Shown: positions 1 through 64,000 of the stretch, piece by piece
Position numbering within the stretch: position 1 is the first letter of the stretch
How the letters are laid out: every line of letters starts with the position of its first letter
Assembly (NCBI GenBank): GCA_017436905.1
Contig: JAFSCF010000011.1
Coordinates: forward strand, 1 to 64,000
Source: Clostridia bacterium
GTDB lineage: Bacteria > Bacillota > Clostridia > UMGS1810
Direction of reading: 5' to 3'
DNA: 64,000 nucleotides
Made by a program: the position numbers and the translations under genes
Notes under the pieces: generated by a model
Databases searched by the model: none
Told to the model about the DNA's origin: nothing
What the model saw: only the letters and a program-made list of their open reading frames with translations

Positions 1-1
1 A

Positions 2-94
2 GGTGATATCCAGAAATACGACGAACTTGATCCTTCAAGAATCTTTGTAAGAGTGTACAATGAGGTAGTAAGAGAGATTATCATCATAAAATAA
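2..94 (+). CDS. C-terminal fragment of an unrecognised protein
   Basis: An open frame enters from the left edge and ends at TAA 92-94, giving about 30 residues with the ending REIIIIK. A strong terminator follows about 30 bases later, which supports a real gene end. The fragment is too short to assign to a family and I do not recognise it. Confidence 0.55.
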   Translation, partial: GDIQKYDELDPSRIFVRVYNEVVREIIIIK

Positions 95-126
95 TTGATT
101 GCTTTGTAAATCATCTCCTGATAATA

Positions 127-159
127 AAAGGCAACACCTTTAAAGGTGTTGCCTTTTTG
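127..159 (+). terminator. Intrinsic terminator
   Basis: A perfect 15-bp inverted repeat (AAAGGCAACACCTTT and its complement) is followed by a short T run. It closes the gene entering from the left edge. Confidence 0.85.
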
Positions 160-177
160 CGTTAGCGCAAAGTATAT

Positions 178-584
178 TATGGCTACGAAGCCGCAATGGT
201 TTTAAGGGGTTCTTAGGGGCAGCGCCCCTGAGCGGTTTTAGGGGTCCGGGGGAATCCGAACCCCCGGGACTTTTGGTACTTTTGGTCACAAAAGTACATA
301 TAAAAATATATTTATAAAATATTTATTCTCCAAGGGGGATTCCCCCTTGGCAACCCCCTTGTCGACTAATTACAGAATTGGACAAATTATATGCTCATTG
401 CTTTTTGCCTTTAACCATCGCACGCAATAAAAACTCATTTTATGCGTGCTAAACCGATGCTTTATATGTTATAGGGAATTAATCGCATCGGTTTTGGAAT
501 CCAAAAAGCAATTTCACATTAATTTGTTTACCAATTCTTCCATAGGTCGACCTTAAAACCATAAACCACTATACCTTCGTAGAC
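178..584 (+). repeat. Interspersed structured repeat, copy A (full length)
   Basis: The full element starts with ATGGCTACGAAGCC and ends with an imperfect inverse of that sequence near 575-584. Its left half holds GC-rich hairpins: CTTAGGGG/CCCCTGAG, GTCCGGGGG/CCCCCGGGAC, GTACTTTTG/CAAAAGTAC and CCAAGGGGG/CCCCCTTGG. Its right half is a 191-bp core bounded by GTCGAC at 361-366 and 546-551. The core has terminal inverted arms and three inner stems: 398-407 with 502-511, 420-432 with 438-449, and 451-460 with 485-494. It carries no credible coding frame. Related copies lie at 4216, 10483, 13795, 17738, 23308 and 55722. It could be a MITE-like mobile element or a transcribed structured RNA. Confidence 0.85.
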
Positions 585-592
585 GTAATATC

Positions 593-621
593 TTGACTTT
601 AATTTTATGATGTGATATAAT
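593..621 (+). promoter_or_regulatory. Sigma-A promoter of small RNA 1
   Basis: TTGACT (593-598) and TATAAT (616-621) are separated by 17 bp. The predicted start near 628 falls on the first base of the RNA's closing stem. Confidence 0.85.
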
Positions 622-627
622 GCTTTT

Positions 628-778
628 GCCACACAACTGAATAAAAATATCCCGACGTGAGAGAATACTTTGGTAAAAGGTGTTTTCTCTCACTTTAATC
701 TCGCGTTGGGAATAAAGTTGTGTGGCCACAGAGAGGGATTGCGCTTTTTCGGTGCGTTCCTTTCGGACGCACTTTTTT
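628..778 (+). ncRNA. Structured small RNA, paralogue 1 (6S-like architecture, family unassigned)
   Basis: No coding frame lies between the promoter at 593-621 and the terminator at 752-778. The predicted RNA is a rod. Its closing stem is GCCACACAACT (628-638) with AGTTGTGTGGC (716-726). Then come an internal loop starting GAATA, a middle stem TCCCGACG/CGTTGGGA, a right-hand bulge containing TTTAATCT, and an apical stem GTGAGAGAA/TTCTCTCAC with loop TTGGTAAA. A linker and terminator follow. A second copy at 55479-55629 has the same length, loops and plan but different stem sequences. A long rod with a large internal loop resembles 6S RNA, but 151 nt is short for that family and I cannot confirm it. 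Confidence 0.8.
752..778 (+). terminator. Terminator of small RNA 1
   Basis: GTGCGTTCC pairs with GGACGCAC with one bulged base, followed by six T residues. The stem covaries with the terminator of the second RNA copy. Confidence 0.85.
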
Positions 779-845
779 AATTTGTGCGTATATTACATTC
801 GGTTGTCACATACTTATATCTACCTAAAGGGAACTAAGGAAACGG

Positions 846-876
846 AAAAACGGACGATTTTCATCGTCCGTTTTTT
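846..876 (-). terminator. Terminator of ispE (works in both directions)
   Basis: CGGACGAT/ATCGTCCG with a TTTC loop is flanked by A and T runs on both sides. On the minus strand it abuts the ispE stop codon. Confidence 0.85.
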
Positions 877-1715
877 CATACCATTTTTGCTTTAAAAGTA
901 TCTTTATATTTTTCTTTAAAATGCTTGTATGCATTATCAAACGCATCTGCATCTTCAAATATACCAAACACCGACGGCCCGCTGCCGCTCATCATAGCGC
1001 CGCTTGCACCAAGTGTAAGCATATCTGCTTTAATCTGCGCTATTTCGGGGTATTTTTCTAGTGCAACTGTTTCAAATACATTAGCCATAGTTGCGCACAG
1101 TTGAGCAACAGAGCCACTCTCAAGCGCATCTTTAACCTTGTCTACATCTACAGGATCAAAGCCGACCTCGTCAAGCCGCTTATATGCCCAGGGCGTAGAT
1201 ATGCCCACGGGCGGTTTGACAATTAAAACGTCTGTTTTAACATTGCTTTTAATTGGCGTTAAAACCTCGCCAATACCCTCGGCTACAGCCGTTGCGCCCA
1301 TTATACAAAACGGAACGTCAGCCCCAAGTGATGCGCCCAGGTCAAGCAACTGTTCTTCTGAAAGCGGATATCCGTAATGCTCGTTCATCGCTTTAAAAAC
1401 TGCCGCACCGTCTGCGCTTCCGCCGCCCAGCCCCGCCTCTGTCGGTACAATTTTTTCAATATGTATATGCACACCGTCGGCAATTCCCGTTTTTTCATAA
1501 AACATCTCTACTGCTCGGTATGCAATGTTTTTATTGTCCGTCGGTATCTGTAAATTGCTGCAAGACAGGCTTACACCACTTTTCCCAAAAGTCAGCGAGA
1601 TTTCGTCGCAAAGAGTTATCTCCTGCATTATCATCTTTACGCTGTGATAACCGTTCGGCAAGATTCCCTCCACGTTCAGCGCAAGGTTTATCTTGCAGTT
1701 GCCTTCAGTCATCAT
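876..1715 (-). CDS. ispE: 4-diphosphocytidyl-2-C-methyl-D-erythritol kinase
   Basis: This GHMP-family kinase phosphorylates CDP-methylerythritol in the MEP route to isoprenoid precursors. The N-terminus has the family signature (GNCKINLAL), the glycine-rich ATP loop AGLGGGSADGAA lies near residue 95, and a second motif SGSGPSVFGIF lies near residue 247. The length of about 279 residues is normal. I chose ATG 1715 because AGGTG sits 7 bases upstream; a GTG at 1724 is possible but overlaps that site. The start overlaps the end of the DivIVA-like gene by 11 bases, so the two are translationally coupled. Confidence 0.93.
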   Translation of the reverse strand: MMTEGNCKINLALNVEGILPNGYHSVKMIMQEITLCDEISLTFGKSGVSLSCSNLQIPTDNKNIAYRAVEMFYEKTGIADGVHIHIEKIVPTEAGLGGGSADGAAVFKAMNEHYGYPLSEEQLLDLGASLGADVPFCIMGATAVAEGIGEVLTPIKSNVKTDVLIVKPPVGISTPWAYKRLDEVGFDPVDVDKVKDALESGSVAQLCATMANVFETVALEKYPEIAQIKADMLTLGASGAMMSGSGPSVFGIFEDADAFDNAYKHFKEKYKDTFKAKMV

Positions 1716-2130
1716 GTGCCACACCTGAAAAATCAGTAAAATCAGCCACTACCGTCTTGTACTCTTCCATAACTTTAAGAGCATCTTTCTGCATAGCGGT
1801 AAGTGTTGCTTTGGCGTCTGCAATTTTAGCGGCAAGCACGTCGCAGTCTGCCTGAATTTTGGCTCTCTCTGCCTCTGCCTCGGTAACAGCAGCGTCCATA
1901 ATATCCTGCGCCTCTTTCTGCGCTTTTACAAGCGCATCGGCAACGCTTAAACGCTCAGCCTCGTAACCGTCAATCTTTTCTTCAAGTTCTGCAACCTTGG
2001 CGTTTAAGGTTTCTATCTCAGCATCTTTTGCCTTGATATCGTCCAGATATTTATTGGAAAGTTCCACTAAATATGCCTCAACCTCTTTAGATTTGTAGCC
2101 AAGGGCACCTTTTTTAAGTTTTGATTCCAT
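1705..2130 (-). CDS. DivIVA-domain coiled-coil protein
   Basis: The 141-residue protein begins with a DivIVA-type head (KGALGYKSKEVEAYLVEL), which in this family binds curved membrane at poles or septa. A long, charged Ala/Glu/Lys-rich coiled coil follows from about residue 25 to 125. It has no membrane segment. The ribosome site AAGGAG lies 9 bases before the ATG. It precedes ispE and overlaps it slightly. A role as a polar or septal scaffold is inferred from family membership; it is shorter than the 160-250 residues usual for division DivIVA and may be a paralogue. Confidence 0.8.
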   Translation of the reverse strand: MESKLKKGALGYKSKEVEAYLVELSNKYLDDIKAKDAEIETLNAKVAELEEKIDGYEAERLSVADALVKAQKEAQDIMDAAVTEAEAERAKIQADCDVLAAKIADAKATLTAMQKDALKVMEEYKTVVADFTDFSGVAHDD

Positions 2131-2178
2131 AATTTTATACTCCTTACACGCACACGAAAAAACGTGTGTAGTAAATGA

Positions 2179-4098
2179 TTAGTTATTTTCTCTTGTATAA
2201 TTGAGCAATCCGCCTGCTAAAAGCATATCTTTCTGTCTGTCAGACACGTTGATGATTGTGGGGATTTCTATATTTTTGGTTATGTTTTTAACTATAATCT
2301 TATTGCCCTCGCTAAGTTGCGTACGTACATTGTCGATTGCGAGTTCGTCCATCATATCAATGTTGTCGTAGTCAGCCTCGCTTTCAAGTACTAACGGCAA
2401 AATACCTGAGTTTATAAGGTTTGCCATATGAATACGAGCAAACGATTTAACAATAACCGCCTTGATACCTAAATACAAGGGTGCAAGTGCAGCGTGCTCA
2501 CGGCTTGAGCCCTGTCCGTAGTTTGAGCCGCCGATGATAAATCCGCCGCCGTTTTCTTTAGCACGTGCGGGGAATTCGGGGTCGCAGGGTGTTAAGCAGT
2601 ATTCTGAAAGGTAAGGCACGTTTGAACGGTATGGCAAAAGTTTTGCATTAGACGGCATAATGTGGTCTGTTGTGATGTTGTCCTCTACCTTGATAAGCGA
2701 TTTGCCTTTTAAATTTTCGGGCAGAGCCACGTTTACGGGGAACGGTTTAATGTTGGGTCCACGAACAACCTCAACGTCGTTGCCCTCAGGCGCAGGTTCT
2801 ACTACCATATTGTCGTTTATCATAAACTTTTCGGGCATATCGATAATGTTTGACATATCGAGTTCTCTTGGGTCTGTAAGCACGCCCTTGATTGCGCTGA
2901 TTGCGGCAACCTCCGGGCTTACAAGGTAAACCTGTGCAGAAACTGTACCGCTTCTGCCCTCAAAGTTACGGTTGAATGTTCTAAGTGAAATTGCGTCTGT
3001 TTTAGGTGACTGTCCCATACCTATACAAGGACCGCACGCAGACTCTAAAATTCTTGCACCGGCGGCAATCATATCGGCAAGAGCACCGTTTTGAGAGAGC
3101 ATATTAAGTACCTGTTTTGAGCCGGGGGCAATAACTAAACTTACGTCCTCGTGAACAGTTTTGCCTTTTAATATGCGTGCAACTTTCATCATATCCATAT
3201 AAGATGAGTTTGTGCACGAACCGATTGCAACCTGGTCAACTTTAATAGGACCGATGTTTTTGATAGTATCAACATTATCGGGCATATGGGGTTTTGCCGC
3301 CATAGGCTCAAGTGCTGAAAGGTCAATGGTAAGTTCTTCGTCATAAGTTGCGTCTGCATCGGGCAGGATTTCTGTGTAGTCTGCCTCTCTGCCCTGCGCT
3401 TTTAAGAATGCTCTGGTGGTTTCGTCACTGGGGAATACCGATGTGGTAGCACCAAGTTCAGCACCCATATTTGTGATTGTAGCACGTTCGGGAACGGTTA
3501 ATGACTTAACGCCCTCGCCAACGTATTCGATAACTTTGCCCACACCGCCTTTAACGCTTAAACGACGCAGAACTTCTAAGATAATATCCTTAGCAGCAAC
3601 CCAGGGGTTTAATTTGCCGATAAGGTTTACTTTAACAACTTTCGGCATTGTAAGGTAGTATGCACCGCCGCCCATGGCAACTGCAACGTCCATACCGCCT
3701 GCACCGATTGCCAGCATACCTATACCGCCGCCTGTTGGTGTGTGGCTGTCAGATCCGAGCAAGGTCATACCGGGTACACCGAATCTTTCTAAATGCACCT
3801 GATGGCAGATGCCGTTACCGGGACGTGAAAAGTGTATACCGTGCTTTTTAGTAACTGTTTGTATGTATTTGTGGTCATCGGCATTTTCAAAACCCGACTG
3901 CAGGGTGTTGTGGTCGATGTAAGCCACTGATTTTTTAGTTTTAACTCTTGGAATACCTATTGCCTCAAATTCAAGGTACGCCATAGTACCTGTGGAATCC
4001 TGAGTAAGGGTCTGGTCTATGCGGATAGAGATTTCCTCACCTGCGACCATTTCACCCGAAACAAGATGGTTTTTGATTATTTTCTGTGTAATATTCAA
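2179..4098 (-). CDS. acnA: Aconitate hydratase
   Basis: Aconitase interconverts citrate and isocitrate with a 4Fe-4S cluster. The substrate motif LLGSDSHTPTGGGIGMLA lies in the first third. The cluster cysteines are visible as GSCTNSS near residue 292 and SACGPCIGMG near 352-356. A C-terminal swivel domain begins around residue 480. The start is TTG at 4098, preceded by GGAGG (4107-4111) at 8-base spacing, giving 639 residues, normal for the clostridial short form. An upstream ATG at 4173 lies upstream of the promoter and cannot be used. With ICDH at 8642 it would form the oxidative branch that makes 2-oxoglutarate. Confidence 0.93.
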   Translation of the reverse strand: MNITQKIIKNHLVSGEMVAGEEISIRIDQTLTQDSTGTMAYLEFEAIGIPRVKTKKSVAYIDHNTLQSGFENADDHKYIQTVTKKHGIHFSRPGNGICHQVHLERFGVPGMTLLGSDSHTPTGGGIGMLAIGAGGMDVAVAMGGGAYYLTMPKVVKVNLIGKLNPWVAAKDIILEVLRRLSVKGGVGKVIEYVGEGVKSLTVPERATITNMGAELGATTSVFPSDETTRAFLKAQGREADYTEILPDADATYDEELTIDLSALEPMAAKPHMPDNVDTIKNIGPIKVDQVAIGSCTNSSYMDMMKVARILKGKTVHEDVSLVIAPGSKQVLNMLSQNGALADMIAAGARILESACGPCIGMGQSPKTDAISLRTFNRNFEGRSGTVSAQVYLVSPEVAAISAIKGVLTDPRELDMSNIIDMPEKFMINDNMVVEPAPEGNDVEVVRGPNIKPFPVNVALPENLKGKSLIKVEDNITTDHIMPSNAKLLPYRSNVPYLSEYCLTPCDPEFPARAKENGGGFIIGGSNYGQGSSREHAALAPLYLGIKAVIVKSFARIHMANLINSGILPLVLESEADYDNIDMMDELAIDNVRTQLSEGNKIIVKNITKNIEIPTIINVSDRQKDMLLAGGLLNYTRENN

Positions 4099-4131
4099 TT
4101 CTGTTTCCTCCAAACTACATTTGTTCATATT

Positions 4132-4160
4132 ATTATATAAAATATTATTATATTTGTCAA
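4132..4160 (-). promoter_or_regulatory. Promoter of the aconitase gene
   Basis: On the minus strand a consensus TTGACA (4155-4160) and TATAAT (4132-4137) are 17 bp apart. The predicted start near 4125 lies just upstream of the GGAGG and TTG start, which excludes the longer reading of the gene. Confidence 0.88.
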
Positions 4161-4215
4161 GAATTGCACGCAAAATACGGACGATATTGACGATATTATA
4201 GTTATGCCAATGTTG

Positions 4216-4604
4216 AGAGATATGGGGTTCTTAGGGGGAACCCCTAAGCGGTTTTAGGGGTCCGGAGCAATCCACCCCCGGGACTTTTGGTACTTTTAGT
4301 CATAAAAGTACATATAAAATGTTTTTTAATATTTCTCAAAGGGAGATTCTCCCTTTGAAACCCTCTTGTCGACTGATTACAGAATTGGACAAATTAAACG
4401 CTCGGCGTTCCTGCTCTTTCACCGCCGCACAAAACGGAAACTCATTCCTTGTTGTGCTAAAACGGCGCTATATTTGTAATAGGAAATATAACCGCGCCGT
4501 TTTACGGTTAAGCAGTCACGCTTTCGCTGTAATTTGTTCGCCAATTCTTCCATAGGTCGACCTTTAAAACCATAAACCACTGTGGCTTCATAGCCACAAA
4601 GTTG
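4216..4604 (+). repeat. Interspersed structured repeat, copy B (divergent sequence, same fold)
   Basis: The order of modules is the same as in copy A: GC-rich hairpins, then a GTCGAC-bounded core at 4368-4561. The inner stems differ in sequence but still pair. AAAACGGCGC (4459-4468) pairs with GCGCCGTTTT (4494-4503), where copy A has AAACCGATGC/GCATCGGTTT. CAAAGGGAGA/TCTCCCTTTG replaces CCAAGGGGG/CCCCCTTGG. GTACTTTTA/TAAAAGTAC replaces GTACTTTTG/CAAAAGTAC. This copy is the main evidence that the structure, not the sequence, is kept. Confidence 0.85.
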
Positions 4605-4647
4605 TGTTAACCGCTGAATTTTCAGCGGTTAAAATATTTTCAAAAGG

Positions 4648-4676
4648 TTGACAACACGGCTAAAATTTTATATACT
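4648..4676 (+). promoter_or_regulatory. Promoter of alaS
   Basis: TTGACA (4648-4653) and TATACT (4671-4676) have a 17-bp spacer. Transcription would start near 4683, so an ATG at 4682 cannot be the start codon. No T-box leader is present. Confidence 0.85.
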
Positions 4677-4726
4677 ATATAATGTATATTTGTGTGCAAA
4701 ATAATCCGAAAGGAATGAATTACTAT

Positions 4727-7372
4727 ATGGAAAAACTGGGACTTAACGAAATAAGAGAGAAATTCCTCTCTTTCTACGAAAGCAAAGGGCATCTTCGTTT
4801 GCCGAGTTTCCCCCTTATACCGAGGGACGACAAAAGCCTGCTGCTTATAAACGCAGGTATGGCACCATTAAAGCCATACTTTACAGGTAAAGAAACACCA
4901 CCCCGCAGTCGTGTTACCACCTGCCAGAAGTGTATCCGTACTCCCGATATTGACCGTGTTGGCAAAACCGCTCGTCACGGCACATATTTCGAGATGCTCG
5001 GCAACTTCTCATTCGGCGACTATTTCAAAACCGAGGCAACTGCATGGGCATGGGAATTTGCAACTGATGTACTTAAACTGCCTGTGGACAAACTGTGGGT
5101 TACTATTTACGAAGATGACGACGAAGCGTTTGACATCTGGACTAAAAACGTAGGCGTTTCGCCCGACCGCATTGTGCGTATGGGCAAAGATGATAACTTC
5201 TGGGAAATCGGCACAGGCCCCTGCGGTCCTTGTTCTGAACTTTACTTTGACCGTGGCCCTGAGGCGGGTTGCGGCTCACCCGATTGTAAAGTCGGTTGCG
5301 AGTGCGACAGATACGTTGAGTTCTGGAACCTTGTATTTACTCAGTTCGATAAAGACGAAGACGGCAACTACAATCGCCTTGCTCACCCAAATATCGACAC
5401 AGGTATGGGCCTGGAGCGTATTGCGTGCATTATGCAGGGTGTTAATAACCTCTTTGAGGTTGACACTGTTCGCAACATTATGGCTAAAATCAGCGAACTT
5501 GCAGGTGTTAAATACGGCGATAACGAAAAAACAGACGTATCACTCCGTGTTATAACCGACCATATCCGTTCAACCACATTTATGATTGCCGACGGCGTAC
5601 AGATAAGCAACGAGGGCAGAGGCTACGTTCTGCGCCGCCTCCTCCGTCATGCGGCACGTCACGGCAAACTGTTAGGATTAGAGGGGGCATTCCTCTACAA
5701 AGTTGTAGATACTGTTGCAAAAGAAAACCTCTCCGCTTATCCTGAGATTACCGAAAAAGCCGATTACATCAAAAAGATGATTGAAATAGAAGAAAAACGT
5801 TTTGCCGAAACCATTGGTGACGGACTTTCTATTTTAGAAAGTTACGTAGACGCTATGAAAGCAAACGGCAGTAAAACTCTCTCCGGCGCAGATGCGTTCA
5901 AACTTTACGATACTTACGGATTCCCGCTTGATTTAACTGTGGAAATCCTTTCCGAACAGGGATATTCAGTTGACGAGGACGAGTTTACCTCTTGCATGGC
6001 AGAGCAGAAAAAACGTGCCCGTGAAAACCGTGCCAACGGCGAGGGCGATGCTTGGAAAGACGACGAATTAAAAAGCGTATACGACGCTTGCCCGTGCGAG
6101 TTTGTCGGCTATGACGTTACCGAGTGTGATGCCAAAATATCTGCAATTATATTCGACAAAAAGTCACAGACATCCGCAACTGCAGAGGACGGCAACATTA
6201 CAGTTCTGCTTGACAAAACTCCATTCTATGGCGAGGGCGGCGGACAGTCAGGCGATAAAGGTATTATCAAAACATCAAACGGCACAGTTCGTATAGACGA
6301 CACCAAAAAGACTGCCGAGGGCGTTATGCTCCACGTTGGCGTTGTTACAGACGGAAGCATCTCAGTTGGCGATGTTGCAACGGCAACTGTAAACAAAGAC
6401 CTGCGTGCCGCAACCGAGAAAAACCACTCCGCAACACACCTTCTGCAGAAGGCTCTGCGTGAGGTTGTAGGTCAGCACGTTGAGCAGGCAGGCTCGTTTG
6501 TAAATGGCGAAAGACTGCGTTTTGACTTCTCTCACTACGAGGCTGTAACGGTTGAGCAGTTAAAAGAGGTTGAGCAGATTGTAAACCGTGAAATTTCTGC
6601 CGCACTTGACGTTACCTGCAATCAGATGCCCATTGACGAGGCTAAAAAACTCGGCGCAATGGCACTTTTCGGCGAAAAGTACGGCGATGTGGTACGTGTA
6701 GTTAAAATGGGCGATTTCAGTACAGAACTCTGCGGCGGTACACACGTTAAAAACACTGCTAATATCGGTTTGTTTAAAATCGTTTCCGAAACAGGCATTG
6801 CCGCAGGTGTTAGAAGAATTGAAGCCATCACCGGTATGAACATTCTTACAAAATTTAACGAAACCGAGGGCAACCTTGCAAATATCTGTGCCGCACTCAA
6901 GTGCGCTCCTGCAGATGCAGTTGCAAAGGTTGAGGCTAACCAGACAGAGATTAAAAACCTTGAAAAAGAACTCGCCGCACTTAAAGAAAAAATGGCAAGC
7001 GGCGGTCTTGACGATATTAAGAAAAACGCTGTTGAAATTGGCGGAGTAACTGTTCTTACAGGTGCATTTGCCGATGTTGACATAAACACAGCACGCAAAA
7101 TGGCAGACAATATCAAGTCTGAATTTGAGTGTGCCGTAACAGTATTTGCCGTATACACAGCCGACAAGGCTAACCTTATTGCCGCAGCAACAGATGCTGC
7201 CGTTAAAAAAGGTGTTCACTGCGGAAATATCGTTAAAGAAATCTCTGCTCACGTTGGCGGCAAGGGCGGCGGCAGACCCGACTCTGCCCAGGCAGGCGGC
7301 TCTGACCCCAAAGGCGTTGACGCAGCACTTAAAGCGGCGGCAGAGGTTATAGGTAAGCAGGTTAATGCGTAA
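4727..7372 (+). CDS. alaS: Alanyl-tRNA synthetase
   Basis: AlaS charges tRNA-Ala and clears mischarged Ser or Gly. The class II catalytic domain fills the N-terminus (GLNEIREKFLSFYESKGH, then FEMLGNFSFGDYFK). The editing domain shows HSATH near residue 566 and CGGTH near residue 668. The C-terminal DHHA1/C-Ala region ends with GGKGGGRPDSAQAGG near residue 844. I place the start at ATG 4727 (881 residues, standard) because the promoter lies at 4648-4676; ATG 4715 is a second option. AAAGGA lies at 4709-4714. The HIT-family gene follows 12 bases later, probably co-transcribed. Confidence 0.96.
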   Translation: MEKLGLNEIREKFLSFYESKGHLRLPSFPLIPRDDKSLLLINAGMAPLKPYFTGKETPPRSRVTTCQKCIRTPDIDRVGKTARHGTYFEMLGNFSFGDYFKTEATAWAWEFATDVLKLPVDKLWVTIYEDDDEAFDIWTKNVGVSPDRIVRMGKDDNFWEIGTGPCGPCSELYFDRGPEAGCGSPDCKVGCECDRYVEFWNLVFTQFDKDEDGNYNRLAHPNIDTGMGLERIACIMQGVNNLFEVDTVRNIMAKISELAGVKYGDNEKTDVSLRVITDHIRSTTFMIADGVQISNEGRGYVLRRLLRHAARHGKLLGLEGAFLYKVVDTVAKENLSAYPEITEKADYIKKMIEIEEKRFAETIGDGLSILESYVDAMKANGSKTLSGADAFKLYDTYGFPLDLTVEILSEQGYSVDEDEFTSCMAEQKKRARENRANGEGDAWKDDELKSVYDACPCEFVGYDVTECDAKISAIIFDKKSQTSATAEDGNITVLLDKTPFYGEGGGQSGDKGIIKTSNGTVRIDDTKKTAEGVMLHVGVVTDGSISVGDVATATVNKDLRAATEKNHSATHLLQKALREVVGQHVEQAGSFVNGERLRFDFSHYEAVTVEQLKEVEQIVNREISAALDVTCNQMPIDEAKKLGAMALFGEKYGDVVRVVKMGDFSTELCGGTHVKNTANIGLFKIVSETGIAAGVRRIEAITGMNILTKFNETEGNLANICAALKCAPADAVAKVEANQTEIKNLEKELAALKEKMASGGLDDIKKNAVEIGGVTVLTGAFADVDINTARKMADNIKSEFECAVTVFAVYTADKANLIAAATDAAVKKGVHCGNIVKEISAHVGGKGGGRPDSAQAGGSDPKGVDAALKAAAEVIGKQVNA

Positions 7373-7384
7373 GGAGAATTTATA

Positions 7385-7723
7385 ATGGATAACTGTATTT
7401 TTTGCAAAATCATAAACCGTGAAATCCCGTCCGATATCGTGTATGAGGACGACAAAATAATCGCTTTTAAAGACGTAAACCCCGTTGCACCTGTGCACGT
7501 GCTGATTATCCCGAAAGAGCACATCGCATCTGCCATGGATATTACAGAAGAAAACGCACCCGTTGTAGCGCACATCTTTAACACCGCCAAAAAAATTGCC
7601 GAGATTATGGGCATAGAAAAAAGCGGTTTCCGCATTGTAAACAACTGCGGCGAAAACGCAGGACAAACAGTTTTTCATATGCATTTTCATCTTATAGGCG
7701 GAAAGACACTTTTGTGGCCTTGA
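7385..7723 (+). CDS. HIT-family nucleotide hydrolase (HinT-like)
   Basis: The 112-residue protein has the HIT triad as FHMHFHLIGG near its end, the N-terminal CIFCKIINREIP typical of HinT proteins, and PVHVLIIPKEHI in the middle. HinT enzymes hydrolyse purine nucleoside phosphoramidates, including aminoacyl-adenylates released by tRNA synthetases, which fits its place directly behind alaS. A GGAG ribosome site lies at 7372-7375. It ends in GGKTLLWP, slightly different from the more common GGR.L.WPPG tail. Confidence 0.92.
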   Translation: MDNCIFCKIINREIPSDIVYEDDKIIAFKDVNPVAPVHVLIIPKEHIASAMDITEENAPVVAHIFNTAKKIAEIMGIEKSGFRIVNNCGENAGQTVFHMHFHLIGGKTLLWP

Positions 7724-7748
7724 TTTAATTAACAACTTTGCTGACAAA

Positions 7749-7798
7749 CCAATGATATTTTTCCACCTGAGTATATTTATGTGGAAAAATATCATTGG
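7749..7798. repeat. Conserved-loop hairpin, copy 1
   Basis: A perfect 18-bp stem, CCAATGATATTTTTCCAC (7749-7766) with its complement (7781-7798), encloses the 14-base loop CTGAGTATATTTAT. The same loop and a covarying stem recur at 48560-48616. It lies between the HIT gene and tatD. It lacks the T run of a normal terminator on the plus strand. Confidence 0.8.
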
Positions 7799-7854
7799 TC
7801 GTTTACGAATAGCATATTGACAGCATCAATCCTTATTTTAACAAGGAGAAACAA

Positions 7855-8616
7855 ATGTATTTTGATTCGCACGCACACTATGATGACCGCCGTTTTGACG
7901 ATGACCGTCACGAGGCGCTTTTATCTCTTGCCGAAAACGGCATTTCCAATATAACCAATATCGGCTCGGACATAAAAACGAGCAAAAAGTCGGTTGCACT
8001 TGCCGAAAAGTACGATTTTATCTATGCCGCAGTGGGTGTTCACCCGCACGAGGTTAAAGATATGCAAGACGCAGACCTTTTAGAAATTGCAAACCTTTCC
8101 AAACACAAAAAGGTTGTGGCAATCGGTGAAATCGGTCTTGACTATTACTACGACCACTCCCCAAGAGAGGCACAGCGTTACTGGTTTAAAAAGCAGATGA
8201 AACTGGCTTATGATTTAAAGTTGCCCGTTGTTATCCATAGCCGTGATGCAACTGAAGATACAATCAAAATCTGTAAAGAGAGTAAAATCCACGGCGGAAT
8301 TATCCATTGTTTTTCGGGCAGTGTGGAAACGGCTGAGATTTATCTTGACTTGGGCTACCACATATCGTTTGCAGGTCCTGTAACATTTAAAAATTCAAAG
8401 TCACTTCCCGAGGTTGCCAAAATCGTTCCTGAGGATAGGCTGCTTATCGAAACAGACTGCCCCTATATGGCCCCCGAGCCGCATAGAGGAAAGCGCAATT
8501 GCTCGGTATACGTTAAATACGTGGCAGAAAAAATTGCCGACCTGCGTGGAGTGAGCGCTGAACATATAGCGAAGATAACAAGCGATAACGCAAAAAAATT
8601 GTTCAATATTAAATAA
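7855..8616 (+). CDS. tatD: TatD-family metal-dependent deoxyribonuclease
   Basis: The 253-residue TIM-barrel hydrolase has the metal motif DSHAHYDD at the N-terminus, GEIGLDYYYDHSPREAQ near residue 90, HSRDA near 128, HCFSGS near 148 and the late Asp in IETDCPYMAPEP near 200. It belongs to the YabD/TatD group, 3'-exonucleases or D-aminoacyl-tRNA deacylase-like enzymes. The start is ATG 7855 with AAGGAG 8 bases upstream. ICDH follows after 25 bases and may be co-transcribed. Confidence 0.93.
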   Translation: MYFDSHAHYDDRRFDDDRHEALLSLAENGISNITNIGSDIKTSKKSVALAEKYDFIYAAVGVHPHEVKDMQDADLLEIANLSKHKKVVAIGEIGLDYYYDHSPREAQRYWFKKQMKLAYDLKLPVVIHSRDATEDTIKICKESKIHGGIIHCFSGSVETAEIYLDLGYHISFAGPVTFKNSKSLPEVAKIVPEDRLLIETDCPYMAPEPHRGKRNCSVYVKYVAEKIADLRGVSAEHIAKITSDNAKKLFNIK

Positions 8617-8641
8617 TTTTAGATAAAGGAGTAATGCACCA

Positions 8642-9811
8642 ATGAACAGAGAAGTAATTATCAAAAACGCAACAGAAAAGTTTGCTGCACTTATTAATGA
8701 GCAACTTGACCGTGTTGACAGAATGAACGAAACAAAAGATTTTATCGATTATTCTAAACTCGATAAACTTATCATCGGTGTGTGCGGTGGCGACGGCATT
8801 GGCCCTGCAATCACACACGAGGCTCACAGAATTTTAGAGTTTTTACTTGCTGACAAAGTTAAAGCCGGCAAAGTAGAATTTAAAGTTATCGACGGTCTTA
8901 CAATCGAAAACCGTGTTGCTGCTAACAAGGCTATTCCAGACGACGTTCTGGCAGAACTTAAAGCATGTCACGTTATCTTAAAAGGCCCTACAACTACACC
9001 TCGTGCGGGCGATCCATGGCCAAACATCGAAAGCGCCAACGTTGCTATGAGAAAAGAACTTGACCTTTTTGCAAACGTTCGTCCCGTTAAAGTTCCCGAA
9101 CAGGGCATCGACTGGACTTTCTACCGTGAAAATACCGAGGGCTCTTACGCTATCGGCAGCAAGGGTATTCACGTAAATGACGACCTTGCTATGGACTTTT
9201 GCGTTACCACAACAGAGGGCACAGAAAGAATTGCCCGTGCAGCGTTTGAGTATGCTAAAAAAGCAGGTAAAACAAAGGTTACTGCAGTAACGAAGGCGAA
9301 CGTAGTTAAAACAACCGACGGTAAGTTCCTCGGTATCTGCAAAGATATTGCGAAAGAATATCCCGAAATTGAATTTGACGACTGGTACATAGATATTATG
9401 ACAGCAAAACTCGTTGACGAAAAAAGACGTACACAGTTCCAGGTGCTTGTTCTGCCAAACCTCTACGGCGACATCTTAACTGACGAGGCTGCAGAGTTCC
9501 AGGGCGGTGTAGGTACTGCAGGCAGCGCAAACATAGGTAAGAGATACGCTATGTTTGAGGCTATCCACGGCAGCGCACCCAGAATGGTTGCCGAGGGCAG
9601 AGATAAATATGCAGACCCTTGCTCAATTATCCGTGCAGACGTTATGTTGCTTGAGCACATTGGCGAGGTAGACGCTGCAAAACGTTTGGAGCGTGCGCTC
9701 GATAAATGTATGTACGAGGAAAAGAAACTCGTTATTACAGGTCGTGATACCGGTGCAACAGGCGCAGAATTTGCTGACTACATTATGGACACAATCAAGG
9801 CGGATATGTAA
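8642..9811 (+). CDS. icd: Isocitrate dehydrogenase (isocitrate/isopropylmalate dehydrogenase family)
   Basis: The enzyme oxidatively decarboxylates isocitrate to 2-oxoglutarate. Family landmarks are GGDGIGPA near residue 43, FYRENTEGSYA near 160, the metal-binding region NLYGDILTDEAAEFQGG near 278, and AIHGSAPR near 309. At 389 residues it matches the clostridial form more than isopropylmalate dehydrogenase, and no leu genes are nearby while aconitase is. Cofactor preference (NAD or NADP) cannot be read safely. The ribosome site AAAGGAG lies 13 bases before the ATG. rex follows directly. Confidence 0.85.
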   Translation: MNREVIIKNATEKFAALINEQLDRVDRMNETKDFIDYSKLDKLIIGVCGGDGIGPAITHEAHRILEFLLADKVKAGKVEFKVIDGLTIENRVAANKAIPDDVLAELKACHVILKGPTTTPRAGDPWPNIESANVAMRKELDLFANVRPVKVPEQGIDWTFYRENTEGSYAIGSKGIHVNDDLAMDFCVTTTEGTERIARAAFEYAKKAGKTKVTAVTKANVVKTTDGKFLGICKDIAKEYPEIEFDDWYIDIMTAKLVDEKRRTQFQVLVLPNLYGDILTDEAAEFQGGVGTAGSANIGKRYAMFEAIHGSAPRMVAEGRDKYADPCSIIRADVMLLEHIGEVDAAKRLERALDKCMYEEKKLVITGRDTGATGAEFADYIMDTIKADM

Positions 9812-9845
9812 TTTGAAAAATATATAGATTAAGGTGGATAAAAGA

Positions 9846-10478
9846 GTGAAAGAGAAAAGTGTTTCACCTGTGGTTATCAAACGTTTGCCAAGATATTACA
9901 GGTATCTCGGCGAACTTTTAGGAAGAGGCGTTGCACGTATATCGTCTAAAGATTTAAGCACGCTTATGGGCGTTACTGCATCGCAGATACGTCAGGATTT
10001 AAACTGTTTTGGCGGGTTTGGTCAGCAGGGGTATGGCTACAATGTTGCAGAACTGCATAAGCAGATTGCAAATATCCTTGGTCTTGACAGAGGTTATAAA
10101 ACTATTATCGTAGGTGCAGGTAACCTCGGTAAAGCTCTTGCAAAGCATAGCAACTTCCGTAAAAGAGGGTTTAACCTTGTTGGGATTTTCGATGCCGATG
10201 AAAACCTCGTCGGCAAAGAGATAAACGGTGTTGAAGTACAGAGTTCTGCCGCAATGGACGATTTTATTAAAGAGAATAAGCCCGACATTGCTATCCTTGC
10301 ACTGCCAAAGAGTGCAGTTGAGGCAGAGGCTAACAGGCTCGTTTCCCTCGGGGTTAAGGGAATATGGAATTTCTCTTACGGCGAACTGCATCTGCCTGAT
10401 GGCGTAGCGGTAGAGAATGTTCATTTAAGCGATTCGCTTATGACGCTTTCGTATAAACTTACAGAAATAGAAGAATAA
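9846..10478 (+). CDS. rex: Redox-sensing transcriptional repressor Rex
   Basis: Rex binds DNA when the NADH/NAD ratio is low and represses fermentation and respiration genes. The winged-helix part covers residues 1-80 (RLPRYYRYLGEL, ASQIRQDLNCFGGFGQQGYGY). The Rossmann NADH domain starts at VGAGNLGKAL near residue 88. The C-terminal swapped helix is at the end. I place the start at GTG 9846 because GGTGG lies 8 bases upstream; GTG 9834 overlaps that site. The 210 residues are normal. A likely operator is at 53376-53393 before pckG. Confidence 0.95.
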   Translation: MKEKSVSPVVIKRLPRYYRYLGELLGRGVARISSKDLSTLMGVTASQIRQDLNCFGGFGQQGYGYNVAELHKQIANILGLDRGYKTIIVGAGNLGKALAKHSNFRKRGFNLVGIFDADENLVGKEINGVEVQSSAAMDDFIKENKPDIAILALPKSAVEAEANRLVSLGVKGIWNFSYGELHLPDGVAVENVHLSDSLMTLSYKLTEIEE

Positions 10479-10482
10479 TTTA

Positions 10483-10583
10483 TATGTACTTTTGTGACCA
10501 AAAGTACCAAAAGTCCCGGGGGTTCGGATTCCCCCGGACCCCTAAAACCGCTTAGGGGATTCTCCCCTAAGAACCCCGTTTAA
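10483..10583 (-). repeat. Interspersed repeat, partial copy (hairpin module only)
   Basis: In reverse orientation this has only the GTAC hairpin, the GTCCGGGGG-type hairpin and the CTTAGGGG/CCCCTAAG hairpin. The GTCGAC core is absent. It directly follows rex. Confidence 0.8.
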
Positions 10584-10594
10584 TAGTGCATACT

Positions 10595-10655
10595 AAAAAA
10601 GAGCAGCGTTTTATTCGCCTAAATATAGTCAAGCGAATAAAATGCTGCTCTTTTT
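10595..10655. terminator. Bidirectional terminator between rex and ybaB
   Basis: A stem of about 23 bp (GAGCAGCGTTTTATTCGC with GCGAATAAAATGCTGCTC) is flanked by A6 on the left and T5 on the right, so it can end transcription from both sides. Confidence 0.88.
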
Positions 10656-10669
10656 GTAATTGAATAAAA

Positions 10670-11023
10670 TTAAAACAATCCCGGAATATTCATGCCGCCG
10701 GTAAGTTTGCCAAGGCGTTCCGAACTTGCGCCGTCAACTTTTTTCATAGCGTCATTAACTGCCACTAAAATAAGGTCTTCAAGCATTTCCACATCATCTG
10801 CGTCAACAACTTCGGGATTGATTTTGATTGCAGTAACTTCTTTTTTTCCCGAAACTTTAACAGTTACAGCACCGCCGCCTGAAGTCGCTTCGAACTCTGC
10901 AACCTCCATCTCTTCCTGCATTTTAAGCATATCCTGCTGCATTTTCTGTGCCTGTTTAATCATATTGTTCATGTTGCCCATACCGCCCATGCCGCCCATG
11001 GGTGGCATTCTGTGTTTTGCCAT
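10670..11023 (-). CDS. ebfC: YbaB/EbfC nucleoid-associated protein
   Basis: This 117-residue protein has the YbaB core: an alpha-helical [20 protein letters not shown] segment, the glycine-rich [11 protein letters not shown] strand and a C-terminal helix. The N-terminal Met/Gly-rich stretch (residues 5-20) is common in Firmicutes homologues. YbaB proteins bind DNA as tweezer-like dimers. The gene is usually next to dnaX and recR; here it lies behind yycI, which is unusual. A ribosome site AAAGGAG precedes the start. Confidence 0.93.
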
Positions 11024-11046
11024 AATGTATATCTCCTTTAACTATA

Positions 11047-11766
11047 TTATTTATTTTTTAAATACGAGCCGCTTACGGCGTCGTATAAAAATGCTGTTCC
11101 GTTTGCCGTGGTTATGCAGTAGCATGGTACTGCCGGCATTGATTTATGGTCAAGCCCGCTGTCGTACTGCGGAACGCAGTAGCCGACGTCTATGCCTGTT
11201 ATTTCGTTATGCACAGACGGATTACGGTCTGCATTGTTTATAAAATCAATCAAAATCCCTGTTACATACACAATTCCGCCGTCGGAGTATCCGTCAGACT
11301 TTGGCTTTGTCTGCTGCTTATACCACACGCCGTCCAGCGCAATGTTGTTGCCGTTTATTTTTGCGTTTATGCCGCTGTCAAATATAAAATACCCGTTTGT
11401 TTTTTGCATAACAGAATAGGTGACGTCGTCTTTCTTAATAATTTCATAGTCTTTCACGCCGAGCACTTTAAGTGCTTTTTTAAGTTCAGATTCAGTATTG
11501 CCGGCATCTAAAGTTTTAGGCGACTGGTATGAACTATCCACGTTTATCGCAACCACGTCGAATGTGCCGGGGTTGGATATTGACGAGGGGACGATATCTT
11601 CGTTTATTGATATATTGTTCGCATTTAATATGCTCACGGTGTCTTTAACTACAGATTTGTTTACAGAGGCGCTGTCTTTAAACGAGGTGAGCATAAAGCA
11701 TACGAGGAATATGTTGATGCCTATAAATAAGACAATAAGAAAATTTTTAACTCTTTCCCAGTTCAT
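11047..11766 (-). CDS. yycI: YycI-like regulator of the WalRK system
   Basis: A short cytoplasmic head (MNWERVKN) is followed by one membrane helix (about residues 9-30) and an extracellular beta-rich domain with a GYCVPQYD...PCYCITTANGTAFLYDA end. The layout and 239-residue length match YycI (PF09648 type), a membrane partner that tunes the WalK kinase. It follows the YycH-like gene by 16 bases, as in Bacillus. Sequence divergence is high, so the call rests on topology and context as well as motifs. Confidence 0.8.
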   Translation of the reverse strand: MNWERVKNFLIVLFIGINIFLVCFMLTSFKDSASVNKSVVKDTVSILNANNISINEDIVPSSISNPGTFDVVAINVDSSYQSPKTLDAGNTESELKKALKVLGVKDYEIIKKDDVTYSVMQKTNGYFIFDSGINAKINGNNIALDGVWYKQQTKPKSDGYSDGGIVYVTGILIDFINNADRNPSVHNEITGIDVGYCVPQYDSGLDHKSMPAVPCYCITTANGTAFLYDAVSGSYLKNK

Positions 11767-11782
11767 AAGCCAAGCCCCTTCC

Positions 11783-13201
11783 TTAGTTTATAATAACAGT
11801 TCTGCCGTCGGCAGTACGAGCCGCCCATGCGGATTTTCTGTAAGATGTTCCGTCAGCAATATATACGGGGTAGAGGTTACGGATAACCTGCCCCTCCATA
11901 TTTGAGCCTGCCATAAGTTTGTCGAGCGCTTCTATAGCCGATGTGCCGTTGGTTGCCATATCGATAGATTCAAAATACGCAAGCACTTGACGATACAAAA
12001 CTATCTTGCCGCCGACAACCTCTATCTCAACACCGTGGTTCATCGACTGGTGCGATGTAGACTGCGGCAGGTCAATGCTTACCTGTGCGCCGTCTGCAAA
12101 GTAGTCCATAGTAAGGCGGAACGAGTTGGTTTTTGTGTCAATAACATCCGACGAGATGTTAATGTTAAGTGCCTCGGACGGCAACACCTCGCCCCACATA
12201 CGGTTTACAAAGTCAACACAGCCGAGCAAGCCCTCGTAAAAGTCGTTACCACTGCCAAGGTCTATACCCTTGCTTGCATCTACGGCTTTGTATTCCACAA
12301 GGCCGTTGGGGTGGAGTTTAAGCGTAGAATAGTTTTCCACAAAAACTATAGAATTATCACGCTCGGTATATTTGCGTGCGCCGGAAACGTTGTAGCCGAA
12401 CTGCGTAAGCAGGCTGTCTACCACATCTGCATTAAATTCGTGGTGGTATAAAGGGTTAAATTCTTCAAGCATATGGCTTAACCGCTGATTAAGCAGAATA
12501 AGTACGTTTGACTCTATCAGTACTTTTTGCTGTGCGCCTGCGCTTGTATCTGCCTTGTCAAAGTTAAGTTCGGATGAATACGAGAAATCGCCTATGGAGT
12601 CAAGTGCATATGTGTTTATCATATCTGCAAGGCGTTGTCTTTCCCACGTGACAGAGGTTTTAAAAATCTCTGCTGTGTCGTACCTGCGTATATATACATC
12701 TGCACCTGTTGCGGCAAAGTTTGATGATGATATAATAAATTCTTTTACGGGTATTGAGTTGTCGTCAGTTTTGTACGAGCCTAAAATATTTAAAAACAGT
12801 TTAGAGTCATACGCAACGGGATACGTTACGTGTATTGATTGCGTTTTTAAAGCCTGCGACCAGTCCTGCTCGCCGATTGCGGTTTTGTCGTTGCTTTCAA
12901 GTGCGAGACGCAAAAGTTCTTTAACGTCAGGCACCATCGCTTTAAAAGAGTCGCTGTCGGCAGCATACACGCTTCTTTTTTCTGTGTTGGTAACAACAAG
13001 CGTTTGCGGAAAAGATATTGTTTCCTTTGTAAGTGACGATACAAAGTCGTCATCACCAAACGAAAAATTATCCGTAATTACAGCAAAAAAATTATAGCCT
13101 TCCGGCCATAATTTTTCGTTAAACCATATTTTGCCCGTAAGAACCACGCTGCTGATAATAAGCGCAATCAGCACATAAGTCTTAAGGTTCTGTTTTTTCA
13201 T
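11783..13201 (-). CDS. yycH: YycH-like regulator of the WalRK system
   Basis: The 472-residue protein has one N-terminal membrane helix (about residues 9-28) and a large extracellular part with LWPEGYNFFAV after the helix. Its size and its place directly before yycI match YycH (PF07435 type), which with YycI holds WalK in check. I chose ATG 13201 (GGGTG 5 bases upstream); ATG 13216 overlaps the preceding stop codon as TAATG but has no ribosome site. Confidence 0.8.
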   Translation of the reverse strand: MKKQNLKTYVLIALIISSVVLTGKIWFNEKLWPEGYNFFAVITDNFSFGDDDFVSSLTKETISFPQTLVVTNTEKRSVYAADSDSFKAMVPDVKELLRLALESNDKTAIGEQDWSQALKTQSIHVTYPVAYDSKLFLNILGSYKTDDNSIPVKEFIISSSNFAATGADVYIRRYDTAEIFKTSVTWERQRLADMINTYALDSIGDFSYSSELNFDKADTSAGAQQKVLIESNVLILLNQRLSHMLEEFNPLYHHEFNADVVDSLLTQFGYNVSGARKYTERDNSIVFVENYSTLKLHPNGLVEYKAVDASKGIDLGSGNDFYEGLLGCVDFVNRMWGEVLPSEALNINISSDVIDTKTNSFRLTMDYFADGAQVSIDLPQSTSHQSMNHGVEIEVVGGKIVLYRQVLAYFESIDMATNGTSAIEALDKLMAGSNMEGQVIRNLYPVYIADGTSYRKSAWAARTADGRTVIIN

Positions 13202-13215
13202 ATGCACACCCAACA

Positions 13216-13686
13216 TTAAAACATATTGGCAAAATCAATAGTGAAAGATTTGATTTTGTCGATAAAGCCTTCGCTTAAAAGGTTGATGTCCAATTTTATT
13301 GACTGGTCGTCAAAACCGTTTGTAGCGTAAACCATAAGGTTGTTCATACCCTCTTTAAGGGTTATCTGCTGAGCATAAAGACCGCTTGCGCCCACTACAG
13401 TTTCAAGCGGTGCGCCGCCAACGTAAATCTTTTCGTAAAGATTAGTCTCGGGATTAAGATTGTAAAGAGTAATCATAGCACCCTCAACCGCCACAGCCGA
13501 AATAACAAATGTTTTCGAAGATGTGGTTGAAGAAACAGATTCCGGATTTTTGATAGTGATAAGCCATGAGCAAGTTCCTGCGTAGTCGTTGGTAACAGTT
13601 TCGCTGGAAGCAGATGCTGCAAGCGGGCAAAGGCAGGTTAAGGCAACCAATGCCAATGCGATAAATGTGGTTAAAATTCTTTTCAT
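13216..13686 (-). CDS. Small secreted protein of unknown function
   Basis: The 156-residue product has a clear signal peptide (MKRILTTFIALALVALTCLCPLAAS, cut near residue 25), followed by a beta-rich domain with ITLYNLNP and GMNNLMVYATNG segments that resembles an immunoglobulin-like extracellular fold. The start ATG 13686 has GGAG 8 bases upstream; a longer frame to 13746 lacks a site. It is the first gene of the yycH-yycI group and overlaps yycH's possible start by one base. I do not recognise the family. Confidence 0.75.
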   Translation of the reverse strand: MKRILTTFIALALVALTCLCPLAASASSETVTNDYAGTCSWLITIKNPESVSSTTSSKTFVISAVAVEGAMITLYNLNPETNLYEKIYVGGAPLETVVGASGLYAQQITLKEGMNNLMVYATNGFDDQSIKLDINLLSEGFIDKIKSFTIDFANMF

Positions 13687-13794
13687 AGTTATATCTCCAT
13701 GTAATAAATAGGGGCACTTATAGATTTTACAATACCATTTTATCATACAATTATTACAACCATATTACAAACACTTTAAAATAATATAACATTT

Positions 13795-14252
13795 ATATGT
13801 ACTTTTGTGACCAAAAGTACCAAAAGTCCTGGGGGTTCGGATTCCCCTAAGAACCCCTTAAAACCATTATGGCTACGAAGCCGCTGTGATTTATGGTTTT
13901 AAAGGTCGACCTATGGAAGAATTGGCAAACAAATTAATGTGAAATTGCTTTTTGGCTTCCAAAACCGATGCGATTAATTCCCTATAACAAATAAAGCATC
14001 GGTTTAGCACGCATAAAATAAGTTTTTATTGCGTGCGGTGGGCAAAGTCAAAAAACAATGAACATAATAATTTGTCCAATTCTGGAATTAGTCGACAAGG
14101 GGGTTGCCAAGGGGGAACACCCCCCTTGGAGAATCTTTTATTAAAAAACATTTTATATGTACTTTTGTGACCAAAAGTACCAAAAGTCCCGGGGGTTCGG
14201 ATTCCCCCAGACCCCTAAAACCGCTTAGGGGATTCCCCCTAAGAACCCCGTG
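13795..14252 (-). repeat. Interspersed structured repeat, copy C
   Basis: This copy is in reverse orientation with the core at 13905-14096 (GTCGAC at both ends) and sequence close to copy A. A second GTAC-hairpin module sits outside the core at 13795-13860, so the hairpin module occurs on both sides. It separates the WalRK-isomerase genes from the yycHI group and fills the whole intergenic stretch. Confidence 0.85.
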
Positions 14253-14260
14253 CGTAATAT

Positions 14261-15061
14261 TTATCTTACCATTCCCCTCAATTTCGCTATTCTCTCATAT
14301 GCCAAATCTGCAAATTTTTCAAATCCCATCTGCTGGTAGTTCGGTGCGTTTGCAACGGACACTTCCAACGTAAGCGGTCCGTCATACGGGCTGTTTTTAA
14401 TTTTTTCGGCGTACCATGTCCAGTCGAGCGTGCCGTCAAACGGCAGCCAGTGTTTATCGTCTTGCGAGTTCATATGCCCGCACTGCGTCATACCAAAGTT
14501 ATCGTGAATATGCACTGCGGCAAGCCTATCACCGTACAATTCCATAAAATCTATGTCAGGCGCATACGCTCTGTTATGACCTATATCCCAGCAAAATCCG
14601 TGGTAGTCGCCCATATTTTTAATAACGACATCAAGGTGCGGATAAGGCTCTACATTTTCAAAAGCCAGCCTTACGCCTTTGGTCTCGGCATATTCGCAAA
14701 GATGCATATGCCTTGCAATGCCGATATCCGATACGGGCGGCGGATTTTTTAAAAATGTTGCGTGCAGAACGAGCGTGGGCACGCCTGCACTATGGCAGAA
14801 GTCAACTCGTTCTTTTTGAATTTTAATATACTCATCGCCGTCGGCAGCGTCTTCCCACACGGAATTTACTGTTGAAATCGGCGCATGGATATTGGCAATT
14901 TCAAGACCTGCACTTACTGCAGCGTCAGCCATTTTGGCAATATCATCGCCAACGAAGAAATTAAGCATCACGCAATCAAAACCTATCTGTTTTAAATACG
15001 GGAACTGGTCAATTTCTTCAACGTCCATTCTGTATATTGTGTTTGTGCCAATTTTGCGCAT
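14261..15061 (-). CDS. Sugar phosphate isomerase/epimerase (AP-endonuclease-2 TIM barrel)
   Basis: The 266-residue protein has the xylose-isomerase-like barrel signature: IANIHAPIS near residue 60, LAFENVEPYPH near 145 with the metal Glu, GFCWDIGHNRAY near 165 with the metal Asp and His, VHIHDN near 193, and a final LTLEVS. These are the usual divalent-metal ligands of the family. The substrate cannot be predicted. It lies 4 bases behind walK, an unusual partner in that operon, and ends next to a repeat copy. Confidence 0.83.
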   Translation of the reverse strand: MRKIGTNTIYRMDVEEIDQFPYLKQIGFDCVMLNFFVGDDIAKMADAAVSAGLEIANIHAPISTVNSVWEDAADGDEYIKIQKERVDFCHSAGVPTLVLHATFLKNPPPVSDIGIARHMHLCEYAETKGVRLAFENVEPYPHLDVVIKNMGDYHGFCWDIGHNRAYAPDIDFMELYGDRLAAVHIHDNFGMTQCGHMNSQDDKHWLPFDGTLDWTWYAEKIKNSPYDGPLTLEVSVANAPNYQQMGFEKFADLAYERIAKLRGMVR

Positions 15062-15065
15062 TATA

Positions 15066-16832
15066 TCATTCCTCTGTTTTGGGTATGGGCAGTTTTATTA
15101 CTACCTCTGTTCCTTTTGTGAATACGCTGTGTATTTCAATCGTGCCGTCGTGAGCCTCTACAATTTCTTTGGCAATCGCAAGCCCCAAACCTGTGCCGCC
15201 CTGCGCACGTGCACGGGCTTTGTCAACACGGTAAAACCTTTCAAATATGTGTGAAAGGTCTTTGCGTGGAATACCTATACCCGTATCTTTTACTTTAATA
15301 TATGCCGTGTCGTACACGCACATACTGGTAACGAAAATTTCGCCGCCTTCGGGCGTGTATTTTATAGCATTTGATATGATATTTATAATTACCTGTTCAA
15401 TTCTGTCTTTATCGCCAACGAACGACGATATTGAGTTGGTTGGCTCGTAGGTGAGTGTCTGATTTTTGTTATTTGCCGAGATTTTCATTTTTGTGATTAC
15501 ATCGGCTAAAAGATTTGAAAGATTAAACCGTTCTTTGCGGAGTTGGTTTTTGCCATAGTCGAGTTTTGAAAGTATTAAAAGGTCACGTACAAGACGTGTC
15601 ATACGGTCGGTTTCGCCTTCTATGACGGTTAAAAAACTTTCAAACTGGTCTTTGTCAAAATCGTCGTCCAAAAAGTCTTTAAGCGTTTCTGCATAACTTT
15701 TAACGGTTGTAAGCGGAGTGCGGAGTTCGTGCGACACGTTTGCCACAAACTCACGGCGGGAAAGGTCAAGTTTTTGTTGCTCTGTAATATCCTGTAAAAC
15801 AGATACCACACCGCCAGCCTTTCCGTCTGTATTGAGAGTTGCAAGGTATGCACGTATCTCTTTCCCGTCACGGTTTAAAATCCGCTCTAATGTGCTTCCG
15901 TGCGCAAGGAATGCCACCTGACCGAAACTTATCTCGTCTTTTGCAAATACTGTTTCAAATTTAACCTGCTCGCCTTCGGCAATGCTCAGCATCTTACGTG
16001 CGGCAGGGTTAATGTGGATAAGTTCGCCTGTTTCGTCAAATGCCACCACACCATCGGTCATATAACGGAATATGGTTTCAAGTTTGTCGTTCTCGCCCTG
16101 AATAGCGGTAAGGGTTTGTGCCAATTCGTAACTCATATCGTTGAATGTTTCTGTAAGTTTGCCTAGTTCGTCCTCTGATTTAACGTCAATAGTACTGCCG
16201 AAATCGCCTGATGAAATCTTTTTCGCTTTATGTGTAAGCGATGTTATAGGACTGATAATAGTTTTTGAAAGTATGATTCCGAACAGTACAGATATAACGA
16301 TACCAAGTAAAAGCGACTGGAACATAATGCCGAATATCTGCGACAAAATTGTGTTTGGCTCTTCTTTACTGTCTTTAACGTATATAATGTACTCAACTGT
16401 GCCGTCTGCTCCGTTAATAGGCAGGGCATAGTCCATATATTTAGAGTTTTCCTCGTTGCCCACTCTGCCCGTCATAGCGGCGATTATGTTGGACGAGGTT
16501 TCAAGCGTTTGCGCAAGTTCTGCGTTTGAACCACGCAGCACCTTACCCGTTTTGCCGTCTAACACATAGCAGTTTCTAAACGAGTCTATACCAAGTTGTA
16601 CGGCATATGCGTCAACACTCTCGTAAATATTGTCAAACGTGGCACCTCCTGTGATGTTAAGTTCCAGTTGGTTTTTCATAGCCGAGCCGAGCACGTTTTC
16701 CATCAGCGATATAAAATCCTGCTGATAAAATCCGTTTGTGCCCGTGGTCATCATAGTGCCTATAAATATAATTACCGAAAGCGTAAGCGCTACGAACATT
16801 ATAACTATCTTAAAACTGATACTTTTAAGCAT
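15066..16832 (-). CDS. walK: Sensor histidine kinase, WalK/VicK type
   Basis: WalK senses cell-wall state and phosphorylates WalR. Domain order: membrane helix 8-30, extracellular sensor 31-165, helix about 170-192, HAMP 193-245, PAS about 255-345 (MTDGVVAFDETGELIHINPAA), HisKA with VSHELRTPLTTVKSYAE near 366, then HATPase with N box near 480, DTGIGIP near 515 and GGTGLGLAIAKEIVE near 545. The 588 residues are normal. It begins 2 bases after walR. Essential in Bacillus relatives; that it is essential here is inference. Confidence 0.92.
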   Translation of the reverse strand: MLKSISFKIVIMFVALTLSVIIFIGTMMTTGTNGFYQQDFISLMENVLGSAMKNQLELNITGGATFDNIYESVDAYAVQLGIDSFRNCYVLDGKTGKVLRGSNAELAQTLETSSNIIAAMTGRVGNEENSKYMDYALPINGADGTVEYIIYVKDSKEEPNTILSQIFGIMFQSLLLGIVISVLFGIILSKTIISPITSLTHKAKKISSGDFGSTIDVKSEDELGKLTETFNDMSYELAQTLTAIQGENDKLETIFRYMTDGVVAFDETGELIHINPAARKMLSIAEGEQVKFETVFAKDEISFGQVAFLAHGSTLERILNRDGKEIRAYLATLNTDGKAGGVVSVLQDITEQQKLDLSRREFVANVSHELRTPLTTVKSYAETLKDFLDDDFDKDQFESFLTVIEGETDRMTRLVRDLLILSKLDYGKNQLRKERFNLSNLLADVITKMKISANNKNQTLTYEPTNSISSFVGDKDRIEQVIINIISNAIKYTPEGGEIFVTSMCVYDTAYIKVKDTGIGIPRKDLSHIFERFYRVDKARARAQGGTGLGLAIAKEIVEAHDGTIEIHSVFTKGTEVVIKLPIPKTEE

Positions 16833-16834
16833 AA

Positions 16835-17530
16835 TTAACCACCAAAATAATAACCTACGCCGCGTTTGGTAAGAATATATGTCGGATTGCTCGGGTCGTC
16901 CTCAATCTTTTCACGGAGTCTGCGGATTGTAACGTCAACCGTGCGGTCGTCACCAACATATTCGTAATCCCACACTTTGTTTAAGAGGTGCTCTCTTGAA
17001 AAAATCTTGCCACTTTGTGTAGCGAGGTACTTGAGCAGTTCAAACTCACGATAGGTAAGGTCGATAACCGAACCTCGTTTTTTAACCTCGTAACGTTCTA
17101 CGTTGATTTCAAGTTCTGCAAAGCACAACGGCTCGTTTGAGTCCGCCGCCACAATAGATGACCTGCGAAGATTTGCTTTAACTCTTGCCATAAGTTCACG
17201 CAGGCTGAAAGGTTTTGTAATATAGTCGTCAGCGCCAAGTTCAAGACCGAGCACTTTATCAACCTCTTCAGCACGAGCAGTAAGCATAATTATAGGTGTA
17301 GACATAGTTTCACGCACTTTTTTGCATACGGAAAAGCCGTCCTGCTTAGGCAGCATCACGTCTAAAAGTATAAGGTCCGGCTCGGCAGTTAATGCAAGAT
17401 TAACCGCCTCGTCACCGTCAAAAGCGTTTAAAACTTTGTATCCGTTTTTAACTAAATTCACTTTTAAAATTTCTGCTATTGGTTTTTCGTCTTCAACTAC
17501 TAATATAGTTTTTCTTGCAGTATCCTGCAC
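16835..17530 (-). CDS. walR: OmpR-family response regulator, WalR type
   Basis: The receiver domain occupies residues 1-120 with acidic VVEDEKP at the N-terminus, the phospho-Asp in [13 protein letters not shown] near 54, and a Lys in [13 protein letters not shown]. The winged-helix DNA-binding domain ends with [16 protein letters not shown] and GVGYYF. The start is GTG 17530 with AAAGGAGG at 8-base spacing, giving 231 residues; an upstream ATG at 17551 lies before that site. It leads the operon walR-walK-isomerase. Confidence 0.93.
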
Positions 17531-17566
17531 GATACATTCCTCCTTTAGCATACTAATCTATTTTAG

Positions 17567-17595
17567 ATTGTAACATTAAACATATCAAATGTCAA
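17567..17595 (-). promoter_or_regulatory. Promoter of the walRK operon
   Basis: On the minus strand TTGACA (17590-17595) and TACAAT (17567-17572) are 17 bp apart, about 40 bases before the GTG start. Confidence 0.82.
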
Positions 17596-17737
17596 TTTAT
17601 ATATTATTTTGTTTGGTTTGTTTACAATATTTCTTATTTCTTGCCTTGCATATTTACAAAAAATAAAGTATAATAGAACAATATGATTGTTGGTTGTTTT
17701 GCACTTGGATATTACAACACCTTTTGGTATGCGTTTT

Positions 17738-17950
17738 TAAAAGTCGACCTATGGAAGAATTGGCAAACATATAATTTGTCCAATTCTGGAATTAGTCAAC
17801 AAGAGGGTTTCAAAGGGAGAATCTCCCTTTGAGAAATATTAAAAAACATTTTATATGTACTTTGTAGACTCACAAGTACCAAAAGTCCCGGGGGTGGATT
17901 GCTCCGGACCCCTAAAACCGCTCAGGGGTTTCACCCCTAAGAACCCTTTT
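17738..17950 (-). repeat. Interspersed repeat, copy D with core deletion
   Basis: This reverse copy keeps the terminal inverted arms of the core (GTCGAC at 17743-17748, GTCAAC at 17795-17800) but has lost all inner stems. Its core is 58 bp instead of about 191. The outer hairpins follow, with the CAAAGGGAGA-type stem of copy B. Confidence 0.82.
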
Positions 17951-18046
17951 TGATTATTTCTTTAAATAATATCCAAAACTAAAAATAATATATCTATTTG
18001 TTTAATTAAATTACTTGAAAATGTTTAATGATTGGAGAATATATAA

Positions 18047-20440
18047 ATGCAAATGTGTCAAATATGCGGGCAAAGACCTGCAATAGTTAAGGCTAAAGAC
18101 GAGCAAAGCGGCGAAGAAAAACTTTATTGTTTTGCCTGCGCCGCCAGCCACAATATACCCATCACTCCCCAAAACTGCATTGTGCCGCCGACATTCGCTA
18201 TGCCGGCAGACGCATCTTCTTTTACTGCTGCTATGCAAGATATGTTAAAGTCTATGGGCATAGATGGTGCTGCCATTGAAATTCAGGGTGATTTAAACAA
18301 TGTTGATTTAAACGAACTCGTTGAAAAGCTTCAGGGAAGTCTGGGTGAAAATCTGCCCGAAATGTTTGGCGACGAGATAGATGATGAGGACGATGAAGAA
18401 ATGCTTCCCCCTGCTGAAGGCGATGCACCAAAAAAACGTCCGAGAGGATTTATATTCGGCATAGACCCGTCTAAAATCGGTATCACACCTGATATGCAGT
18501 CACCTTTTGGCGGCGAAAGACGCTCTGTTCTGGAAAAGTATGCTGTAAACCTTTCTCAACAGGCAAAAGAGGGGCTTATAGAGCCCGTTATCGGCAGAGA
18601 TGAAGAGATTAAGCGCACTATAGAAATACTTAACAGACGCACCAAAAACAATCCCGTTTTAATTGGCTCGCCCGGTGTTGGTAAAACTGCTATTGTAGAG
18701 GGGGTTGCGCTTAAAATTGCAAGCCGTGATGTGCCTGAAAAATTGTTTAACGTACAACTGTATCAGTTAGACCTCACCTCGCTTATAAGCGGAACACAGT
18801 TTAGAGGTCAGTTCGAGGCAAGGATTGAAAAACTTGTTAAAGAATGTGCCGCCAACCCCGATATTGTACTCGTTATGGACGAGATACATTCTCTTGCATC
18901 GCTTGGTGCGTCCGAGGGTTCGCCAGGTGCAGGCAATATTTTAAAACCGGCACTGTCACGTGGTGAGATACAGATAATCGGCACAACTACTGCCGATGAG
19001 TACCGTCAGCATATAGAAAAAGACGCCGCTCTTGAGCGCCGTTTCCAACCTGTTGTGGTCGATGAGCCCACACGTGCGCAGACGATAGATATTTTAAAAG
19101 GCATCACAAACCTCTATAGTGATTTCCATAACATTACTATCGACGACGACGCTATAACAGCCGCTGTTGATTTGTCTGAAAAGTATATTTCAGACCGCTT
19201 CCAGCCTGATAACGCCATAGACGTTTTAGACGAGGCTGCAGCATCCTTAAATGCCAAAGACCCCAACTTAAACGAAATCCGTTCCCTTTATGACGAGGAC
19301 GAGGAAATTTACGAAAAACTTACTGCGTTAGAAGACGAAAATGGCAACGTAAAAGGCGAAGAATGTTACGAGGAGCACGCACATATAGTTTCACGCAGAT
19401 GCCAGATAGAGCAGGAACTTAACTGTTACCGGGCACAGCAGAAGCAAATGCGTTTAACAAGCGAGCATATTGCAGAGGTTATATCACGCAGAACGGGCAT
19501 ACCTGCTACAAGCATACACGAGTCCGACAGAACTAAACTTTTAAATCTGGAGGCTCGTCTGCACGAACGCTTAATCGGCCAGGATGCCGCAGTAACCGGC
19601 GTTGCTCAGGCAATCCGCCGCCGCAGAGCATTTAAAATGTCTGCAAAGCGCCCTGTTTCGTTTATATTTGTAGGGCCTACAGGCGTGGGTAAAACAGAAC
19701 TTGTAAAAGCGCTTGCCGAAAAACTTTTTGATGATGAAAAAATGTTTATCCGTCTTGATATGAGTGAATATATGGAAAAAGAGGCGGTTTCAAAATTAAT
19801 CGGCGCACCTCCCGGATATATCGGTTACGAGGAGGGCGGTCAACTGACCGAAAAAGTCCGTCTTAAACCATACTCGGTAATTTTGCTTGACGAAATAGAA
19901 AAAGCGCACGCAGATGTGTTTAATATTCTGTTGCAGATACTCGACGACGGCAGACTTACCGACAGTCACGGCAAAGTGGTTAATTTTGAAAATACAATTA
20001 TTATAATGACCTCAAACACAGGAACACGCTCGTCGTCTATGGGCTTCGGCGGTGCAGAGGGCGGCAAGATAAGCACAAATGTTGATGCCGCACTTAAAGA
20101 AACTTTCCGTCCCGAATTTTTAAACCGTGTTGACGAGATAGTTGAGTTTAAATCGCTTACAACAGATGAACTCAAGCAGATTGCAGACCTTATGCTTAAA
20201 GATATCACATCAGAGGTAACTGCACTCGGTGCAACACTCAATATAACCGAAAATGCTAAAAACGCCATAGTAACTGAGGGGTATATCTATAAATACGGTG
20301 CACGTCCTATGCGCAGAACTATCCAGAACTTTATAGAAAACCCAATCGCCGAAATGGCAATCGCAGGCGATATCCGTGTTGGCAGTACCATTACTGTAGA
20401 TACAGACGAAAACGGCAAGATAAAATGTGAAATAAGATAA
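18047..20440 (+). CDS. clpE: Zinc-finger Clp ATPase, ClpE-like
   Basis: This 797-residue AAA+ unfoldase has two ATPase modules: GSPGVGKTA near residue 207 with DEIHSLA near 278, and GPTGVGKTE near 542 with LLDEIEKAH. Instead of the usual Clp N-domain it has a four-cysteine zinc finger (C4-x2-C7 and C28-x2-C31), the hallmark of ClpE, then a long acidic linker with [16 protein letters not shown]. The middle coiled segment (residues about 420-475) is of the short M-domain type that binds McsB-like adaptors. It would feed ClpP. No ctsR or mcsAB genes are adjacent. ATG 18047 has GGAG 9 bases upstream. Confidence 0.88.
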
Positions 20441-20469
20441 AAAGATGCGTCGTATGACGCATCTTTTTT
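20439..20469. terminator. Bidirectional terminator, clpE/thiT
   Basis: AAAAAGATGCGTC pairs with GACGCATCTTTTT around a GTAT loop. It serves clpE on the plus strand and thiT on the minus strand. Confidence 0.88.
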
Positions 20470-21038
20470 CAGTCTTTTAACTTTTCTATAATTGGTGCCA
20501 TAAAGGCGAGCGCAACTGCGGTAATGATAATTTCAGGTATCATATACGAGCCGTTATAGGCAAGAGAATATGCCAGCACGCTCTGGCCTTCTTCTGCATA
20601 CACTCCCCATATTAAAATGCCCGAAAGTATATGGCACACATAGCGCAAAAATGAAACTAAAGCGCCCGACGCAGGTATTGCCCATTTTTTTCTGCCGAGT
20701 ATTTTGTAAAACCCGCCTGCAAAGCCAAGCACACCGAATGCGGCTATATAGTCTAAAAAGATTACAAGGAAGAAGTTAAGCATTGTTTGTGTCGGTGGCG
20801 GATAAAAGCCCGTCATCATCTGTATCAACGAATAAACTACTGCAGACAGCACACCCCAGCGGCAACCAAGAATTACCGACACCGCAACCACAGGCACCAT
20901 AGATGCCAACGTTATCGAGCCTCCCTGAAGCCATGGCGCAGGTATAATTTTGGAAATCATCGCCAACACGGTTGACATCGCAACCATAATGGCGGATATT
21001 GTTATTTTTTTAGTTTTTGTCATATTATTTACCTCCAT
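20469..21038 (-). CDS. thiT: Thiamine ECF transporter substrate-binding subunit
   Basis: The 189-residue protein is strongly hydrophobic with about six membrane helices and matches ThiT/YuaJ: a helix-1 region with PAPWLQGGSITLASMVP, a GFYPPPTQTMLNFFLD-like stretch, and conserved aromatic residues that hold thiamine. It works with a shared energising module encoded elsewhere. A TPP riboswitch and terminator lie just upstream on the same strand, which supports the substrate. ATG 21038 or 21023 are both possible; GGAGG-like bases lie before the former. Confidence 0.92.
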   Translation of the reverse strand: MEVNNMTKTKKITISAIMVAMSTVLAMISKIIPAPWLQGGSITLASMVPVVAVSVILGCRWGVLSAVVYSLIQMMTGFYPPPTQTMLNFFLVIFLDYIAAFGVLGFAGGFYKILGRKKWAIPASGALVSFLRYVCHILSGILIWGVYAEEGQSVLAYSLAYNGSYMIPEIIITAVALAFMAPIIEKLKD

Positions 21039-21069
21039 TTTATTAAAAAGCCTGCAGGACTTTTTTTAA

Positions 21070-21098
21070 CAAAAAAAGCAATCCCAAACGGATTGCCT
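21070..21098 (-). terminator. Attenuator terminator of the TPP riboswitch
   Basis: On the minus strand GCAATCC/GGGATTGC with a short loop is followed by seven T residues. It lies between the riboswitch and the thiT start, as expected for TPP-dependent premature termination. Confidence 0.88.
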
Positions 21099-21125
21099 TA
21101 AAATCATATAAATATACTATTGCAA

Positions 21126-21212
21126 TATATTTCCTACGACGGCATTATCCGTATCAGGTCAATGGGTCGGAACTCACAATTCCCTCTCAGCCTTTAATAA
21201 AAGCTCCCCAAA
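21126..21212 (-). ncRNA. TPP riboswitch (THI element)
   Basis: The minus strand reads GGGGAGC, then GGCTGAGAGGG, then GACCCATTGACCTGAT, then GGATAATGCCGTCGTAGGAA. These are the conserved P2/J3-2/P4-P5 blocks of the thiamine pyrophosphate aptamer. The aptamer, terminator and thiT lie in order. Confidence 0.96.
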
Positions 21213-21227
21213 TATTTAATTTTCTTT

Positions 21228-21256
21228 AGTATAACACGTGGCAGAAAAATTGTCAA
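21228..21256 (-). promoter_or_regulatory. Promoter of the thiT riboswitch transcript
   Basis: On the minus strand TTGACA (21251-21256) and TATACT (21228-21233) have a 17-bp spacer, just upstream of the aptamer. Confidence 0.85.
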
Positions 21257-21268
21257 TATATGTTTGTA

Positions 21269-21297
21269 TTGATTTTTTGTCAGAACGATGATATAAT
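21269..21297 (+). promoter_or_regulatory. Promoter of the small Cys-rich protein gene
   Basis: TTGATT (21269-21274) and TATAAT (21292-21297) are 17 bp apart. This promoter is divergent from that of thiT. Confidence 0.8.
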
Positions 21298-21322
21298 TCA
21301 AATAATCTAAGGAGTGAAATTT

Positions 21323-21508
21323 ATGCCTAAACAAAAAATATCTCAATGCGAAAGTTGCGCATATTTCGATTATGACGAAGAATACGACTGCTACGTGTGT
21401 ACTATGAATTTAGACGAGGACGACTATGCGTCGTTTATGGGCGGGCACAATTCCTGCCCGTACTATCATTTTTATGATGAGTACAGCATTGTAAGAAAAC
21501 AGAATTAA
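21323..21508 (+). CDS. Small cysteine-rich protein, DUF6472-like
   Basis: The 61-residue acidic protein has CESCAYFDYDEEYDCYVC at residues 8-25, then NLDEDDYASFMGG and NSCPYY, ending DEYSIVRKQN. The four to five cysteines could bind zinc. I recall this pattern as the clostridial DUF6472 family; its function is unknown. AAGGAG lies 8 bases before ATG 21323, and it has its own promoter and terminator, so it is a single-gene unit. Confidence 0.82.
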   Translation: MPKQKISQCESCAYFDYDEEYDCYVCTMNLDEDDYASFMGGHNSCPYYHFYDEYSIVRKQN

Positions 21509-21535
21509 AAAAACCACGGTTTTCCGTGGCTTTTA
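21507..21535. terminator. Bidirectional terminator
   Basis: AAAACCACGG/CCGTGGCTTTT with a TTTT loop lies between the small Cys-rich gene and ribF, which converge here. Confidence 0.85.
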
Positions 21536-22417
21536 AAGTTTACCAAATACCCGAACAGTTTCCTCTTTATCAGCAGAAATCTGTTTTTTTAATTCGTCAA
21601 TATTTTTAAATGCTTTCTCTACGCGCAGTTTTTCAATAAATTTTACTGTTATACACTTGCCGTACAAATCACCGCCGAAGCCTATTATATGGGTTTCGGC
21701 TTTTATTTTGTTGTCGCTGTCAACAGTGGGGTTTGCGCCTATGTTTGTTATGGCGGGATATGTTTTGCCGTCGATTTCCACTTTTGTTGCATATACGCCT
21801 ACTTGAGGAAGTAAAAATATGTTTTCCGTGCTCATATTAATTGTCGGAAAGCCCATTTCTCTGCCGAGTTTTTTGCCCTGCATAACTTCGGATGTGATTC
21901 CAAAAAATCTTCCCGTCATAAGATGAGCAGATTTTACATCACCGTTTTTAATGCTCTCTCGTATTCTGGTACTGCTTATAGGCTCGTTTTCAAAAAGGAC
22001 GGGCTCGGCAATCGTTACGCCTATTCCCTCTTTTTTGCACAACTGCTCCATTTGTGATGCATCGCCTGCCCTGTCTTTGCCAAAACGGAAATTGAAACCG
22101 ACTATAACGTGCTTTGCAGAGAAGTCGTTTTTTAATATGCGAACGAATTCTTCAGGCGTTGTGGCTTTGAACTCGTCAGTAAATGGCTGACAGTAAATAT
22201 TTTCAATGCCGTTTTGGTATAAAAGATTATTTTTCTCGTCATCGTCTGTTATGGCATATCTTCCGCTTGGAAAAGTGTATGCAAGCGGTGCAAGATTTTT
22301 AATTTCGCAAATATCAAGAGCCAACTCCAAAAGGTGCTGATGCCCTTTGTGTACGCCGTCAAATTTGCCTATAACAACGGCTGACGGCATAGAGAATTTT
22401 CTGTTTTGTAAAATCAT
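21533..22417 (-). CDS. ribF: Bifunctional riboflavin kinase/FAD synthetase
   Basis: RibF makes FMN and then FAD. The N-terminal adenylyltransferase domain shows GKFDGVHKGHQ near residue 17 and ISSTRIRESI near 155. The C-terminal flavokinase domain has GREMGFPTINM near 190 and TNIGANPTVD near 222. The 294 residues are normal. It lies 3 bases behind truB, its usual partner, at the end of the nusA-infB superoperon. Confidence 0.95.
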   Translation of the reverse strand: MILQNRKFSMPSAVVIGKFDGVHKGHQHLLELALDICEIKNLAPLAYTFPSGRYAITDDDEKNNLLYQNGIENIYCQPFTDEFKATTPEEFVRILKNDFSAKHVIVGFNFRFGKDRAGDASQMEQLCKKEGIGVTIAEPVLFENEPISSTRIRESIKNGDVKSAHLMTGRFFGITSEVMQGKKLGREMGFPTINMSTENIFLLPQVGVYATKVEIDGKTYPAITNIGANPTVDSDNKIKAETHIIGFGGDLYGKCITVKFIEKLRVEKAFKNIDELKKQISADKEETVRVFGKL

Positions 22418-22420
22418 TTT

Positions 22421-23296
22421 TCAGTTACCTGCATAAAAATTTTTAACTATCTTTAAGATGTTGTTTTCCACCTTGCCAACACACAGAAAATCGCCTTGGC
22501 TTCCGTACACTCTGTACTGTCCGTCTGCAAGGTCGGTTTCTAAAAACATTCCGTTTAATATCTGTGCGGTGCGTTTTTGGTCAAGATGTATTTCGGGCAA
22601 ATTCGCAAATACGGCGTCCGTTGGTATAATAAGGTTTTTGATATCGCCACCTTCGGCGATTGCACGTATTTCGTCAAGTGTTTTTGCGTTGGACAGGTCG
22701 AACATAGCCGATTTTGTTCGGACTAATGCCGTCATTGTTGCACCTACGCCGAGGGATTCGCCTATATCTGCGCATAATGTGCGTATATACGTGCCTTTTG
22801 AGCAAGATACACGCATAGAGAATTCGCCGTTTTCAAAATCGCTTATGCCAATGCTGTGTATGGTTACAGTACGGCTTTTGCGCTCCACCTCAATGCCGCT
22901 GCGTGCGTATTCGTAAAGTTTTTTGCCGCCAATTTTAACGGCTGAATACATTGGCGGAGTCTGGCTGATTTCGCCGACAAACTTTTTCGCGGCATCTATT
23001 ACCATATCCTCTGTTATATGCGAGCAGTCGGATTCTGTTAAAACTTCGCCCCATATATCTTGTGTGTCGGTAGTTATGCCGAGGCGCACCCGTGCTATGT
23101 ATTCTTTGTCAGAGCACATAAGCATATCGCTTACTTTTGTGCCCTTTCCTACGCAAATAGGAAGCACACCCGTCGCCTGTGGGTCAAGCGTACCTGTATG
23201 ACCCACTTTTTTTGTGCCGAGTATTTTGCGCATTACGGCAACCACGTCGTGCGAGGTGAAGTCCTGCTCTTTATTTACTATTATAATTCCGTTAAT
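22421..23296 (-). CDS. truB: tRNA pseudouridine(55) synthase, probable ATT start
   Basis: TruB makes pseudouridine 55 in the T-loop of tRNA. The catalytic motif GHTGTLDPQATGVLPI is near residue 35, with YSAVKIGGKKLYEYAR near 110 and KGTYIRTL near 165. Family members start NGIIIVNK after Met; here that Met position is ATT (23294-23296), preceded by GAGGTGAT at ideal spacing. GTG 23303-23305 is the only canonical start nearby but lies inside that ribosome site. Frames reaching to 23422 read through the repeat and are not part of the protein. With the ATT start it has 291 residues. Confidence 0.9.
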   Translation of the reverse strand: MNGIIIVNKEQDFTSHDVVAVMRKILGTKKVGHTGTLDPQATGVLPICVGKGTKVSDMLMCSDKEYIARVRLGITTDTQDIWGEVLTESDCSHITEDMVIDAAKKFVGEISQTPPMYSAVKIGGKKLYEYARSGIEVERKSRTVTIHSIGISDFENGEFSMRVSCSKGTYIRTLCADIGESLGVGATMTALVRTKSAMFDLSNAKTLDEIRAIAEGGDIKNLIIPTDAVFANLPEIHLDQKRTAQILNGMFLETDLADGQYRVYGSQGDFLCVGKVENNILKIVKNFYAGN

Positions 23297-23307
23297 GAGT
23301 ATCACCT

Positions 23308-23553
23308 CTTTATGTACTTTTGTGACCAAAAGTACCAAAAGTCCCGGGGGTTCAGATTCCCCCGGACCCCTAAAACTGTTCAGGGGTTTCACCCCTAAAA
23401 ACCCCTTTGGGTTAGCACGCATAAAATAAGTTTTTATTGCGTGCGGTGGTTAAAGGTAAAAAGCAATGAACATATAATTTGTCCAATTCTGTAATCAGTC
23501 GACAAGGGGGTTGCCAAGGGGGAAGCCCCCTTGGAGAATCTTTAATTTTAAAA
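23308..23553 (-). repeat. Interspersed repeat, copy E (half core)
   Basis: Reverse orientation. The hairpin modules lie at 23308-23400. Only half of the core follows (from about 23412 to GTCGAC at 23498-23503), with the GCACGCATAAAA stem intact, then the CCAAGGGGG-type hairpin. It separates nrnA from truB inside an otherwise conserved operon and supplies the leader of truB. Confidence 0.83.
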
Positions 23554-23567
23554 ATAAATTTTTATAA

Positions 23568-23600
23568 CGGGACGTCGTGAACGCCGTCCCCTACAATGTT
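23568..23600. repeat. Short GGGACG...CGTCCCCTACAA hairpin repeat
   Basis: GGGACG(T)CG/CG(C)CGTCCC with a TGAA loop is followed by CTACAA. The same design (GGGACGAT/ATCGTCCCCTACAA) recurs at 44227-44254. I recognise this as a type of short repeat scattered in clostridial genomes. Confidence 0.65.
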
Positions 23601-23627
23601 CCCATACATTTATGCAGACAACCAGAC

Positions 23628-23700
23628 CCCTAAAACCGCTTAGGGGTTCCCCCTAAGACCCCCTTAAAAACCATAAACCAAAATGGCTTCGTAGCCATCT
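23628..23700 (-). repeat. Interspersed repeat, end fragment
   Basis: This fragment has the CCTAAAACCGCTTAGGGG hairpin, AAAACCATAAACC and the terminal GGCTTCGTAGCC. It is the outer end of the repeat family without a core. Confidence 0.75.
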
Positions 23701-23714
23701 GCTTAAATGTAAAT

Positions 23715-24668
23715 TCAAATCACTTTTTCAATTTCTTTAAGTATTGTTTCTTTCGCTTCGTCAAGGCAGCATTTAAGCGTTATTCCTGCGGCACGCATAT
23801 GTCCTCCTCCGCCAAGCGAAGCGGCAATCTGCGAAACGTCCACGCTCTCGCCAGAGCGCAGGCTTATCTTAACCTCGTCACCACGTTTTTTAAGGAACAC
23901 GCCAACCTCTACTCCTTCTATACTTCTTGGCAGATTTGTTATAAAATCCACCTCGTCAAAACGCATATTCTTGCTTTCTAACAGTTCGTCAGTTACATAG
24001 ATAACAGCAACTTTGCCGTTAAAGTGCATTGTGAGTGTAGACGTTATATCGCCCACTATATCAATCTGCTTTTTTGTGTAAGTGTCAAATAAATTTTTAA
24101 ATATCAACGCACTTTCAACACCGTTTTCCAAAAGGGAAGCACCAGCACGCATTGTACGTGCCGTGGTTGACGAATACTTAAATCCGCCCGTATCGGAAAC
24201 TATTGCCGTGTAGATGGCATCTGCCATTTCGCCGATAGGGGTTATACCTATAATATCTGCTGCAAGATAGTATATAATCTCGCCTGCAGCAGCGGCATCG
24301 GGAATAACCGCATTAACCTTTGCAAAACCGGTGTTTGTGCGGTGATGGTCTATGCAGGCGGTGCGTTCTGCTGCGGCGAATTCTTCGCTTTTTGTGGAAA
24401 GCCTGTCCGCCCCTGCGCAGTCAATCGCTATATATGCGTCAAATTGCTGCCCGTCTTTGGCAGAGCAGGAGTTGTTCCATATAAATTTAAGGTGGTGCGG
24501 AACATCTTCGCTGTTTATGCAAACATCGGCACACTTGCCGAGTTTGCGCAACATATACCACATACCAAGGCACGAGCCGACGCAGTCGCCATCAGGGTTT
24601 GCGTGCCCGATGATGGCGAAGTTGTCGTTATCTTCGATGAATTTTTTAATTTCATTTAAACTCATCAT
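23715..24668 (-). CDS. nrnA: DHH-family phosphoesterase NrnA (nanoRNase/pAp phosphatase)
   Basis: NrnA degrades oligoribonucleotides of two to five bases and dephosphorylates pAp. The DHH domain has GHANPDGDCVGS near residue 19, AIDCAGADR near 80 and CIDHHRTNTGFA near 105; the DHHA1 domain ends with GGGGHMRAAG near 290. The 317 residues are normal. Its start overlaps the rbfA stop (ATGATGA), the usual coupling in the nusA operon. ATG 24665 is an alternative. Confidence 0.93.
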   Translation of the reverse strand: MMSLNEIKKFIEDNDNFAIIGHANPDGDCVGSCLGMWYMLRKLGKCADVCINSEDVPHHLKFIWNNSCSAKDGQQFDAYIAIDCAGADRLSTKSEEFAAAERTACIDHHRTNTGFAKVNAVIPDAAAAGEIIYYLAADIIGITPIGEMADAIYTAIVSDTGGFKYSSTTARTMRAGASLLENGVESALIFKNLFDTYTKKQIDIVGDITSTLTMHFNGKVAVIYVTDELLESKNMRFDEVDFITNLPRSIEGVEVGVFLKKRGDEVKISLRSGESVDVSQIAASLGGGGHMRAAGITLKCCLDEAKETILKEIEKVI

Positions 24669-25015
24669 ACTTTTCCCTCGTTAATTTTATGAATTAAATC
24701 GTTTATGTGCATACCGTAGTCTACAGAACGGTCAAGCACGAAAGTGAAGTCCGGAGTTATGCGCAAGTTAAGGCGTGCAGAGATTTCACGGCGGATATAG
24801 CCGGAAGCACTTTTAAGTGCTTTTAGTGCCGCCTCTTTTTCCTCTTCTGTGCCCATAACGGAGATATGCGCCTTTGCGTATTTTAAATCTTTGGTAACGT
24901 CTACCGCCACCACAGATGTCATAGCAGGAATACGTGGGTCTTTAAGCGTGCGGATAACCGCCGCCAACTCACGCAGGACTTCTTCTTTAATTCTATCTAA
25001 TCTGTTGTTAGCCAT
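24665..25015 (-). CDS. rbfA: 30S ribosome-binding factor A
   Basis: RbfA helps mature the 16S rRNA 5' end in the 30S subunit. The 116-residue protein has the KH-like fold with RLDRIKEEVLRELAAVI at the N-terminus, VDVTKDLKYAKAHISVMG in the middle and RITPDFTFVLDRSVDYG near the end. It lies 6 bases behind infB, its standard position. Confidence 0.95.
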   Translation of the reverse strand: MANNRLDRIKEEVLRELAAVIRTLKDPRIPAMTSVVAVDVTKDLKYAKAHISVMGTEEEKEAALKALKSASGYIRREISARLNLRITPDFTFVLDRSVDYGMHINDLIHKINEGKV

Positions 25016-25021
25016 TTATAT

Positions 25022-27511
25022 TTACCTTTCCACTTCTTCCATATCAAACGATTCGATTATATCGCCCTCTTTGATATCGTTGAAGTTTTCAATACCGATA
25101 CCGCATTCGTAGCCGGAGGCAACTTCTTTTGCATCGTCTTTAAAGCGTTTGAGAGATGCCAGCACGCCCTCGTGGATAACTATACCGTCACGCACGATAC
25201 GTACCTGTGAATTACGCAGGATTTTACCCTCCTGAACGTAACCGCCGGCAATTGTTCCAACGCCTGAAACTTTGAATGTGTTACGAACTTCTGCGTGACC
25301 GTATACAACCTCTTTGAATTCAGGAGCGAGCATGCCTTTCATAGCGGCTTCGATTTCCTCTATAGCGGTGTAGATAACTCTGTATGTGCGGATATCTACG
25401 TTATCACGTGCGGCAGTTGAAACCGCCTGAGCGTTGGGACGTACGTTAAAGCCTACGATTACTGCGTTAGATGCAGCCGCAAGCATAACGTCGCTTTCGG
25501 TAATACCGCCTACGCCGCCGTGGATACACGCCACACGCACTTCTTCGTTAGAGAGTTTTTCAAGCGACTGTTTAACCGCCTCAACCGAGCCCTGAACGTC
25601 TGCTTTAACGATGATGTTAAAGGTTTTCATCTCGCCCTCTTTGATGTGGTCAAAGAGAGAGTCGAGAGATACAGCCTTGCGAGCCTGATTAGCCTCTTCC
25701 TTTGCTTTGAACTTTCTCTGTTCTACTACTTCTCTTGCTTTGCGCTCGTCTGTTACGGCGTAGAAAGCATCGCCGCCGTCGGGCACTTCGCTTAAACCGA
25801 TAATCTCAACAGGTACTGACGGGCCTGCTTTTTTAACCTGATTACCACGGTCGTCTACCATAGCACGTACTCTGCCCACTGCAGTACCTGCAACTACAAC
25901 GTCACCTACACGGAGGGTACCGTTCTGCACAAGCACTGTTGCAACGGGGCCACGGCCTTTGTCAAGCTGAGCCTCTACAACTGTACCTTTACCCATTCTG
26001 TCGGGGTTGGCTTTAAGTTCTTTCATATCTGCTACGAGTGTTACCATCTCAAGCAGTTCGTCGATATTTTTGTTGAATTTTGCAGAAATGGGTACACAGA
26101 TTGTGTCACCGCCCCATTCTTCAGGAACGAGGTCGTATTCTGTGAGTTCCTGCTTGATTCTGTCGGGGTTTGCGCCCTCTTTGTCGATTTTGTTGATTGC
26201 AACGATTATAGTTACGCCTGCAGCCTTAGCATGGTTAATAGCCTCAACTGTCTGCGGCATAATTCCGTCGTCTGCCGCAACTACGATAATTGCAATATCA
26301 GTTACCTGTGCACCACGCAAACGCATAGCGGTAAACGCTTCGTGACCGGGAGTGTCTAAGAATGTGATTTTTTTATCGTGAATACGCACACGGTACGCAC
26401 CGATATGCTGTGTAATACCGCCTGCCTCTTTTGCTATTACGTTAGTGTTGCGGATTGCGTCGAGCAGTGATGTTTTACCATGGTCAACGTGACCCATAAC
26501 AACTACAACCGGTGAACGTGGTTTTAAACTTTCGGGAGCGTCTTCAACGTCGTTAAATAGTTTATCCTCTTCTGTAACAATTATGAGTTTCTCAACGATA
26601 AAGCCCAAATCCTCGCCGACGAGTGACGCAGTGTCAAAGTCTATTGTCTGTGAAACAGATGCCATAATGCCGAGTTCAAACAGTTTTTTAACAACTGTTG
26701 ATGCGGGAAGTTTCATAAGTTCTGCAAATTCGCCTACAGAGATTTCGTCAGGCACTTCTACAACAGCAGGTTCTTTCTTTTCTTCCTCTTTTTTCTTTAC
26801 GGGAGTTTTCTGCACTACTGCCTTTTCCTGCTTTTTAGGTCCTTTTTTGATTTTTTGTTTCTTTTCGGCTTTGTCGCTCATATCCATGTCGACAAGTTTT
26901 TCGATTTTTTCAGTATCAAGTTTATCAAGGTCAACAACGTTCTGGCGTGTGTCGATAACCTTGCGTGTATCCTCTTTTTTGATTTCGATACTTTCGATAT
27001 CGTTGTTTTCAGAAACAGATTTTTTAAGTTGCTCAAGTTCCTCGGCACGTTTTTTGTCGAGTTCTGCTTTTTTCTGTTTTTCTAAGCGTTCCTGCTCTTT
27101 TTTCTTGGCGATTTTCTCTGCTTTTTCAGCGGCTTTTTTGTCAGCCTCTGCTTTTTCAGCCGCTTTGCGATCTTCTTCAGCCTTTTTGGCAGCGGCTTCT
27201 TCAGCGGCTTTCTTAGCCTTTTCTTCTGCCTCTTTTTTAGCCTTTTTAGCCTCACGTTCAGCCACGGCTTTCTCACGTTCTGCAGAGAGTTCGGCATTAA
27301 TTTTTGTATATGCCTCTAAGATAGTATCACCGTTATCGTATTGTTTTAAATGATGAGCGAAAAATACGTTTATTTCGTCACCTGTAATTGACGCAGTGGA
27401 GTTTTTCTTTTCAATATTGTACTTTGCTAAAAGTTCTGTCATATCTTTAACAGACATACCAAACTTTTTGGCAAAATCTGATAATTTAATTTTTGTACCA
27501 CCGTTTGTCAT
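25022..27511 (-). CDS. infB: Translation initiation factor IF-2
   Basis: IF-2 is the GTPase that places fMet-tRNA on the 30S subunit. Residues 1-60 form an IF2-N module ([20 protein letters not shown]), residues 80-230 a very charged Lys/Glu/Ala coiled coil, and residues about 250-300 a second IF2-N module. The G domain starts at GHVDHGKTS near residue 337 with DTPGHE and NKID. Domains II-IV follow to 829 residues. The start overlaps the ylxQ stop by 4 bases. The coiled coil creates spurious open frames on the other strand. Confidence 0.96.
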
Positions 27512-27828
27512 AATACTTCACCTCCGTTATTGATTGCCCTTTCTATGCTTTTGGCAAAGCCTGCATCGCATATAGCGATAACAGCATTGAAACTGTTGCC
27601 TATGGCATGGCCCAGTTCTTCTTTAGTGCCTAATGAAATGTATTTAACATTATAATATGCGCAACTGTCTGTAATCGACTTTAATGTATTTGCGCCTGCA
27701 TCCTCTGCTAAAATCACCAGTGCGGCAGTGCCTCGTCTGATGGCCTCTTTAACGGCGTCCTCGCCGCTTGAAACCTTGCCGGCACGCTTTGCCAGCGATA
27801 TTGTAGTTGGAATTTTAATTTTCATCAC
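27508..27828 (-). CDS. rplGB: YlxQ, L7Ae-family RNA-binding protein
   Basis: The 106-residue protein has the L7Ae/L30e fold features: [19 protein letters not shown] near residue 12, [17 protein letters not shown] near 35 and a GHAIG segment near 80. Members of this family bind kink-turn RNA. It overlaps ylxR by 14 bases and infB by 4 bases, the standard order in Firmicutes. Confidence 0.92.
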
Positions 27829-28072
27829 TTCCGATTAAATTTGATAATTCGTTATAAACTTCTTCAGCAACAGGGCAGCGCAGAATACTTGCTATGCGCT
27901 TTTTTTTAACAGCAGATGCAAGACATTTTTTGCTATTACAAATATATGCGCCTCTGCCGTTTATATTTAACGCAACCGTGCCGTCTGCCGCTTTACCTAT
28001 CCTTAAAAATTCACTTTTATCGGCTTTTTTGCCGCAACCTGCACAGGTCCTTGTTTTTGCGGGATTTCTCAT
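27815..28072 (-). CDS. rnpM: YlxR, RNase P modulator (RnpM family)
   Basis: The 85-residue protein shows the YlxR pattern RTCAGCGKK near residue 8 and GRGAYICNSKKCLASAVKKKR in the middle. The family was renamed RnpM after binding to RNase P RNA was shown in Bacillus. It overlaps the nusA stop by 4 bases. Confidence 0.93.
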   Translation of the reverse strand: MRNPAKTRTCAGCGKKADKSEFLRIGKAADGTVALNINGRGAYICNSKKCLASAVKKKRIASILRCPVAEEVYNELSNLIGSDEN

Positions 28073-29265
28073 TCTTCCTCGCCGTCCGCATCGTCGTCTG
28101 CATCTACTGCAAAAGCGCCCAAATCGCCGGTGAAGATATCGCCGATGGTGGTTGTTGTCGTGCCCCAGTCGTTGTAGTTGTCAGCCTCGGTATCAGGTTT
28201 GATGTCAATTTTGTAGCCACACAGTTTAACTGCTAAACGTGCGTTCTGACCGTCTTTACCGATTGCAAGTGAAAGCACACTCTGGTCAACAAACACAAGT
28301 GCCGCATGCTCTGCCTCGTTGATTTTGATGTCTGTAATATCAACAGGTGAGAATGCCGAACGAATCATCTTAACGGGATCGTCATAGTAGAGAACGATAT
28401 CAATTTTTTCGCCGTTTAACTCGTCCATAACTTTCTGTATACGCATACCGTTTTTACCTACGCAGGCGCCGATTGGTTCTACGTCTTTGTCGTGCGATAC
28501 AACCGCTACTTTTGTTCTTGAACCTGCAACTCTTGAAATTGCCTTAATTTCAACTGTGCCGTCTGCAATTTCGGGAATTTCAAGTTTAAGTAAGTTTTCA
28601 ACAAGGCCTGTTCTTGTTCTTGAAACCATGATGGCAGGCTCGTTAAAACGAACTTTTTCAGTTTTTACGTTTGCAACGTAAAGTTTTAACTGCTGGTGGA
28701 AATAGTAACGATCTGCAGGTGACTGCTCGTTTGCAGGCAAGATTGCCTCTAACTCGCCAACCTGCTTGCCAAGGCTTACACCGATGTCGATGTAGATATC
28801 ATTGCCTTTGCTGCGCTGGATAATACCTGTAATCATACCGTTTTGCAATGACGCAAACTCTGAAAGCATTATCTGTCTTTCAGCCTCACGTACTCTCTGT
28901 ACAACCATCTGCTTTGCAGCCTGAGCAGCAATTCTGCCAAACTCTTTCGGTGTGTCTTCAATGTTTAATACATCGCCTACTTCAATAGATGCGTCGTACT
29001 CTTTAGCCTCGTCAACGAGTATCTGGAGCATATCGTCTTCAATCTCGTCCTCGCTGGCCACAACGTCTTTTTGAATGTACACTTTGATGTCGCCTGTTTT
29101 TCTGTTTAAATCAACTTTAAAATTTTCGTTGGCAGTGTTGTAGTTTTTCTTGTATGCAGATACCAAACCTGCCTCCAACGCTTCAAGGACTACCTCCTTG
29201 TCGATGCCTTTCTGCTCTGCGATGTCGTTTAATGCACGCATAAACTCAGCGTTTAATTTAGCCAT
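28069..29265 (-). CDS. nusA: Transcription termination/antitermination factor NusA
   Basis: The 398-residue protein begins with the RNA-polymerase-binding domain (MRALNDIAEQKGIDKEVVLEALEAGL). An S1 domain follows near residues 135-200 (GMITGIIQRSKGNDIYIDIG), then two KH domains with ACVGKNGMRIQ near 262 and LAIGKDGQNARLA near 330. It ends with an acidic tail (DADDDADGEEE) and lacks the extra C-terminal repeats of E. coli, as is usual in Firmicutes. It follows rimP by 21 bases. Confidence 0.95.
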   Translation of the reverse strand: MAKLNAEFMRALNDIAEQKGIDKEVVLEALEAGLVSAYKKNYNTANENFKVDLNRKTGDIKVYIQKDVVASEDEIEDDMLQILVDEAKEYDASIEVGDVLNIEDTPKEFGRIAAQAAKQMVVQRVREAERQIMLSEFASLQNGMITGIIQRSKGNDIYIDIGVSLGKQVGELEAILPANEQSPADRYYFHQQLKLYVANVKTEKVRFNEPAIMVSRTRTGLVENLLKLEIPEIADGTVEIKAISRVAGSRTKVAVVSHDKDVEPIGACVGKNGMRIQKVMDELNGEKIDIVLYYDDPVKMIRSAFSPVDITDIKINEAEHAALVFVDQSVLSLAIGKDGQNARLAVKLCGYKIDIKPDTEADNYNDWGTTTTTIGDIFTGDLGAFAVDADDDADGEEE

Positions 29266-29286
29266 TTTTCCAAATCCCTCCGTATT

Positions 29287-29766
29287 TTAAAATATGCCGT
29301 CAAGGCTTAGTTTTACATAAGTTGTTTCCCTCTGGGCGATGGTAAACTCACCGCCGTCAGTTTCAAGTGTTATGATGCCGTCTTCAAACGATTTTAAATC
29401 GCCCGTTACAATTTTTGAGCCGTTTACCGATTTGTAAAGACCGATATCTACCTTACTGCCGATAAACTTTGCAAAATGTTCAGCCGTTTTAAGTGCTCTG
29501 TCAAGCCCCGGTGAGGAAACTTCAAGCATATACGCCTGTTCGATGGGGTCAGATGTGTCAAGCACGTCCGAAAGCGCACGAGAAACCGCCTCGCACTCGT
29601 CGAGCGATACGTTGCGCTCTGCATCTTTCATATCAAGAAAAATGCGAAGATAGTATTCGCCGCCCTCTTTTTTAAACTCAATGTCGTAAATCTCGCAGCC
29701 GTTTTCATCTGCAATAGGTGCAGCCAGTTTTAAAATCTCTGCACATACGTCGGTTTTCTTCATCAC
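29287..29766 (-). CDS. rimP: Ribosome maturation factor RimP
   Basis: RimP assists 30S assembly. The 159-residue protein has YDIEFKKEGGEYYLRIFLD near residue 25, CEAVSRALSDVLD near 58 and YMLEVSSPGLDRALK near 78, all diagnostic. It is the first gene of the nusA-infB operon; a promoter and a leader hairpin lie upstream. Confidence 0.95.
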   Translation of the reverse strand: MMKKTDVCAEILKLAAPIADENGCEIYDIEFKKEGGEYYLRIFLDMKDAERNVSLDECEAVSRALSDVLDTSDPIEQAYMLEVSSPGLDRALKTAEHFAKFIGSKVDIGLYKSVNGSKIVTGDLKSFEDGIITLETDGGEFTIAQRETTYVKLSLDGIF

Positions 29767-29783
29767 ACCACTCCTAATACAAA

Positions 29784-29815
29784 CGAAAGAGTGGGTTTGT
29801 CAACCCACTCCTTCG
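29784..29815 (-). promoter_or_regulatory. Leader hairpin before rimP
   Basis: GAGTGGGTT (29789-29797) pairs with AACCCACTC (29802-29810), extended by CGAA/TTCG. On the minus strand it lies between the promoter at 29840-29868 and the rimP ribosome site, and the following bases (TTTCGTTT) are only weakly U-rich. It could be a weak attenuator, the end of tmcAL transcripts, or an mRNA-stabilising stem. Confidence 0.6.
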
Positions 29816-29839
29816 CAAAAGTAATTATCGTCAATACAT

Positions 29840-29868
29840 ATATTACCACGTATTTTAACAAAATGCAA
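29840..29868 (-). promoter_or_regulatory. Probable promoter of the rimP-nusA-infB operon
   Basis: On the minus strand TTGCAT (29863-29868) and TAATAT (29840-29845) are 17 bp apart. Neither box is perfect. Confidence 0.55.
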
Positions 29869-29876
29869 GCATTTTT

Positions 29877-31031
29877 TTAAATTTTTACGGGAGAATTATA
29901 AAAATCACTGCCCGATTTGCGGTTTTTTACGTTTTCACACGCAAGTGCGGCAATATCCGTTGCTAAAATATCGTATTCAAACGTGCTGTTTGTACTTGGC
30001 GTAAAGTCAGCCGTTTTAACCACAAACGGCAGGCGTGTTTTTTCTTTGCTTTCCTTTAATAATGCTGCACCCTTGTCCGTCATACCAAGTACACGCACAT
30101 AGTCGCATTCTCTGCCTTTGTCCATACCGATAATGCCTGCCAGTACAGTGCGTTTAACACGGCTGAGCGTATATCGGCGGCTGACCATTGCCTGATAAAA
30201 TTCGTCAAGACTTGTAGCCTGTTTTGCGGCAGATATAAGTTTGTTTTCAAATCCGTCTTCTATTAAAGGAAGATTTTTTAGATTATCTGCATTGCACGTT
30301 CTGTAAAAGCCGAGTATAAAATTTTCAAGATTGCTCATTCTGTAAGTGTCGCCTGACAATTCATAAGGGATAAGTGCAGATACGTCACTGCCCTTTGCTA
30401 TAGCATTGCGTATGGCGGTAGACGATGCGTAAATTCCGTCTGTTTCTGTGCTGTGATGCTCTGCCATATGCCGTGCCACTGGATAAATCTTAAAATCCGC
30501 ACCGCATCTGAGCATAGCAGAGATATATGCCACGCCAAGCATATCGTTAGGGTTTTTTATATAATCAGAAATTTCGGGATAAATAACGTCCATTGCGCTC
30601 TGCAACGCCGCAGGGTATGATGCACCGCTTTGCATAATTTTTTTTATCTGCAATTTTAATGCCGCATCTTCGCTTGTTAAAATTTTTGCGCAGCGCATAA
30701 GTGCATCGCCGTCTGCGGACTCACTTCCAAAACTTATTGCATCTACAAGGCTGGATTTTGTTAAGATTTCTATTCCGCCCTTTGCAAAAACATCAGCCGA
30801 CTGCAGCACATACCACGCAGGCAGTTCTATAACGAGGTCTGCTCCGTTTTCAAGCGCGGCTTTTGTGCGTGACCATTTATCGTACACGGCAACCTCGCCA
30901 CGCTGCACAAATGAACCGCTCATAACGCACACGCAAGCATCGCAGCCTGAAAGTTTCTTCGCCTGCGCTATCTGGTGCTTATGGCCGTTGTGGAACGGAT
31001 TGTATTCGCAAATAATGCCTACTGCGGTCAT
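29877..31031 (-). CDS. tmcAL: tRNA(Met) cytidine acetate ligase TmcAL
   Basis: TmcAL acetylates the wobble cytidine of elongator tRNA-Met using acetate and ATP. The nucleotidyltransferase motif CEYNPFHNGHKHQI is near residue 8; MSGSFVQRGEVAVYDKWSRT near 38 and SSTAIRNAI near 200 are also typical of the YlbM/TmcAL family. The 384 residues are normal. AAAGGAG precedes ATG 31031. It is upstream of the rimP operon on the same strand. Confidence 0.93.
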   Translation of the reverse strand: MTAVGIICEYNPFHNGHKHQIAQAKKLSGCDACVCVMSGSFVQRGEVAVYDKWSRTKAALENGADLVIELPAWYVLQSADVFAKGGIEILTKSSLVDAISFGSESADGDALMRCAKILTSEDAALKLQIKKIMQSGASYPAALQSAMDVIYPEISDYIKNPNDMLGVAYISAMLRCGADFKIYPVARHMAEHHSTETDGIYASSTAIRNAIAKGSDVSALIPYELSGDTYRMSNLENFILGFYRTCNADNLKNLPLIEDGFENKLISAAKQATSLDEFYQAMVSRRYTLSRVKRTVLAGIIGMDKGRECDYVRVLGMTDKGAALLKESKEKTRLPFVVKTADFTPSTNSTFEYDILATDIAALACENVKNRKSGSDFYNSPVKI

Positions 31032-31112
31032 ATGTTTTCTCCTTTATTAATATTATTTACATTATACTATTTATTTTTAAAAAATCAATACGTTTTTGAC
31101 AGTTCTATATTC

Positions 31113-31141
31113 TTGACACAAAAAAGCAGTTTATGTATAAT
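31113..31141 (+). promoter_or_regulatory. Promoter of tRNA-Arg
   Basis: TTGACA (31113-31118) and TATAAT (31136-31141) with a 17-bp spacer, starting about 5-10 bases before the mature tRNA. Confidence 0.9.
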
Positions 31142-31151
31142 AGTTGTATAT

Positions 31152-31225
31152 GCGCCTGTAGCTCAGTTGGATAGAGTGTCAGACTCCGACTCTGAAGGTC
31201 GTGCGTTCGAATCGCATCAGGCGTA
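31152..31225 (+). tRNA. tRNA-Arg (anticodon CCG)
   Basis: The 74-base cloverleaf has acceptor arms GCGCCTG and CAGGCGT, a D-arm with GCTCAGTTGGATAGAGT, an anticodon stem TCAGA/TCTGA with loop CTCCGAC (anticodon CCG), and a T-arm TGCG-TTCGAAT-CGCA. CCA is not encoded. It reads the CGG codon. Confidence 0.96.
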
Positions 31226-31258
31226 TTTATATTAAAATTTAATTGGGGCGGGTTGATA

Positions 31259-32056
31259 ATGGATTTTATAATTGACCACGATTACCATGTTCATTCGCAG
31301 TTGTCTATCGATATTGCGGCGGGTGAGGGTTATGATAATGATGCGATTCTGGACTATGCGGATAAAAGCAGTTTAAAAAAAGTGTGCCTTACCAATCATT
31401 TCTGGGACGAAACCGTGCCGTGTGATTTTGAGTGGTATCAGCAACAGGGGTATACGCATCTTTCAAAGGCATTGCCGCTACCGAAGCGTGATGATGTGGA
31501 GTTTTTCTTCGGCTGCGAGGCTGACGTGGACAAAAATTTGAATATCGGCATAACTAAGCAAACTGCCGAAAAGTTTGATTTTATTATAGTCTCCACAACG
31601 CACATGCACATGCAGGGGTTTACAACCGACCTTGCCGCATACGATATAAACGGCAGAAGAGAGGAGTATCTTGCGAGGATAAAAAAAGTGCTGTCTGCTG
31701 ATTTGCCATTAAAAAAAATCGGTCTGGCGCATCTTACGTCTGTTTTAATCTGCCCTGATGTTGAAGACGGGCATATAAAAGTTCTCTCTGGCATCAGCGA
31801 CAGCGAATACAAAGATGTTTTTGCAAAAGTTGCTGCACTTGGCGCAGGTATAGAAATTAATGTTAAAGCATTTAGATGCAGCGACGGACTTGTTGACGAA
31901 CTGCTTCGTCCGTACAAGATTGCTGCAGAGTGCGGTTGCAGATTTTACCTTGGCAGCGACTCGCATTTTCCGAATGATCTTGCTACCGCCAAAGACGGAT
32001 TTAAAAGAATACTTAATATGCTTGCTTTTGAAGAAGAACAGAAATTCAGATTTTAA
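31259..32056 (+). CDS. PHP-domain phosphoesterase (histidinol-phosphatase-like)
   Basis: The 265-residue protein has the PHP metal motif DHDYHVHSQLS at the N-terminus, CLTNHFWDE near 44, STTHMHMQGF near 110 and GSDSHFPND near the C-terminus. These supply the His and Asp metal ligands of the family, but the substrate is unclear; no his genes are near. ATG 31259 is preferred; a TTG at 31253 is in frame. It follows the tRNA and may use the same promoter. Confidence 0.82.
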   Translation: MDFIIDHDYHVHSQLSIDIAAGEGYDNDAILDYADKSSLKKVCLTNHFWDETVPCDFEWYQQQGYTHLSKALPLPKRDDVEFFFGCEADVDKNLNIGITKQTAEKFDFIIVSTTHMHMQGFTTDLAAYDINGRREEYLARIKKVLSADLPLKKIGLAHLTSVLICPDVEDGHIKVLSGISDSEYKDVFAKVAALGAGIEINVKAFRCSDGLVDELLRPYKIAAECGCRFYLGSDSHFPNDLATAKDGFKRILNMLAFEEEQKFRF

Positions 32057-32065
32057 TTGTTAATA

Positions 32066-32118
32066 AAACACCCTTTAATTTGCATAAATATGCTCAGGCA
32101 AATTAAAAGGGTGTTTTT
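32066..32118 (+). terminator. Terminator behind the PHP gene
   Basis: AACACCCTTT-AATTTGC pairs with GCAAATT-AAAAGGGTGTT and is followed by five T residues. Confidence 0.85.
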
Positions 32119-32194
32119 ATATTGTTTTGAACAATTTAATCACATAATAAATTCCAATCGTGGCATAATAACAAAAAACGAAAGGACAACACAT

Positions 32195-33694
32195 ATGCGA
32201 AAAAGCGGAATTTTGCTGCCTGTGTTTTCGTTGCCGTCACGGTACGGAATAGGCTGCTTTTCAAAAGAAGCAAAAAAGTTTATAGATTTTCTTGATAATG
32301 CATCGCAATCTTACTGGCAGATACTGCCGCTGGGGCCGACTTCGTACGGTGATTCGCCTTATCAAAGCCCGTCGGCATTTGCGGGCAATCCGTATTTTAT
32401 AGATATAGACACGCTCTGTGCTGACGGCTTGTTAACCTCTGCCGAGTGCGCCGGGTACAGAGAACGAGTTCCCAATGGCGAAAGTATAGATTACGAATTT
32501 TTATATAAAACACGTCCTGACATATTGCATAAAGCGTTCTTGAGATTTGAAAAAAATGACGATTATCTTCGTTTTATAAATGAAGAAAAATACTGGCTTG
32601 ACGATTATGCGCGGTTTATGGCGATTAAAAACCGCTTTGGCGATGTTGGTTTAGAGGATTGGGAAAAGCCAATCCGTCTGCGTGATGAAGATACGCTGAA
32701 ACCGCTTATAAAAGAACTTGAAAACGAGATAGAGTACCATAAATTTGTCCAGTACGAATTTATGAGGCAATGGCTGGCAATTAAAAGTTATGCCAATAAA
32801 AAAGGTATAAAAATTATCGGCGATATGCCCATATATACAGCGGCGGACAGCGCAGAGGTATGGAGTATGCCAAACCTTTTCCGTCTTGATGAAAACCGAG
32901 CCCCTACCCACGTGGCAGGTTGCCCGCCCGACCCGTTCTCGCCCGACGGCCAACTGTGGGGCAACCCCGTGTATGATTGGGATGCTCATGCCGAAACCGA
33001 TTATGAGTGGTGGGCAGAGCGTATGAAACGCAGTATGCGTCTTTATGACGTTGTGCGTATAGACCATTTCAGAGGGTTTGAAAGTTACTACGAGATAGAT
33101 GCAGGAAGTAAGACCGCACGCAAGGGTAAGTGGCGCAAGGGCGCAGGGATAGACCTTTTTAAAACGCTTGATAAAAAGTGTCCCGACCTTAAAATTATAG
33201 CAGAGGATTTAGGGTTTATCACTCAGGATGTTAAAGATTTGCTTGAAAAAACAGGTTATGCAGGTATGAAAGTTCTGCAGTTTGCATTTTCGGCAGACGG
33301 GGACGACTATCTTCCTCACAATTACGTTAAAAACTGCATAGTATACACGGGTACGCACGATAACCCCACCATGCTCGGCTGGGCGCAGAGTGCCGACAAA
33401 GCAGACCTTGCCTATGCAATGGATTATATGGGTATAGACGGCGCAGACGTTTCCAAAGTATGTAACGGCTTTGTGCGGCTTGCGATGAGTAGCGTTGCCG
33501 ACACGTGCATAATCCCGTTGCAGGACTGGCTTTGCCTCGGTGACGATGCGCGTATAAACACACCCGGTACGCTTGGTGATAACTGGTGCTGGCGTATGGA
33601 TAAGTTAAGCGATAAAACCGCCGCAGAGATTGCGCATATAACTGTGCTCTACGGCAGAGATAAAAATAGCAGAAAGGCTGATAAAAATGTTTAA
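32195..33694 (+). CDS. malQ: 4-alpha-glucanotransferase
   Basis: MalQ (GH77) transfers maltodextrin segments between glucans. The 499-residue protein has SYWQILPLGPTSYGDSPYQ near residue 42, GDMPIYTAADSAEVW near 209, the nucleophile Asp in VRIDHFRGFESYY near 289, the acid/base Glu in IIAEDLG near 335 and THDNPT near 387. The start is ATG 32195 with AAAGGA upstream; the frame upstream crosses a terminator. glgP starts 8 bases before its end, so both form a glycogen or maltodextrin use operon. Confidence 0.95.
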   Translation: MRKSGILLPVFSLPSRYGIGCFSKEAKKFIDFLDNASQSYWQILPLGPTSYGDSPYQSPSAFAGNPYFIDIDTLCADGLLTSAECAGYRERVPNGESIDYEFLYKTRPDILHKAFLRFEKNDDYLRFINEEKYWLDDYARFMAIKNRFGDVGLEDWEKPIRLRDEDTLKPLIKELENEIEYHKFVQYEFMRQWLAIKSYANKKGIKIIGDMPIYTAADSAEVWSMPNLFRLDENRAPTHVAGCPPDPFSPDGQLWGNPVYDWDAHAETDYEWWAERMKRSMRLYDVVRIDHFRGFESYYEIDAGSKTARKGKWRKGAGIDLFKTLDKKCPDLKIIAEDLGFITQDVKDLLEKTGYAGMKVLQFAFSADGDDYLPHNYVKNCIVYTGTHDNPTMLGWAQSADKADLAYAMDYMGIDGADVSKVCNGFVRLAMSSVADTCIIPLQDWLCLGDDARINTPGTLGDNWCWRMDKLSDKTAAEIAHITVLYGRDKNSRKADKNV

Positions 33695-35927
33695 CGAATA
33701 TTTTGAGAAAACCAAAGGCAAACCTCTTTCCACCGCATCCGACAGAGATATTTACGAATCATTGCTGTCGTTTACAGCATCGCATATGCAGGAAAGAGGC
33801 TATAACGCAGGCAAGAAAAAATTATATTACATTTCAGCGGAATTTTTAATAGGCAAACTGCTCTCGTCAAACCTTATTAATCTGGGCTTGTACGGAGCCG
33901 TTGCAGAGGAACTTAAATCCGTAGGCAAATCGCTTGCGGATATAGAGTCTATAGAGCCCGAACCATCGCTCGGTAACGGTGGTTTGGGCAGGCTTGCCGC
34001 ATGCTTTATGGATTCTGCCGCCACATTAGGTCTGCCTGCCGACGGTGTTGGTCTTTGCTACCATTGCGGACTTTTTGCGCAGAAGTTTAAAGACAATAAG
34101 CAAACAGAGCAGCCCGACTATTGGATAGAGGATAAAAACTGGCTTAACCGCACCGACACACAGTATGCCGTTAAATTTAAAGATTTCACATTGCAGTCCC
34201 GACTTTATGATTTAACCGTTACCGGCTATGGCAACAAGTCAAACCGACTGCGCCTTTTCGATGCTGAAACAGTAAGCGAAAGCATTATTAAAGACGGCAT
34301 TGCGTTTGATAAAAAAGATGTCGATTCGAATTTAACGCTGTTTCTCTACCCTGACGACAGCGATGATAACGGCAAAAAACTGCGTGTGTATCAGCAGTAT
34401 TTTATGGTAAGTTGTGCGGCGCAACTTATTCTGGACGAGGCAGTAGAGCGTGGCTCAAATCTTCACGACCTTGCCGACTTTGCCGTAGTGCAGATTAACG
34501 ACACCCACCCTGCCATGGTCATTCCCGAACTTGTGCGCCTTTTAACTGAGCGTGGCATAGACTTTACCGAAGCGGCAGGCATAGTGCGTAACGTGTGCGC
34601 ATACACAAACCACACAATTCTTGCCGAAGCACTCGAAAAATGGCCCGTTAAATATTTAGAGGAAGCCGTACCCGAAATTATGCAAATAACCCGCCGTTTA
34701 GACCTTATGGTAAAAGGAGCAGACGAAACGTGTGCAATCGTTCAGGGTGATTTGGTGCATATGGCGCATCTTGCAATACACTTTTCGTTCAGCGTAAACG
34801 GTGTGGCGGCATTGCATACCGAGATTTTAAAGAATGTGGAACTTAAAAAGTTTTACGATTTGTACCCCGATAAATTCAATAATAAAACAAACGGAATCAC
34901 GTTCCGCCGTTGGCTGATTGGCGCAAATCCCGACTTAACCGAACTTATACGCAGTTTAACGGGCGACGGCTTTTTAACAGATGCCGACAGACTAAAAGAT
35001 TTGGCAATGTACGAGAACGATACAGATGTTCTCTCTGCACTTGATACTATAAAAACGAAGAATAAACTCCGCCTTAAAGAATTTCTTATGAAAAAAGAGG
35101 GCGTTGTTCTGCGTGAGGACTCTATCTTCGACATTCAGGCAAAACGTCTGCACGAGTATAAGCGCCAGCAACTCAATGCCCTTTATATTATAAAGAAATA
35201 TTTAGATATTAAAGACGGTAAATACCCCGACCGCCACTTGACGTTTATATTTGCGGCAAAGGCGGCACCCTCGTATGTGATGGCAAAGGATATTATCCAC
35301 CTTATACTCTGCCTTTCAAAACTTGTTGCCGCCGATCCCGTTGCAAGTAAGTATATGACGGTTGTGATGATAGAAAATTATAACGTGTCCGTTGCAGAAA
35401 AACTTATTCCTGCGTGCGACATATCCGAGCAGATTTCGCTTGCGTCAAAAGAAGCCAGCGGAACGGGAAATATGAAGTTTATGCTAAACGGTGCCGTAAC
35501 ACTCGGCACACTCGACGGCGCAAATGTAGAGATAGCCGATTTTGTAGGTAAGGATAATATCTATATATTCGGCAAAAGCGCAAAAGAGGTTATAGACCTT
35601 TATAAAAGCGGCAGATATAACCCACGTGCGCTCTATAGCAAAAATGCTGATATCCGCCGTGCGGTGGATTTCATATCCGATACGGCTATGCTTAAAATCG
35701 GCGACGGCACGTCACTTCGCAGATTGCAAAGCGACCTTATAAATAAGGACTACTTTATGGCGCTTTTAGATTTTGAAGATTACTCAAAAACAAAAGATAA
35801 AGCCTTTGCCGATTACGAAGACCGCGCCGCTTGGGCACGTAAAACGCTTGTGAATATTTCAAAAGCACGCTACTTCTCGTCAGACAGAACAGTTTCGGAA
35901 TATAACAGAGAGATATGGAAATTGTGA
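33687..35927 (+). CDS. glgP: Glycogen/maltodextrin phosphorylase
   Basis: GlgP releases glucose-1-phosphate from alpha-1,4-glucans with PLP. Landmarks are EPSLGNGGLGRLAACFMDS near residue 92, VQINDTHPAMVIPELVR near 270, FDIQAKRLHEYKRQQLN near 480 and the PLP-lysine motif EASGTGNMKFMLNGAVTLGT near 590. At 746 residues it is about 50-60 residues shorter than common bacterial forms but has all active-site segments. Overlap with malQ shows coupling. Confidence 0.95.
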   Translation: MFNEYFEKTKGKPLSTASDRDIYESLLSFTASHMQERGYNAGKKKLYYISAEFLIGKLLSSNLINLGLYGAVAEELKSVGKSLADIESIEPEPSLGNGGLGRLAACFMDSAATLGLPADGVGLCYHCGLFAQKFKDNKQTEQPDYWIEDKNWLNRTDTQYAVKFKDFTLQSRLYDLTVTGYGNKSNRLRLFDAETVSESIIKDGIAFDKKDVDSNLTLFLYPDDSDDNGKKLRVYQQYFMVSCAAQLILDEAVERGSNLHDLADFAVVQINDTHPAMVIPELVRLLTERGIDFTEAAGIVRNVCAYTNHTILAEALEKWPVKYLEEAVPEIMQITRRLDLMVKGADETCAIVQGDLVHMAHLAIHFSFSVNGVAALHTEILKNVELKKFYDLYPDKFNNKTNGITFRRWLIGANPDLTELIRSLTGDGFLTDADRLKDLAMYENDTDVLSALDTIKTKNKLRLKEFLMKKEGVVLREDSIFDIQAKRLHEYKRQQLNALYIIKKYLDIKDGKYPDRHLTFIFAAKAAPSYVMAKDIIHLILCLSKLVAADPVASKYMTVVMIENYNVSVAEKLIPACDISEQISLASKEASGTGNMKFMLNGAVTLGTLDGANVEIADFVGKDNIYIFGKSAKEVIDLYKSGRYNPRALYSKNADIRRAVDFISDTAMLKIGDGTSLRRLQSDLINKDYFMALLDFEDYSKTKDKAFADYEDRAAWARKTLVNISKARYFSSDRTVSEYNREIWKL

Positions 35928-35935
35928 TTATAACA

Positions 35936-36056
35936 CCTCATCAGTCTTGCTTTGCCCGACAGCTTCCCCTCAAGGGGAAGCCTTTACATAGTATATTGTC
36001 TCAAAAAGCCTTCCCCTTGAGGGGAAGGGGGACCGCTTGCGGTGGATGAGGTGTAA
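35936..36056. repeat. Palindromic repeat with ACACCTCATC ends
   Basis: Ends ACACCTCATC and GATGAGGTGT are inverted. Inside, CTTCCCCTCAAGGGGAAG and CCTTCCCCTTGAGGGGAAGG form two strong hairpins. I recognise this as a scattered repeat type in gut Firmicutes. Only one copy lies in this window. It may also stop glgP transcription. Confidence 0.75.
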
Positions 36057-36134
36057 AAATTTCTACCTTTATATATAATATAAATATATATCACAACAAA
36101 AATTGTGAAAATTCAAAAAACTTATAAAAAATCC

Positions 36135-36163
36135 TTGACAGTTTGAAATAAAAAATATAAAAT
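36135..36163 (+). promoter_or_regulatory. Distal promoter (P1) of the S-layer gene
   Basis: TTGACA (36135-36140) and TAAAAT (36158-36163) with a 17-bp spacer. A hairpin at 36274-36304 lies between P1 and P2. Confidence 0.6.
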
Positions 36164-36273
36164 AGTATGGTATAATATGGTTTACTGCACAACTATGCGC
36201 ATATTATGTAATATATATAATAGGCATACATATTTGCGCAGTACCTTACATATGTGTTATATCAAAAGTGTAG

Positions 36274-36304
36274 GTAAAGGGTTTTTTTATTAAAAACCCT
36301 TTAC
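36274..36304 (+). terminator. Hairpin between the two S-layer promoters
   Basis: GTAAAGGGTTTTT pairs perfectly with AAAAACCCTTTAC. Downstream bases are T-rich but not a clean run, so it may end P1 transcripts partly or stabilise them. Confidence 0.5.
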
Positions 36305-36336
36305 TTTACAGTTTTGTTACAACAATAAATTGTGCA

Positions 36337-36365
36337 TTGACGTAGCATTTTAGTGGTGTTATAAT
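36337..36365 (+). promoter_or_regulatory. Proximal promoter (P2) and leader of the S-layer gene
   Basis: TTGACG (36337-36342) and TATAAT (36360-36365) with a 17-bp spacer. The RNA would start near 36372 with a hairpin CTAGAA/TTCTAG (36377-36392) at its 5' end, then a 10-bp stem 36413-36422 with 36449-36458, then AAGGAGG at 36471-36477. Such leaders are known to stabilise S-layer mRNAs. Confidence 0.8.
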
Positions 36366-36487
36366 CAATGCATAAACTAGAAGTATTTCTAGTGTATGTG
36401 TCTGGTTGTATATGAAAGAGATGCGGCCGGTTAACACTAAAAAACGTAATCTCTTTCAAAAAAATATTTTAAGGAGGATTTGAGACT

Positions 36488-39400
36488 ATGAAAAATCTCA
36501 AAAAAGTACTCGCGTTAGTTGTAGTATTTTCAATGATGCTCAGCACTGTTGCTTTCGCAGCATTCCCTGACGTTAACGAAGATGCTGACTATGCAAACGC
36601 AGTTAACACAATCGCTGCTCTCGGTATCGTAGGCGGCGACGACCAGGGTAACTTCAACCCTGACAACACAATCACCAGAGCTGAGTTCACAAAAATGATT
36701 TGTGAAGCACAGGCTATCAAAGGTGATGCTGCTAAAGGCGCTACAATCTTCACAGACGTAGCTGCTGATCACTGGGCTTCCGGCTATATCAACATGGCTG
36801 TAGGTCAGAACATCATCAATGGTATGGGCGACGGCACTTTCGCTCCTGAAAGCCCCGTTACATACGAACAGGCTATCAAAATGATCGTTGTAGCACTCGG
36901 TTACGAGCCTATGGCTGCTGACCGTGGTGGTTACCCCACAGGTTACATGGTAGTTGCTCAGTCAATCGGCGTAACAAAAGGCGTTAGCGCTCCTGCACAG
37001 ACAGACGCTGCTAAACGTTCACTCATCGCTGAACTCATCTACAATGCTTTAGACGTTCCTATGATGGAACAGACAGGTTTCGGTTCTGATAAGACATTCG
37101 AAATCATGGACGGCACAAACAACAAATCAAGAGTTACACTTCTTACATCTAAATTTGATGTGGCAAAACTCGGCGGTGTTGTTAAAGCAAACGATAAAAT
37201 TGCTACAGATGGTGGCAGTGCTGCTCCCGAAGGCGAAATCAATTTCTGGATTGATAACAACTACAAGACAACAAACAAAGATTATCAGTGGTCAACTGGT
37301 AACGGCAAAATGCTCAATGGTGTTGCTGTAGGTGAAACAAATGTTGCTGATTTACTTGGTAAAAGAGCAATCATCTTTGTTCAGGAAGACAACAACGAAT
37401 ACACAGTAATCGCTGCTGTTGCTGACGAAACAAAAACATCTACTGTTACTTTCGCACTCACAGATATTGATACAGGTGCAAGAACAGATATCTCAACAAC
37501 AGATAAAAAGACAATTGCTTACTTTGCAGATGATAACGCTAAAAACTCTACAAAACTTGATATCGTGAACTCTCCTGATATCATTTGGAACAATAGCGGT
37601 GCTAACGTAGGCTATCAGACACTTTCTGATATTATTGATGCTGCTAACGCTTCAGTTGCTGCAAGAGTAACTCTTACTGACTGGGATGCTGACAACAAAT
37701 ATGATGCAATCGCTGTTGAATCTTATACACACTTTGTTGTAGAAGAAGTTGACGCTGATCAGTTAATGCTTGAAACAGAAGCTGCTACATTTGACCTCGA
37801 CGATGAAGATGAAGATTACACAATCACAATCAAAGACGTTGATGGTAACGACGTAGCATTTGAAGACATCGCTGTAGGCGACGTTATCGCTGTTATTTCT
37901 GACAACATTTCTGCTCCTTGGAACCCTGCTGTTTACATGGACGTTGTTGTTCTTGGTGAAAGCGTAGTTGAAGGTACAGTTACTGCTTGGGATCCTAACA
38001 GCACTTCTGGTAAAAAAGCTACAATCGGTGATGCTACATACACAGTATCTACTGAATACACAGCAGGTAAAATTGACATCGCTTCTGAAGGTGCTTTCTA
38101 TCTTGATATCAATGGCAACATCTTCGCATTCGATGGCACAAAAGCTGCTTCTGGCAACCTCGGTATCATCCTTAAAGTTGCTGTAGTATCTTCTGGTGTT
38201 GACTCTGACGTTGCTCAGGTTAAACTCCTTAACAAAGACGGTCAGGTTGTTGTTTACAACATCGCTGAAACACTCAAAGTAAGAAAAGCAAATGATTCTC
38301 TCGTATCTTACAAGAGAGCAAACGCTGTAAATGCTGCTACAGACCTCGCTAGCACATCATTCGCTGCTGCTAATGGCGCTGCTGATGGTCAGACAATCGG
38401 TGTTTACCTCGAAAAAATATTTGATGGTACAAACAATGCTGTTGTAGATAGCGTTGTTCAGTACAAAGCAAACGCTAACGGCGAAATCACAGAACTCACA
38501 CCTGCTGGTGTAACAGACAGATTCACTGTTGATGCTCCTGTAGCAAACGCTGAATACAGTTCAAACAGCAGAAGATTTGCTGGTGCTGGTAAACTCGAAG
38601 CTGGCGCACTCCTCTTCTCTATCAACAACACAGATATTGAGAAATCTAAAGTTATTACTGAAGATGCTCTTATCGACGAAGCTAAATACACTGTAGCACT
38701 TATCGACGAAGATAACGACTACATTGCTGCTATCATCCTCAGCGGTGGTAACGCTCTCGGAAGCAAAGTTTCTGGTTGGGCTGTTGTTACAGGTAAAGCT
38801 ACAACTAACGACGCTGAAGGCAACACAGCTTACAGCCTCACAGTTGTTGAAAACAACAAAAATGAAGAAAAAGCAATCCTCGTAACTGAGGAAACACTCC
38901 TTGCTGATGATTACACAGTTAAAGGTGCATATTCTTCATCTGCTACAACTCTCGCTGCTGGTATGGGCGTAGGTTCTATCCTCCTCTACACAGCAGATGC
39001 TGATGGTAACGCTACAGTTATTGCTCCTATCGCTAACGTAAGCGGCAACGGATACGTAGCAGTAGACAACATTGACCTTACAGGTGCTACAGTTTACGGC
39101 GAAGATACATACAAATACGGTATCACAAATGCTAAATTTGATGGTAACGAAATCTTCACAACTGCTGGTACAATCGAAGTCGAAACTGGTTCTAACAAAT
39201 ACAGATTCAACAACGCTAATCCCAGAAACCTCAGAGTTGAAGTTGGCGCTTACAAAGGTGGCAACGTTGTTAACTCTAACGGTGTTAAAGGTAACGCAGT
39301 TCTCGCTAGATACGTTGATGGCGAAGTTACAGACGTAATCGCAGTTGATACACAGGTTGATATCCCTGCTGTTCTTGCTTCTACATCTACAGGTACACAC

Positions 39401-39730
39401 TATGGCAAAACTGTTGCTGAAATTGGAAGTTTTGTTGTTAATCAGAATGGCAAAAACATTTATGTAACAGGTACTGCTAAAGCTATTGACTACTCTGCTG
39501 CTGGTTACGATGCTGCACCTGCTTACTATGCAATTCTTAACCTTGATGGTCTTGGTACTGCAACTGTTTTGACAGAGAAAAATGGTGGTGGATTTGTTGA
39601 CAAAACAGCATTTGTAGATAATGGTAATATGGACTATCTTGTTAGCCTTGTTCTCGGTAATACAACAGCTAAAATTGACGTTGATGGTGAAATTTACACA
39701 ATTAACTTCAACGGTGTAGTTGCTGAATAA
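36488..39730 (+). CDS. S-layer protein with N-terminal SLH domains
   Basis: The 1080-residue protein has a signal peptide (MKNLKKVLALVVVFSMMLS, cut after AFA near 24). SLH repeats follow: FPDVNEDADYANAVNTIAAL with ITRAEFTKMI (about 27-75), FTDVAADHWASGYINMAV with TYEQAIKMIV (about 87-140) and a degenerate third (about 145-195). SLH domains bind pyruvylated cell-wall polymer. The rest is beta-rich, Ala/Thr/Asp-rich with almost no Cys. Codon choice (GCT, GGT, CTC, AAC) differs from the neighbours and fits very high expression, supported by two promoters and a strong GGAGG. It is probably the main surface-array protein. Confidence 0.9.
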   Translation: MKNLKKVLALVVVFSMMLSTVAFAAFPDVNEDADYANAVNTIAALGIVGGDDQGNFNPDNTITRAEFTKMICEAQAIKGDAAKGATIFTDVAADHWASGYINMAVGQNIINGMGDGTFAPESPVTYEQAIKMIVVALGYEPMAADRGGYPTGYMVVAQSIGVTKGVSAPAQTDAAKRSLIAELIYNALDVPMMEQTGFGSDKTFEIMDGTNNKSRVTLLTSKFDVAKLGGVVKANDKIATDGGSAAPEGEINFWIDNNYKTTNKDYQWSTGNGKMLNGVAVGETNVADLLGKRAIIFVQEDNNEYTVIAAVADETKTSTVTFALTDIDTGARTDISTTDKKTIAYFADDNAKNSTKLDIVNSPDIIWNNSGANVGYQTLSDIIDAANASVAARVTLTDWDADNKYDAIAVESYTHFVVEEVDADQLMLETEAATFDLDDEDEDYTITIKDVDGNDVAFEDIAVGDVIAVISDNISAPWNPAVYMDVVVLGESVVEGTVTAWDPNSTSGKKATIGDATYTVSTEYTAGKIDIASEGAFYLDINGNIFAFDGTKAASGNLGIILKVAVVSSGVDSDVAQVKLLNKDGQVVVYNIAETLKVRKANDSLVSYKRANAVNAATDLASTSFAAANGAADGQTIGVYLEKIFDGTNNAVVDSVVQYKANANGEITELTPAGVTDRFTVDAPVANAEYSSNSRRFAGAGKLEAGALLFSINNTDIEKSKVITEDALIDEAKYTVALIDEDNDYIAAIILSGGNALGSKVSGWAVVTGKATTNDAEGNTAYSLTVVENNKNEEKAILVTEETLLADDYTVKGAYSSSATTLAAGMGVGSILLYTADADGNATVIAPIANVSGNGYVAVDNIDLTGATVYGEDTYKYGITNAKFDGNEIFTTAGTIEVETGSNKYRFNNANPRNLRVEVGAYKGGNVVNSNGVKGNAVLARYVDGEVTDVIAVDTQVDIPAVLASTSTGTHYGKTVAEIGSFVVNQNGKNIYVTGTAKAIDYSAAGYDAAPAYYAILNLDGLGTATVLTEKNGGGFVDKTAFVDNGNMDYLVSLVLGNTTAKIDVDGEIYTINFNGVVAE

Positions 39731-39774
39731 TTACTGCTAATTACTTAAATAGTGTATTTAAAGTAATATAAATC

Positions 39775-39815
39775 GCACCGCACTCCGGTTTGGAGTGCGG
39801 TGCTTTTATGTGTGT
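39775..39815 (+). terminator. S-layer terminator, first of two identical copies
   Basis: GCACCGCACTCC/GGAGTGCGGTGC with a GGTTT-containing loop is followed by TTTTA. The 41 bases 39775-39815 recur exactly at 40541-40581. Confidence 0.9.
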
Positions 39816-39883
39816 GAATTATATTTTAATAGATGCATATAATATAATGTATCTTCTAAAATTCGATTATATTTATAAATATA

Positions 39884-39912
39884 TTGACAAATTTCAAAAC
39901 ATCTGCTATAAT
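39884..39912 (+). promoter_or_regulatory. Promoter of the type III toxin-antitoxin locus
   Basis: TTGACA (39884-39889) and TATAAT (39907-39912) with a 17-bp spacer, just before the antitoxin RNA repeats. Confidence 0.88.
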
Positions 39913-39918
39913 ATAACC

Positions 39919-40050
39919 GAAGATACGGTGTGAGGGTAACACCTTTTAAAAAGAAATCCCCACTAAAGACTGGGTGTGAGGGTAACACCTTTCAAAAAGA
40001 AATCCCAATGGAAGATATGCCCTTGTGCTTTGCGCAAGGGCTTTATTCTT
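39919..40050 (+). ncRNA. Type III antitoxin RNA with two 46-nt repeats and attenuator
   Basis: Two 46-base direct repeats start at 39927 and 39973. Each has the hairpin GGTGT-GAGGGTA-ACACC, then an A-rich AAAAAGAAAT and CCC. The GGG in the hairpin loop can pair with the CCC of a neighbouring segment to form an H-type pseudoknot, as in ToxI-type antitoxins. The A-rich AAAGAAAT is a plausible toxin cleavage site. The repeats are followed by the terminator GCCCTTGTGC/GCGCAAGGGC plus T-rich bases (40019-40050), which lets only some transcripts reach the toxin gene. This promoter-repeats-terminator-toxin order is the known layout of ToxIN, CptIN and TenpIN loci. Confidence 0.85.
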
Positions 40051-40067
40051 TGTATAAGGAAAATAAA

Positions 40068-40535
40068 ATGAACACTAAAAAAGATTATCAATTGAATTAT
40101 CTGTCGCCGGAATTTTATTGTGAATATACCAGTAGCGATTATCCCGAAATTGAAAACAAGGAAAATCGTCCTTATATGGTTGTTCTTATTAAAATTGAAA
40201 ACAACACATTTGCCGTTCCGTTCAGAACGAATGTTCCGCATAATAATTGCTATAAGTTTAAAAAGTCAACGCGTCCTACAAATACAGTCACAGGTCTTGA
40301 CTATACAAAGGCTGTCATTGTAAACGACAGCAAATACATAGGTGCAGCAGCAAGAATAAACGATAAGGAATATATTGAATTAAATGCTAATTATCCTTTT
40401 ATAGTAAAGCAGTTCAAAAAATTTGTATTTGATTATATTAAATTTGCGAACGGAAAAACCAACTATTATAGCGCAAAGAAATTTAAGTATACCACACTTA
40501 AATATTTTCATGAACAACTTGGAATTTCTAAATGA
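40068..40535 (+). CDS. Type III toxin-antitoxin endoribonuclease toxin (ToxN/TenpN-like)
   Basis: The 155-residue basic protein starts at ATG 40068 with AAGGA upstream. The N-terminal half has NRPYMVVLIKIENNTFAVPF followed by RTNVPH, a barrel-like pattern seen in ToxN/AbiQ/TenpN toxins, then GLDYTKAVIVNDSKYIG, which I associate with the TenpN branch. A Lys/Tyr-rich helix near residues 120-140 fits RNA binding. These toxins are sequence-specific RNases held by their pseudoknot RNA and often act as abortive-infection phage defence. The family branch is my estimate; the type III class is well supported by the RNA repeats. Confidence 0.82.
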   Translation: MNTKKDYQLNYLSPEFYCEYTSSDYPEIENKENRPYMVVLIKIENNTFAVPFRTNVPHNNCYKFKKSTRPTNTVTGLDYTKAVIVNDSKYIGAAARINDKEYIELNANYPFIVKQFKKFVFDYIKFANGKTNYYSAKKFKYTTLKYFHEQLGISK

Positions 40536-40540
40536 TTTCA

Positions 40541-40581
40541 GCACCGCACTCCGGTTTGGAGTGCGGTGCTTTTATGTGTGT
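40541..40581 (+). terminator. Second identical copy of the S-layer terminator
   Basis: It is identical over 41 bases to 39775-39815 and here closes the type III toxin gene. It is followed, like the first copy, by TTATAAATATATTGACAA (40603-40620; first copy 39873-39890), the -35 region of the next promoter. Confidence 0.9.
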
Positions 40582-40613
40582 TGGTGTTTCTCAAAAATAT
40601 TCTTATAAATATA

Positions 40614-40642
40614 TTGACAATATGGTATAAATTATATATAAT
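40614..40642 (+). promoter_or_regulatory. Promoter of the phd-doc operon
   Basis: TTGACA (40614-40619) and TATAAT (40637-40642) with a 17-bp spacer. Its -35 region shares 18 bases with the type III promoter. Confidence 0.85.
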
Positions 40643-40672
40643 ATTCATAGTATAAATTATAGGAGTGATAAT

Positions 40673-40915
40673 ATGAATATTGATACTAATACCATCACCA
40701 CCATGACGGAAGCGAATCAAAATTTCTCTAAAGTTGCAAGGGTTGCCGAAAATAATGGTCAGGCGGTCATTTTCAAAAATAATAAACCAAAATTTTTACT
40801 TGTAGATGTCGAAAACAATGATTATTTTGAAATTACCGATGATGAAAAAATAGATGTTGCCGCACGCAGAATTATGAATAGATTTAAACCTGCATTTGAG
40901 GAGTTGGCAAAATGA
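40673..40915 (+). CDS. phd: Phd/YefM-family antitoxin
   Basis: The 80-residue protein has the Phd N-terminal DNA-binding pattern TITTMTEANQNFSKVARVAENNGQAVIFKNNKPKFLLV written here in parts: MTEANQNFSKV near residue 11, then NNGQAVIFKNNKPKFLL near 27. An acidic, probably disordered tail (NDYFEITDDEKID) would bind the toxin. It overlaps doc by 4 bases. Such antitoxins repress their own operon. Confidence 0.92.
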   Translation: MNIDTNTITTMTEANQNFSKVARVAENNGQAVIFKNNKPKFLLVDVENNDYFEITDDEKIDVAARRIMNRFKPAFEELAK

Positions 40916-41292
40916 TTAAGTTTGACAAAGAAAAAGTTCTTCTGTTGCATCAGATGATTGCGCAGGAAACAGGCGGCTCTGTAGGTGTAAGAGATGCTGG
41001 GCTTTTAGAAAGTGCGCTTGAAAATGCATATGCTACATTTGATGGCAAACCATTATACAAAACTAAAGAGGAAAAGGCGGCAGGATTAGGTTTTTCTCTT
41101 ATATCTAATCATGCTTTTGTTGATGGAAACAAAAGAATCGGTGTATATGTAATGCTTACTTTTTTAGAAGTAGGCGGAATCAGACTTAATTGCACTAATG
41201 AAGATGTCGTTAATCTTGGTCTTTCTGTCGCATCGGGTGAAATGAAGTACGAAGAAATTTTAAGTTGGATTAATAATCATAAAATGAGATAA
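40912..41292 (+). CDS. doc: Doc-family Fic toxin (death on curing)
   Basis: The 126-residue protein has the Fic motif HAFVDGNKRIG near residue 66, in the Doc form, and the N-terminal QETGGSVGVRDAGLLESALE typical of Doc. Doc phosphorylates elongation factor EF-Tu and stops translation until neutralised by Phd. All key motif residues (His, Asp, Asn, Lys, Arg) are present, so it is likely active. Confidence 0.93.
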   Translation: MIKFDKEKVLLLHQMIAQETGGSVGVRDAGLLESALENAYATFDGKPLYKTKEEKAAGLGFSLISNHAFVDGNKRIGVYVMLTFLEVGGIRLNCTNEDVVNLGLSVASGEMKYEEILSWINNHKMR

Positions 41293-41296
41293 ACAC

Positions 41297-41328
41297 AAAA
41301 AATCCCCTTTTTGTAAAGGGGATTTTTC
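41297..41328. terminator. Bidirectional terminator, doc/SipL-like gene
   Basis: AAATCCCCTTT/AAAGGGGATTT with a TTGT loop, flanked by A and T runs, lies between the converging genes. Confidence 0.85.
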
Positions 41329-41341
41329 ATTTCTATATCAC

Positions 41342-42910
41342 TCAGCAAACACTTTTTCTTGGAATCATTATTTTTTTAGGCTCTGTCAGCACTTCGGGGA
41401 AGTCACAACCGTTTGCGGCGCATATTGCCTCTGTTGTGGTGTGGTAGCGTTTAGATATATCCCACATTTTCTCGCCCTTGGCGGCAAAGTATATAACTAT
41501 CGCCGGCATTGCGCCTTTATTAACTGCGTTTTCTTCGTCTGCTTCTACATCTTTTATGTAAGTAACCTCTTTTTCTTCTATAATCTTGGTGTCAAAGTTT
41601 AGGCTGAAACGCACATCTGCCGATGTTGCCGACGCTGCCGAATACGAAATATCATCAGCATCGCACAGAACGCTTATCTGTGCGTTTTTGCCGCAGTCAG
41701 CAGATACCGAATATTCAAATGGTATTTCGCACTTGTGGCTCCACACGGGCGCATCTGTATTTGCAGAGGTATATTCTATATACGTATCTGCAACGCCTGA
41801 TATATTTGCCTTATTTGCTGAAATCTCTGCGCTTTCTACATACGGTTTTACAACCACATTATAAATTCTTGCTATAGACGGTGCATCGGCAGGTATGCTG
41901 ATATTTTCCTTTATAATGCTCTTATCGCTTGATGCGCATACCATCTGTGCCACCTTTGCCTTATCACGTGCAAGCGACACATTAAAATCGGGGCTGTATA
42001 AATCCTCAGTCACACTATCGGCACTTTGCTCATACACGCACGTGGCGGCATTTATACGTGCACGCACTTCTATCATAGACGCATCGCCGTCGCTGTCGGC
42101 AGCGGCGCTGTATTGCAGGTCAGTAAGTGTGTATTCCGACTCGCAAATATCATTTTCGTAAACATCGTCAATGCTAAGTACCTCTGTAAAAGGTATAGCG
42201 CCTTCCATACTCTGTAACTGTCCTGCTGTATCGGTGTATAGTGCACGTGTTTCTAAACTGCCTTTCGCAACAAGTTTGCCGTTTATAGACTTAATCTCTT
42301 TACTTGCAACACGCACATCTACTTTTAAAATATCTTCTATCATTTCGCTGCCGGTGGGTATGCTCATAACGTCGCTCAATTCAAATTCGTTTTCGGCATA
42401 GTCTTTAAGCGAAAACGAAACGATCTCCTGCAGTTTACACGGCAGTTCGCTCTCGCTTATTGCGTTGCTGACCGCCTGAAAATCGTCCGGACGGATAATG
42501 TTGCTTTCAAAATCCACCACGCTCTTAATATTGATTTTACGGCTGTTCACAGCAGAAAAGTCTACGCTTACAACGTCTGCCTTAATTCCTGCAAATGCTG
42601 CTTCCTGCGCACCCGACGCTTCTATCTGATGCGTAAACGGCACGCGTGTGCTTATAGACTTAACTCTTGGCGGTGCGTCCTTCTCGTCGCTTAGGTATAC
42701 AATAGAATAGTCTACATTACCGCTTAAAATAATGTAGTCCCTTTGGATATGCTTTTCGCATATCATAGGCAGTATCTCTGCCTGCAACACCGTTTTTACA
42801 TCAGGCTGTGTGTCGGGCACTATGATGTCGTTGTCCATAGTCGCCTGCGTACCCGTTGCGTTTAAGGTGCGGTGCGTTTTTATAATTTTCTTTTCCAGTT
42901 CCACGGACAT
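41342..42910 (-). CDS. SipL-like spore-coat morphogen (SPOCS/DUF3794 repeats plus LysM)
   Basis: The 522-residue protein has three DUF3794/SPOCS-type segments: the first near residues 20-150 with DNDIIVPDTQPDVKTVLQAE, the second near 170-300 and the third near 320-430. It ends with a LysM domain (GEKMWDISKRYHTTTEAIC near 475-520). This order matches SipL, which binds SpoIVA on the forespore in clostridia. The start is ATG 42910 with AGGAGG before it. It suggests a spore-forming ancestry; related proteins also occur in non-sporulating lineages, so function is inference. Confidence 0.83.
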   Translation of the reverse strand: MSVELEKKIIKTHRTLNATGTQATMDNDIIVPDTQPDVKTVLQAEILPMICEKHIQRDYIILSGNVDYSIVYLSDEKDAPPRVKSISTRVPFTHQIEASGAQEAAFAGIKADVVSVDFSAVNSRKINIKSVVDFESNIIRPDDFQAVSNAISESELPCKLQEIVSFSLKDYAENEFELSDVMSIPTGSEMIEDILKVDVRVASKEIKSINGKLVAKGSLETRALYTDTAGQLQSMEGAIPFTEVLSIDDVYENDICESEYTLTDLQYSAAADSDGDASMIEVRARINAATCVYEQSADSVTEDLYSPDFNVSLARDKAKVAQMVCASSDKSIIKENISIPADAPSIARIYNVVVKPYVESAEISANKANISGVADTYIEYTSANTDAPVWSHKCEIPFEYSVSADCGKNAQISVLCDADDISYSAASATSADVRFSLNFDTKIIEEKEVTYIKDVEADEENAVNKGAMPAIVIYFAAKGEKMWDISKRYHTTTEAICAANGCDFPEVLTEPKKIMIPRKSVC

Positions 42911-43059
42911 GGTAATCCTCCTTTTTATGATAAATTGTATAAATACAGTTTGATACAAAATGTATATGAAAAAAATTCCTGTTTTATAACAAAAAATGTG
43001 TACAATCTTGCTGAGTTGGTGTATAATAATGGTAACTATTCTTTTACGGGGTGATACTG

Positions 43060-44220
43060 ATGCTTGAAAAACTTAAAGCATTAAAAACAAAAAATACCGC
43101 CTCATTCCTGCTTACTGTAGTGGCGGTGATATTTGCATATAAAATTATTATGAACATTGAAGAGGTTGCCATTGCGCTTAAAGGTGTGCTGTCAACTCTT
43201 AAAGGGTTGCTTATGCCGTTTATAGTCGGGGGACTTCTTGCGTACCTTTTAAACCCAGCCGTAACCTTTTTCGAAAAAAAGGTATTCGGCAAAATCAAAA
43301 AACTCAAAATGGGCAAAACTACTTTAAGCCTGATCGTAGTATATGCCATTGCGGCGGCTGTGCTTGTGCTGATACTTAATATGCTGATACCTCTGCTGGT
43401 TAAAAGTGTTGCCGACATTATAAGCCATATGCCCGACTATTTTAACAGGTTGATGGAACTGCGCAACGGCGAGTGGAACCATTCTGTTGTAGGCAAACTG
43501 GTTTTCAATGCCATTGCGGCGGCTGAAAAGGAACTCTCGGCATTTTTCAGCAATTACAAGTTCACCTCGTTAAATCCCGCTATTACTGAAATCGTTGGCG
43601 GTGTGGTAAGTGCAACCGGCACTATACTCGACCTTATTTTCGGCGTTATAATATCTGTGTATTTTATATTGGAAAAGAACAATCTGCTTTCGGGCGTTAA
43701 GCGTATAACACGTGCATTTTTAAAACCCGAAAATTCCGACAAACTTGGCGGCTACGCTATGGAAGCACACGGAATATTCTCACGCTTTATTGTTGGTAAG
43801 ACTATAGACTCGCTTATTATCGGCGTTATCTGCTTTGTCGGATTAAAGATGCTGCGTGTAGACAACAGTGCGCTCTACAGCGTTATCGTGGGCGTTACGA
43901 ATATGATTCCCTATTTCGGCCCGTTTATCGGCGCTATCCCTGTTGTACTGCTGGTGCTTTTTGAATCGCCGTTGCAGGCAGTTTGGGTAGGACTTTTCAT
44001 ATTCGCTCTGCAGCAGTTCGACGGAATGATTTTAGGACCTAAAATCCTTGGTGATTCTATTGATTTAAGCCCGTTCTGGATTATATTTGCCATCCTTATA
44101 GGTGGCGGATTATTTGGTGTTGTAGGTATGTTTTTGGGCGCGCCTGCGCTGGCGGTTATACTGCTTGCGATTAACAGGTTTTTAGACAGACGCATAAAAG
44201 AAAAAGAAGAACAAGAATAA
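43060..44220 (+). CDS. AI-2E family permease
   Basis: The 386-residue membrane protein has about eight helices: one or two near the N-terminus (NTASFLLTVVAVIFAYKII), GLLMPFIVGGLLAYLLNP near 45, then a soluble central part, and four to five helices in the C-terminal half with the conserved GVTNMIPYFGPFIGAIP near 275 and GPKILGDSIDLSPFWIIFAILIGG written in two parts: GPKILGDSIDL, then SPFWIIFA. The family (PF01594) includes YtvI and YhhQ-like exporters; the substrate is unknown. ATG 43060 has GGGGTGAT upstream. The gene diverges from the SipL-like gene. Confidence 0.87.
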   Translation: MLEKLKALKTKNTASFLLTVVAVIFAYKIIMNIEEVAIALKGVLSTLKGLLMPFIVGGLLAYLLNPAVTFFEKKVFGKIKKLKMGKTTLSLIVVYAIAAAVLVLILNMLIPLLVKSVADIISHMPDYFNRLMELRNGEWNHSVVGKLVFNAIAAAEKELSAFFSNYKFTSLNPAITEIVGGVVSATGTILDLIFGVIISVYFILEKNNLLSGVKRITRAFLKPENSDKLGGYAMEAHGIFSRFIVGKTIDSLIIGVICFVGLKMLRVDNSALYSVIVGVTNMIPYFGPFIGAIPVVLLVLFESPLQAVWVGLFIFALQQFDGMILGPKILGDSIDLSPFWIIFAILIGGGLFGVVGMFLGAPALAVILLAINRFLDRRIKEKEEQE

Positions 44221-44226
44221 TAAAGC

Positions 44227-44288
44227 GGGACGATGTGGGCATCGTCCCCTACAAAAAAGGCAGAAACAAAAATTGTTTCTGCCTTTTA
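44227..44288. terminator. Short GGGACG repeat plus bidirectional terminator
   Basis: GGGACGAT/ATCGTCCC (44227-44248) followed by CTACA matches the repeat at 23568. It runs into AAGGCAGAAACAA/TTGTTTCTGCCTT (44253-44288), flanked by A and T runs, which serves the permease gene and rnj. Confidence 0.83.
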
Positions 44289-44296
44289 AATATTTT

Positions 44297-45961
44297 TTAC
44301 ACGTCCATTATAATCGGTATTATCATCGGGCTGCGTTTTGTTTCTTCAAACAGGCACTCCGATATTTTATTTTTAAGATTATTTTTAATAGTAGCCCAGT
44401 CGTAGATTTTATTCTTTTTACATATTTCCATACAGTTTACTACCACCGAACGCAAATTATCCATCAAATCGCCCGACTCACGCACATATACAAATCCTCT
44501 TGAGATTATCTCAGGCTGACCTACAAGCGAGTGCGTTTCTTGTGAAATTGACACAACCACGATTATCACACCGTCTTCGGATAGACGTTTTCTGTCACGC
44601 AGAACGATATTTCCTACATCGCCCACACCAAGGCCGTCTACAAGCGTTATGCCAGAAGGCACTGCACCCGATATTCTTGCACTGTCACGTGTAAGTTCAA
44701 GTACTTTGCCGTTTTCCATAATGAAAATGTTCTTTTTATCAATACCCAAATACGTAGCAAGGTTTGCGTGTGTTTTTAAAAAACTGTACTCGCCGTGCAC
44801 GGGGATGAAATACTTGGGTTTGGTAAGCGCAAGCATAATTTTAAGTTCTTCCTGGCAAGCATGGCCCGAAACGTGCAGTTCGGCACTTCTGTCGTGGATA
44901 ACATCTGCGCCTTTTTTCATAAGTTCGTTTACTACGTTGGCAACCAGTTTTTCGTTACCCGGTATAGGGTTTGCCGAAATTATAACCAAATCTCCCGCTA
45001 CAATCTCTACCTTTTTATGGTCGGAGTACGCCATGCGGTACAGCGCACTCATTGTTTCGCCCTGACTACCCGTTGTTATAATAACTATCTGGCTTGGGCG
45101 GTATTTTTTAACATCGTCTATATCTATCAGGATATTATCCGGGATTGTCATATACCCTAAGTTTATTGCCGTTTCAAGCACGTTCAGCATACTCCTGCCC
45201 GAAAGTGCCACCTTGCGGTTTGTTTTATGCGCCGCCGTTATAATCTGTTGCACCCTATGTATGTTGGATGCAAATGTTGCTACGATTATGCGCTGTTTGG
45301 TGGATTTGAAAACGTCGTCAAGTTTTATGCCTACCGAACGCTCTGACATTGTAAATCCGGGGCGCTCTGCATTGGTGGAATCGCTCATGAGTGCCAGTAC
45401 GCCTTTTTTGCCAAGTTGACCAAGACGTGTTAAGTCTATCATCTCGCCCGCTATGGGGGTAGAGTCTATTTTAAAGTCGCCTGTATGCACTATTGTTCCC
45501 ACAGGGGTTGTGATGGCAACTGCAACTGCGTCTGCAATAGAGTGGTTAGAGCGTATAAATTCAACATTAAATCCGCCCACTTTGAAAATATCGCCCGGTA
45601 TTTTGCGGATAAGTTGTGTAGTAGACAGCAAGCCGTGCTCTTTTAATTTATTCTGTACCAGACCGAGTGTGAGGTTTGTGCCGTAGATTGGCACATTTAT
45701 CATTTTTAAAAAGAACGGTATAGCTCCTATATGGTCCTCGTGACCGTGTGTGAGCACTATGCCCTTTACCTTGTGATGGTTCTTCACCAAATACGTGAAG
45801 TCGGGAATTACAAGGTCTATTCCCAGCATCTCCTCATCGGGGAAAGCCATTCCGCAGTCAATAAGCAAAATTTCGTTACCGTACTCTATAACAGTAAGGT
45901 TTTTGCCAACCTCGTTTAAGCCGCCCAGAGGAATTATTTTAAGTTTTGATGTTTTTGCCAC
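44297..45961 (-). CDS. rnj: Ribonuclease J
   Basis: RNase J is a 5'-3' exo- and endoribonuclease central to mRNA decay in Firmicutes. The metallo-beta-lactamase motif is LTHGHEDHIGAIPFFLK near residue 70, with HTGDFKID near 155, a beta-CASP domain (MSDSTNAERPG near 190, ITTGSQGETMSALYRMA near 300) and HVSGHACQEEL near 365. The 554 residues are normal. The start is GTG 45961 with AGGAGG 6 bases upstream. A structured leader lies before it. Confidence 0.95.
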   Translation of the reverse strand: MAKTSKLKIIPLGGLNEVGKNLTVIEYGNEILLIDCGMAFPDEEMLGIDLVIPDFTYLVKNHHKVKGIVLTHGHEDHIGAIPFFLKMINVPIYGTNLTLGLVQNKLKEHGLLSTTQLIRKIPGDIFKVGGFNVEFIRSNHSIADAVAVAITTPVGTIVHTGDFKIDSTPIAGEMIDLTRLGQLGKKGVLALMSDSTNAERPGFTMSERSVGIKLDDVFKSTKQRIIVATFASNIHRVQQIITAAHKTNRKVALSGRSMLNVLETAINLGYMTIPDNILIDIDDVKKYRPSQIVIITTGSQGETMSALYRMAYSDHKKVEIVAGDLVIISANPIPGNEKLVANVVNELMKKGADVIHDRSAELHVSGHACQEELKIMLALTKPKYFIPVHGEYSFLKTHANLATYLGIDKKNIFIMENGKVLELTRDSARISGAVPSGITLVDGLGVGDVGNIVLRDRKRLSEDGVIIVVVSISQETHSLVGQPEIISRGFVYVRESGDLMDNLRSVVVNCMEICKKNKIYDWATIKNNLKNKISECLFEETKRSPMIIPIIMDV

Positions 45962-45978
45962 AATAATCCTCCTTGTAG

Positions 45979-46300
45979 TTAAGTTTTATTCTCTCTTGCA
46001 AGGTGTGTAAAAGAGTGTTGCGTTCTTATGCATTTGTGTCGGAGTTTGCCTAAACATCTCAAGCAAACGAAGACACAAATGTATTTATATCTGACAAAAA
46101 TTTTCATAATGGATATTTGTATATAATTCAACTGACGATATTCAGGTTTAATTATACACAAATATCCTGTGATGTAATATACACTACAACTTTATTTACC
46201 TTGCTTTTTAATTATTTCCAAAAATATGTAATCAAATACATATAAAAGAGTCATTATTTATAAAGGGGCATAAAAACCCCTTGGTTTTAAAGTTTGGTTT
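45979..46300. other. Intergenic region with two large hairpins (rnj leader)
   Basis: The 46030-46083 segment forms CATTTGTGTC...GACACAAATG with an inner GTTTGC/GCAAAC. The 46112-46168 segment is a near-perfect 22-bp inverted repeat (GGATATTTGT.../...ACAAATATCC, two mismatches) with loop CTGACGATATTCAG. No coding frame or clear consensus promoter is visible. Both hairpins would be in the rnj leader if transcription starts upstream of them. Confidence 0.6.
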
Positions 46301-47179
46301 TTAATTATTTTCGCGTGCGTAATAGAAGAGGTACTGCTGCGCAATACCGCTGTTTGTGCCAAACTTCTCTTTGGCAAACGCACTTATCTGCTTTAAAGAC
46401 GCACCCTCGCCAAGGTAGAGTTCACGCACAATTCTCTGCACCCATACGTCCACGGGGAAAGCATCTCCCTTTTGCAGAGAAAAAAGCATTGTGCAGTCTG
46501 CCACCTTTGGTCCTACGCCTTTTATCTTCATAAGTTCAGCCTTTGCCGTATCTGTGGGCAAAGCACTGAGTTTTTCTAAGTTAATCTCGCCTGAGGCAAC
46601 TTTCCTCGAAGCGTCTATTATATACGATGTACGGTATCCTGCGTTAATAGGTGCAAGGTCATCTTCTGTAAGGCTTGCAAGTGTTTCGCAATCGGGAAAA
46701 GTATAATAATCTTTTCCGCCGAACGAAATCTTTTCGCCGAACAGTTCGCACATTTTTTTAATTATCTTTTTAATCCTCGGAATCTGGTTTTGTGTGGATA
46801 TCACAAAAGATATCAGGCACTCGAACGGTTCCTGATTTAAAAGCCTTATCCCCCAGCCGAAATCCATTGCACGTCTAAGGTGGTCGTCACTCGACAACTC
46901 TGCCTTAATAGTGCCGTAGTCTGTGTTCAGGTCGAGATACCTGCACCAGAAATTTAAAAAATCATCTTCACTGCAGTTTGAAAGGCATAATTTGCCGTCC
47001 TCTGCTTTAATATTTATAATCTTACCCTGCGCAATTCCTGTAAAACTGCCGTCCTCCTCCTGCTCCCAACGGAAGCACTGACCGCACAGAAAAGTGTGCA
47101 CGGGGTCAAAATGTTCAAGATTTGAAATTGTAACGGTGGCTGCGGCGCTGTCGTATTCATAACTATATCCGTAACCCAT
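46301..47179 (-). CDS. OGG1-type 8-oxoguanine DNA glycosylase/AP lyase
   Basis: The 292-residue protein has an N-terminal OGG_N-like domain (LCGQCFRWEQEEDGSFTGIAQGK written in parts: FLCGQCFRWEQ near residue 30) and a HhH-GPD domain: ISFVISTQNQIPRI near 122 and MKIKGVGPKVADC near 228 with the catalytic Lys, followed by FPVDVWVQRIV with the catalytic Asp. It removes 8-oxoG and nicks the strand. No C-terminal iron-sulphur cluster cysteines are present. ATG 47179 has GGTGA 5 bases upstream; longer frames run into the flippase gene. Confidence 0.92.
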   Translation of the reverse strand: MGYGYSYEYDSAAATVTISNLEHFDPVHTFLCGQCFRWEQEEDGSFTGIAQGKIINIKAEDGKLCLSNCSEDDFLNFWCRYLDLNTDYGTIKAELSSDDHLRRAMDFGWGIRLLNQEPFECLISFVISTQNQIPRIKKIIKKMCELFGEKISFGGKDYYTFPDCETLASLTEDDLAPINAGYRTSYIIDASRKVASGEINLEKLSALPTDTAKAELMKIKGVGPKVADCTMLFSLQKGDAFPVDVWVQRIVRELYLGEGASLKQISAFAKEKFGTNSGIAQQYLFYYARENN

Positions 47180-47231
47180 AAAAATCACCAATATATAGTA
47201 TATCATACATTTTTGGCGTGCACAAGTGTTT

Positions 47232-48509
47232 TCACAAAATTTTCTTGAGGCGTTTAAATGAAAGAGCAAGGTTTAAAAGTTCGCTTCCGTAGAGAACGGC
47301 GATATAGCCGTATATGCCAGTATGCGGCAACAGTAAATAAATTATCGGCACACGCAGAGCAGAGTCAATTATATTAATTTTAAGCGAATAGACCTGCTGA
47401 TTAAGTCCTTTTAAAAGTCCGTCTGTAACAGAGTCTATATACATCGGTACTGTAAGCAACGCAAGTGCGGTTATGTAGTTGCCTGCCTGAACGTCGCCGT
47501 ATAGTGCAATGGCAAGTTTTCTGCCGAATATTATAAGCACAACCGCTATGATTGATGCAAACACAAATGTGTATTTAAGTGATGCGGTCGCCGCACGGCG
47601 AACACTGTTTTTGTTTTCTTTTGCTTTCCTTGCGGATATTTCAGGAACAAGCAAAGACGTAAAAGACTGTAGAAACACATACGGAAAAGTTATAATCGGC
47701 ATCGCCATAGCCTTAACCGTGCCATAACGTGCAAGTGCGTTTGTAGTGCCTGATTTTGTAAGTGCTGATGGAATAAGCAGATTTTCCGCTGCAACGAGTC
47801 CCGAACGCAGGTACGAGCCTGCTGCCACCGGCATAGATATGCCAAGAACAGAGCGAAGTCCGTGTTTGCTTTGTATGTATGAGTTGTGTCGCCGTGTTGA
47901 GATTGCATACATAGCAATATCGCACACACACGCCGTAACTGCAGAAAGTGCAAGCCCCACAGCCGATATAAAAACGCCCGTCTGCTGTGTGCCGAGCACT
48001 TTCATAAGTGCAAGCATTATAAACATATACGAAAACTCTTCTGCTATACGACTTACAGTTATGCACGAAACTTTTTGTATCCCCGTAAAATACCCACGCA
48101 AAACGCCCGATACCGATATAAACGGCAATGCAAGAGAAAGGATTTTAAGAGGCAGAGATGTGCGTGGTTCATCAAGCATATGCACAGAGATTTTATCTGC
48201 AAAAGCAAACACAAACATGCACGAGGCAAACCCGAATACAAGGCTTATAGCAAGGCATTTTTTAACTATTTTTCCCGATGCTCTGCGGCTTGCAGATTCG
48301 GAAACCAGCCTTGTTGCCGCCAACGGCACGCCCGACATTGCCACGGTTAAAGCAAACGAGTAAACCGACATCACCAGATGAAAAAGCCCCATCTGTGCTG
48401 CACCGAATTTGCCCGATACGTATACGGAAAAACCCATTGACATGGATTGTATTACAAGCATAGATAATGTAAGCGACATTACCCCTGTCACGAATTCTTT
48501 TCTTTTCAT
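47232..48509 (-). CDS. SpoVB/MATE-like polysaccharide flippase
   Basis: The 425-residue protein has about 12 membrane helices and the MOP-superfamily start FVTGVMSLTLSMLVIQSMS, with GAAQMGLFHLVMSVYSFALT near residue 36, LRGYFTGIQKV near 137 and LLIPSALTKSG near 245. Members of this group flip lipid-linked cell-wall or cortex precursors; SpoVB is needed for spore cortex. It is shorter than typical SpoVB (about 500 residues), so a paralogue role in envelope building is possible. Confidence 0.82.
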   Translation of the reverse strand: MKRKEFVTGVMSLTLSMLVIQSMSMGFSVYVSGKFGAAQMGLFHLVMSVYSFALTVAMSGVPLAATRLVSESASRRASGKIVKKCLAISLVFGFASCMFVFAFADKISVHMLDEPRTSLPLKILSLALPFISVSGVLRGYFTGIQKVSCITVSRIAEEFSYMFIMLALMKVLGTQQTGVFISAVGLALSAVTACVCDIAMYAISTRRHNSYIQSKHGLRSVLGISMPVAAGSYLRSGLVAAENLLIPSALTKSGTTNALARYGTVKAMAMPIITFPYVFLQSFTSLLVPEISARKAKENKNSVRRAATASLKYTFVFASIIAVVLIIFGRKLAIALYGDVQAGNYITALALLTVPMYIDSVTDGLLKGLNQQVYSLKINIIDSALRVPIIYLLLPHTGIYGYIAVLYGSELLNLALSFKRLKKIL

Positions 48510-48559
48510 TCTTCACGTTCCTTATATTTATAAAGCAAATAAAGTCAGACGTCTTCAAA

Positions 48560-48616
48560 CAAGCAATGATATTTTTACACCTGAGTATATTTATGTGTAA
48601 AAATATCATTGGCTTG
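48560..48616. repeat. Conserved-loop hairpin, copy 2
   Basis: CAAGCAATGATATTTTTACAC (stem arm, 48560-48580) pairs with 48595-48616 with one bulge. The loop CTGAGTATATTTAT is identical to that at 7767-7780. One stem pair has changed from C-G to A-T with pairing kept. From here to the promoter at 48755 I see nothing else. Confidence 0.8.
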
Positions 48617-48754
48617 TCAGTCTGTACAGTTTTATTGCACATTAATCTTAAAATAAGTATATGAACAACTACTGAAATAAAGAATAAGTAATGTAAAACA
48701 GCAATGTATAAATCGTGAATTATGTTACAATATGCCGAAGAAACGAATTTTCGC

Positions 48755-48783
48755 TTGACAAAACGCACATATAACTATATAAT
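48755..48783 (+). promoter_or_regulatory. Promoter of the rsmD-coaD operon
   Basis: TTGACA (48755-48760) and TATAAT (48778-48783) with a 17-bp spacer. Confidence 0.87.
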
Positions 48784-48817
48784 AAAATCAGTATTATCAT
48801 AGGAGTGGTATGGTTAA

Positions 48818-49363
48818 TTGAGAATTATATCAGGCAGAGCAAGAGGAACAAATCTTTTCGCTCCTGAGGGGCTCGACACCCGCCCCACGCTCGACAGAGT
48901 GCGTGAGGCGATATTCAGTATGATATTTACCCGTACAGACGGTGCACGTGTGCTTGACCTTTTTGCTGGCAGCGGCGCTATGGGGTTAGAGGCGCTCAGC
49001 CGTGGTGCTGTGGCTGCAGATTTTGTGGATATTTCGCCAAAAGCCTGCGAGTGTGTGCGCAAAAATCTTGAAAAAACACGTCTTGAAAGTGCTAAGGTTT
49101 CAAATACTGATTTTAAGACTTTTTTAAGTAACTGTAACGGGTGTTATGACATCATATTTTTAGACCCGCCCTATGAAGCCGGATATTACAGCACTGCGCT
49201 GGATATTATAAAAGAACGCTCATTGCTTGGTGACGACGGAATTATTGTATTGGAGTGTTCTGAACCAGACGGGTTTGACTGCCGTGGATTTGAGGTTTAC
49301 CGTCAGCGCAAGTACGGCAAGGCGGCTGTGTATCTTTTGCAGACAAAGGAGAAAACTCTATGA
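48818..49363 (+). CDS. rsmD: 16S rRNA (guanine(966)-N2)-methyltransferase
   Basis: RsmD methylates G966 in 16S rRNA. The 181-residue protein starts with [13 protein letters not shown] (TTG start), [14 protein letters not shown] near 24, the SAM motif [20 protein letters not shown] near 44, and the catalytic DPPYEAGYY near 117. The start codon is TTG 48818; AGGAG lies 12 bases upstream. It overlaps coaD by 4 bases. Confidence 0.94.
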
Positions 49364-49854
49364 AAAACATCGCTGTGTATCCCGGTTCGTTTGATCCGGT
49401 TACAAACGGACATCTTGATATTATTAAAAGAGCAAGCAGAGTTTTTGAAAAAGTTTATGTTGCAATACTTGTAAACAGTGCAAAATCACCTATGTTTACA
49501 GAAGAAGAACGTGCTGATATGATAAGGCGCTCCGTTGCAGCAATGGGGCTTAAAAATGTGGAAGTGCACATTTTCAGCGGACTTTTGGTGGACTTTATAT
49601 CACAAAAAGGTGCTAATGTTATTGTAAAAGGTTTGCGTGCCGTGTCGGATTTTGAGTACGAATTCCAGATGGCGCTGATGAACCATAAGTTGCTGCGTGA
49701 GGTTGAAACGATGTTTATGATGACCAGCAACAAATATTCATATCTCAGTTCCAGCATTGTTAAAGAGGTTGCCAAGTACGGCGGCAATTTAAGCGGTCTG
49801 GTGCCTGACGATTTGATAGATGAAATTACCAAACGTGCTATGCAGAAAAAATAA
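49360..49854 (+). CDS. coaD: Phosphopantetheine adenylyltransferase
   Basis: CoaD makes dephospho-CoA. The 164-residue protein has [16 protein letters not shown] near residue 5 with the T/HxGH motif, [20 protein letters not shown] near 86 and [16 protein letters not shown] near 126. The 4-base overlap with rsmD is the standard arrangement. Confidence 0.95.
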
Positions 49855-49885
49855 ATATACCACTTTTGAAAGGATTGGTGAACAA

Positions 49886-50380
49886 ATGGAAAGAGGTACC
49901 GATATAATCGAATTATTGAGCGAACTGGAGGATATTATAGACAACGGCTTTGAATTCCCCATTATTCACAAAACATTTGTGAACAAAGAAGAAATAATGG
50001 AGATTATCAGAGATATAAGTTTACATATCCCCGAGGAAGTTCGTGTGGCAAAAACAGTTGCCGAGGACAGACAGAGAATTTTAAGTGACGCTCAGCAGAA
50101 GGCTGACCTCATCATCAAAGGCGCTGAGGAGAAAATCGTTTCTTTAATTGACGAGCACGAGATTACAAAACGTGCCAATGCTAAAGCAAACGAGATTATC
50201 GCCGCTGCTCAGGCAAACAGCCGTGAAATAAGACTCGGCACTTTGCAGTTTGCAGATGATGTGCTTAAAAAAGCAGAACTCGGTCTGCGTGATGTAAACG
50301 CACAGTCAAGCGCAAGCCTTACAAAACTTACCGATACACTTCGCAACAGCAGGGCGGAACTTCAAAATGGCAAACGCTGA
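49886..50380 (+). CDS. Coiled-coil ATPase-stalk-like protein
   Basis: The 164-residue protein begins MERGTDIIELLSELEDIID (split here as MERGTDIIELL and SELEDIID), then VNKEEIMEIIRDISLHIPEEV, and a long charged helix with RILSDAQQKADLIIKGAEEK and ANAKANEIIAAAQANSRE, patterns like the b/E/H stalk subunits of rotary ATPases. I know such genes directly behind coaD in Clostridia, annotated only as ATPase; the function is unknown. ATG 49886 has AAAGGA upstream. It overlaps proB by 14 bases. Confidence 0.78.
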   Translation: MERGTDIIELLSELEDIIDNGFEFPIIHKTFVNKEEIMEIIRDISLHIPEEVRVAKTVAEDRQRILSDAQQKADLIIKGAEEKIVSLIDEHEITKRANAKANEIIAAAQANSREIRLGTLQFADDVLKKAELGLRDVNAQSSASLTKLTDTLRNSRAELQNGKR

Positions 50381-51155
50381 TAAAATTAAAAGAGCAGTTA
50401 TAAAAGTAGGTACGTCTACCCTCACTTACGAGGGTGGCCGCCTTAATATACGCCGAATTGAAAAACTGGTTAAAACTATTGCCGATATCCGCAACAGCGG
50501 TATAGAGGTGGTACTGGTTTCTTCAGGTGCTATAGGTGTTGGTATGGGTAAGGCAGGCATTGCCAAACGTCCCGACTGCACCAGAGAAAAACAGGCACTT
50601 GCGGCGATTGGTCAGTGTGAACTTATGAATTTTTACAGTACAATCTTTGAAAATTACTCTCACACAGTTGCGCAGATACTTTTAACCCGTGACGTTACAG
50701 ATAAAGAGCAGATGCGCACCAATGCAAAAAACACGTTTGAGATGCTGTTTTCTTTAAACGCAATCCCGATTGTAAACGAAAATGATACCATCTCTACCGA
50801 GCAGATTGAGTTTGGCGATAACGACACACTCTCTGCCATAGTTGCAGAACTTGTGGGGGCTGATTTGCTTGTATTGCTCTCTGATATAGATGGTCTGTAT
50901 GATAAAGACCCGCACAAATTTGATGACGCACGCATAATTGACGAGGTTGCGGAGATTACGGACGACATACATGCACTTGCAGGCGGTACGGGAACATCCC
51001 GTGGTACTGGCGGTATGGTAACCAAGATTGCCGCTGCCGAAACTGCCACAAACGCAGGTGTTGATATGATTATCACCAACGGTGCAGACCCCGACATTCT
51101 CTACGATATATTCGACGGTAAAAAAGTAGGAACTTTATTCAGGAAGAAGATATGA
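50367..51155 (+). CDS. proB: Glutamate 5-kinase
   Basis: ProB makes glutamyl-5-phosphate, the first step to proline. The 262-residue protein has VIKVGTSTLTYEGG near residue 12, LVSSGAIGVGMGK near 50, PIVNENDTISTEQIEFGDND near 133 (as PIVNENDT, then FGDND) and GTGGMVTKIAAAETATNAG near 214. It lacks the C-terminal PUA domain, which is common in short ProB forms. proA is not next to it. Its end overlaps trmR by 4 bases. Confidence 0.94.
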   Translation: MANADKIKRAVIKVGTSTLTYEGGRLNIRRIEKLVKTIADIRNSGIEVVLVSSGAIGVGMGKAGIAKRPDCTREKQALAAIGQCELMNFYSTIFENYSHTVAQILLTRDVTDKEQMRTNAKNTFEMLFSLNAIPIVNENDTISTEQIEFGDNDTLSAIVAELVGADLLVLLSDIDGLYDKDPHKFDDARIIDEVAEITDDIHALAGGTGTSRGTGGMVTKIAAAETATNAGVDMIITNGADPDILYDIFDGKKVGTLFRKKI

Positions 51156-51748
51156 TTGAAAAACTTTTAACATCAATGCGCGGTTATGCGCACGAAAATT
51201 ATGTACCCATAGTCCGCCCCGAAACGGAGCGGATTTTGTGTTCAATAATAGAAAAAATTAAGCCCAAACGTATGCTCGAACTCGGTGCTGCGATTGGGTA
51301 TTCTGCTATATCGTTCAGCCGTTATATTGCAGATGACGGCATTATCATAACGGTTGAGCGTGACGAGCAGCGTGCCGCTATGGCAAGGCGCAATATCGCC
51401 GAGGCAAACCTTACAGGCAAAATCCGACTTATAGAGGACGACGCACTTACTCTTTTGCGTTCAATGGATAACAAAGTGGATATAATATTTTTAGATGCCG
51501 ATAAGTCGCATTATATAGAATATTACGAAGACTGCCTGCGTCTGCTCTCCGACGACGGAATTATAATTGCAGATAACGTGCTTTTTGCAGGGCTTGTCGA
51601 AAAAGAGGGCGAAGTAGAGCATAAACACAGAACGATTGTTACTAATCTGCGCCTTTTTATAAAAACTGTGCAGGCGGACGAAAGAGTAACAAGCGAACTT
51701 TTGAAAACTGAAGACGGAATTATGATTATTAGGAAGAAAAGGAAATAA
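51152..51748 (+). CDS. trmR: tRNA 5-hydroxyuridine methyltransferase, TrmR type
   Basis: The 198-residue class I O-methyltransferase has LELGAAIGYSAI near residue 43, VERDEQRAAMARRN near 72, IIFLDADKSHYIEYY near 110 and IADNVLFAGLVE near 140 with metal-ligand acidic residues. It belongs to the YrrM/TrmR group, which methylates ho5U at wobble position 34 to mo5U. The TrhP-like U32 gene that would make ho5U follows, one small gene away, supporting this assignment. Confidence 0.85.
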   Translation: MIEKLLTSMRGYAHENYVPIVRPETERILCSIIEKIKPKRMLELGAAIGYSAISFSRYIADDGIIITVERDEQRAAMARRNIAEANLTGKIRLIEDDALTLLRSMDNKVDIIFLDADKSHYIEYYEDCLRLLSDDGIIIADNVLFAGLVEKEGEVEHKHRTIVTNLRLFIKTVQADERVTSELLKTEDGIMIIRKKRK

Positions 51749-51806
51749 AGAGGATACTGATTATAAACCAAAATATGTCGGATTTTGTCAAAAGGAGAAA
51801 AGAAAC

Positions 51807-52124
51807 ATGAAAAAAACATTGTGTGTAGTATACTATATCCTTATGGCACTACCAATTCCTGTGTCGATGATTACGTGGATAGGAACTTTGATATCAGTAG
51901 CTAATATTAATATGATGGGTGGGGAAGGTATTATTGGAACTATCCATAGACTTGTTGCTTCGTTGTCTATGCTATTAGCGGGAACATATTTGATTCCATA
52001 TGTTTATTCGTTAATTAGAATGGATAAAGTTAGAAAGGTAACTTTTTCTATGTTTTTACCGATTATACATATAGTGATAACGGGTGTTTGTATGTATATT
52101 TGGACTTGTTTTGATAAAATTTGA
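51807..52124 (+). CDS. Small membrane protein of unknown function
   Basis: The 105-residue protein has three predicted membrane helices: about residues 5-31, 45-68 and 80-100. Codon use is more A/T-rich (AAT, ATT, TTT, ATA) than in the flanking genes, which hints at a later arrival between trmR and the U32 gene. AGGAGAAAAG precedes ATG 51807. I do not recognise the family. Confidence 0.7.
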   Translation: MKKTLCVVYYILMALPIPVSMITWIGTLISVANINMMGGEGIIGTIHRLVASLSMLLAGTYLIPYVYSLIRMDKVRKVTFSMFLPIIHIVITGVCMYIWTCFDKI

Positions 52125-52155
52125 TAAAATGTGATTACATGAAAAGGTGATATAT

Positions 52156-53373
52156 ATGAAAAAACCTGAACTTTTAGCACCGGCAGGAAGTTTCAATACA
52201 TTAAAATATGCACTTGCATATGGTGCTGATGCAGTTTATGTAGGCGGGGAAGAGTTTTCGCTCCGAACTGCGTCGAAAAACTTCAGCCGTGCAGAACTTG
52301 AGCAGGCGGTGCGCTACACGCACAATCTTGGCAAAAAAATATACGTAGCAGTAAACATCTTCTGCCATAATGACGACATTGCCGACCTTGAAGAATACGC
52401 AAAGTATTTAGAACTTATAGGGGTTGACGGCGTTATAATATCTGATATAGGTGCGCTTTCCGCAGTAAAGGCTGCAGCACCGAAACTTCCTATCCACATA
52501 AGCACGCAGGCAAACACCACCAATGCATCTGCAGTTAAAGCGTGGCAGACACTCGGTGCGGTAAGGGTTGTGCCTGCGCGTGAACTTTCGCTTGACGAGA
52601 TTAAAAAAATCAAAAGCGAAACAGATTGCGAGATAGAGTGCTTTATACATGGTGCTATGTGCATATCGTATTCAGGCAGATGCCTTATGAGCAACTATTT
52701 TACCGGCAGAGGTGCAAATCAGGGCGCATGTGCACACCCTTGCCGTTGGGAATATACAATTACCGAAAAAACACGTCCCGACGAGCAGATGCCCGTTGTA
52801 GAAACAGAGCGTGGCACGTTTATATTCAATTCAAAAGATTTGTGTATGATAGAGCACATCCCTGCCCTTATAGATGCAGGGATAGACAGTTTTAAAATAG
52901 AGGGCAGAGTTAAAAACGAACTTTACGTTGCTACGGTTGTAAGTGCATACCGTGCGGCAATCGATGCATATATGGAAAATCCCGATGCGTATAAAACAGA
53001 CGAATCGGTACTCAAAGAACTTGCAAAGGTCAGCCACAGAGGGTACACAACCGGATTCTACTTTGGCAAACCCGATGCTGATGCTCATAATTTTGAAAGC
53101 AGCGAGTATATCCGTGAATACGGAATAGTAGGCGTTGTTAAAGAGTATGATGCATCGACAGGCATTGCAACTATTGAGCAGCGAAACAGATTTTTTGCCG
53201 GTGATGAACTGGAAGTACTTGTGCCGAATGGTGGATATTTTACTCAAGTAGCGCAGGATATGAAAAACGAGCGTGGAGAGGATATTGACGTTGCCCCTAA
53301 TGCGCAGATGACAGTTTATATGAAAATGAGCAAACCCGTGGCGGAATTTGCAATATTGCGCAAGAAATTGTAG
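52156..53373 (+). CDS. trhP: U32-family tRNA hydroxylation protein, TrhP-like
   Basis: The 405-residue protein has ELLAPAGSFNTLKYALAYGA near residue 4, GVDGVIISDIGAL near 95, HISTQANTTNASAVKAW near 115, and the cysteine pattern CISYSGRCLMSNY with GACAHPCRWEY near 172-200, which holds an iron-sulphur cluster in this family. FKIEGRVKNELYVATVV follows near 245. U32 proteins of this class use prephenate-derived carbon to form ho5U34 in tRNA. The start is ATG 52156 with AAGGTGATAT upstream. The annotation 'peptidase U32' would be misleading. Confidence 0.85.
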   Translation: MKKPELLAPAGSFNTLKYALAYGADAVYVGGEEFSLRTASKNFSRAELEQAVRYTHNLGKKIYVAVNIFCHNDDIADLEEYAKYLELIGVDGVIISDIGALSAVKAAAPKLPIHISTQANTTNASAVKAWQTLGAVRVVPARELSLDEIKKIKSETDCEIECFIHGAMCISYSGRCLMSNYFTGRGANQGACAHPCRWEYTITEKTRPDEQMPVVETERGTFIFNSKDLCMIEHIPALIDAGIDSFKIEGRVKNELYVATVVSAYRAAIDAYMENPDAYKTDESVLKELAKVSHRGYTTGFYFGKPDADAHNFESSEYIREYGIVGVVKEYDASTGIATIEQRNRFFAGDELEVLVPNGGYFTQVAQDMKNERGEDIDVAPNAQMTVYMKMSKPVAEFAILRKKL

Positions 53374-53375
53374 AA

Positions 53376-53393
53376 TTGTTATATTTTTAACAA
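53376..53393. promoter_or_regulatory. Candidate Rex operator upstream of pckG
   Basis: The 18-mer TTGTTAT-ATTT-TTAACAA fits the Firmicutes Rex consensus TTGTTAA-N4-TTAACAA at 13 of 14 fixed positions. rex is in this window. The site overlaps a weak promoter-like TTGCGC/TTATAT pair. Confidence 0.5.
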
Positions 53394-53518
53394 AAAACAA
53401 TCGCTATATTTGTGAAAAAATTCTTTAAAATAAAAAAGGGTTTTAAAGGTAAATATAGAATAATGTATAATATGGGAAAGAATCAGATTTTAATATAAAT
53501 ACAGGAGGAGAAACTATC

Positions 53519-55300
53519 ATGAAAACCAACAACAAAAAAGTTCTTGCTTGGCTTGACGAGATGGCTGCCATGACCAGACCTGCCGAAATCGTTTGGATTG
53601 ACGGCAGCGAGGCTCAGCTCGAAGCGTTAAGAGAAGAGGCTTGCGCAACAGGGGAAATGATTAAACTTAATCAGGAAAAACTCCCCGGTTGCTACTACCA
53701 CAGAACAGCAGAAAATGACGTTGCCCGTGTAGAGGACAGAACATTTATCTGCACACCCACCAAAGAAGAGGCCGGTCCCGTAAACAACTGGATGGACCCC
53801 GAAGAAATGTATGCTAAACTTAAAAAACTCTACGACGGTTCTATGGAAGGCCGTACAATGTACGTTATCCCCTATTCAATGGGTCCCGTTGGCTCACCTT
53901 TCTCAAAGATTGGTATAGAACTCACAGACAGCATCTACGTTGTACTTAACATGGCTATTATGACAAGAATCGGTGACGCTGTTATCAACGCTCTCGGCGA
54001 AGACGGTGACTTTGTAAAATGTCTGCACGCTAAAAAAGACGTTAATCCCGAGGAAAGATACATCGTTCAGTTCCCTCAGGATTCTACAATCTGGTCAATC
54101 AACTCCGCTTACGGCGGTAACGTACTGCTCGGTAAAAAATGCTTTGCACTCCGTATTGCATCTTACCTCGGTATGAAAGAGGGCTGGATGGCTGAGCATA
54201 TGCTCATCTTAGGTTTAGAGAACCCACAGGGCGAAGTTAAGTACATCTGTGCTGCATTCCCCTCTGCTTGCGGTAAAACAAATCTGGCTATGCTTATTCC
54301 GCCCGAGTACCTTAAAGAAAAAGGCTACAAAGTATGGACAGTTGGTGACGACATTTCCTGGCTCCGCATCGGTGATGACGGAAGACTGTACGCTATCAAC
54401 CCCGAGGCTGGTTTCTTCGGCGTTGCTCCCGGTACAAGCGAAAAAACCAACTTCAACGCACTTGAAGCAACTAAAAAGAACACAATCTTTACTAACGTTG
54501 CTATCAATAACGACGACAACACCGTTTGGTGGGAAGGTCTTGATAAAAATCCGCCCGTTAATGCTACAGAGTGGAAAGGCGCTCAGGTTAACGGCGTAGA
54601 ATACACAGCAGCAGGTAACAAACTTGCTCACCCCAACTCAAGATTTACTGCACCGGCTATCAACTGCCCATGCATTTCAAAAGAGTTTGAAAACCCACAG
54701 GGTGTGCCGATTTCGGCTATCGTATTCGGCGGCAGACGTGCTAAAACTGCTCCATTGGTATATCAGGCAAGAGATTGGGAACACGGTGTATTCGTAGGTG
54801 CTACAATGGCATCTGAAACAACCGCTGCAGCAGCAGGTGCTGTAGGTGTTGTAAGACGTGACCCAATGGCTATGAAACCCTTCGTTGGTTACAATATGGC
54901 TGACTACTTTGGTCACTGGCTCGAGATGGGCAAAAAGATGGATGCTGACAAAGCACCTAAAATCTTCCACGTTAACTGGTTCAGACAGGACGACGAAGGA
55001 CACTTTATGTGGCCCGGATTTGGCGATAATATGCGTGTTCTCCTCTGGATTCTTGACCGTTGTGCAGGTAAAGTTGACGCTAACGAAAGCGAAATCGGAT
55101 ATCTGCCCAATATGGAAGATATCGACGTTACTGACCTTGACATTGATGCAGACGTGCTTAAAGAACTGCTTACAGTTGATAAAGATGTATGGATGGAAGA
55201 TGTTAAAGACCAGAAAGAGTACTTCGCACAGTTTGGCGACAGACTCCCCGCTGAAATTGCAAAACAACTTGAGATCCTTGAGAATAACCTCAGCAAATAA
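53519..55300 (+). CDS. pckG: Phosphoenolpyruvate carboxykinase (GTP)
   Basis: PckG interconverts oxaloacetate and PEP with GTP/GDP. The 593-residue protein has YVIPYSMGPVGSPFSKIGIE near residue 118, the P-loop kinase motif FPSACGKTNLAMLIPP near 247, and the GTP-type region GVPISAIVFGGRR near 395, WEHGVFVGATMASETTAAA near 420 and FHVNWFRQD near 483. The sequence excludes the ATP-type enzyme. GGAGGAG precedes ATG 53519. It is a single-gene unit with its own terminator and is rich in high-expression codons. Confidence 0.96.
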   Translation: MKTNNKKVLAWLDEMAAMTRPAEIVWIDGSEAQLEALREEACATGEMIKLNQEKLPGCYYHRTAENDVARVEDRTFICTPTKEEAGPVNNWMDPEEMYAKLKKLYDGSMEGRTMYVIPYSMGPVGSPFSKIGIELTDSIYVVLNMAIMTRIGDAVINALGEDGDFVKCLHAKKDVNPEERYIVQFPQDSTIWSINSAYGGNVLLGKKCFALRIASYLGMKEGWMAEHMLILGLENPQGEVKYICAAFPSACGKTNLAMLIPPEYLKEKGYKVWTVGDDISWLRIGDDGRLYAINPEAGFFGVAPGTSEKTNFNALEATKKNTIFTNVAINNDDNTVWWEGLDKNPPVNATEWKGAQVNGVEYTAAGNKLAHPNSRFTAPAINCPCISKEFENPQGVPISAIVFGGRRAKTAPLVYQARDWEHGVFVGATMASETTAAAAGAVGVVRRDPMAMKPFVGYNMADYFGHWLEMGKKMDADKAPKIFHVNWFRQDDEGHFMWPGFGDNMRVLLWILDRCAGKVDANESEIGYLPNMEDIDVTDLDIDADVLKELLTVDKDVWMEDVKDQKEYFAQFGDRLPAEIAKQLEILENNLSK

Positions 55301-55312
55301 TCACTATAAATC

Positions 55313-55347
55313 AAAAAGGCTTGCGGAATATTCTGCAAGCCTTTTTT
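55313..55347 (+). terminator. Terminator of pckG
   Basis: AAAGGCTTGC/GCAAGCCTTT with a short internal loop, followed by six T residues. Confidence 0.9.
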
Positions 55348-55478
55348 AAATTACCTCTGCATCGCTCTATTATGGTTTTGGAAAAAATTCAAAACGGGAT
55401 AAAAATTTGAATAAAAAACTTTATAGAAGATTGTGCTATAACAGAGCGGTGCAGGGGTAATTTGTGTTTTTGCGCAAT

Positions 55479-55629
55479 AAAAAAGTGCGCTCCGCTGGAA
55501 TGCACCGAAAAAGCGTTCCACGTACTGTCACATACTCATATCTCACCTTTAAATGCAGATATAAACGGAACGCCTTTTACCAATAGGCATTCTCCGCATT
55601 AAAAGGTGTTACTATTCAAGTATGTGACG
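55479..55629 (-). ncRNA. Structured small RNA, paralogue 2
   Basis: On the minus strand a closing stem GTCACATACT (55619-55628) / AGTATGTGAC (55527-55536) holds an internal loop starting GAATA, a middle stem CACCTTTTAATGC/GCATTTAAAGGTG (one mismatch), a right bulge containing TTTATATCT, and an apical stem with the loop TTGGTAAAA. It ends in GCTTTTTCGGTGC and a terminator (55479-55505). The length is 151 nt, as in paralogue 1 at 628-778, with the same loop elements and different stems. No coding frame is conserved. Confidence 0.8.
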
Positions 55630-55634
55630 TGTAA

Positions 55635-55663
55635 ATTATACCATATTATATTTTAAAGGTCAA
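55635..55663 (-). promoter_or_regulatory. Promoter of small RNA 2
   Basis: On the minus strand TTGACC (55658-55663) and TATAAT (55635-55640) are 17 bp apart. The RNA starts near the first base of its closing stem. Confidence 0.85.
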
Positions 55664-55721
55664 GAGTTGTTCGTATACAAAATTTCGACATTTTTCGCAC
55701 TTAATATAATAATGGAATAAA

Positions 55722-56175
55722 AAGGGGTTCTTAGGGGTGAAACCCCTGAGCGGTTTTAGGGGTCCGGGGGAATCCGAACCCCCGGGACTTTTGGTACTTT
55801 TAGTCATAAAAGTACATTTAAAAATTATTTTTAAAATAGATGTTTCTCCAAGGGGGACTTCCCCCTTGGCACCTACGACTCGCTTTGCTCGCTTGCATAA
55901 GTTCCACCAGCCAAATCAAAGATTTGGGGTGTCACTTACCTTGTCGACTGATTACAGAATTGTACAAATTATATGCTCATTGCTTTTTGTCTTTTTCCAC
56001 CGCACGCAATAAAAACTCATTTTATGCGTGCTAAACCGATGCTTTATATGTAATATGGAATTAATCGCATCGGGTTTGGAAGCCAAAAAGCAATTTCACA
56101 TTAATTTGTTTGCCAATTCTTCCATAGGTCGACGTTTAAAACCATAAATCGATATGGCTTCGCAGCCATGATTAA
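55722..56175 (+). repeat. Interspersed structured repeat, copy G (with insertion)
   Basis: This plus-orientation copy has the core at 55943-56133, close in sequence to copy A. About 70 extra bases (around 55870-55940, CTACGACTCGCTTTGC...) sit between the CCAAGGGGG hairpin and the core. It ends with ATGGCTTCGCAGCCAT. Confidence 0.85.
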
Positions 56176-56273
56176 AACCCACACTTGATTATTAAAAAAA
56201 TATATGCTACAATAAAATAGTATAGGTGGAGAAGGACCTTTTATAAAAATCACATATATAGGAGAGATATATA

Positions 56274-57527
56274 ATGGATAAAGTGTTTTCCAAAGCGAAG
56301 ATTTTGCTTCCCAAACAGGGTACTGATATGAGCAAATGGAGTGTGGTTGCGTGTGACCAGTACACATCTGAGCCCGAATACTGGCAGGCGGTGGCAGATT
56401 TTGTTGGCGATGCTCCGTCTATGCTCAATATGGTTTTGCCTGAGGTTTATCTTGAGGCAGACGACGTTGCCGACAGAATTAAAAACATCTGCGCCGCTAT
56501 GGATAAATATATTGAAGACGGTGTGCTTACAGAGAGCGAGCCGACATATATTTACGTTGAGCGCACTCAGGCAGACGGCATGGTGCGCAAAGGTATTGTC
56601 GGCAAGATTGACTTAGAGCACTACGACTATTCCAAAGGCTCAACCTCTGCAGTGCGTGCTACCGAGGGCACAATTTTAGAGCGTATTCCCCCACGTGTAC
56701 GTGTAAGAGAAAACGCACATTTAGAGTCACCCCACATTATGATATTAATTGATGATGTTGAAAAAGCGATAATTGAGCCGCTTGCAGATGAAAAAGAGAA
56801 TTTAAAAAAAGCATACGACTTTACCCTTATGCAGAATTCAGGCAGCATCAAAGGATATTTTGTGTCCGACGATATTTGCGAAAGAATTGACCGCCTCTTG
56901 GCAGAACTTTGTAACTTGGACAAATTCAATGCAAAATACGGCGTAAACGAGTCTGCGCCTTTAGCGTTTGCAATGGGTGACGGAAACCACTCACTTGCAA
57001 CGGCAAAGGCTTGTTGGGAAAAACTAAAAGCCGACGGTGCTGACGTAAACACGCACCCTGCAAGATATGCCCTTGCCGAGATTGTGAACCTGCACGACGA
57101 TGCAATGGTGTTTGAGCCTATCCACAGAGTTTTATTCGGTGTTGACATCTGCGCATTTGAAAAATTCCTTGCAGACAACGGCGTTGCAGATGGTACAGAC
57201 GGACAGACTTTTGAATATATCGCAAACGGCAATTCTAAAACGATGAGCATATCAAATCCAACAGCCAATATTGCTGTGGGCAGTTTGCAGAATTTAATTG
57301 ACGAGTACCTTAAAAACAACGCAGGAACAGTTGACTATATTCACGGCGACGATGTTGTACGTGACTTTGCCGCAAAAGACGGAAATGTGGGCATACTGTT
57401 TGACGTTATGGATAAATCAGAACTTTTTAAAACTGTTATTTTAGACGGCGCACTTCCCCGTAAAACATTTTCTATGGGCCATGCGCACGACAAAAGATTT
57501 TACACAGAGTGCAGAAAAATAAGGTGA
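56274..57527 (+). CDS. DUF1015 family protein
   Basis: The 417-residue protein matches DUF1015: SKWSVVACDQYTSEPEYW near residue 20, RATEGTILERIPPRVRVREN near 127, FAMGDGNHSLATAKACWE near 225 and a C-terminal GILFDVMDKSELF region. The biochemical role is unknown; homologues often lie near serine or glycerate metabolism genes in Clostridia. AGGAGAG precedes ATG 56274. The activase gene follows after 4 bases, so both are co-transcribed. Confidence 0.88.
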   Translation: MDKVFSKAKILLPKQGTDMSKWSVVACDQYTSEPEYWQAVADFVGDAPSMLNMVLPEVYLEADDVADRIKNICAAMDKYIEDGVLTESEPTYIYVERTQADGMVRKGIVGKIDLEHYDYSKGSTSAVRATEGTILERIPPRVRVRENAHLESPHIMILIDDVEKAIIEPLADEKENLKKAYDFTLMQNSGSIKGYFVSDDICERIDRLLAELCNLDKFNAKYGVNESAPLAFAMGDGNHSLATAKACWEKLKADGADVNTHPARYALAEIVNLHDDAMVFEPIHRVLFGVDICAFEKFLADNGVADGTDGQTFEYIANGNSKTMSISNPTANIAVGSLQNLIDEYLKNNAGTVDYIHGDDVVRDFAAKDGNVGILFDVMDKSELFKTVILDGALPRKTFSMGHAHDKRFYTECRKIR

Positions 57528-57531
57528 TAAT

Positions 57532-60465
57532 ATGTGCTATAAACTTGGCATAGACATTGGCTCCACCACATTGAAAATCGTTGTGATGGACGAAATAGGC
57601 AACATCATATACAAAAGTTACGAGCGACACTTATCCAAAGTGCGCTCCCTTTGCATGAAAAAAATTACGCAACTTAGCGACATTTTAAAAGGTAAATCCA
57701 TTAAAGTTGCCATAACAGGCTCTGCAGGCTTGGGTGTTGCACAACTTAGCGGTATAGATTTTGTTCAAGAAGTATTCGCTACGGCAGGTGCTGTCGGCAG
57801 GTACTACCCTATGACCGACGTTGTTATAGAACTCGGTGGTGAGGACGCCAAGATTATCTTTTTAAAAGGCACGGTAGAGGAGCGTATGAACAGCACGTGT
57901 GCAGGCGGCACGGGTGCGTTTATCGACCAGATGGCATCGCTTTTAAATGTTACTGCAGACGAACTTGACGAACTCGGTCTTAAACACAACGCAATCTACC
58001 CCATCGCATCACGTTGCGGCGTTTTTGCTAAGACCGACATTCAGCCGCTTATAAATCAAGGTGCACAGAAAGAGAACATCGCCGCAAGCATATTTCAGGC
58101 GGTGGTTGACCAGACTATTGCAGGGCTTGCGCAGGGTAGCCCTATAGAGGGCAATGTACTGTTCCTCGGCGGTCCTTTAGCATTTTTAAAATGCTTACGT
58201 CAGCGGTTTATAAAAACGCTTAAATTAGACGAAGATCACGCAATTTTCCCTGATATTGCAGAGTATTTTGTGGCGCTTGGTGCGGCGGTTTATGCCGATA
58301 CTTGCGAGAGAGTTTATACATACGACGAGATATGCGCCCTGCTCTCTCAAAAAAGCGAGGAGTCTGCAGTGAACAGCCTTCCGCCGCTTTTTGAAACAAG
58401 TGAGGAGTTTGACCACTTTATTGCACGCCACAGTGCAAACGATGTTGCACAAGAGGACATTTCTTCTTATCGGGGTGATGCTTACCTCGGTATTGACGCA
58501 GGCAGTACTACCACAAAGGTATGCCTTATAAGTGAAGAAAAAAAGATTTTATACAGTTTTTACCGTTCCAACCTCGGCTCGCCGTTGGATATTATAAAAG
58601 CGGAACTTAAAAAGATATACGAACTTTGCGGCAACCGCATAAGGATTGTTTCGTCAGCCGTTACGGGTTACGGCGAGGAACTGCTTAAAAACGCTTTCGG
58701 CATTGACTATGGCATTGTAGAAACCGTGGCACACTATACCGCTGCAAAGCATTTTAACCCCAATGCCGACTTCATCATCGATATAGGCGGTCAGGATATT
58801 AAATGCTTCCAGATTAAAGACGGCGCAGTAAGCAGCGTTATGCTCAACGAGGCTTGCTCTTCGGGCTGTGGCTCGTTTATAGAAACATTTGCAAAATCTT
58901 TAGGCTACAGTGCAGAAGATTTTGCACAGATTGCAAACTTTGCCAAAAAACCCGTTGACCTCGGTACACGTTGTACTGTGTTTATGAACTCGTCAGTTAA
59001 GCAGGCGCAGAAAAACGGTGCAACCGTTGCAGATATTTCCGCAGGTCTTGCCGTAAGCGTTGTAAAGAACGCTATATACAAGGTTATCCGTGCAAAGAAC
59101 GCAGACGAACTTGGCAACAACATTGTTGTTCAGGGCGGTACATTTTTAAACAACGCAGTTTTGCGCAGTTTTGAGCGTTTAATCGGCAAAGACGTTATCC
59201 GCCCCAATATTGCAGGTCTTATGGGTGCTTACGGCGCAGCGCTTTATGCACGTGCCAACAAGGGCGAAAGCACATTAATCACACGTAATGAACTGGGCGA
59301 ATTCACACACACATCAAAGGCTACAAGATGTGGATTGTGTAATAACCGTTGTTCACTTACCATAAACGAATTTTCAGGCGGAAGGAAGTTTATATCCGGC
59401 AACCGCTGTGAAAAGCCGTTAGGCGGCGGTGCAGCAAAGGATTTGCCAAACCTTTATAAATTTAAAACAGAACTTTTGCAGTCGCTAAAGTCAAAAGAGG
59501 GCAAGCGTGGCAAAATAGGCATACCTATGGTGCTTAATATGTACGAAAACCTGCCGTTCTGGCACGAGTTCTTTACCGAACTTGGTTTTGAGGTTGTAAC
59601 ATCAGGTCAGTCCAGCAGAAAAGTATATGCAAAAGGTCAGCACACTATCCCGTCCGACACTGTCTGCTACCCTGCCAAAATGGTACACGGACATATTATA
59701 AACCTTATAGAGGATGGCGTTAATAACATATTCTACCCGTGTATGACATATAATTTTGACGAAGGAATCTCCGACAACTGCTACAACTGTCCTGTGGTGG
59801 CATACTACCCCGAGAGCATTGCCGCCAATATGAATTTAAATGGCGTAAACTTTATATATCCGTACATAAAACTCAACGACAAAAAGGTATTTACCAAAAA
59901 AATTCTGGCGGCGCTTAAACAGTATTTCCCCGATATAACCGCCAAAGAGGTCTGTCATAGTGCGGAGTGTGCGTACAGAAAATACGCAGAGTATAAAGAA
60001 CAGGTTTTCAAAGCGGGTGACGCTGCTATTGCATACGCCAAGGAAAATGGTGCAAAAACGATTGTTTTAGCGGGCAGACCGTACCATATCGATAACGAAA
60101 TCAACCACGGCATAGACCGTCTTGCCTCGTCACTTGGGTTTGTGGTGCTCTCCGAAGATTGCATACGTCCTGCAGGCAAGCCCGACCTTGCCGTTTTAAA
60201 CCAGTGGACATACCATGCCAGAATGTACAATGCGGCTGAATTTGTAACCACGGCAGAAAACACTCAACTGGTACAGTTGGTGTCGTTCGGTTGCGGGATA
60301 GATGCCGTAACAAGCGACGAAGTGCGTGACATTCTGCGCAGTAGAGGAAAACTGTATACGCAGATTAAAATTGACGAGATTAACAACCTCGGTGCAGTAA
60401 AGATAAGAATAAGAAGCCTGCAGGCTGCCATGGACGACAACCTGAGCGCAGCCGAAACAATATAA
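57532..60465 (+). CDS. Double acyl-CoA dehydratase activase (BadF/BadG/HgdC type) with DUF2229
   Basis: The 977-residue protein has two ASKHA ATPase domains: LGIDIGSTTLKIVV near residue 4 with STCAGGTGAFIDQMA near 122, and LGIDAGSTTTKVCL near 320 with ACSSGCGSFIETFA near 443. The Cys residues there bind the bridging 4Fe-4S cluster in known activases. From about residue 600 a cysteine-rich segment (CGLCNNRCSL) and a DUF2229 domain follow. It resembles activators that drive ATP-dependent electron transfer to 2-hydroxyacyl-CoA dehydratases, but in this large fused form the true partner is unknown. The matching C-terminal part is a separate gene here. Confidence 0.88.
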   Translation: MCYKLGIDIGSTTLKIVVMDEIGNIIYKSYERHLSKVRSLCMKKITQLSDILKGKSIKVAITGSAGLGVAQLSGIDFVQEVFATAGAVGRYYPMTDVVIELGGEDAKIIFLKGTVEERMNSTCAGGTGAFIDQMASLLNVTADELDELGLKHNAIYPIASRCGVFAKTDIQPLINQGAQKENIAASIFQAVVDQTIAGLAQGSPIEGNVLFLGGPLAFLKCLRQRFIKTLKLDEDHAIFPDIAEYFVALGAAVYADTCERVYTYDEICALLSQKSEESAVNSLPPLFETSEEFDHFIARHSANDVAQEDISSYRGDAYLGIDAGSTTTKVCLISEEKKILYSFYRSNLGSPLDIIKAELKKIYELCGNRIRIVSSAVTGYGEELLKNAFGIDYGIVETVAHYTAAKHFNPNADFIIDIGGQDIKCFQIKDGAVSSVMLNEACSSGCGSFIETFAKSLGYSAEDFAQIANFAKKPVDLGTRCTVFMNSSVKQAQKNGATVADISAGLAVSVVKNAIYKVIRAKNADELGNNIVVQGGTFLNNAVLRSFERLIGKDVIRPNIAGLMGAYGAALYARANKGESTLITRNELGEFTHTSKATRCGLCNNRCSLTINEFSGGRKFISGNRCEKPLGGGAAKDLPNLYKFKTELLQSLKSKEGKRGKIGIPMVLNMYENLPFWHEFFTELGFEVVTSGQSSRKVYAKGQHTIPSDTVCYPAKMVHGHIINLIEDGVNNIFYPCMTYNFDEGISDNCYNCPVVAYYPESIAANMNLNGVNFIYPYIKLNDKKVFTKKILAALKQYFPDITAKEVCHSAECAYRKYAEYKEQVFKAGDAAIAYAKENGAKTIVLAGRPYHIDNEINHGIDRLASSLGFVVLSEDCIRPAGKPDLAVLNQWTYHARMYNAAEFVTTAENTQLVQLVSFGCGIDAVTSDEVRDILRSRGKLYTQIKIDEINNLGAVKIRIRSLQAAMDDNLSAAETI

Positions 60466-60523
60466 TCCGAACCCGCCTAAAATGGCGGAATTTCGGAATC
60501 TTTCGGATTGCTGTCATTGACAG
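60464..60523 (+). other. Hairpins in the gap between the split activase genes
   Basis: AATCCGAA (60464-60471) pairs with TTCGGATT (60502-60509) around an inner CCGCC/GGCGG hairpin, and CTGTCATTGACAG (60511-60523) forms a second stem. The structure starts at the stop of the first gene and ends just before the ribosome site of the second. Confidence 0.7.
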
Positions 60524-60547
60524 GCTTAAAGTAAGGAGGTGTCTGCC

Positions 60548-61837
60548 GTGCAAGATGGTAGATTTCCAAAATTCACAGCAGAAATGCGCAAAACTCATAA
60601 AATACTGGCGCCTACTATGCTGCCTGTTCATTTTAAAATAATTGCGCCTCTTTTAAGGGATTTCGGTTACGATGTTGAAGTGCTTTCAAACTGTGACCAG
60701 TCCGTTATAAACGAGGGGCTTAAAAGCGTGCATAACGACATTTGCTACCCTGCGATGCTCGTTATAGGTCAGATGATAGACGCACTTAAAAGTGGTAAGT
60801 ACGACACAGACAAAACTGCGCTTATAATCACCCAGACGGGCGGCGGTTGCAGAGCGTCAAACTACATATTTCTGCTTAGAAAAGCACTCGAAAACAGTGG
60901 CTTTGGCAATGTGCCGGTTATATCGCTAAATCTTTCGTCTTTTGAAAAGGGCAGTGGATTTACCCTTACCGTGCCGCTGCTTATAAAACTCTCCTTTGCG
61001 CTTATGTACGGCGATATGCTTATGTGGCTTACAAATCAATGCCTGCCATACGAGAAGAACAAAGGTGACACAAATAAAGTTTTAGATAAGTGGGTTAATA
61101 ATCTTATCGACCAGATGCGCACCAACGGATTTATACGTGTTAAGAAAAACTACAGAAAAATCGTTAAAGACTTTGCCAAAATTGAACGGCTGAACATCAA
61201 AAAACCTCGTGTCGGCATAGTCGGCGAGATTTATATGAAATACTCTCCCCTTGGCAACAACAGTTTAGAGGAGTTTTTAATAAACGAGGGAGCCGAGCCC
61301 GTTGTTTCGGGTGTTACGGATTTTCTGCTATACTGTTTTGAAAACGCACTTGTTGACAAAAAACTCTACGGCGGCAAACTTTTTAAAGGAATGCCTGCCG
61401 CTATAGGTGTAAAGTATCTTTCTATGCGCCAGAAGCAGATGATAAACGCTATCCGCAAAGACGGGACTTTCCGTGCGCCTACACCGTTTGCGCATATTAA
61501 GGATATGGCAGAGGGCTACATCGGCAAAGGCACTAAAATGGGCGAGGGCTGGCTTTTAACTGCCGAGATGCTCGAACTCATAGACAGCGGTGTAAACAAC
61601 ATTGTCTGCACACAGCCTTTCGGTTGCCTGCCAAACCATATAATCGCCAAGGGTATGATGCGCAAGATTAAAGACCGTCACCCAATGGCGAACATTGTGG
61701 CTATCGATTACGACCCAAGTGCAACTAAGATAAATCAGGAGAACAGGCTTAAACTTATGCTCTCTAACGCAGACGGCGGCAGAGGTGTATTTTCTAAATC
61801 CAACACCGATAAAAAAGAAGAAATACTTGTTTTATAA
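60548..61837 (+). CDS. HgdB-like 2-hydroxyacyl-CoA dehydratase component, split from the activase
   Basis: The 429-residue protein matches the C-terminal part of the large clostridial activase fusions: VLSNCDQSVINEGLKSVHNDICYPA in parts (VINEGLKSVHNDICYPA near 45), TQTGGGCRASNYIFLLRKAL near 97, VGIVGEIYMKYSPLGN near 225 and CTQPFGCLPNHI near 357. The cysteines are typical of HgdB-type cluster binding. The start is GTG 60548 with AAGGAGG at 9-base spacing. Together with the preceding gene it equals one fused protein of about 1,400 residues. Confidence 0.85.
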   Translation: MQDGRFPKFTAEMRKTHKILAPTMLPVHFKIIAPLLRDFGYDVEVLSNCDQSVINEGLKSVHNDICYPAMLVIGQMIDALKSGKYDTDKTALIITQTGGGCRASNYIFLLRKALENSGFGNVPVISLNLSSFEKGSGFTLTVPLLIKLSFALMYGDMLMWLTNQCLPYEKNKGDTNKVLDKWVNNLIDQMRTNGFIRVKKNYRKIVKDFAKIERLNIKKPRVGIVGEIYMKYSPLGNNSLEEFLINEGAEPVVSGVTDFLLYCFENALVDKKLYGGKLFKGMPAAIGVKYLSMRQKQMINAIRKDGTFRAPTPFAHIKDMAEGYIGKGTKMGEGWLLTAEMLELIDSGVNNIVCTQPFGCLPNHIIAKGMMRKIKDRHPMANIVAIDYDPSATKINQENRLKLMLSNADGGRGVFSKSNTDKKEEILVL

Positions 61838-61925
61838 AATTTTTTTAAAAAATACGGAACTTTTTTTGATTTGCATCGTCTTATAGGTGTAAATCAAAAA
61901 ATAAAAACAAGAGAGGTACATAATT

Positions 61926-62729
61926 ATGATTAAAAGAACCTTGGCTGTTATAGCCGCAACCGCAGTCCTGGCTGCATCTTCAGTAACAAGTTTTGCTGAG
62001 TATGACCCCAACAAAGTAGTAGCAGAAAATCAGATTGCTACAAAAATGATTACACCTGAATTCAAAATCAACGTAAACGGCGTGGAAATTGACGCTCCCG
62101 TTCCTTTTGAAAACGAGGGTATGCTTATGCTCCCCTTACGTGCAATCACCGAAACTTTAGGTTTCGACGTTGAGTGGCAGGGCGAAACAGGTACAATCAT
62201 CTTAACAAAAGGCCCCGTTTATATAACAATGAACGCTTTTGAAGACGGCTACACTTTCTCAAGAACTGCTCCTATGATGCTCGGCACAGCGCCTATTCTT
62301 ATTGATGGTGTTACATTTGTTCCTGCAGAGTTTATCACTCAGGTTTTAAGCGGCGCATACAGAACAGAAGCAGACGGCTCTATCAGAATTTTTGATGCTG
62401 AAACTAAAGATATTGCTTTGATTGACTCTGTAAATGCCGAAGAAAAGCAGATTACAGTTAACGATATCGTTATGGGCACAGTTGTGCTTAACATCAGCGA
62501 CGAAACAACTATCACAGACGAAGAAGGCACACCCGTTGAATTTGAAGAACTTGTTGAAGGTCTTACTTTAAAAGTTACATATGGCGATGCGATGACAATG
62601 AGTCTGCCGCCTATCAATAACCCGTCTGTAATCGTGGTAAAATCCGGCTCTCCTGCAATGACTTTACCATCTGACGAGCCTGTTGCAGAGATTACTCCCG
62701 TTCCCGAAGCACCTGTTGAGGTTGAGTAA
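61926..62729 (+). CDS. Secreted protein with copper-amine-oxidase N-terminal-like domain
   Basis: The 267-residue protein has a signal peptide (MIKRTLAVIAATAVLAASS, cut after SFA near 24). Residues 43-145 match the Cu_amine_oxidN1 fold: INVNGVEIDAPVPFENEGMLM in parts (NVNGVEIDAPVPF), LPLRAITETLGFDVEWQGET in parts (LPLRAITETLGFDVEW), and FVPAEFITQVL. An acidic beta segment follows and a Pro-rich tail (VPEAPVEVE) ends it. The domain in Firmicutes is usually an extracellular binding module without oxidase activity. GAGAGG precedes ATG 61926. Confidence 0.85.
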   Translation: MIKRTLAVIAATAVLAASSVTSFAEYDPNKVVAENQIATKMITPEFKINVNGVEIDAPVPFENEGMLMLPLRAITETLGFDVEWQGETGTIILTKGPVYITMNAFEDGYTFSRTAPMMLGTAPILIDGVTFVPAEFITQVLSGAYRTEADGSIRIFDAETKDIALIDSVNAEEKQITVNDIVMGTVVLNISDETTITDEEGTPVEFEELVEGLTLKVTYGDAMTMSLPPINNPSVIVVKSGSPAMTLPSDEPVAEITPVPEAPVEVE

Positions 62730-62742
62730 TAATATTAAAATT

Positions 62743-62770
62743 AAAAAGATGCCTGCGGGCATCTTTTTTT
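62743..62770 (+). terminator. Terminator
   Basis: AAAAAGATGCC/GGGCATCTTTTT with a TGC loop and a T run. Confidence 0.88.
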
Positions 62771-62795
62771 GTGCAATAATTTTTTAAGGAAATTG

Positions 62796-62825
62796 TTGAC
62801 AATGAATAATATGATATGATATAAT
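62796..62825 (+). promoter_or_regulatory. Promoter of the TetR gene
   Basis: TTGACA (62796-62801) and TATAAT (62820-62825) with an 18-bp spacer. The operator at 62829-62849 covers the start site. Confidence 0.82.
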
Positions 62826-62828
62826 ATT

Positions 62829-62849
62829 TTCAGCACATAGTGTGCTGAA
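62829..62849. promoter_or_regulatory. TetR operator 1
   Basis: A perfect palindrome TTCAGCACA-TAG-TGTGCTGAA of 9-3-9 layout lies between the -10 box and the ribosome site of the TetR gene. It matches the two sites at the fabH promoter. Confidence 0.8.
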
Positions 62850-62863
62850 CGGAGGTGCTTTTT

Positions 62864-63445
62864 GTGGCAAATAAGGATATAATGCTCATAAATGACGAAA
62901 TGTCGGATATGATAATTGCCGCTGCTGCTAAACTTGCCACCACCGAAGGAGCACATAATCTTACTGTGCGAAAAGTTCTTCGCGAACTTGAAATAACTAA
63001 CAGAGTTTTTTATAACAGATTTCACAACATCGGCGAAGTGCTTGAAATTGTTTATAAAAATACAGTTATGCAGATGCGTGAGTGTCTGGCACAAAAATAT
63101 GATGAGAAAAAAGATTTTTTTGAATATGTTCTTGATGTGCTCACTCAGGTTCTGATTGCAACTTATGATATAAGAGAGCAGTTCAGCCAGTATGCATTTG
63201 AGTACGACTCCATTAACGACACCAACTATATCTGGTGGAGAGCAGAGATTAAAAAACTGGTTGAATACGCTAAAGGAAAAGACCTTATAAAAAAAGATAT
63301 TGATGCCGATGCACTCAGTTATTCTATATGGTGCTTTTCGCGCGGCTTTAATGCCGACGCTATCTGCCGACGCTTTACTAAAGAAGAGGCGGTTGAGTAT
63401 TTCAGATACGGAATGAGTTTCTTTTTAGAAGGATTAAAAAAATAA
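62864..63445 (+). CDS. TetR-family transcriptional regulator, probable fatty-acid-operon repressor
   Basis: The 193-residue protein has an N-terminal helix-turn-helix (IIAAAAKLATTEGAHNLTVRK in parts: AAKLATTEGAHNLTV near residue 22; RELEITNRVFYNRFHNIGEVL in parts: ELEITNRVFYNRFHN near 43). The C-terminal ligand domain has aromatic residues (FAYDSIN-like FEYDSINDTNYIWW near 115). The start is GTG 62864 with GGAGG at 8-base spacing. Three matching palindromes at its own and the fabH promoter suggest control of fatty-acid synthesis; an acyl-CoA or acyl-ACP ligand is inference. Confidence 0.85.
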   Translation: MANKDIMLINDEMSDMIIAAAAKLATTEGAHNLTVRKVLRELEITNRVFYNRFHNIGEVLEIVYKNTVMQMRECLAQKYDEKKDFFEYVLDVLTQVLIATYDIREQFSQYAFEYDSINDTNYIWWRAEIKKLVEYAKGKDLIKKDIDADALSYSIWCFSRGFNADAICRRFTKEEAVEYFRYGMSFFLEGLKK

Positions 63446-63483
63446 TTTTTTAAGCAGAAATGAAAGTTTCTGTTTAAAATTTT

Positions 63484-63504
63484 TTCAGCACACCCTGTGC
63501 TGAA
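63484..63504. promoter_or_regulatory. TetR operator 2
   Basis: TTCAGCACA-CCC-TGTGCTGAA, perfect arms, overlapping the -35 region of the likely fabH promoter (TATAAT at 63516-63521). Confidence 0.8.
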
Positions 63505-63515
63505 AAGTGTCGAAA

Positions 63516-63521
63516 TATAAT
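63516..63521 (+). promoter_or_regulatory. Likely -10 box of the fabH operon
   Basis: TATAAT with no good -35 box at 17 bp; that position is occupied by operator 2. Transcription would start near 63528. Confidence 0.5.
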
Positions 63522-63549
63522 GTAAACCCAGCAAATACCGAGAGATTAT

Positions 63550-63570
63550 TCCAGCACACTCTGTGCTGAA
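63550..63570. promoter_or_regulatory. TetR operator 3
   Basis: TCCAGCACA-CTC-TGTGCTGAA, same 9-3-9 layout with one arm mismatch, between the promoter and fabH. Confidence 0.75.
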
Positions 63571-63606
63571 GATTGTAAAATCAAATCGAAAGGGGCAGGA
63601 ATATAA

Positions 63607-64000
63607 ATGTCAATTAAAGTTTTAGGTACGGGCGCATACATACCCGAAAAGGTCGTTACAAATGATGACCTTGCACAACTTGTAGACACATCTGACGAAT
63701 GGATTATGCAAAGGGTAGGTGTTAAAGAAAGACACGTATCTGTAAACGAAACTGCTGCCGATATGGCTGCCAAAGCGGCAAAAAATGCGCTGGAGGCTGC
63801 AAATTTATCGGGTGCTGACATTGACTTAATTGTTGCTGCCACCATTTCGGGCGAAACACTTTCGCCGACAGTTGCGGGTATGGTACAAAAGGCAATCGGC
63901 GCAACCTGTCCTGCGTTTGACGTAAACTCTGCGTGCAGCGGATTTTTGTTTGCGCTTGACACTGCTGTTTCGTACATTGAGCGTGGCACATACAAAAGCG
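63607..64000 (+). CDS. fabH: 3-oxoacyl-ACP synthase III (partial, runs off the right edge)
   Basis: FabH condenses acetyl-CoA with malonyl-ACP to start fatty-acid synthesis. The visible 131 residues start MSIKVLGTGAYIPEKVVTND in parts (VLGTGAYIPEKVVTNDDLA), then SDEWIMQRVGVKERH near 30 and the active-site Cys in FDVNSACSGFLFALDTA near 109. AGG before ATG 63607 is the ribosome site. Two operators precede it. The rest of a fab operon probably lies to the right. Confidence 0.94.
   Translation, partial: MSIKVLGTGAYIPEKVVTNDDLAQLVDTSDEWIMQRVGVKERHVSVNETAADMAAKAAKNALEAANLSGADIDLIVAATISGETLSPTVAGMVQKAIGATCPAFDVNSACSGFLFALDTAVSYIERGTYKS

Follow-up and report, generated by a model that had tools for sequence, protein, structure and literature searches.

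A dispersed non-coding repeat with a branched, covarying fold in a Clostridia genome

RESULTS

A mosaic repeat in the window

The window, a 64,000-nucleotide (64-kb) stretch of the genome of a Clostridia bacterium (hereafter G000), carries several copies of a repeat with a core of about 191 bp (Table 1). The sequence-only reading had placed four such cores, bounded by GTCGAC, at 361, 4368, 13905, and 55943, and both the positions and the bounds were confirmed; the damaged cores that it listed at 17743 and 23412 also proved to be real, the former (17743-17800) having suffered a deletion and the latter (23409-23503) having been cut by a module M. The 64 kb contain 11 GTCGAC sites, of which the single one outside copies of the element lies at 26888. 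The window also holds a TPP riboswitch on the minus strand (21113-21220, 77 bits) and two copies of a terminator-like hairpin, GCACCGCACTCCGGTTTGGAGTGCGGTGC, at 39775-39842 and 40541-40608, which are 81% identical over 68 nt.

Table 1. Copies of the core and the modules associated with them in the window.
Feature	Position	Strand	Description
Core	361-551	+	Intact, subfamily A; P1 (GTCGAC ends), P2 (AATTGG.ACAAATTA), P3, P4, hairpin 1, hairpin 2, three-way junction
Core	4368-4561	+	Intact, subfamily B; inner domain 59% identical to A, fold shared
Core	13905-14096	-	Intact, subfamily A
Core	55943-56133	+	Intact, subfamily A; ~50 bp foreign insert between core and its own P0 hairpin
Damaged core	17743-17800	-	Internal deletion; inner hairpins gone between TGTT direct repeats, outer arms joined
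Damaged core	23409-23503	-	Cut within hairpin 2 by left end of another copy's module M
Module M	206-304	+	GGGGTTCTTAGGGG ... GGTACTTTTGGTCACAAAAGTAC; upstream of 361 core
Module M and AT-rich spacer	4224-4336	+	4368 copy
Module M	14144-14251	-	13905 copy
Module M, second, partial	13791-13865	-	Tandem, after tail of 13905 copy
Module M	55721-55832	+	55943 copy
Module M	17832-17946	-	17743 copy
Module M	23311-23408	-	Truncates 23409 core
Module M, solo	10463-10580	-	No core
P0	330-360	+	361 copy; hairpin CCAAGGGGG-ATT-CCCCCTTGG and third tract CCCCC, intrastrand-triplex-type motif
P0	4337-4367	+	4368 copy; variant GGGAG/CTCCC, third tract CCCTC (mirror match)
Tail	552-586	+	TTAAAACCATAAACCAC and hairpin (GGCTTCGTAGCC in other copies); partly inverse of left flank of some copies

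A larger repeated unit of ~390-430 bp, not visible to the earlier reading, contains the core. It runs from module M through an AT-rich spacer, the hairpin P0, and the core itself to a tail that carries a hairpin. The unit is without coding capacity, as only chance open reading frames fall within the repeat. The 23409 copy carries TGGTTTATGGTTTTTAAGG at its left end. Most copies have the inverse of this sequence at their right end, and several copies are without the left one. At 23504-23660 (minus strand) in the window and near 9100 on contig 13 of G000, a different left module, GGTTGTCTGCATAAATGTATGGGAACATTGTAGGGGACGGCGTTCACGACGTCCC, replaces the second half of M, and these two copies indicate that left modules are exchanged too. 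The foreign stretch of the 55943 copy (~50 bp, ACGACTCGCTTTGCTCGCTTGCATAAGTTCC..., within 55880-55942) has a 94% match at 91694 on contig 1 of the sister species G001, and it therefore probably belongs to another repeat family.

The third C-tract of P0 sits between the hairpin and the core, and it is as long as the stem in each of the 16 copies in which both are retained (5/5/5 or 4/4/4, as read by eye). The stem GGGAG/CTCCC is paired with a third tract CCCTC not only in the 4368 copy but likewise in the P0 of the 17743 copy (17801-17830), which fits mirror, or triplex, order rather than a simple strand swap, in what is one lineage only. P0 has the layout of an intrastrand triplex motif and, to judge from this layout, may form an actual triplex.

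Distribution within the genome and the family

A DNA search and a covariance model were applied to the whole of G000 (1.36 Mb in 20 contigs, ~89% complete) and to its relatives. Collecting all copies in this way, as the sequence-only reading had proposed, yielded eight intact cores and two broken ones in G000, or about ten scattered copies, and nine copies in G008, a member of another genus of the same family, among the 16 family genomes searched. Four of the intact cores of G000 lie outside the window; subfamily A comprises those at 361, 13905, and 55943 and one on contig 7, and subfamily B comprises those at 4368 and 77796 and one each on contigs 13 and 14. In G008, the core ends are TTTTGC...GCAAAA in place of GTCGAC...GTCGAC. 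Among the same 16 genomes, a single full-length but weak match was obtained in G004 (28 bits, E 0.001). It retains the two stem-loops together with the AACTTATT loop and the GCTAAAA junction, and it is probably a remnant of the element in a third genus. Module M is restricted, within the 16 family genomes, to G000, G008, and G004, the same three as the core, with the G008 and G004 matches being short. A match in G007 was not counted, as it was weak (24.6 bits) and covered hairpin 1 only.

No copies of the core were found in G001 and G002, the two closest species of the same genus as G000, and a class-wide sample of 391 genomes, with few candidates scored per genome, gave none beyond those of G000 and G008. 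No match to the element was found among phages, plasmids, and viral contigs. A degenerate-pattern scan of the contigs of 85,000 species, which may omit records very near the window, returned a lone match on a Chitinophagaceae contig that the covariance model did not support and that was attributed to chance. The sequence-only reading knew of no named family for the core, in agreement with the Rfam comparison, strict and permissive, in which nothing over the core in the window rose above the gathering threshold and only weak scores were seen (e.g., rliA, 17 of 50 bits).

A common fold with compensated stem changes

All intact copies take one shape, with outer arms (P1 and P2), an inner stem (P3 and P4), and two hairpins that branch off the inner stem at a three-way junction, bearing out the folded core with inverted ends and kept inner stems described from the window. 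The branched layout is kept at 47-59% identity of the inner sequence. Compared with shuffled sequences, the core has a folding z score of -8.9 when treated as RNA and -9.7 when treated as DNA, and none of 200 shuffles folded equally well. The minus strand folds more stably than the plus strand in 17 of 17 copies. As a guide to the strand, G-U pairs were counted against A-C pairs; they lead by 30 cells to 9, but a single column pair accounts for about half of the excess, and no excess of G-U over A-C is seen within the subfamily alignments.

As the sequence-only reading stated, the stem AAACCGATGC/GCATCGGTTT is replaced by AAAACGGCGC/GCGCCGTTTT in the 4368 copy; beyond this stem, for which it had noted two others, two-sided changes are seen there in P3, P4, and hairpin 1. 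In the alignment of 17 sequences, pairing is found in 92.9% of cells and two-sided change in 28 of 54 pairs, with a covariation score of 0.418 against 0.160 +/- 0.011 for shuffled and 0.05-0.08 for slid partners, figures that are favoured by an alignment fitted to the structure. When changes were placed on the tree, 22 pair-keeping double changes were observed against 4.0 +/- 1.8 expected from permuting partners among pairs of the same ancestral type (maximum of 12 in 2000 permutations), and pair-breaking changes also numbered 22, against 45 expected (minimum of 33 in 2000 permutations). Fifteen of the 22 double changes fall on internal branches, however, so that they represent few independent events. 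An R-scape-like test of the 17 sequences with a phylogeny-aware null found 3 of the 54 pairs individually significant (39-158, 44-153, and 101-132), and at the same raw threshold 12 non-structure pairs appeared against 17 expected. The support is thus collective, strong in sum and weak pair by pair, and the covariation proposed earlier is real across all copies, including those of the other genus, but holds for just these three pairs when each is judged alone.

Within subfamilies, variation amounts to 4-16% in paired columns and 24-46% in unpaired columns, a contrast that arises partly by construction, since this alignment also served to choose the structure. Among the unpaired parts of the core, change is slowest in the two hairpin loops and in the segment that joins the hairpins, with 0.83 changes per column in the hairpin 1 loop, 1.12 in the hairpin 2 loop, 0 in the inter-hairpin link (the junction), and 1.4-3.2 in the other linkers. 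The apical loop conserved in hairpin 1 is ACTCATT and that in hairpin 2 is TTGTAATARGGAAATAA; the junction sequence CTAAAA is conserved as well. The conservation of loops on stems that change suggests recognition of the folded strand.

The outer arms of subfamilies A and B are 86% identical and their inner domains 59% identical. The inner domain of B is 58% identical to that of G008, about the same distance as that from B to A, so the A and B variants go back to one old split within shared ends rather than to many independent recent events. With arms nearly shared and inner domains this distant, old variants appear to have swapped the inner domain as a cassette.

Insertion sites and the search for mobilizing machinery

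The copies are intergenic and lie between unrelated genes that differ from copy to copy; no shared neighboring gene and no fixed position relative to genes was found among them. The sister species G001 is ~450-490 bp shorter between the same genes at the two sites compared, with ~268 bp between flanking matches against 717 in G000 at the 13905 site and 182 against 674 at the 55943 site. Insertion in G000 is the simplest explanation of the two size differences, with loss in G001 as the alternative. No clean target-site duplication was seen at these two sites, although such duplications decay with age. The genes acn and alaS, which flank the 4368 copy (window 4174-4681), are far apart in G001, where contig 3 was compared, and this copy therefore lies at a rearrangement breakpoint. 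Hairpins have been lost between short direct repeats in two copies (TGTT at 17743 and CCAA on contig 7), and one G008 copy has lost hairpin 1; these losses suggest a tendency of the DNA itself to fold while it is being copied.

No transposase, integrase, or reverse transcriptase linked to the copies was found, the transposase family searched being the IS200 type. G000 and G008 each encode one IS200-type transposase, and an origin of the element as a REP/IS200-IS605 derivative driven by it was rejected, as the flanks of both genes are unrelated to the core. No RVT_1 match for a reverse transcriptase was found in the 16 family genomes, three of which yielded the positive controls. No parent IS with matching ends was found in the fragmented, ~89% complete G000 assembly, in which the TIR pattern matches essentially only copies of the element.

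DISCUSSION

The element described here is a repeat with a common fold, compensated stem changes, slowly changing loops, and a mosaic inner domain, and orthologous intergenic regions are free of it. We tentatively favor, at somewhat short of an even chance, the view of a dispersed and non-coding mosaic repeat, mobile but non-autonomous, that is recognized in trans through its folded single strand. On this model, the core would fold as a single strand with its outer arms, inner stem, and two hairpins at the three-way junction; a trans-acting factor may recognize the folded form, presenting the apical loops and the CTAAAA junction, and would spread or maintain the element, leaving the stems free to change provided that pairing stays. 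This reading draws on the eight cores in G000, the nine copies in G008, and the G004 remnant, as well as on the covariation, the slow loops, the differing flanking genes, the shorter sites in G001, the cassette exchange, and the co-occurrence of M with the core. It is weakened by the lack of a linked enzyme and of a clean target duplication, by the passing of just 3 of 54 pairs, by the better folding of the minus strand, and by the small number of independent events.

Structured RNAs are typically marked by conserved apical loops on covarying stems at a three-way junction, and the core could alternatively be such a non-coding RNA, spread by duplication, that has its own protein-binding or regulatory role and for which mobility is incidental. 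The strong RNA fold (z of -8.9) and a patchy yet multi-copy occurrence in at least two genera would fit such an RNA, but we consider it, while a serious rival, somewhat improbable, as the copies have no fixed gene neighbor or position relative to genes, are absent from the closest relatives G001 and G002, and have no Rfam relative, and as the better fold of the minus strand leaves the RNA strand ambiguous. Paired changes might also be produced neutrally if template switching in replication copied one arm of a palindrome onto the other, such that no selection on the fold would be needed. A published proposal of this mechanism reports footprints in rRNA genes (PMC8794818), and the DNA evidently forms hairpins, given the TGTT loss at 17743, the CCAA loss on contig 7, and the loss of hairpin 1 in one G008 copy. 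Such copying is a live rival for part of the covariation signal. As an account of the element we hold it to be a serious but unlikely rival, since it does not predict that the apical loops and the junction should be the slowest of the unpaired parts across genera, that the whole branched layout should survive at 47-59% inner identity, or that paired columns should be far less variable than unpaired ones within subfamilies.

The remaining candidates are a retron, a group II intron, or some other reverse-transcribed element. Retron RNA has an a1/a2 layout, which the terminal inverted ends around the stem-loops resemble, but the absence of RVT_1 from the 16 family genomes, with positive controls detected in three, makes this origin very improbable. 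Returning to the mobile repeat, the sequence-only reading held that kept pairing points to selection and is not expected of decaying MITE copies. The covariation and the conserved apical loops uphold this view in part, but it was too strong as worded, both because folded cores are common in mobile repeats (PMC10969869, PMC3049150) and because template switching can yield paired changes without RNA function (PMC8794818).

Among dispersed, structured repeats, the bcr repeats of the Bacillus cereus group include some reported with structure-preserving changes; their host is unrelated, and the likeness to the element is one of description, not of sequence. In kind, the nearest counterparts of the element are MITEs and BOX-like repeats (PMC10969869, PMC3049150). 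Like MITEs, it is shorter than 500 bp, non-coding, intergenic, and dispersed, with a strong stem-loop fold and partly inverse ends (PMC10969869); on the other side, no parent IS with matching ends and no clean target-site duplication was found for it, and since it does not, or may not, share several features that define a MITE, it is better said to work like a MITE than classed as one. Its stems covary around conserved loops, a feature that we did not find reported for MITEs (e.g., PMC10969869). The BOX, RUP, and SPRITE repeats of the pneumococcus are, like the element, modular mosaics that are folded, intergenic, and presumed mobile in trans, with empty sites that are hard to define (PMC3049150). 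They belong to another host and are likened to it by description rather than sequence, covariation is not mentioned for them in that study, and it is the element that has a three-way junction core and a triplex-type hairpin. P0 in turn recalls TM-ECO, a Y-R-R motif of 34-37 nt that is intergenic, present in many copies, and not found with mobile elements (PMC4666352), as it too combines a hairpin with a third tract of equal length, shows a mirror match in the GGGAG variant, and occurs between genes in many copies, but it differs in being R-Y-Y on the core strand (R-R-Y on the other), in its shorter tracts, and in being fixed to a repeated unit. It is conceivable, though we regard it as rather doubtful, that the element represents an undescribed class of mobile element, in which the covarying branched fold with its two conserved loops, standing behind a triplex-type hairpin, would serve as the recognized substrate or guide-like RNA of a mobility system and the folded inner domain would be exchanged as a cassette.

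Small bacterial repeats are usually regarded as decaying parasites, and here, across genera, the core has retained its fold while about half of its sequence has changed. It appears that the fold itself, beyond the sequence, was kept during the spread of the element. The element supplies a natural covariance model for finding more copies, and it pits structural selection against template-switch copying as the source of paired changes in palindromes, making it a testable case for selection on the folded strand in a mobile element.

Follow-up and report, generated by a model that had tools for sequence, protein, structure and literature searches.

Copies A and B, two RNAs encoded at positions 628-778 (+) and 55479-55628 (-) of the window (the whole 64,000-nt stretch of DNA analysed), most probably belong as orphans to a large Clostridial family of leader RNAs of the transcription-attenuation type; we put the probability of this at about 0.82. 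The best reading of the family is that it is new, that its members are riboswitch-like attenuators and that it controls a regulon of scattered genes, which encode SLOG proteins, AbrB-like regulators and small, secreted or surface proteins. Computation establishes that the family exists, where its promoters lie, that most members stand before a gene and that four mutually exclusive helices co-vary in cis. The family is apparently undescribed. There was no recognisable match in the main text of three surveys of candidate RNAs (PMC11109978, PMC8632094 and PMC8040213), although their supplementary tables, above all those of PMC8040213, may list it without a name.

Two copies in the window

The first-pass annotation had described two paralogous, promoter-driven, terminator-ended structured RNAs, and this description stands. 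A TTGAC(T/C)-17-TATAAT promoter can be read directly from the sequence before each copy, and the fold z-scores are -6.2 for copy A and -6.7 for copy B, with none of 200 shuffles as good. The boundaries of copy A were retained; the outer end of copy B, previously placed at 55629, lies one base further in, as its first paired G is 55628. Both copies contain GAATA, GGTAAAA and the 13-mer GCTTTTTCGGTGC. This 13-mer has four exact sites in the genome: three lie in family members, and the fourth is a chance occurrence outside the family. A covariance model, CM R1, was built from 11 members. The features are as follows.

593..621 (+): promoter of copy A, -35 TTGACT (593-598), 17-nt spacer, -10 TATAAT (616-621)
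628..778 (+): copy A RNA, predicted start to end of T-run; orphan, with no gene behind it on the same strand; CM R1 140 bits, E 9e-27 in the window (a training-set score, as copy A is one of the 11)
628..638 (+): P1 5' strand GCCACACAACT, pairs with 716-726
639..643 (+): conserved GAATA, 5' asymmetric loop (AATA there in 110 of 145 members)
651..662 (+): P2 5' arm, pairs with 699-710; helix free of conserved sequence
661..671 (+): strand a, the P3 5' strand
672..691 (+): strand b GGTAAAAGGTGTTTTCTCTC, comprising P3 loop, P3 3' strand and pyrimidine toehold
699..710 (+): P2 3' arm
716..726 (+): P1 3' strand AGTTGTGTGGC
731..749 (+): strand c GAGAGGGATTGCGCTTTTT, partner of b or d
752..760 (+): strand d, 5' arm of the terminator and 3' arm of the antiterminator
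765..778 (+): strand e GGACGCAC and T-run (773-778) of the intrinsic terminator
799..846 (-): truncated inverted remnant, like the 3' half (b strand, P2', P1', linker) of another member and resembling copy C (by eye; CM score 13 bits only)
55635..55663 (-): promoter of copy B, TTGACC (55663-55658), 17-nt spacer, TATAAT (55640-55635)
55479..55628 (-): copy B RNA, orphan, convergent with the gene at 53519-55300; CM R1 117 bits, E 5.9e-22 (also a training-set score)
55508..55520 (-): copy B strand c TGGAACGCTTTTT
55485..55506 (-): copy B strands d and e, terminator
55484-55479 (-): copy B T-run

Family size and distribution

The family had been taken to have two members, which is an undercount: in the genome of the window (1.36 Mb in 20 contigs, 88.8% complete) CM R1 gave ten matches, four of them strong. 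Further copies found by similarity search of this genome are C (C11:103131-103275) and D (C14:100339-100489). Matches to CM R1 were present in 15 of the 16 genomes of the same bacterial family, with up to 13 per genome. Among 391 genomes sampled from the class Clostridia, 95 carried homologues, often many per genome and sometimes in tandem. A phylum-wide sample of 398 genomes, which included some members of the class, gave a match in the window's own genome only, under stricter filters that lose weak matches. This supports rather than proves that the family is confined to part of the Clostridia. The named carriers (GTDB contigs) are Oscillospiraceae and Clostridia metagenome-assembled genomes, many from the ruminant gut, and one Ruminococcus sp. 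Pattern matches in Vagococcus, Spirochaetales and Anaerovorax lacked a covariance model match and were rejected as chance. Members measure about 136 to 197 nt, so that the equal length of copies A and B, once offered as an argument for relatedness, is a coincidence.

Four members (L058, L059, L060 and L069) with flanks that are 85-98% alike and with similar P2 occur in four families (f17, f44, f10 and f11); such near-alike copies suggest, from sequence likeness, horizontal transfer.

Conserved fold and promoter placement

That covariation marks a real RNA family, as had been argued from the two copies, was confirmed in the wider set. The covariation score was 0.563; shuffles gave 0.202, and sliding the alignment gave no more than 0.116. 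In the CM-fitted alignment of 54 distinct sequences 94% of the cells pair (shuffles 74%), and 26 of the 30 pairs show two-sided changes (shuffles 18); this alignment leans to the model, and the effect size and the independent duplex tests agree with it. Helices P1, P3 and the terminator covary, P1 at all of its 11 pairs, and uninterrupted P1 is mostly 11-15 bp long across the family. The P2 arms were compared by duplex energy: cognate arms pair at -16.2 kcal/mol and non-cognate arms at -5.6 kcal/mol, the cognate pairing being better in 144 of 145 members. Conserved loops of the sensor type lie within a covarying fold, as is found in riboswitches.

Of 151 members, 137 have a -10 box with five or six of its six positions matched, usually 6-7 nt upstream of the RNA, and an extended -10 TG is present in 113 of 143. 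The predicted transcription start is the first paired base of P1.

Mutually exclusive helices

Five strands, a to e, form a chain of alternative pairings, and each of the four duplexes is stronger between cognate partners. For a:b the energies are -14.1 kcal/mol (cognate) and -8.8 kcal/mol (non-cognate), and the cognate duplex is the stronger one in 142 of 145 members; for c:d they are -12.4 and -8.4 kcal/mol (133/145) and for d:e -15.6 and -9.4 kcal/mol (143/145). Within P1 and P2 the b:c pairing is a pseudoknot, and its values of -16.7 and -10.5 kcal/mol (cognate better in 143/145) are duplex energies; in copy B, b:c reaches -17.3 and a:b -14.8 kcal/mol. The control pairings a:d and b with reversed c were better in 82 and 83 of 145 members. 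When partners were swapped between close relatives only, b:c (p=1.1e-9) and c:d (p=7.4e-10) retained their cis specificity, and the controls gave p=0.21 (a:d) and p=0.41; elements of one genome are related, and these pair tests are not fully independent. Since the cis pairing of b:c survives swaps between close relatives, b:c appears to have been selected as an alternative to a:b, and not to be a side effect of conserved letters.

The antiterminator (c:d) and the terminator (d:e) exclude each other and both co-vary in cis, as expected of an attenuator. The terminator noted in the first pass is present, not as a free-standing end but as one of the two alternatives of an antiterminator/terminator switch. 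When the full RNA is folded to minimum energy, a:b usually stands together with d:e, which is a third combination.

Genes behind the elements

The majority of the homologues stand as 5' leaders before protein genes. The test required, on the same strand, a Shine-Dalgarno sequence and an ORF of 35 codons or more; such a start lies 9-36 nt past the element in 87 of 150 members (58%), most often at 12-13 nt, compared with 466 of 6000 random sites (7.8%) and 43 of 689 other T-run ends in the same loci (6.2%). These 87 elements lie between promoter and start codon; copies A and B do not. Copy C leads a 70-aa protein that starts 44 nt past the element, and copy D a 101-aa protein. The protein behind a weaker copy (C14:21431) is secreted and, as judged by eye, of CHAP type.

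The proteins behind the elements (n=88) fall into many unrelated clusters. Small proteins include DYKxxY-type and Cys-rich clusters; others are YpsA/SLOG proteins, AbrB/MazE-like regulators and zinc ribbons; and the secreted or surface proteins comprise copper amine oxidase N1, BspA LRR, CHAP, M23, SLH and GDSL proteins and lipoproteins. These 88 proteins indicate no common metabolic pathway, and a global cell signal as the trigger is the simplest guess, but only a guess. Searches of anti-phage libraries gave scattered single matches only.

Proposed mechanism

Transcription would begin at the first base of P1, and the nascent RNA would fold into a rod made of P1, the AAUA loop, the sequence-free P2, a pyrimidine-rich 3' loop and P3 (a:b) with its loop GG(U/C)AAAA. 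Linker c, on emerging, would have two candidate partners, b or d. In the OFF state c would invade P3 from the unpaired UCUCU and pair with b, leaving d free for e, so that the terminator forms and transcription stops before the ribosome-binding site of the gene. In the ON state the rod would hold a:b, c would pair with d as the antiterminator and the gene would be transcribed. Which state is reached would depend on a ligand or protein that either stabilises the rod or opens it. We infer both the direction of switching (OFF, b:c with d:e; ON, a:b with c:d) and the strand-displacement route.

If the family works in this way, a regulator that a 1.4-Mb genome carries in as many as ten copies, and that about one in four of the sampled Clostridia genomes contains, would amount to a sizeable unrecognised regulon of gut bacteria. 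The affected genes (surface or secreted, SLOG, AbrB-like and tiny proteins) are poorly understood, and the signal would give them a first functional context. The design would also be a natural example of a linker that displaces a hairpin strand from a single-stranded toehold to set termination.

Copies without a gene

About 40% of the members, including both window copies, have no close ORF and keep the helices of the switch as well as the leaders do. Copies A and B retain all switch parts and lead no gene; they have lost a downstream gene or never had one. A pure cis-regulator leaves such gene-less copies with a full switch unexplained. We entertain, as a tentative extension that is probably incorrect in this full form, that the elements are self-contained promoter and switch cassettes of a riboswitch-like class, which would multiply and move between genomes, have their central helix P2 actively changed to make the copies of one genome differ, and read a general cell signal in uncultured gut Clostridia, with the orphans acting in trans (for example as decoys for a ligand or protein).

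The first-pass annotation had described both copies as structured RNAs with their own promoter and terminator, and the promoter and terminator are indeed there. A family of free-standing sibling sRNAs that act in trans, with incidental downstream genes, would account for the promoter, rod and terminator kept by the gene-less members, and it would fit the tandem arrays, in which every unit spans about 200 bp and has a promoter and a terminator to itself (L080 and L034, for example, hold three units each). The Listeria LhrC RNAs are such a sibling sRNA family, arranged in tandem with own promoters and terminators. However, the start codons behind the elements peak sharply at 12-13 nt, the cis-specific antiterminator c:d is unexpected for free sRNAs and, unlike the LhrC-type siblings, most members here are gene leaders; we consider the sRNA explanation distinctly unlikely. 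The tandem arrays lie at L080:2252-2815, L034:1072-1657, L091:2119-2480 and L144:371-755, and any gene stands behind the last unit.

P2 variation and neighbouring repeats

P2 varies between otherwise near-identical copies. The copies in L090 (3963-4666) are 96% identical in the promoter and 100% in the attenuator, and 46% in P2; the corresponding values are 91%, 97% and 61% in L116 (311-786), 88%, 95% and 57% in L042 (1501-1889), and 93%, 97% and 64% between L153 and L163 from related species. Random pairs share 49% identity in P2. In all four cases both P2 arms changed together and pairing was kept. Pairs with similar flanks shared P2 in 0 of 11 cases within a genome and in 10 of 35 between genomes, a difference that is suggestive only. 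Gene conversion, template switching or diversifying selection are possible causes of the change. To look for other places in the genome that match the P2 arms, copy A was searched at E up to 10; it gave family members and short promoter or terminator stretches only.

A palindromic, MITE-like repeat of about 192 bp with GTCGAC ends occurs in the window at 361-552, 4368-4562, 13904-14096 and 55943-56133, and has several copies in the genome. A second repeat of about 170 bp (190-360) adjoins it, and the composite stands beside copies A, B and D. At L100:2320-2590 (G000:C7:49635-49834) an RNA unit lies within the composite repeat, where other copies of the repeat are uninterrupted; its position is as if it had moved in.

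This unit, the many and partly tandem copies per genome, and the near-identical copies in distant families (L058, L059, L060) would agree with a small mobile or repeat element of MITE type, the hairpin being a by-product of inverted-repeat DNA. The promoter spacing, the start at the first paired base, the covariation of the alternative helices and a start codon at a fixed distance are constraints at the RNA level, and no phage or plasmid match was obtained with the queries used: the exact pattern was absent from 2.9 million viral contigs, and blastn of one member against plasmids and phages gave no match. As a full explanation a by-product of this kind is very improbable; mobility and attenuator function do not exclude each other.

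An inverted P1' and linker motif (TTGTCGCCAAACAA and variants) is found at 799-820 of the window, on the opposite strand 18 nt past the end of copy A, and at about 17 orphan loci (e.g. L096, L098, L104 and L116). It has a near-fixed position, 16-28 nt past gene-less copies and beside the terminator of a convergent gene. At the orphan loci the motif fails to match P1 of the copy beside it. A search downstream of the orphans for a strand that could pair with their own P1' and linker found none; the inverted P1'-like motif of another member was there instead. Between copy B and its convergent gene, at 55380-55470, lies a long imperfect inverted repeat, AATTACCCCTGCACCGCTCTGTTATAG ... ATAGAGCGATGCAGAGGTAATT (by eye).

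Comparison with known systems

Among the nearest known systems are transcription-terminating riboswitches, which likewise combine a 5' leader, a structured sensor-like domain with conserved loops, an exclusive antiterminator and terminator, and several unrelated genes under one RNA family. The present family differs from riboswitches in that it matches no Rfam class, each unit has its own tightly placed promoter, complete units occur in tandem, many copies lack a gene and the main helix P2 has no conserved sequence. It resembles the trp-type attenuator in its chain of exclusive pairings (a:b, b:c, c:d, d:e), but a leader peptide is no commoner than chance: a translated leader ORF was found in 26 of 145 members, below the shuffled control of 41, which argues against ribosome-mediated attenuation of the trp type. 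The ANTAR hexaloop motif has an A at position 1 and a G at position 4; the loops of this family, GG(U)AAAA and UUUUU(C), differ from it when compared by eye. The arrangement of two successive hairpins, the second of which overlaps the terminator, is shared with the ANTAR-controlled dual-hairpin antiterminator of the eut leader (PMC3369931).

The earlier analogy with 6S-1/6S-2 pairs can be dismissed. The long rod and the start at the base of a closing helix that pairs the 5' end are shared with 6S RNA, yet RF00013 matches neither copy at E up to 10, a canonical 6S RNA is present elsewhere in the genome (C18:39957-40152, 79.8 bits, above the cut-off), and the switch and leader position do not fit. 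A search with RF00013 and all other models had been proposed, and it assigned neither copy to a known family. No Rfam 15 family matched the element at gathering score in the window, in both copies (E up to 10), in 20 homologous loci or in two distant homologues (E up to 5), and weak scores with miRNA, sRNA and snoRNA models were all far below the cut-off. A TPP riboswitch is located at 21113-21220 (-) of the window (77.2 bits).
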